Source: Candidatus Margulisiibacteriota bacterium (GTDB lineage: Bacteria > Margulisbacteria > Marinamargulisbacteria > DT-59). Taken from it: a stretch of 16,427 nt of DNA. This document shows, piece after piece, positions 1-16,427 of the stretch. Each line of letters begins with the position of its first letter. The stretch's first letter is position 1. The stretch covers positions 1 to 16,427 of the forward strand of contig JABSQL010000027.1 of the NCBI GenBank assembly GCA_013215865.1. The letters run 5' to 3'. Position numbers and translations under genes: made by a program. The notes below the pieces were generated by a model that ran no database searches, had not been told where the DNA came from, and saw only the letters and a program-made list of their open reading frames with translations.

Positions 1-658
1 CACTTATGGTAGACTGTGATCCTGTCGCATCATTTTGTAAGCCACCGCCTATAGTGGCGTAAGCATTGCCTGCTGAGTTATTACTGCCACCTGCTACAAC
101 AGACGCTAACCCAGTTGCTTTATTGGAAACACCACCCCCAACAGTAGAAGCACCGCCGGTACCTGCTAAATTAGAATTCCCACCACCTACAAATGATTCT
201 ACTCCTGAGGCTGTGTTTGAAATTCCACCCCCCACGGTTGATTTTAATCCTGTGGCATCATTGTTTAAGCCACCTGCTACTGTGGCATAATCATTTCCTG
301 CTAAACTTTGAAATCCGCCTGCCACAGTAGAATACGCTCCCGTGGCATCACTGTTATAGCCACCTGCAATTGTAGCTCCGGTGTCGCTTGCTATATTAAG
401 CTCACCACCACCTACCGAGGATGCGCTTCCTGAAGCTGTGTTAGCCGCACCACCACTCACAGTAGTAGATAGTGCCGTGGCATCATTGTCTATGCCACCG
501 CCAATTGTGGCATAAGTGCCACCAACACTGTTTATTGAATTATTCACGCCACCTCCTATCGTTGATCTGTATCCTGCGGCTATGTTAGAATTCCCTCCGC
601 CCACGGTTGATTCTGTGCCTGTCGCTGAATTATTGACCCCACCCCCAATCGTGGGATA
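1..658 (-). repeat. Repeat block C: at least 14 head repeats, truncated by window edge
   Basis: Starts at YPTIGGG (Y1383), 497 codons after block B, and contains about 14 complete units before the edge. The DNA at its head (645-697) is close to the heads of blocks B and A, sharing the 14-mer CCAATCGTGGGATA at 645, 2136 and 3618. Unlike A and B, it lacks the preceding DLGST/RWDEIY segment. Confidence 0.8.
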
Positions 659-3600
659 CGTACCCCCAATCGTTCCATTTGCACCTAAATTAATACTGCC
701 AGACACCGTTAACACATATGTTGAATTATTGAACTGAAAGTTCGTATCCCCCGCAATGGTGTTAGTTCCTGTCCAAAACGATACTTGATTCGCAACACCC
801 GATCCGGAGAGAGCACTGATATTAACTGACGCTGCACCCGTACCATCCTGATAATACAGGGCATTATCCGCTGCTGAAACAAACAGCTTTCCATATCCAG
901 AAGTGACTGACGGATTCTCTGATTGCTCATCTAAACTAATCACACCCTCCACCGTTAACTGTTCATTGGGATCATTTGTTCCCAAACCCACCTCAGGGTG
1001 TTGCACAATAAAGTTACGAGATGCTTGTGAGTCAAATGATAAGAATACCATCGGAATAACCGGATGCGGGGTACTAACCCCAAACACAATAGTCTCATCA
1101 TGTAACGCTCGGGCTTGATTACCCATTGCAAAGGAATAATCTCCTGATGCGGCGGACCCCTTTCCCGTTGCAAAGGCATAATCTCCTTTTACGACGTTGC
1201 CGTCTCCACCTGGGATGGTGGAATACGCTCCCGTAGCATTATTGCTATTACCACCACCCACTGTGGCGGAACTTGATCCCGCTGAATTGCTATCACCACC
1301 CGCAATAGTTGATGCGTATCCTGAAGCCGTATTATCATCCCCACCTCCTACTGCTGAATAAGTGTTTGTAGCGGCATTGTCACCCCCACCAGATATGGTA
1401 GTATAATTTGATGAAGCGAAATTGAATGATCCACCGCCTACAGCAGGACTTGCTCCAGCTGCTGTATTATCTCGCCCACCGGCAATAGTGGAAGAGGTTC
1501 CTGAAGCGATATTATCAACTCCACCTGAAATGACGGCATATAGGCCTGACATTGTATTTCTATATCCCCCTCCTATCGTACTATAATCAGCCGCAGCATC
1601 TGAAATATTATTTTCTCGCCCTCCTGAAATAGTTGTACTACCTGCTCCTGATGTAATATTATTCGTATATCCCCCGCCTATAGTGGAATTCGATCCATAG
1701 GTGGTATTCCATCGTCCGCCACTTATAGTAGCGCCTATCGATCCAACTGTATTTTCTTGTCCCCCTCCTACTGTCTTGTACCAATCCGTACCGACAGTGG
1801 CATTTCTACGCCCACCTCCAATTGTGTGATATGAATCTTCAGCAGAGTTATCATACCCGCCCCCGATAGTAGCATGGCTACCCCCGGATCCAGCATTATT
1901 AGAAAATCCACCCCCTACAAAGCTACTACCATAAGCCGTATTTGAATTTCCTCCTGCTACAGTACCCGAACTTGCCAACACCGTATTAGAAAGCCCTCCC
2001 CCAATCGTTGAATACACTGCCAAGGCTGTATTTGATAGTCCACCGCCCACAGTGGCATTTAGTGAAGAAGCGGTATTATCATTTCCACCCCCAACTGTGG
2101 CATAATCGGCATTTGCTGTATTGGATAGTCCACCACCAATCGTGGGATACGTTCCCGCAATCGTTCCATTAGCACCTAGATTTATATTTCCTGAAATCAC
2201 CAACGCATTTCCCACATTATCATATTTTAATACCACTTCAGCAGAACTGCTATCCCCAATATGGATACTTCCTGATGAGACATATATCTCATCCCATCTC
2301 GATGTGGTGCTTCCCAAATCATAGAGCACATCCTGGGCGGGTACGATGTTTCCCGTTACCGTTATATTCGCCGATATTCCCATTGCAAAACTGCTTTCAT
2401 CAAATATGAAGGCCTTATTTCCTGTCACGGACATATCTCCATCGAAATACGTGACTTGTCCCGCTTTTCCATTTCCAACAACACCCTGTGCGGAGGATTC
2501 AGACAGATTCACCGAAGGCACACTCGCCCCTTCTTGATAATATAAATCTCCATTTGCTGCTGAAACAAACAGCTTTCCATAACCCGCATTAGACGTTGGA
2601 TTTTCGGCTTGCTCTTCTAAACTGATAACACCCTCCACCGTTAACTGCTCATTGGGTGCTGCGGTTCCTAATCCTACCAATCCCTGCTGTACTATGAAGC
2701 TATTGATGGTTGTGGAAGTAAAGGCTGTACTCGTGCTATCTCCGAATGCGATGACGCCATCATGATCTGCATCAGAAGCTCTTCCTGCTGCGAGAGAATA
2801 ATCTCCTGCTGCGGTGTTAGACCGTCCGCCTGGGACTGTGGAAGCTGTTCCAGATGCAATATTTGCTGTTCCACCGGATATGGTTCCAAGCGTACTGGTA
2901 ACAGAGTTTAATTGTCCTCCGGCTATGACGGCATAGGAGCTTGCCATTGTATTTTTATATCCCCCTCCTATCGTACTATAATCACCATTAGCGTGTCTTA
3001 TGTTATTGGATACGCCTCCTGCAATAAATGAATTAGTTGCACCTGACCTAACATAATTGTCTCGTCCTCCTACAATAACTGTATAATCGGCAGCGGAGTT
3101 TGTATTTCTTAGCCCTCCCCCTATAAATGAATACCACCCACTTGTGTAATTAGTATCGCCACCACTAATTGTAGACCGGGTTGCCGCCGCAGTATTATAT
3201 TCTCCCCCTCCGATGGTAGTAAACGAAGATAGCGTCGTATTGCGATGTCCCCCGCCAATAAAAGAATACTGTGCTTGCGCTTCATTTCGATGCCCACCTA
3301 CGACTGCAGCATAACTGCTCAACTTGCCAGCTCTATTTAAAGTTCCACCGCCCACAAAGCTATGAGCTGAGTAGGTTATATTATTTTCTCCCCCTCCTAC
3401 GACACCGGTAGTTCCAGCAACATTGCTGTCTCCACCTCCAATAAACGCGTTATTACCTGAAGCGGTGTTATCTTCCCCACCGCCGACAAATGATTCTACG
3501 CCTGAGGCTGTGTTATCAAGTCCACCTCCCACAGTGGCATTCAGTGAAGAAGCCGTATTATCTTGCCCACCTCCCACAGTGGCATAGTTACCATTTGCTG

Positions 3601-4804
3601 TATTCTTTAACCCTCCTCCAATCGTGGGATAGGCACCCGAAATAGTCCCATTTCCACCTAAATTAATACTGCCTGACACCTCAAGCCCATTTGTCACATT
3701 ATCATATTTCAATATCACTTCATTTGTTAAACTATCCCCAAGGTGGATACTTCCCGATGTCACATAGATTTCATCCCATCTAAGTGATGTACTACCCAGA
3801 TCAAAGAGGGCATCTTGGGCAGGTACGATGTTTCCGGTTACTGTTACGTTTGCAGATATGCCCATCACTGATGTACCGCTATTGTATATCATTCCAGGCC
3901 CACCACTTAATGTTGATGATCCCGTCCAAAACGTGACTTGATTATCTACGCCTGTCCCCGTTGTTCCTGCCCCTGCCAAATTGATATCAATGGAGGGCTC
4001 CCAGGTACTTAAGGCTGCATTGTATTTTAATATTTTTCCGCCTGCTAACGCATTGTCTGTGACTCTTTTTCCCAATATCCCTCTGACATTTGGACTCGGA
4101 TAGGTCCCACTTAAATCGCCCCCTGCTGGTGTGCCAAATATGACATTATATGTTGCCGATATCAAGTTAATATCTTCGGAGGGTTCCCAGGTACTTAAGT
4201 CTGCATTGAATTTCAATACGTTTCCGCCTGATAACGCGTTATCTGTGACACTTTTTCCCAATATTCCACTCACATTCGGGCTGGGATAGGTACCACTTAG
4301 ATCACCTTCTGCGGCTGTTCCGACACTAAGATTATCGGCTGATGATAACCCAGCCCCTGTTATAACTGTCCCATTGGTAAACTCCAGTTCTGCAAATTTA
4401 CCCACGATATTTTCCGCACTCACTTCATTTGCCACACCTGCGACCACACTATAGGGCACAGACCGAATGGGAATAAATATCTCATCCCCTTGTCCCACCA
4501 CCGTAAGCCCAAATCGGGGATTCTCAATACCATTAAGATCTTCAATAGTTAATGATGTAATATTTCCCAAATCAATGTTAATCGATCCTTGCACAAATAA
4601 TACATCTGAGTGTATCTCTGTCCATACCGCATCCTCAGAATCACCTGGATATATCCCCAACCGCACTTCATGCCGGTCTTCTATGAGTCCAGAGGTTGAA
4701 TTTGAAAACGTTCCTTGAAATACCAAGAGAAGTGGGGCTTCAGCACTTAGTACCGTACTGAAAACCCCGATGAAAATGAACATTGCGATAAATCGCTTAA
4801 CCAT
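1..4804 (-). CDS. Giant modular repeat surface protein (YadA-head-like GGxxN repeats), C-terminus outside window
   Basis: The reading frame starts with ATG at 4804 and stays open to the window edge, giving 1601 codons without a stop. A Shine-Dalgarno AAGGAG lies 8 nt upstream. Residues 1-21 form a signal peptide (MVKRF, hydrophobic core, LSAEA). An N-terminal domain follows to about 135 and ends in a VPYSVVAG motif (P117), of the kind seen in many large bacterial surface proteins. Two GDLSGTYPSPN units begin at G167 and G229. Then come three modules whose heads begin with YPTIGGG at Y392, Y886 and Y1383, each followed by 15-residue repeats of the form STIGGGxxNTASGxY. Modules A and B are preceded by a VPAQDxLxDLGSTxxRWDEIY segment typical of phage tail-fibre-like proteins. 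After each of their repeat blocks comes a GLGTxxPNEQLTVEG / GYGKLFVSAA connector. The repeats resemble Hep_Hag/YadA-head beta-roll proteins, so an adhesin or surface fibre is likely. The anchor or secretion domain lies outside the window. Confidence 0.85.
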   Translation of the reverse strand, partial: MVKRFIAMFIFIGVFSTVLSAEAPLLLVFQGTFSNSTSGLIEDRHEVRLGIYPGDSEDAVWTEIHSDVLFVQGSINIDLGNITSLTIEDLNGIENPRFGLTVVGQGDEIFIPIRSVPYSVVAGVANEVSAENIVGKFAELEFTNGTVITGAGLSSADNLSVGTAAEGDLSGTYPSPNVSGILGKSVTDNALSGGNVLKFNADLSTWEPSEDINLISATYNVIFGTPAGGDLSGTYPSPNVRGILGKRVTDNALAGGKILKYNAALSTWEPSIDINLAGAGTTGTGVDNQVTFWTGSSTLSGGPGMIYNSGTSVMGISANVTVTGNIVPAQDALFDLGSTSLRWDEIYVTSGSIHLGDSLTNEVILKYDNVTNGLEVSGSINLGGNGTISGAYPTIGGGLKNTANGNYATVGGGQDNTASSLNATVGGGLDNTASGVESFVGGGEDNTASGNNAFIGGGDSNVAGTTGVVGGGENNITYSAHSFVGGGTLNRAGKLSSYAAVVGGHRNEAQAQYSFIGGGHRNTTLSSFTTIGGGEYNTAAATRSTISGGDTNYTSGWYSFIGGGLRNTNSAADYTVIVGGRDNYVRSGATNSFIAGGVSNNIRHANGDYSTIGGGYKNTMASSYAVIAGGQLNSVTSTLGTISGGTANIASGTASTVPGGRSNTAAGDYSLAAGRASDADHDGVIAFGDSTSTAFTSTTINSFIVQQGLVGLGTAAPNEQLTVEGVISLEEQAENPTSNAGYGKLFVSAANGDLYYQEGASVPSVNLSESSAQGVVGNGKAGQVTYFDGDMSVTGNKAFIFDESSFAMGISANITVTGNIVPAQDVLYDLGSTTSRWDEIYVSSGSIHIGDSSSAEVVLKYDNVGNALVISGNINLGANGTIAGTYPTIGGGLSNTANADYATVGGGNDNTASSLNATVGGGLSNTALAVYSTIGGGLSNTVLASSGTVAGGNSNTAYGSSFVGGGFSNNAGSGGSHATIGGGYDNSAEDSYHTIGGGRRNATVGTDWYKTVGGGQENTVGSIGATISGGRWNTTYGSNSTIGGGYTNNITSGAGSTTISGGRENNISDAAADYSTIGGGYRNTMSGLYAVISGGVDNIASGTSSTIAGGRDNTAAGASPAVGGGSFNFASSNYTTISGGGDNAATNTYSAVGGGDDNTASGYASTIAGGDSNSAGSSSATVGGGNSNNATGAYSTIPGGDGNVVKGDYAFATGKGSAASGDYSFAMGNQARALHDETIVFGVSTPHPVIPMVFLSFDSQASRNFIVQHPEVGLGTNDPNEQLTVEGVISLDEQSENPSVTSGYGKLFVSAADNALYYQDGTGAASVNISALSGSGVANQVSFWTGTNTIAGDTNFQFNNSTYVLTVSGSINLGANGTIGGTYPTIGGGVNNSATGTESTVGGGNSNIAAGYRSTIGGGVNNSINSVGGTYATIGGGIDNDATALSTTVSGGAANTASGSASSVGGGELNIASDTGATIAGGYNSDATGAYSTVAGGFQSLAGNDYATVAGGLNNDATGLKSTVGGGISNTASGVESFVGGGNSNLAGTGGASTVGGGVSNKATGLASVVAGGSNNSAGNAYATIGGGLQNDATGSQSTIS
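1100..2149 (-). repeat. Repeat block B: about 21 head repeats
   Basis: The same architecture as block A, starting at Y886 and carrying about 21 units. The end cap is longer, with two successive GDY(A/S)FA(T/M)G units, then HDETIVFG. The head of this block is 494 codons downstream of the head of block A. The larger unit number shows that repeat number varies between modules. Confidence 0.85.
2770..3631 (-). repeat. Repeat block A: about 18 head repeats
   Basis: Starting at YPTIGGG (Y392) I count about 18 units of roughly 15 residues (45 bp), each with a (T/F/V)(I/V)(G/S/A)GGxxN core followed by TASG or a variant. A few units carry short insertions. The block ends in a GDYSLAAGRASD-type capping sequence, then HDGVIAFGD. 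The units diverge at DNA level while the GG and N positions are kept. This is what selection on a beta-roll fold would give. Confidence 0.85.
3992..4306 (-). repeat. Two GDLSGTYPSPN units in the giant surface protein
   Basis: Two 43-residue units, at 4178-4306 and 3992-4120, share GDLSGTYPSPNV, GILGK, VTDNAL, GG, LK, N and LSTWEPS. They repeat at 186 bp (62 codons). Such GDLSGTYPNP units occur in exported repeat proteins and phage-fibre-like proteins of many phyla. They sit between the N-terminal domain and the first beta-roll module. Confidence 0.8.
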
Positions 4805-4812
4805 CCCACACA

Positions 4813-4818
4813 CTCCTT
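4813..4818 (-). promoter_or_regulatory. Shine-Dalgarno site of the giant surface gene
   Basis: AAGGAG on the minus strand with an 8-nt spacer to the ATG at 4804. It fixes the start and places a signal peptide directly at the N-terminus. In the 125 bp between this gene and the upstream one I see only AT-rich candidate -10 boxes (such as TATTAT at 4851-4846) without a convincing -35. Confidence 0.8.
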
Positions 4819-4929
4819 CTTACATTTAAGACTAGGTTCCTTCCCATAATAGATAGTTATACCACCCATTTTTATATCTGAAACATTTTGGATTTTAATT
4901 GAGCCTACAGCTTGTAAAATAGTGATGGT

Positions 4930-5547
4930 TTATGGAACGATCGCCATCTTACCTTTACCCAATACCTCGCCGTTATAGATAATAAGATAAAAATAAACAC
5001 CAGCTGATAACTCGTACCCATCTAAGGTGACTGAATCTAAGGTTAGACGGTTATACCCTATACTTCCCCCAGGTGTACCGGCCGGAAAATATCCATGAAA
5101 AATTTTATGTGCCTACATATTGTATATATGTATCTCAATATCCATATGATTGGATAACCGATACCCAATATCCCCGCCTTCTCTTTGCTTGAAGGGGTTG
5201 GGGTATACCAAGGCTTCGCCTATAATTTTATTCTCAACAATGATCACGGGTGACTGGTTATTCACCAACTGCAACGTTGAATTGCCCAAGGTATGGGGAG
5301 ACAATATTCCAAACCGTGCAAATAGAGTGACCAAATTTCCTGTGCCATCTTGGTTATTAATGGCCCCTGTCTTTAAATTCGCTTTTCGATAGGTATATGA
5401 AATCCCCTCATTATTGGGGATATCTGTAATTTGTGAATAGAAATTGATCAGGGTTTGGTTATCATACTGCTTCACCACAATGGATGAATACACAGACGAC
5501 CCCAAAAATATAAACCCAAAAATACATAGATATATCACATACCGCAT
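4930..5547 (-). pseudogene. Exported protein with FlgD/type IX-like C-terminal sorting domain, interrupted by in-frame TAG
   Basis: The frame opens with ATG at 5547 and runs 144 codons to a TAG at 5115-5113. It then continues in the same frame for 60 more codons to TAA at 4932-4930. Residues 1-22 are a signal peptide (MRYVIYLCIFGFIFLG...). The body, about 25-105, is unrecognised. From residue 113 there is a VYPNPF motif, then GYRLSNHMDIEIHIYNM immediately before the TAG. After the TAG the frame encodes AHKIF, PAGTPGG, GYN, an AGVYFYLI strand and GKGKMAIVP. That is how FlgD-Ig/type IX-like C-terminal domains end (G.GYN...L..GVYFY...G...GKMAIV). The stop therefore cuts one domain in two. Possible explanations are a recent nonsense mutation, amber read-through or suppression, or a sequencing error. 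Read-through would give a 205-residue product. Confidence 0.75.
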
Positions 5548-5593
5548 ACACGTATATACCCAGAATTGGCTATATTAAAACATAATGGCCTAT

Positions 5594-5857
5594 CTAGTTT
5601 ATTAAAATGGAAATGACGATTTTTTGGATAATGCTCAATGCCAAGAACGCAAAGATCGGTGCTAAATCAATCCCAATCTTCCAACTTGGAACCAAATTCT
5701 GAAAGGGCCGTAACATGGGCTCTGTTATCCGATACAATAAAGAAATCAACGGATGATTCGGATTATGGGGCACCCAAGACAAGATGACCCTGATAAATAA
5801 TGCCATATATAACACCTTAAATATTAAATTGATCATGACGATGATTTGATAGTTCAT
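5594..5857 (-). CDS. yggT: YggT family membrane protein
   Basis: An 87-residue integral membrane protein with two hydrophobic segments (about 5-30 and 62-85). Between them lies the family hallmark RVILSWVPHNPNHPL, followed by ITEPMLRPFQNLVP. The YggT family is widespread and is implicated in membrane or division-related and osmotic functions. In many genomes it sits beside proC, as it does here. The ATG overlaps the proC stop by one base (TAATG), and AAGGAG lies 7 nt upstream, so it should be translated together with proC. It is the last gene of the lemA-like/proC/yggT operon. No clear terminator follows. Confidence 0.92.
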   Translation of the reverse strand: MNYQIIVMINLIFKVLYMALFIRVILSWVPHNPNHPLISLLYRITEPMLRPFQNLVPSWKIGIDLAPIFAFLALSIIQKIVISILIN

Positions 5858-6660
5858 TATGACGCTCCTTTTGATAACGCTTTCGCCCGGTTTACCGCAC
5901 TTAGAATAACACTTTGTATGTCTGCATCCAATGACGATGCATCAAAGGCATCAAATCCTGCCTCTGTCGTCCCTTTTGGACTGGTAATTGCTGCCATCAG
6001 TTCTTTGGGGTCTTCTTTTAACAATAACTTTCCTGTCCCCACCATGGTTTGTGAAATACACTGTAAACTTTGCGCATATGTTAACCCTAGCTTTTCTCCC
6101 ACTTGCGCAATATCATGGGCAATTCGGGCCAAAAACCCCGGTCCACTTCCACTGATACCGGTTACGATATCTAAGACCTTTTCTTCCACCTCAATCATCT
6201 GCCCAACAGACGAAAACAGCGCTTCACCTATTTGTTTGTTGTCTGAAGTAACCGTCTCAGAAAAAGTGAGTGCTGACATCGACTCTTGAATCACCGCACC
6301 CATATTGGGCATCACTCTCATGATCTGAATCTCTTGACCCAGCATTCTTTGATAGGTGTCTATCGTCGTTCCTGCAAGTATTGATATCCAAAAAGGGTTG
6401 TTAGTTTGATATTTTTTGACTTCCAACAACAGGTCTTGGATATTTTGGGGCTTTACACATACCATTATCACCTGAGACTTTTCACACAATTCCTGTAATG
6501 ATATAGAAAAGAAACCATATTCTTGTTGGGCATACTGAACTCTATTTGGGTCTTTTTCGTAAATACACACACCTTTAGCGTTTACCCATTCTGTTTTTAG
6601 AAAACCGGTTAGAAGCCCCTTTGCCATTTTTCCAAACCCAATAATACCCAGGTTGATCAT
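5857..6660 (-). CDS. proC: Pyrroline-5-carboxylate reductase
   Basis: A cytosolic enzyme reducing 1-pyrroline-5-carboxylate to L-proline with NAD(P)H, the last step of proline synthesis. The 267 residues match the usual length. The N-terminal Rossmann motif is GIIGFGKMAKGL (5-16). CVKPQ (68-72) and MRVMPNMG (114-121) are the family's VKP and MPN motifs. The C-terminal dimer and substrate region has SGSGP (170-174) and TSPKGTTEAGF (226-236). The usual form of the last motif is TSPGGTT, so the Gly to Lys change is a small oddity. A GGGAGG Shine-Dalgarno lies 8 nt upstream of the ATG. One base separates the gene from the stop of the upstream small membrane protein gene, so the two are co-transcribed. 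Confidence 0.95.
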   Translation of the reverse strand: MINLGIIGFGKMAKGLLTGFLKTEWVNAKGVCIYEKDPNRVQYAQQEYGFFSISLQELCEKSQVIMVCVKPQNIQDLLLEVKKYQTNNPFWISILAGTTIDTYQRMLGQEIQIMRVMPNMGAVIQESMSALTFSETVTSDNKQIGEALFSSVGQMIEVEEKVLDIVTGISGSGPGFLARIAHDIAQVGEKLGLTYAQSLQCISQTMVGTGKLLLKEDPKELMAAITSPKGTTEAGFDAFDASSLDADIQSVILSAVNRAKALSKGAS

Positions 6661-6661
6661 C

Positions 6662-6970
6662 TTATGAGCCTCCCACTAGAATGAATTTTTCCTTTTTTGA
6701 CAATGGAAAAATGACCTTCAAAACCCGCAAAGAATGAGAATCCACCATTTGGTTATATGCCTGAATATGGGCGTTAAAATATATCATATGTTCTCTCAAT
6801 TTGTTATTTGAGGAGTGATTCAACTGACTCTCTACCAACTTCCAAGACACCGCAATACAGGTATCCAATGTTCGAATATGGTTGCGGGTGGATTGGATCC
6901 AAAAGCCAATGGCAAGTAGAATCATGACGGTCCCAGTGAATAGGTGTTGTTTTACATTTTTAGCGATCAT
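6662..6970 (-). CDS. Small single-pass membrane protein, possibly a minimal LemA-like protein
   Basis: 102 residues with one membrane segment near the N-terminus (about 9-26, LFTGTVMILLAIGFWIQ). The stretch after it, HIRTLDTCIAVSWKLVESQL, resembles the first LemA helix (YN.LV.LR..VDEAWSQIDVQL). The end, AYNQMVDSHSL followed by IFPLSKKEKF, resembles the LemA C-terminal helix (ARR.YN..V..YN..I..FP). The roughly 80 residues that normally lie between these in LemA are absent. The LemA relationship is my inference and could be chance similarity of helices. The gene heads the proC/yggT operon and diverges from tsaD across 41 bp. Confidence 0.6.
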   Translation of the reverse strand: MIAKNVKQHLFTGTVMILLAIGFWIQSTRNHIRTLDTCIAVSWKLVESQLNHSSNNKLREHMIYFNAHIQAYNQMVDSHSLRVLKVIFPLSKKEKFILVGGS

Positions 6971-6978
6971 TTCCCCGT

Positions 6979-6984
6979 ATTATA
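6979..6984 (-). promoter_or_regulatory. -10 box TATAAT of the lemA-like/proC/yggT operon
   Basis: A perfect TATAAT reads on the minus strand at 6984-6979. Only 8 nt separate it from the ATG at 6970, so initiation about 7 nt downstream would give an mRNA with almost no leader. No good -35 hexamer is seen at the expected distance. A GGGAGG just upstream of the box is too far from the ATG to act as a Shine-Dalgarno. Confidence 0.55.
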
Positions 6985-6994
6985 CCCTCCCACA

Positions 6995-7003
6995 TGATAT
7001 AAT
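6995..7003 (+). promoter_or_regulatory. Extended -10 promoter of tsaD-rpoN
   Basis: TGATATAAT is a perfect extended -10 (TGnTATAAT), which commonly works without a strong -35. The expected start site is at about 7010, two bases before the tsaD ATG at 7012, so the transcript would be leaderless. No Shine-Dalgarno sequence precedes the ATG, which agrees. Confidence 0.65.
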
Positions 7004-7011
7004 GCACCATA

Positions 7012-8025
7012 ATGATCATTCTTGCGATTGAGACCTCTTGTGACGAAACTGCTTGCGCCATAGTTCAGGATGGAACCACCCTTCTTGGCCACACCCTTCT
7101 TTCCCAAATGAGCACCCATAACCGCTACGGTGGTGTCGTACCAGAATTGGCATCCAGAATGCATACGGAATCTATTCATACTGTCATCTATAAAACCCTC
7201 CAAAAATCAGCGCTTTCATTTCAGGATATAAATGCCATAGCAGTCACACAAGGGCCCGGGTTAGAGGGCGCATTATTGGTGGGAATGGCCGCTGCTAAAA
7301 CCATGGCGGTCTCACTTAATATCCCATTAATCAGCGTCAACCACCTTCATGGACACATTTACTCTGTTTTTCTCACCCAAAAACCCAGACTTCCGTTTAT
7401 TGCCCTGCTTATCTCGGGCGGGCATACCCAACTCATCTTGGTCAAAAAGCACTTCCATTTTGAACTTTTGGGCCAAACAAGAGATGACGCGGTTGGAGAA
7501 GCATTTGATAAAATTGCCCGGTATCTGAAACTGGGGTACCCCGGTGGACCGGTCATTGAAGAAACCGCCAAAAACGGGGATCCCACAGCCTTTAAATTTC
7601 CAAGAGCCATGAAACATGATGGCCTTGACTTTAGTTTTTCAGGCCTCAAGACTGCCGTCATTCAACAGATCATGGCACTAGAGGAATCCAAGAAAACCAT
7701 TCCCATTGCTGATATTTGTGCCAGCTTTCAGCAAGCCGTTATCGATATACTCATCCATAAATCACTGAAAGCGGCCCGATCCCATCATATTGAAAGAGTG
7801 CTTGTTACGGGCGGTGTATCCGCCAACCAAACTCTCATTTCAGAAATGACCCACGCATTCAAAGAAAAAGGGTTACGGCTATATTCACCCCCCCTCGAAT
7901 ATTGTACAGATAACGCGGCCATGATTGGAATTGCAGCCCATTTCCAAATGAAACACCAAAAAGAGTGGTCATACCGTGCAAGCGTTAAACCAGGATTGGG
8001 TATTTGCGATTTAATCAGGCGATAA
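7012..8025 (+). CDS. tsaD: tRNA N6-adenosine threonylcarbamoyltransferase TsaD
   Basis: TsaD transfers the threonylcarbamoyl group from TC-AMP to A37 of ANN-decoding tRNAs (t6A), working with TsaB and TsaE in the cytosol. The 337 residues are full length. The N-terminal ASKHA motif is AIETSCDETACAIV (5-18), followed by RYGGVVPELASRMH (38-51) and GPGLEGALLVG (81-91). The metal ligands appear as H111 and H115 in NHLHGH and D300 in CTDNAA, matching the spacing of the known enzymes. LISGGHTQL, GEAFDK and FSFSGLKTAV are also present. The start is set by the family N-terminus, which begins exactly at this ATG. The last 22 bases overlap rpoN. No tsaB, tsaE or tsaC lies nearby. Confidence 0.97.
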   Translation: MIILAIETSCDETACAIVQDGTTLLGHTLLSQMSTHNRYGGVVPELASRMHTESIHTVIYKTLQKSALSFQDINAIAVTQGPGLEGALLVGMAAAKTMAVSLNIPLISVNHLHGHIYSVFLTQKPRLPFIALLISGGHTQLILVKKHFHFELLGQTRDDAVGEAFDKIARYLKLGYPGGPVIEETAKNGDPTAFKFPRAMKHDGLDFSFSGLKTAVIQQIMALEESKKTIPIADICASFQQAVIDILIHKSLKAARSHHIERVLVTGGVSANQTLISEMTHAFKEKGLRLYSPPLEYCTDNAAMIGIAAHFQMKHQKEWSYRASVKPGLGICDLIRR

Positions 8026-9314
8026 ATCAACTTCAATCTCTAAAACATATTTTATCCCCAAAGATGATTCACCTGATGAACACCTTTCAAATGGGGTATC
8101 AAGATTTGGTAACCCATATCCATGAGGTAAGTGAAGATAATGTTTTTTTGGAAATTTCAAAAGAAGATTCACTCATCACAATGCCCTATAAAACAGCCTC
8201 TATTTCTTCAGGCCCCGAAATCTCAGAGTTTGTCGCAGATACAAAAGGCATTTCTTTATTTGATCATGCCATGACCCAACTAGAGGTGGCCCACCTTCCC
8301 AACACAGAATATGCCATTGTAAAGGAACTGATTGAACACCTCGATACACGCGGCTTTGTTTCCCAATATAAAGATATACAAAAAAAACTCATGTCCACTT
8401 TAAATATTTCTGAAAGAAAAGTTCACGATGGACTCAAAATCCTTCACAGTTTTGAGCCGGATGGCCTCGGCGCCAGAACCCTAAAAGAATGTTTTCTCAT
8501 CCAAGTCCAATCCCACCAATTTGAAGATGATGCTCTCAATGACACACTCAAAAAAGTCATCCAAAACCACCTGGAAGATTTATCCAAACAACAGTATAAA
8601 ACCATTTCTTCTGCCCTAGGCATCGATGAAGAAGGGGTTCTGGCCATTCATTCGTTTATTAAAGACAATCTAGATCCCAACCCCGGCGGCGCATTTAACA
8701 ACCCTTCTTTGAACTACCATATCACGCCTTCTTATGAAGTTTCTGTGAAAGAAAACCAACTTCAAATTAAGAATTTAGAGAAAACAAACGGCATCCAAAT
8801 CAACCTATCAGAAAAATATGCGGCCATTCTCGAAGACCCTAACATTGATGTAGAAACCAAGACCTACCTTACGACTAAACTGGAAAAGGCAAAGGAACTC
8901 ATTGATAACGTCAACCAACGGCAAGAAAATCTAGATACCATGGTTCACACCATTTTAACCAAACAGATGCCATTCTTGAAAAATGGGACCTCTTTCCTAG
9001 AACCCCTTCTTCAGAAAGACCTGGCCAAGCTACTCTCTCTATCTCCATCAACGATATCTCGAATTGTGTCTTCTAAATATGTCTTAACCCCCCATGGGTC
9101 TCTGTCTTTAAAGAGTTTATGTCCCAGAGGATATTTTGGTAAAACCAAAGAAAGACTCAAAAGAATCGTAAAAGATATGATTGCAAAGTACCCCACCTAT
9201 TCTGACGAAAAAATCAAAGAATTGCTCCACGCACAAAATATTACCCTTGCCCGTAGAACGGTCGCCAAATACCGAAAAATATGGAACATCCCCAATCATT
9301 TCAAACGCATTTAG
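8004..9314 (+). CDS. rpoN: RNA polymerase sigma-54 factor
   Basis: Sigma-54 recognises -24/-12 promoters and needs AAA+ activators for open-complex formation. The 436 residues are somewhat shorter than the usual 450-500. Region I is recognisable at residues 4-50 (NQLQSLKHILSPKMIHLM). It is followed by an acidic/core-binding section. A DNA-binding helix-turn-helix is seen around LLQKDLAKLLSLSPSTISRIVSSKYVLTPHG. The RpoN box ARRTVAKYR is at 416-424 and perfectly matches the family signature. The gene starts with TTG inside the end of tsaD (22 bp overlap), with an AGGA 8 nt upstream, so translational coupling is likely. It ends with TAG shortly after the RpoN box, showing that TAG is a genuine stop in this organism. 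Its 3' end overlaps convergent ispD by 14 bp. I found no clear -24/-12 promoter in the window. Confidence 0.95.
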   Translation: MRFNQAINQLQSLKHILSPKMIHLMNTFQMGYQDLVTHIHEVSEDNVFLEISKEDSLITMPYKTASISSGPEISEFVADTKGISLFDHAMTQLEVAHLPNTEYAIVKELIEHLDTRGFVSQYKDIQKKLMSTLNISERKVHDGLKILHSFEPDGLGARTLKECFLIQVQSHQFEDDALNDTLKKVIQNHLEDLSKQQYKTISSALGIDEEGVLAIHSFIKDNLDPNPGGAFNNPSLNYHITPSYEVSVKENQLQIKNLEKTNGIQINLSEKYAAILEDPNIDVETKTYLTTKLEKAKELIDNVNQRQENLDTMVHTILTKQMPFLKNGTSFLEPLLQKDLAKLLSLSPSTISRIVSSKYVLTPHGSLSLKSLCPRGYFGKTKERLKRIVKDMIAKYPTYSDEKIKELLHAQNITLARRTVAKYRKIWNIPNHFKRI

Positions 9315-9963
9315 ATGCAATGAACAAATCTTCAGGATAGGTTATTTTAATATTTCGCCTATCTCCAGGAACAACATGAATAGGAATATGGTTTTTTTCC
9401 ATGAGCATGGCTTCGTCTGTAACAGACATATTTTCACCACCCTCATATATTGTCTTCAGACGATCATACTGAAATAACTGGGGTGTTTGAACAGAATATA
9501 TGTGATCTCGAGATACCGTTTCTATCACTTGACCGTTCTCAACCCGTTTCATGGTGTCTACCACAGGCAAGCCAGGAATCACGCAGGGAAAGGCGCCAGA
9601 CCCTTCGATCACGCGTTGGATCACCCCCAACGTAACCATCGGTCTGGCCGCATCATGAACCATCACATAATCTGTTTTTTTAAGCGCCTCAAATCCATTT
9701 TGTACCGACTGTTGCCGCGTAACCCCGCCTTTGACAATCTGAAACCGATCTTGCATCTGGTAGTGACTCAACACTTTTTGAAGTTGGGCATCCCTCTCTG
9801 AGTCAATGGTAATCACAAACTGAGTAATCTCCGGTATATTCTGAAAGGCTTCACAAGAATACAAAATGATGGGCTTACCATTTAAAGCCACAAATGGCTT
9901 TCCTTCTTTTGCACCCAGGCGACGGCCACTTCCCCCTGCTGTGATAATAAGTCCAATATTCAT
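9301..9963 (-). CDS. ispD: 2-C-methyl-D-erythritol 4-phosphate cytidylyltransferase
   Basis: IspD couples CTP with MEP to form CDP-ME, the third step of the non-mevalonate isoprenoid pathway. The 220 residues are near the usual length. The nucleotide-binding loop is ITAGGSGRRLG (7-17) with K22 seven residues after R15, as in the characterised enzyme. Other family motifs are HDAARP (103-108), VVDTMKR (134-140), VQTPQLF (158-164), TDEAMLME (182-189) and NIKITYPEDL (204-213). The gene follows trpD by 9 nt. A GGTGAGG-type ribosome binding site, partly over the trpD stop, precedes the ATG. It is the last gene of its operon and converges with rpoN. No ispF is adjacent. Confidence 0.95.
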   Translation of the reverse strand: MNIGLIITAGGSGRRLGAKEGKPFVALNGKPIILYSCEAFQNIPEITQFVITIDSERDAQLQKVLSHYQMQDRFQIVKGGVTRQQSVQNGFEALKKTDYVMVHDAARPMVTLGVIQRVIEGSGAFPCVIPGLPVVDTMKRVENGQVIETVSRDHIYSVQTPQLFQYDRLKTIYEGGENMSVTDEAMLMEKNHIPIHVVPGDRRNIKITYPEDLFIASKCV

Positions 9964-9972
9964 TTCCTCACC

Positions 9973-10989
9973 TTACCTTAGCAATTGATTGGCGGATTCT
10001 TTATAGGTATTAAATACATCTAATACTTTCCCAGATTTCAGGGCCTTTTGCGCCTGAATAAACCCCTCTTCTATGGAAGGGGCCTGCCCAAAACAGGCAC
10101 TGGCTACACCTGCATTTAAGCATACAAGGGCATGCAATGTACCCTGTGGATCTTGATTTCGTAATAGTTTATAGAACAGGTCAATATTGTCTTCAGATCT
10201 ATTTCCAAAAACAGGGGGATTTCCACATTTCAAACCCAAGGATTTGGGATCAAATTGGGATTTGGAAATATAAGATGTCCCGACTTCCCAAATATCTGAA
10301 ACTCCATGAATAGATACATCATCCACCCCACCCGAACCCACCACAATGTACGCCCGTTTTCCGCCCAAACGTTGAAATGTGAGGGCCAGTTTTTCTGCAT
10401 TTTCATGGTTTGTAGTACCAATCACTTGTATAGGAACAGAAGCAGGGTTACATAAGGGACCTAGTAAATTAAAAATAGTACGTGTCTTTATTTGAGCACG
10501 CGCAGGCCCCACAAACCGCATGGCAGGATGATATTGCCTCGCAAACAAGAAACACAGCCCTGTCTTTTTAAATAACACTTCAGATATAGCAGGATCCACG
10601 TCAATGGGAATTCCCAACGCCTCTAAAAAGTCAAAACTACCATTGGCCATTTTAGACCCCCGATTGCCATGTTTCGCGATGGGAACCCCCATGGCCGCTA
10701 AAACAAAAGCAGCGGCAGAAGACACATTAAATCGGGCATTTCCTGACCCACCTGTCCCACATACGTCCATCGCGTCCGTATGAAGATGTATCGGCTTCAT
10801 ATGTGAACGGAGGACTTTGACAAAACCCACCATTTCATCCACCGTTTCCCCTTTTTCTTTGAGGGATATTAATAATAATTTTATATCCTCAACAGAAGAT
10901 GTTCCTTTTAAAATTTCTGACAAAACAGCTGCACTTTCTTCTTCAGTCAACTCTCCCTTGTCATTTAAACGTTGTAGATAGTGTTTCAA
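9973..10989 (-). CDS. trpD: Anthranilate phosphoribosyltransferase
   Basis: TrpD joins anthranilate to PRPP, the second committed step of tryptophan synthesis. The 338 residues are full length. The helical N-terminal domain is followed by the PRPP-binding loop DVCGTGGSGNARFNVS (75-90), where the common form is GTGGD. Then come AKHGNRG (105-111) and RTIFNLLGPLCNPA (170-183). The family Mg-binding Asp-Glu pair appears as D223-D224, a conservative Glu to Asp change. The start is TTG at 10989, overlapping the TGA of the upstream gene (TTGA). No later in-frame ATG would keep the first helix. It is an orphan here: no other trp gene lies in the window. A thymidine or pyrimidine phosphorylase relative is unlikely, given the KHGNR and LGPL motifs. 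Confidence 0.92.
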   Translation of the reverse strand: MKHYLQRLNDKGELTEEESAAVLSEILKGTSSVEDIKLLLISLKEKGETVDEMVGFVKVLRSHMKPIHLHTDAMDVCGTGGSGNARFNVSSAAAFVLAAMGVPIAKHGNRGSKMANGSFDFLEALGIPIDVDPAISEVLFKKTGLCFLFARQYHPAMRFVGPARAQIKTRTIFNLLGPLCNPASVPIQVIGTTNHENAEKLALTFQRLGGKRAYIVVGSGGVDDVSIHGVSDIWEVGTSYISKSQFDPKSLGLKCGNPPVFGNRSEDNIDLFYKLLRNQDPQGTLHALVCLNAGVASACFGQAPSIEEGFIQAQKALKSGKVLDVFNTYKESANQLLR

Positions 10990-11618
10990 GATGGTGTATC
11001 CGCCCCCTCTTGACCAAATAAACCCACTAAATCGAGGGGTTTAACGGTTTGGGCATTTTTGTTTTCATTCAATATTTCATCCAAAGATTTAATAAATTGA
11101 ACAAAGGCTGAAAAATAGGGAATAACCCGTCTATTTATTTCTTCTTTATTTCTGAGATGATGGTCCTCTAACTCGGCTTCAATATTGAGCAAATTTTCGG
11201 AAAGTGTTGTATAGACTGATAATACCTGATGAGAGGAATTTAATACTTGCGTCACCCGTTCTAGTGAGATGTAGGGTTTATATGATTCCGATAGCTCTAT
11301 AACATCAGGCAACTTGTCTATTTTTGTAAACGCGACTTCTGCATAACAATCAAATTGTTCAATGTAGCGTTCTTTGTCTTCATCTGTGTAGGATTCAATT
11401 TCTATAAATATAGGATACTTTTCTAGCCGTTGAATGGCCTTTTTAATCCCTCTGAAACCAAACGGCTTCCCTTTGACCATGATTAACTCTGGCTTTAGAA
11501 AGGGATGCTTTGCTGAAAACCGTTCTAGCAAAGTTTCTGAAACAGCGTTGGTAAGTTTCTCATAACTAACAATATAAAACGACTTTCGACACAACGATAA
11601 AATGGCATCATACATCAT
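10986..11618 (-). CDS. Hypothetical protein coupled to trpD
   Basis: A 210-residue soluble protein that I do not recognise. There is no signal peptide or membrane segment. The first ~105 residues look alpha/beta, with strands around ELIMVKG and YPIFIEIES and a basic patch (KGKPFGFRGIKKAIQRLEK, 49-67). The second half (about 115-190) looks helical and probably coiled (SENLLNIEAELEDHHLRNKEEINRR). The C-terminus is LVGLFGQEGADTPS. The gene is first in a three-gene unit and its stop overlaps the trpD start by 4 bp, so it may be linked to that operon by translation. The start is taken as ATG at 11618; a second ATG follows immediately. No Shine-Dalgarno is seen. I assign no function. Confidence 0.75.
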   Translation of the reverse strand: MMYDAILSLCRKSFYIVSYEKLTNAVSETLLERFSAKHPFLKPELIMVKGKPFGFRGIKKAIQRLEKYPIFIEIESYTDEDKERYIEQFDCYAEVAFTKIDKLPDVIELSESYKPYISLERVTQVLNSSHQVLSVYTTLSENLLNIEAELEDHHLRNKEEINRRVIPYFSAFVQFIKSLDEILNENKNAQTVKPLDLVGLFGQEGADTPS

Positions 11619-11628
11619 GAGTGGTCAA

Positions 11629-11657
11629 ACAATACTCATTTTACCGCCCACCGTCAA
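11629..11657 (-). promoter_or_regulatory. Sigma-70-type promoter of the hypothetical/trpD/ispD operon
   Basis: On the minus strand TTGACG (11657-11652) and TATTGT (11634-11629) are separated by an optimal 17 bp. The -35 matches 5 of 6 consensus bases and the -10 matches 4 of 6. The -10 ends 10 nt before the ATG at 11618, so the mRNA leader would be about 3-4 nt. Confidence 0.6.
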
Positions 11658-11675
11658 TGGGAGTATTACAGAGGG

Positions 11676-11703
11676 TAGACAATTCGGGTCATTTTCATAT
11701 ATT
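11676..11703 (+). promoter_or_regulatory. Candidate promoter of the PEPC-like gene
   Basis: TAGACA (11676-11681) and TATATT (11698-11703) are separated by 16 bp and each matches 5 of 6 consensus bases. Initiation near 11710 would leave a leader of about 32 nt carrying the Shine-Dalgarno site. It lies back-to-back with the promoter of the opposing operon. Confidence 0.5.
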
Positions 11704-11726
11704 TTTAATGCATACATTTGCTACAC

Positions 11727-11732
11727 AGGAGG
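11727..11732 (+). promoter_or_regulatory. Shine-Dalgarno site deciding the start of the PEPC-like gene
   Basis: A perfect AGGAGG lies 9 nt before the ATG at 11742. The longer frame could start at TTG 11718, but that would put this site inside the coding region, so 11742 is preferred. Confidence 0.85.
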
Positions 11733-11741
11733 AAACCACAC

Positions 11742-14700
11742 ATGCAGATATTGAAGATCGTATCCGTTCGCTCATATTCAGATTTAACCCGCTCTCAAAT
11801 ACCCATCAATTCTCTTGATGATGCCCTTGAATATATCTCTCAAATTAGTGGCACTAACCCTACCAAATCCTTGTCCCATTTCCCGCCCAACGGCTCGAGT
11901 TGTATCTTAGATCAATCAGGGGCCCTTAATAATCAAGTCATTGCTATGGGCCAAAAAGTGGTTGAGACCATTGAGGCATTGCGTTCTCCAGATCTCACAC
12001 AAGAATCTTTTGATGAACTAAAATCTAAATTAAATGACCTGATCACCCAGTTTTTTGATCTTGCAATCATGTATGCCTTCCTTCATGTCTATAAAGGCCC
12101 CAGTACCAAAGCTGTATTTGACCAAATCCGTTCTGAAGAAAATTTCTTTGGAGATAGCCCCAAACCTACTACGATATTTAAGAAGGTATTACTGAAGGGG
12201 AAAGATCAACTGAAAAATGCGATTCTGAAAAGGAAAAGAAAGTCACTTTCAGAGGGCATTCATTGCACGCCTCAAATACATACACTCCTCAAGGGACTGT
12301 CTCAAGATGAAACTACAAAAATCCGACAGAAATATCAAGTGATTCTCGAAACGTTCAGAAAACTGTCTCACCAGCTCTCAGATGTGCTGATCACTGAAAG
12401 CCTCCGTACGCATCCAAATCTTAAACAGAACAGATTTTCATTTGCACATACCCTGAATCTCATTCGTTCACATCAAAACACTCTCGCCTTAACACCACGA
12501 GATATATCTGAAATGATGCGCCAAGTGATTGTATCGACGAAACATCCCTGCGAATCGCTTCACCCTCAATTTTTGAACGCAATCTCATTAATCACAACCA
12601 TGTTTTTTGATAATCTACAGTATTTAATAACCAACAGACACGCCATTGAAGCCCTGTTTAAATTGGATCATTTGGAAATTAGAAAGCCAAAAGGTGAGGC
12701 ACAAGATTCCCACTTGAAAGATGTTCAAGATCGTATTACAAATTGGGACTCTAATGAAACCAGAGGTACAACCTTGTGCCAAAAGCATTTTTCGGAAGCA
12801 CAAGAAACAAAGCATAGTTTGAATCTCACAAATGAAGCATCACCTCGTAAAGCAGAGATAGGCATCAAAAGATCCAACTGGGCACTGGACAGTGACGGTG
12901 ATTATCTCGTGCAAAATGAATACTTGTTGCATATTACCCGAAACCAAATAGCTCAAGGAGCCGAAAATTATCGAAAAAGTCGTGAGTTGGAAATCATCAA
13001 TACAACCATTTTTCAGCTATTAAACGATCTCAGGAAAGAAATGACGGATCTTCAGCTGCCGTATCCTGAAATATTTGGATCAAAAATGATTTTCGCATGT
13101 CAAATGAATCGAACAGCCGTTCATATTAGTGCCACATTAGCCACTACCAATGCCACAAACGGAAAGGATGGATACACCCATTCAGACAGGTTTTTAGAGG
13201 ATATTGATGAACTGCTGAAAAATGCCAAACAACTCGCTTCGCTTTCTGACGCTTATAAGCCTGCATCCGAACTCATTTTACAGTTTAGAGAAACGGTGAG
13301 AATGGATGGTTTTGGCACCTGTTCTGGCCAGCACCGGCAAGAGGGTAAAATATTTCTCACTATTTTAAAGGAAATGTTGGGGCCTTACATGGATGAATGC
13401 GATGGCCCCCAACTGCTTACCCTATTTATTGACATATACAAGGCCCTAAAATCAGAAAATGCACAGATGCCGCAGCCCCTTCAGTCTCTTTTAGAAAGTG
13501 CAAACCCTCAGAACATTTTTGAATATGCACTCAAAAACCACCCCTTCTTTAAAGACGCCCCCTCTCTAACCAGTGAAAATTACACACACCACATACAACA
13601 AATCGACCAAGCCATTTGTCGTCAAGAAACAGAGTTTTTGAATAGTATATTAACGATTATCGATCACACAGCCATTGGCACCATTATTATTAGCCAAGTA
13701 GAAACGGCCTCCCAAATAATGGCTGCACAAATATTATTTCACCTCGCTGATTTAGAAAATGCAACCGTTGGCCCACTTGGAGAGAATCGACAGGCCCTTC
13801 TAAACCTCCCAACAGAAGTTGAAAAAATTGAAGAAAAACTTCAACCTCTGAAAGAGATTTTACCCGAACTTGAAAGAAGTCTTACAGAGTGTCTTTCCAC
13901 TACTACCCAGTTGGATTCTAGAGCCAGAAGCCTCAAACTATATCTGACTGTTACTGAATGGTTTGACAAACACCAGTCTGTATTGGAATTTCTATACCAG
14001 GCAGGATACAGTGATAACGGAAAGTTGGTCGGGGCAGTCGGGGCCAAAGAAGGGCTGAATGCTTGTATAAAACGCCTTTATGAGATTCTTAATAAACGTA
14101 TCCTAGACACCGTCTTGGAAGTAGCCGAGAAAGAATTGTACGAGACAGATTTGAGAAAAATCGAAGTCCTTTGTTCTCGACTTCAGGTGTTTCTAGGGGG
14201 TGGTACCAGCCCTGGCAGAAGTGGTGGGATTGTCAATTTCGGCGGCATACGGGAAGATTTTGCCTTGTTAATCACCCATATACTGGGTAAATATCTCCAT
14301 AATTTAATGTGGACTGCACAGGGAAATGGAAAAACGTTTAATCAACTGCACCCTAAAATTTGGGGCATGGTATTGGAACAGGTGTTATCCGCACAATCTC
14401 AGAGTATGATCGAATACTTACTCAATGGCGAAACCGCTAGCCCCATCCTAGATTCCCTAGGAAATGACCAAAAAGATATCATTGAAGACTTTATTTTTGG
14501 TACATTCTTGCACACTGAATATGATTTTCCGAACGATGAGGCACAACTTAAAAAACACTTTCTCGTATTTTTTGATCTCTTTTTGAACAACCAAACCCTT
14601 AAACGGGCCAAAGCAAGCTTAAGACCCAGCTCTAGACAGAAACCCGAAGACGCAGATGACAACCGGGCCATTGGGACCCAAGTCGCCCAACTTGCCACTT

Positions 14701-15203
14701 CTTTTAATTACACACTTATATTGCTAGATTTTAAATCGATCTTTACTGATTTTGATGGACCAAAAGGTGTTGCCAAGCAACTGGAACAAGATGAACATTT
14801 TAGATTGACCTTCGCAAGCATGTATTACCAATATAAATCCGTCGATTGGGAATATCTCACCTACCACTACCAATCTTTAATGAATGACCCTTTAATATCA
14901 GATGAAGATACGTTTATTATCTCGGCATATTTTGTGAAAATAATCGAATCATATGACAGACTAAAAAATCAAATTGACCGTATCCCAAATGTAACAAACT
15001 ATCTAGACAGGTCCAATCTTGAAAGAATTGAGCATGCAAAACAACACTGTCTGCCATGGCGAATAAAATTAACCAACTTAGGAATACGCCTAAGAGCTGA
15101 AAATAACATCTCAGGAGACAGAAAAGAAGAACGAGCTAAAATTATCGACGAGATTTACAAAACAAAAGGGGCCATTCAAGCCATCTTGGGCATTTCTGGT
15201 TAA
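11742..15203 (+). CDS. Highly divergent phosphoenolpyruvate carboxylase-like protein, probable pseudoenzyme
   Basis: 1153 residues, soluble, mostly helical, with no signal peptide. PEP carboxylases usually have 850-970. Motifs are colinear with the bacterial enzyme (E. coli counterparts from memory). STKHPCES with H268 matches TAHPTE (H138). NWALDSDGD (W380) matches SWMGGDRDGN. FGTCSGQ (524-530) matches FGL..LDIRQ, with the Arg (R396) replaced by G529. ISQVETASQ (650-658) matches VISMA..PSD. PLGEN (E681) matches PLFET. AGYSDNGK (754-761) keeps D758 and K761 of GYSDSxKD. FLGGGTSPGRSGG (817-829) matches FHGRGGSxGRGG: His579 becomes L818 and Arg581 becomes G820, but Arg587 stays as R826. TAQG (858-861) matches TEQGE. 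LRPSSR and NRAI keep R961 and R975, 14 apart as in R699/R713. The end is LGISG instead of MRNTG, losing the aspartate-binding Asn. Some catalytic residues persist and several are lost, so ordinary PEP carboxylation seems unlikely. The long intact frame argues against decay. Confidence 0.8.
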   Translation: MQILKIVSVRSYSDLTRSQIPINSLDDALEYISQISGTNPTKSLSHFPPNGSSCILDQSGALNNQVIAMGQKVVETIEALRSPDLTQESFDELKSKLNDLITQFFDLAIMYAFLHVYKGPSTKAVFDQIRSEENFFGDSPKPTTIFKKVLLKGKDQLKNAILKRKRKSLSEGIHCTPQIHTLLKGLSQDETTKIRQKYQVILETFRKLSHQLSDVLITESLRTHPNLKQNRFSFAHTLNLIRSHQNTLALTPRDISEMMRQVIVSTKHPCESLHPQFLNAISLITTMFFDNLQYLITNRHAIEALFKLDHLEIRKPKGEAQDSHLKDVQDRITNWDSNETRGTTLCQKHFSEAQETKHSLNLTNEASPRKAEIGIKRSNWALDSDGDYLVQNEYLLHITRNQIAQGAENYRKSRELEIINTTIFQLLNDLRKEMTDLQLPYPEIFGSKMIFACQMNRTAVHISATLATTNATNGKDGYTHSDRFLEDIDELLKNAKQLASLSDAYKPASELILQFRETVRMDGFGTCSGQHRQEGKIFLTILKEMLGPYMDECDGPQLLTLFIDIYKALKSENAQMPQPLQSLLESANPQNIFEYALKNHPFFKDAPSLTSENYTHHIQQIDQAICRQETEFLNSILTIIDHTAIGTIIISQVETASQIMAAQILFHLADLENATVGPLGENRQALLNLPTEVEKIEEKLQPLKEILPELERSLTECLSTTTQLDSRARSLKLYLTVTEWFDKHQSVLEFLYQAGYSDNGKLVGAVGAKEGLNACIKRLYEILNKRILDTVLEVAEKELYETDLRKIEVLCSRLQVFLGGGTSPGRSGGIVNFGGIREDFALLITHILGKYLHNLMWTAQGNGKTFNQLHPKIWGMVLEQVLSAQSQSMIEYLLNGETASPILDSLGNDQKDIIEDFIFGTFLHTEYDFPNDEAQLKKHFLVFFDLFLNNQTLKRAKASLRPSSRQKPEDADDNRAIGTQVAQLATSFNYTLILLDFKSIFTDFDGPKGVAKQLEQDEHFRLTFASMYYQYKSVDWEYLTYHYQSLMNDPLISDEDTFIISAYFVKIIESYDRLKNQIDRIPNVTNYLDRSNLERIEHAKQHCLPWRIKLTNLGIRLRAENNISGDRKEERAKIIDEIYKTKGAIQAILGISG

Positions 15204-15223
15204 ACGCTCGTATCTGGTTAAAC
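15195..15223 (+). repeat. 11-bp direct repeat at the end of the PEPC-like gene
   Basis: TCTGGTTAAAC occurs at 15195-15205 and again at 15213-15223, with an 18-bp period. The first copy includes the last codons and the TAA stop of the PEPC-like gene. The second lies just upstream of the -10 of the next gene. It could be a regulator site pair or a small tandem duplication. Confidence 0.55.
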
Positions 15224-15230
15224 AATCCGC

Positions 15231-15236
15231 TATGAT
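15231..15236 (+). promoter_or_regulatory. -10 box TATGAT of the O-antigen ligase-like gene
   Basis: TATGAT matches 5 of 6 consensus bases and ends 11 nt before the ATG at 15248, giving a predicted leader of about 5 nt. No good -35 is seen at 16-18 bp; the position is occupied by the spacer between the two direct-repeat copies. An AGGA is only 2 nt from the ATG, too close to serve as a normal Shine-Dalgarno. Confidence 0.4.
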
Positions 15237-15247
15237 ACTATTAGGAT

Positions 15248-16427
15248 ATGTTTACATTTAGAAAAGAAAAAGCGGATACATTTTTTAACACTTTTTTCCT
15301 TGTATGCATCTGTATTTTAGCGTTGGGAATTCCGTTGTTTTTCACCTCCCTTACCCGCTCTGTTTTTGAAGTCAATAAACTCATGCTCTTCCGAATCGTC
15401 ACCCTGATCATCATCGGGGGATGGTTCTTTAAATATATTTTATATCGCGCAAATGGCTTTGATAACCCACCCTCTAAAAGTGTGTCTATTTTGGGTTTTC
15501 GTTGGCTTAAAACAGGCTTTGAAATCCCTTTGCTTTTATGGTTTATTGCCAATATTATCTCCACCATCTTTTCAGAAAATATTCGCATCTCTATATTCGG
15601 GGCATATGACCGATGGGAAGGCCTTATCACCATTACCAACTACATCATACTGATTCTGATACTCACCAAGCTTGTGACGAATAACCGCCAACTTCAATGG
15701 ATATTTGGATTTGTCATGCTTGCTGCGGGGCTCTCCGCCCTTTATGGGGTATTTCAGAATCTCGGGCTAGACTTTATGCCCTGGAGTGTGGACCCCACTC
15801 ACCGGGTGTTTGCATGTATTAATAACCCTGTCCATTTTTGTGCGTATGTTGCCATGGTTGTTCCACTTGGTATGGGCTGGATTTATTACCTCACCGATAG
15901 AGAGCATAAAAATCCCCACAGTTCTCAAAAAGCCCATCTTTTAAAACTGGTCATTGTTGCCGCTACATCTTTGATCTATTACACCCAATTTTTATCTTAC
16001 TCACGCGCCACTTGGATGGGATTTATCGGGGCCATGACCTTGTTTTATATGTTTTCAGGGCGACTGATCCCTACTCAAAAGAGCCGGTTTTTAATGGCTG
16101 ATTTCTTTTTCACATGTGTCGCCATTGGAACCCTTTATATCCGATTTATATTCAGCGGAAACGAAATGGGACCCATTGTATCTACAACGATTATTGTCAT
16201 TTTAGCTATCTACTGCTTTTTTTCCTATATTCTAGTCGTTCTAGAAGGAAATTCAAAAAATTTAAAATTGGATATTACCCTCATTAAAACCACTCTCATT
16301 TTGTCCTTTGGTTATCTCATTTTCTTAGCTGACATTCCCTTTCTCATGGGAAATCTCCTCGCCGCTTTTAGAATAATAGGGGCCATTATACTTCTCCTAT
16401 TTGCCATATCTTTACCCCATAAATGTA
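15248..16427 (+). CDS. O-antigen ligase/polymerase (Wzy/WaaL-like) membrane protein, C-terminus outside window
   Basis: 393 codons are visible from ATG 15248 to the window edge with no stop. The protein is very hydrophobic, with around ten candidate membrane segments, for example 14-33, 45-65, 91-108, 127-143, 150-170, 194-213, 231-249, 253-270, 311-333 and 346-364. Two motifs mark the O-antigen ligase superfamily: SENIRISIFGAYDRWEGL (109-126), typical of members that often carry C-terminal TPR repeats, and LSYSRATWMGF (249-259), the conserved S-R-[AG]-[TA]-W element. Such proteins ligate or polymerise undecaprenyl-linked glycans at the outer face of the inner membrane, so surface glycan or glycoprotein assembly is likely. 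I cannot tell ligase from polymerase. It follows the PEPC-like gene by 44 bp and may have its own promoter. Confidence 0.85.
   Translation, partial: MFTFRKEKADTFFNTFFLVCICILALGIPLFFTSLTRSVFEVNKLMLFRIVTLIIIGGWFFKYILYRANGFDNPPSKSVSILGFRWLKTGFEIPLLLWFIANIISTIFSENIRISIFGAYDRWEGLITITNYIILILILTKLVTNNRQLQWIFGFVMLAAGLSALYGVFQNLGLDFMPWSVDPTHRVFACINNPVHFCAYVAMVVPLGMGWIYYLTDREHKNPHSSQKAHLLKLVIVAATSLIYYTQFLSYSRATWMGFIGAMTLFYMFSGRLIPTQKSRFLMADFFFTCVAIGTLYIRFIFSGNEMGPIVSTTIIVILAIYCFFSYILVVLEGNSKNLKLDITLIKTTLILSFGYLIFLADIPFLMGNLLAAFRIIGAIILLLFAISLPHKC

Follow-up and report, generated by a model that had tools for sequence, protein, structure and literature searches.

The P0001 gene and its homology to PEPC

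The window analysed here comprises 16,427 nucleotides of contig JABSQL010000027.1 from a Candidatus Margulisiibacteriota bacterium (assembly GCA_013215865.1) and carries an uninterrupted gene for a PEP carboxylase (PEPC)-like protein, P0001 (Table 1). Both the intact 1153-codon frame and the AGGAGG ahead of its ATG, claimed in an earlier note on this DNA, can be read directly in the sequence, and the codon-position GC pattern of the gene resembles that of neighbouring genes.

Table 1. Features of the P0001 locus; residue equivalents refer to E. coli PEPC.
Feature	Position	Strand	Basis or remark
PEPC-like protein P0001 gene, 1153 aa, clade A	11742..15203	+	Intact ORF, ATG at 11742; hhalign to 13 PEPCs E 1.5e-11
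AGGAGG, ribosome-binding-site-like	11727..11732	+	Read directly; nine bases upstream of ATG
Promoter-like TAGACA-16-TATATT	11676..11703	+	Weak: region has 12 such sites vs 8.9 expected
H268, H138 equivalent (T-x-HP motif)	12543..12545	+	hhalign and 20-row alignment
W380-D387 (WALDSDGD), W248-N256 loop equivalent	12879..12902	+	hhalign
R532, R396 (LDIRQ) equivalent, retained	13335..13337	+	hhalign and 20-row alignment
E681, E506 equivalent	13782..13784	+	hhalign
E681-to-D758 stretch, extended by 40 residues relative to E. coli PEPC	13785..14012	+	Alignment
D758-K761, D543 and K546 equivalents	14013..14024	+	hhalign
L818-R826 (LGGGTSPGR) replacing HGRGGSIGR	14193..14219	+	H579 to L, R581 to G, R587 retained
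R961-R975 (RPSSRQKPEDADDNR), R699 to R713 equivalents	14622..14666	+	hhalign
C-terminal GISG replacing RNTG	15189..15200	+	Translation

Profile-profile alignment identifies P0001 as a real, if very remote, homologue of bacterial or plant-type PEPC (PF00311; E. coli Ppc, PDB 1fiy), with which it is colinear over about 760 columns. Against 13 real PEPCs, hhalign yields a score of 103.4 over 757 colinear columns (P0001 177-1116, E. coli PEPC 54-845), whereas none of 60 column shuffles exceeds 26.5 and the reversed control reaches 21.0, and this nearly full-length match bears out the PEPC ancestry and motif order proposed earlier. P0001 nonetheless lies below Pfam detection: hmmscan at E 0.1 returns no PF00311 match, an outcome that on the earlier note's own terms would refute the PEPC reading but is reversed by the profile-profile comparison, and searches of the Pfam, NCBIfam and PHROGs profiles with P0001 give no match. 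BLASTP against E. coli PEPC reveals no meaningful similarity, and identity to PEPCs in the 20-row alignment (A5) is 16-19%. AlphaFold2 models reached pLDDT values of 38.0 with a 2-row alignment and 41.6 with a 5-row alignment that is partly circular, three of its rows being PEPCs or PEPC pieces from IMG/VR; further IMG/VR searches supplied no additional loci, and Foldseek with the first, low-pLDDT model returned nothing at E <= 0.001. The missing database hits and poor models would suit a protein without PEPC homology whose motifs match by chance, but the shuffle-controlled, colinear alignment and the independent MAFFT alignment of the same catalytic residues, E506 excepted, make this explanation scarcely credible.

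Retention and loss of active-site residues

The equivalents of H138, R396, E506, D543, K546, R587, R699 and R713 are all present in P0001 by hhalign; among the catalytic positions, H138, R396, D543, R587, R699 and R713 are invariant in the 20-row alignment. We take E681 and D758, the equivalents of E506 and D543, to be metal ligands, R532 and R975 to hold the substrate phosphate, and H268, equivalent to H138, to be the general-base histidine. The residue pairs given in the earlier note for H268, E681, D758, K761, L818, G820, R826, R961 and R975 agree with hhalign. Its claim that the LDIRQ arginine had been replaced by glycine does not hold, however, since LDIRQES aligns with SGQHRQEG, which places R396 at R532, a residue invariant in all 20 rows.

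The HGRGG loop serves as a diagnostic mark of PEPC, and H579 and R581 are invariant in 13/13 aligned PEPCs. In P0001 they correspond to L818 and G820, so that the His and Arg of this loop are gone, as first noticed from the sequence. The alteration of GGDRDGNP to ALDSDGDY is likewise upheld by hhalign, W248, D252, D254 and G255 being retained in a D-x-D-G loop and R253 and N256 altered, as are the C-terminal GISG, read in the translation, and the insertion of about 40 residues, E681 and D758 lying 77 residues apart in P0001 and 37 in E. coli PEPC. P0001 is also about 130 residues longer than the E. coli enzyme before H138, and at the aspartate-inhibitor site, which we take to comprise K773, R832 and N881, the first two positions are S and C and the third falls outside the alignment.

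The eight equivalents named above are kept in 8/8 cases in clade A, to which P0001 belongs, against 27/59 other PEPC-invariant columns, and in 8/8 and 6/8 cases in the divergent clades B and C described below, for a chosen list that leaves out the lost H579 and R581. With these two counted, clade A keeps 8/10 against 27/57 (Fisher p 0.057), and retention is not significant in clade B (0.14) or clade C (0.29). The loss of two loop residues otherwise invariant in the aligned PEPCs, a very long branch (4.9 changes per column on the stem of clade A) and the added residues before the HP motif could all indicate a catalytically dead PEPC fold put to regulatory or structural use. We consider this improbable: the active site is no less conserved than the remaining PEPC-invariant columns, and catalytic positions are invariant in the 20-row alignment despite the low identity. 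The loss of metal- and phosphate-binding residues expected of a PEPC pseudoenzyme is not observed at E681, D758, R532 and R975, although R581, a further phosphate contact in PEPC, is missing. The pseudoenzyme reading of the earlier note is not favoured, because the metal-ligand, phosphate-arginine and general-base positions are all kept; its other suggestion, action on a different substrate, may still hold.

Relatives of P0001 and divergent clades

Among 7987 candidates sharing most words in a collection of 5.8 billion proteins, P0002, from a eukaryote transcriptome set, is the only homologue found besides P0001 itself, and a second search again yielded only P0002 among 1426 candidates with E up to 10. 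P0002 is 38-40% identical to P0001 overall and 54% in the core, and it carries L651/L653 at H579/R581 and R659 at R587. When the two-row profile was used for searching, with words taken from the first 500 residues of that profile, P0001 alone came back, and no relative of P0001 was found in the genome contig, viral contig, plasmid and phage collections scanned. Clade A was detected in 1/56 genomes searched with P0001 and in 1/74 searched with A5.

The 27 genomes analysed from the window's class contain three more divergent PEPC-like clades (B, C and D), together with two canonical PEPCs. In clades A-D, H579 and R581 are absent and R587 is retained wherever the loop is covered, a clade B fragment (G008) stopping short of it. 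Together with P0002, these losses support conservation of the substitutions, which the earlier note had proposed to check. Clades B and C, unlike P0001, pass the PF00311 cut-off, and their hhalign scores to PEPC are 141 (shuffle maximum 27.7, n=15) and 86 (shuffle maximum 23.5, n=15), respectively. Clade D is the least certain: its single genome (G013) scores 26.3 against canonical PEPC (shuffles 23.7) and 59.7 against A5, which includes divergent clades (shuffles 24.6), it was missed when whole genomes were searched with A5, and K546 aligns with Leu. The class hosts at least three, and probably four, divergent PEPC-like clades. There is hardly any match among clades A, B and C themselves (A-B 24.3, shuffle maximum 23.4; A-C 28.1, maximum 24.1; B-C 18.5, maximum 26.4), which leaves a single new family of common origin unproven. 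The 20-row tree groups A with C (support 83/68) under the program's long-branch warning, and for this reason was not relied on as evidence of relationship. In the stretches compared, no shared neighbourhood was seen between the window and four B/C loci, between the window and G013, G015 or G018, or between G015/G018 and G013, and the genomic context at these loci offers no pointer to a substrate.

The great divergence and sparse distribution of clade A would also be expected of a decaying PEPC pseudogene. Against this stand the 1153 open codons of P0001, a relative at about 40% identity that is open over 1033 aa, their similarity in the core, and the neighbour-like GC pattern by codon position. 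Furthermore, clade C, the clade for which the ratio was computed, is under purifying selection, with dN 0.136, dS 0.713 and dN/dS of about 0.19. Decay is close to refuted.

Carboxylase content and the probable role of P0001

A PF00311 search of the 78.5% complete genome of P0001 finds no other match, in line with the earlier suggestion that a canonical ppc be looked for, and PF14010, GTP-PEPCK and pyruvate carboxylase (PF02436) are also without a match there. ATP-PEPCK, which in this genome lies on two contig pieces, occurs in 6/6 carriers of clades A, B or C and in 0/2 genomes with canonical PEPC. This co-occurrence is weak, because ATP-PEPCK is common in the class (20/27 genomes), the clade D genome lacks it, and both canonical genomes belong to one genus.

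P0001 could be a genuine PEPC, converting PEP to oxaloacetate via carboxyphosphate in the usual way, its loop redesigned so as to dispense with H579 and R581. The eight catalytic equivalents, the lack of other carboxylase matches in the 78.5% complete genome and the partial activity reported for E. coli H579N speak for it; the invariance of H579 and R581 in the aligned PEPCs and the presence of ATP-PEPCK speak against it. Also against it, the importance of H579 to the activity of the E. coli enzyme is cited in PMC11832675, and a Dictyostelium PEPC carrying mutations at H154, H621 and R629 failed to rescue the corresponding knockout. On balance, we regard this reading as rather unlikely.

The explanation we prefer, to which we assign about an even chance, is that P0001 is a highly diverged, metal-dependent PEPC-fold enzyme whose partner, substrate or outcome has changed, and not the main former of oxaloacetate. 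The other divergent clades are most likely enzymes of this kind as well. Descended from a bacterial-type PEPC, P0001 has rebuilt the HGRGG loop without His and Arg and lacks the alignable aspartate-inhibitor positions while retaining its putative metal site, phosphate arginines and general base. In all likelihood it has kept the ability to bind Mg2+/Mn2+ together with PEP or a closely related enol-phosphate and to perform PEPC-type phosphoryl-transfer and enolate chemistry; the main oxaloacetate-forming role probably lies elsewhere, and ATP-PEPCK could fill it.

Archaeal-type PEPC (PF14010; PDB 3odm) belongs to the same wider superfamily as P0001, to judge by short local matches: a hit of the A5 profile to 3odm spans 100 model positions (E 4.7e-6), and the PF14010 score of clade D, 18.4 bits, falls short of the cut-off of 25. 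A possible likeness between GxGxxPxR and the archaeal-type loop is not counted as evidence. P0001, in contrast, has no PF14010 match and is about twice as long as 3odm (560 aa); archaeal-type monomers are given as 55-60 kDa (PMC8100219). No description of a PEPC-like family of this kind turned up among the papers listed by searches of open-licence PMC.

More tentatively, one uncultured class may host at least four PEPC-like clades without H579 and R581 that carry out a new metal-dependent enol-phosphate reaction. RuBisCO-like proteins, whose fold is unrelated, offer an analogy only, as a carboxylase fold reused after losing some carboxylase residues. The other, equally odd versions in some distant relatives suggest PEPC-like proteins with a changed job. 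Natural PEPC-like proteins that lack the HGRGG His and Arg and otherwise mostly keep the active site constitute ready-made experiments on the function of this loop, and they may catalyse a hitherto undescribed reaction.

Homology of P0001 to PEP carboxylase

P0001, the protein encoded by the PEP carboxylase (PEPC)-like gene, had no family match in Pfam, NCBIfam or PHROGs, its BLASTP similarity to E. coli PEPC was at chance level, and only one relative came out of a search of 5.8 billion proteins: P0002, which belongs to a eukaryote transcriptome set (1033 aa; 38–40% identity, 54% across residues 740–1000) and itself has no Pfam match even at E 10. Profile-profile alignment of P0001 and P0002 with 13 PEPCs (E. 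coli PEPC and 12 chosen among 40 listed of 123 matching plasmid records) gave an E-value of 1.3e-9 over 767 columns, and the same comparison redone on E. coli columns scored 103.4 (E 1.5e-11, 757 columns), against a maximum of 26.5 in 60 column shuffles and 21.0 for the reversed control. The alignment is colinear along P0001 from residue 177 to 1116, and against the 13 PEPCs P0001 alone scores 89.4 and P0002 alone 43.7. Judged by these profiles, the homology claim holds, and with it the PEPC ancestry proposed in the earlier note.

The gene lies on contig C190 of a 2.2-Mb genome (495 contigs, completeness 78.5%), its neighbours include the ordinary bacterial genes tsaD, rpoN, ispD, trpD and proC, and its GC content at codon positions 1, 2 and 3 (0.49, 0.34 and 0.38) is similar to theirs. 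Elsewhere in the window, the sole Pfam signal of a repeat protein is a weak beta-roll match, and its repeats are presumably like those of adhesin heads or tail fibres. The 210-aa ORF has no Pfam or PHROGs match and an NCBIfam match only below cut-off, and the downstream membrane-protein-like ORF has a below-cut-off match to the IctB family.

Coordinates of the PEPC-like genes and of ORFs in the window
Feature	Location	Strand	Description
P0001 gene	window 11742–15203	+	single intact ORF, 1153 aa
AGGAGG	window 11727–11732	+	precedes P0001 ORF
Repeat protein	window 2–4813	-	at least 1604 aa, secreted-looking, GGGxxNTASG-type repeats; extends past window edge
210-aa ORF	window 10986–11618	-	trpD on one side, PEPC-like gene on the other
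Membrane-protein-like ORF	window 15248–16426	+	directly after PEPC-like gene; extends past window edge
Clade D ORF	L044 161–2659	-	832 aa, genome G013

P0001 residues at the catalytic positions of PEPC

Mapped by hhalign (E. coli numbering), P0001 has H138, W248, D252, D254, G255, R396, E506, D543, K546, R587, R699, R703 and R713, and lacks H579 (L818), R581 (G820), R253 and N256; K773 is replaced by Ser and R832 by Cys, N881 lies beyond the aligned part, and the C-terminus reads GISG. The Arg of LDIRQ, which the earlier note had read as Gly, is in fact present as R532, in one of 16 columns invariant across all 20 rows of A5, an alignment and profile of PEPCs and the divergent clades A (that of P0001), B and C. 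At the level of the predicted protein, the alignments demonstrate both PEPC ancestry and this pattern of kept and lost residues.

One paper divides PEPC catalysis into phosphoryl transfer from PEP to bicarbonate and a second stage of CO2 release and fixation of CO2 on the enolate (PMC8100219); a review gives one Glu and one Asp as Mg2+ ligands and has a conserved His of a flexible loop take a proton from carboxyphosphate (PMC10176493), and H138, H579 and R587 are cited as important in E. coli PEPC in a Dictyostelium paper (PMC11832675). In P0001, E681 and D758 would bind Mg2+ or Mn2+, R532 and R975 would bind phosphate, and H268 would act as the base. Apart from the roles cited to papers, those of individual residues (metal ligand, phosphate contact, base) are general background on PEPC. 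Because the residues that P0001 keeps presumably act in both stages, and those it lacks belong, we assume, to a glycine-rich loop of the active site, P0001 is more readily seen as an active enzyme with an altered substrate or outcome than as a dead enzyme, the less favoured reading. The main rival to an altered enzyme is that P0001 is a PEPC of the ordinary kind whose loop differs.

At eight catalytic positions of our choosing, H579 and R581 left out, P0001 keeps 8/8 vs 27/59 other PEPC-invariant columns (Fisher p 0.004), clade B 8/8 vs 28/52 (p 0.012) and clade C 6/8 vs 24/56 (p 0.09). With both residues counted, the figures become 8/10 vs 27/57 (p 0.057), 8/10 vs 28/50 (p 0.14) and 6/10 vs 24/54 (p 0.29), and since the p values weaken in this way, special preservation of the active site is suggestive, not strong. 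Clade C has Arg at K546, and its R699 is kept by MAFFT and lost by hhalign.

Divergent PEPC-like clades in the class

Searched with P0001, 56 related genomes gave a match only in its own. The bacterial PEPC family PF00311 matched six of the same 56: two with canonical PEPCs (G015 and G018, one genus) and four with weak matches, open frames of 881–909 codons that all exceed the Pfam cut-off (24.7–34.5 bits; cut-off 22.4) and fall into clades B (G007 and G014, 46% identity) and C (G016 and G019, 77%). A third clade B member (G008), found with the clade B profile, is contig-truncated and stops before the glycine-rich loop, and clade D (G013) was reached through a search of 74 phylum genomes with PF14010, the archaeal type. 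Against PEPC, clade B scores 140.6 and clade C 85.6 (15-shuffle maxima 27.7 and 23.5); clade D scores 26.3 against canonical PEPC (maximum 23.7 in 20 shuffles) and 59.7 against a profile that includes A–C (maximum 24.6 in 15).

PEPC-related ORFs thus occur in 9/27 class genomes, the A5 matches of clades A–C following by construction from their inclusion in A5. The other 47 phylum genomes, which are incomplete, gave no match with PF14010 and none with A5 at E 0.01, the latter absences holding only at the sensitivity of A5, since it overlooked clade D.

The clade D ORF adjoins an apparent Der/EngA GTPase (judged by eye); the two other members of its genus among the genomes examined have canonical PEPC, and its locus shares no neighbours with theirs in the stretches compared. 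The clade C gene of G016 (locus L026) adjoins gatA/gatB-like genes, and a WD40/Sel1 protein and a malic enzyme are encoded a short way off; the G019 locus (L027) matches that of G016 in ORF sizes and order, the features compared.

Glycine-rich loop of E. coli PEPC and the four divergent clades
Protein	Loop	Mapping
E. coli PEPC	HGRGGSIGR	
Clade A	LGGGTSPGR	hhalign
Clade B	FGVGDSPLR	hhalign
Clade C	QGTGSGPMR	hhalign
Clade D	SGEGSHSAR	alignment with profile including A–C

All four clades are without H579 and R581 and all have G580, G582 and R587. In the alignment used for its loop, clade D also retains R396, E506, D543, R699 and R713, has Leu at K546, and its HP motif lies beyond the aligned part. 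Because clades A, B and C scarcely align with each other by hhalign (A–B 24.3, A–C 28.1 and B–C 18.5, with shuffle maxima of 23.4, 24.1 and 26.4), one divergent ancestor common to them is possible rather than demonstrated, the alternative being parallel loss once selection relaxed.

Selection and the PEP/oxaloacetate enzymes

Clade C is under purifying selection: of 851 codons compared between two members, 205 differ synonymously and 186 with a change of amino acid (NG86 dN 0.136, dS 0.713, ratio 0.19; YN00 dN 0.131, dS 0.897).

ATP-dependent PEP carboxykinase (PEPCK) occurs in 20/27 class genomes, among them all six carriers of clades A, B or C, and was not found in the incomplete genomes with canonical PEPC (G015, G018) or clade D (G013). 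The co-occurrence (6/6 vs 0/2, Fisher p 0.036; 0.083 with D as divergent) is weak, because both canonical-PEPC genomes come from one genus. In the window's genome, ATP-PEPCK is present as two pieces on contigs C76 and C169, probably one gene split by assembly. Pyruvate carboxylase (PF02436) was found in 2/27 class genomes, G019 being the only carrier among them, and GTP-PEPCK in none of the carriers, whose genomes are incomplete. That PEPCK releases the PEPC-like protein from its anaplerotic job fits this distribution, without being proved by it.
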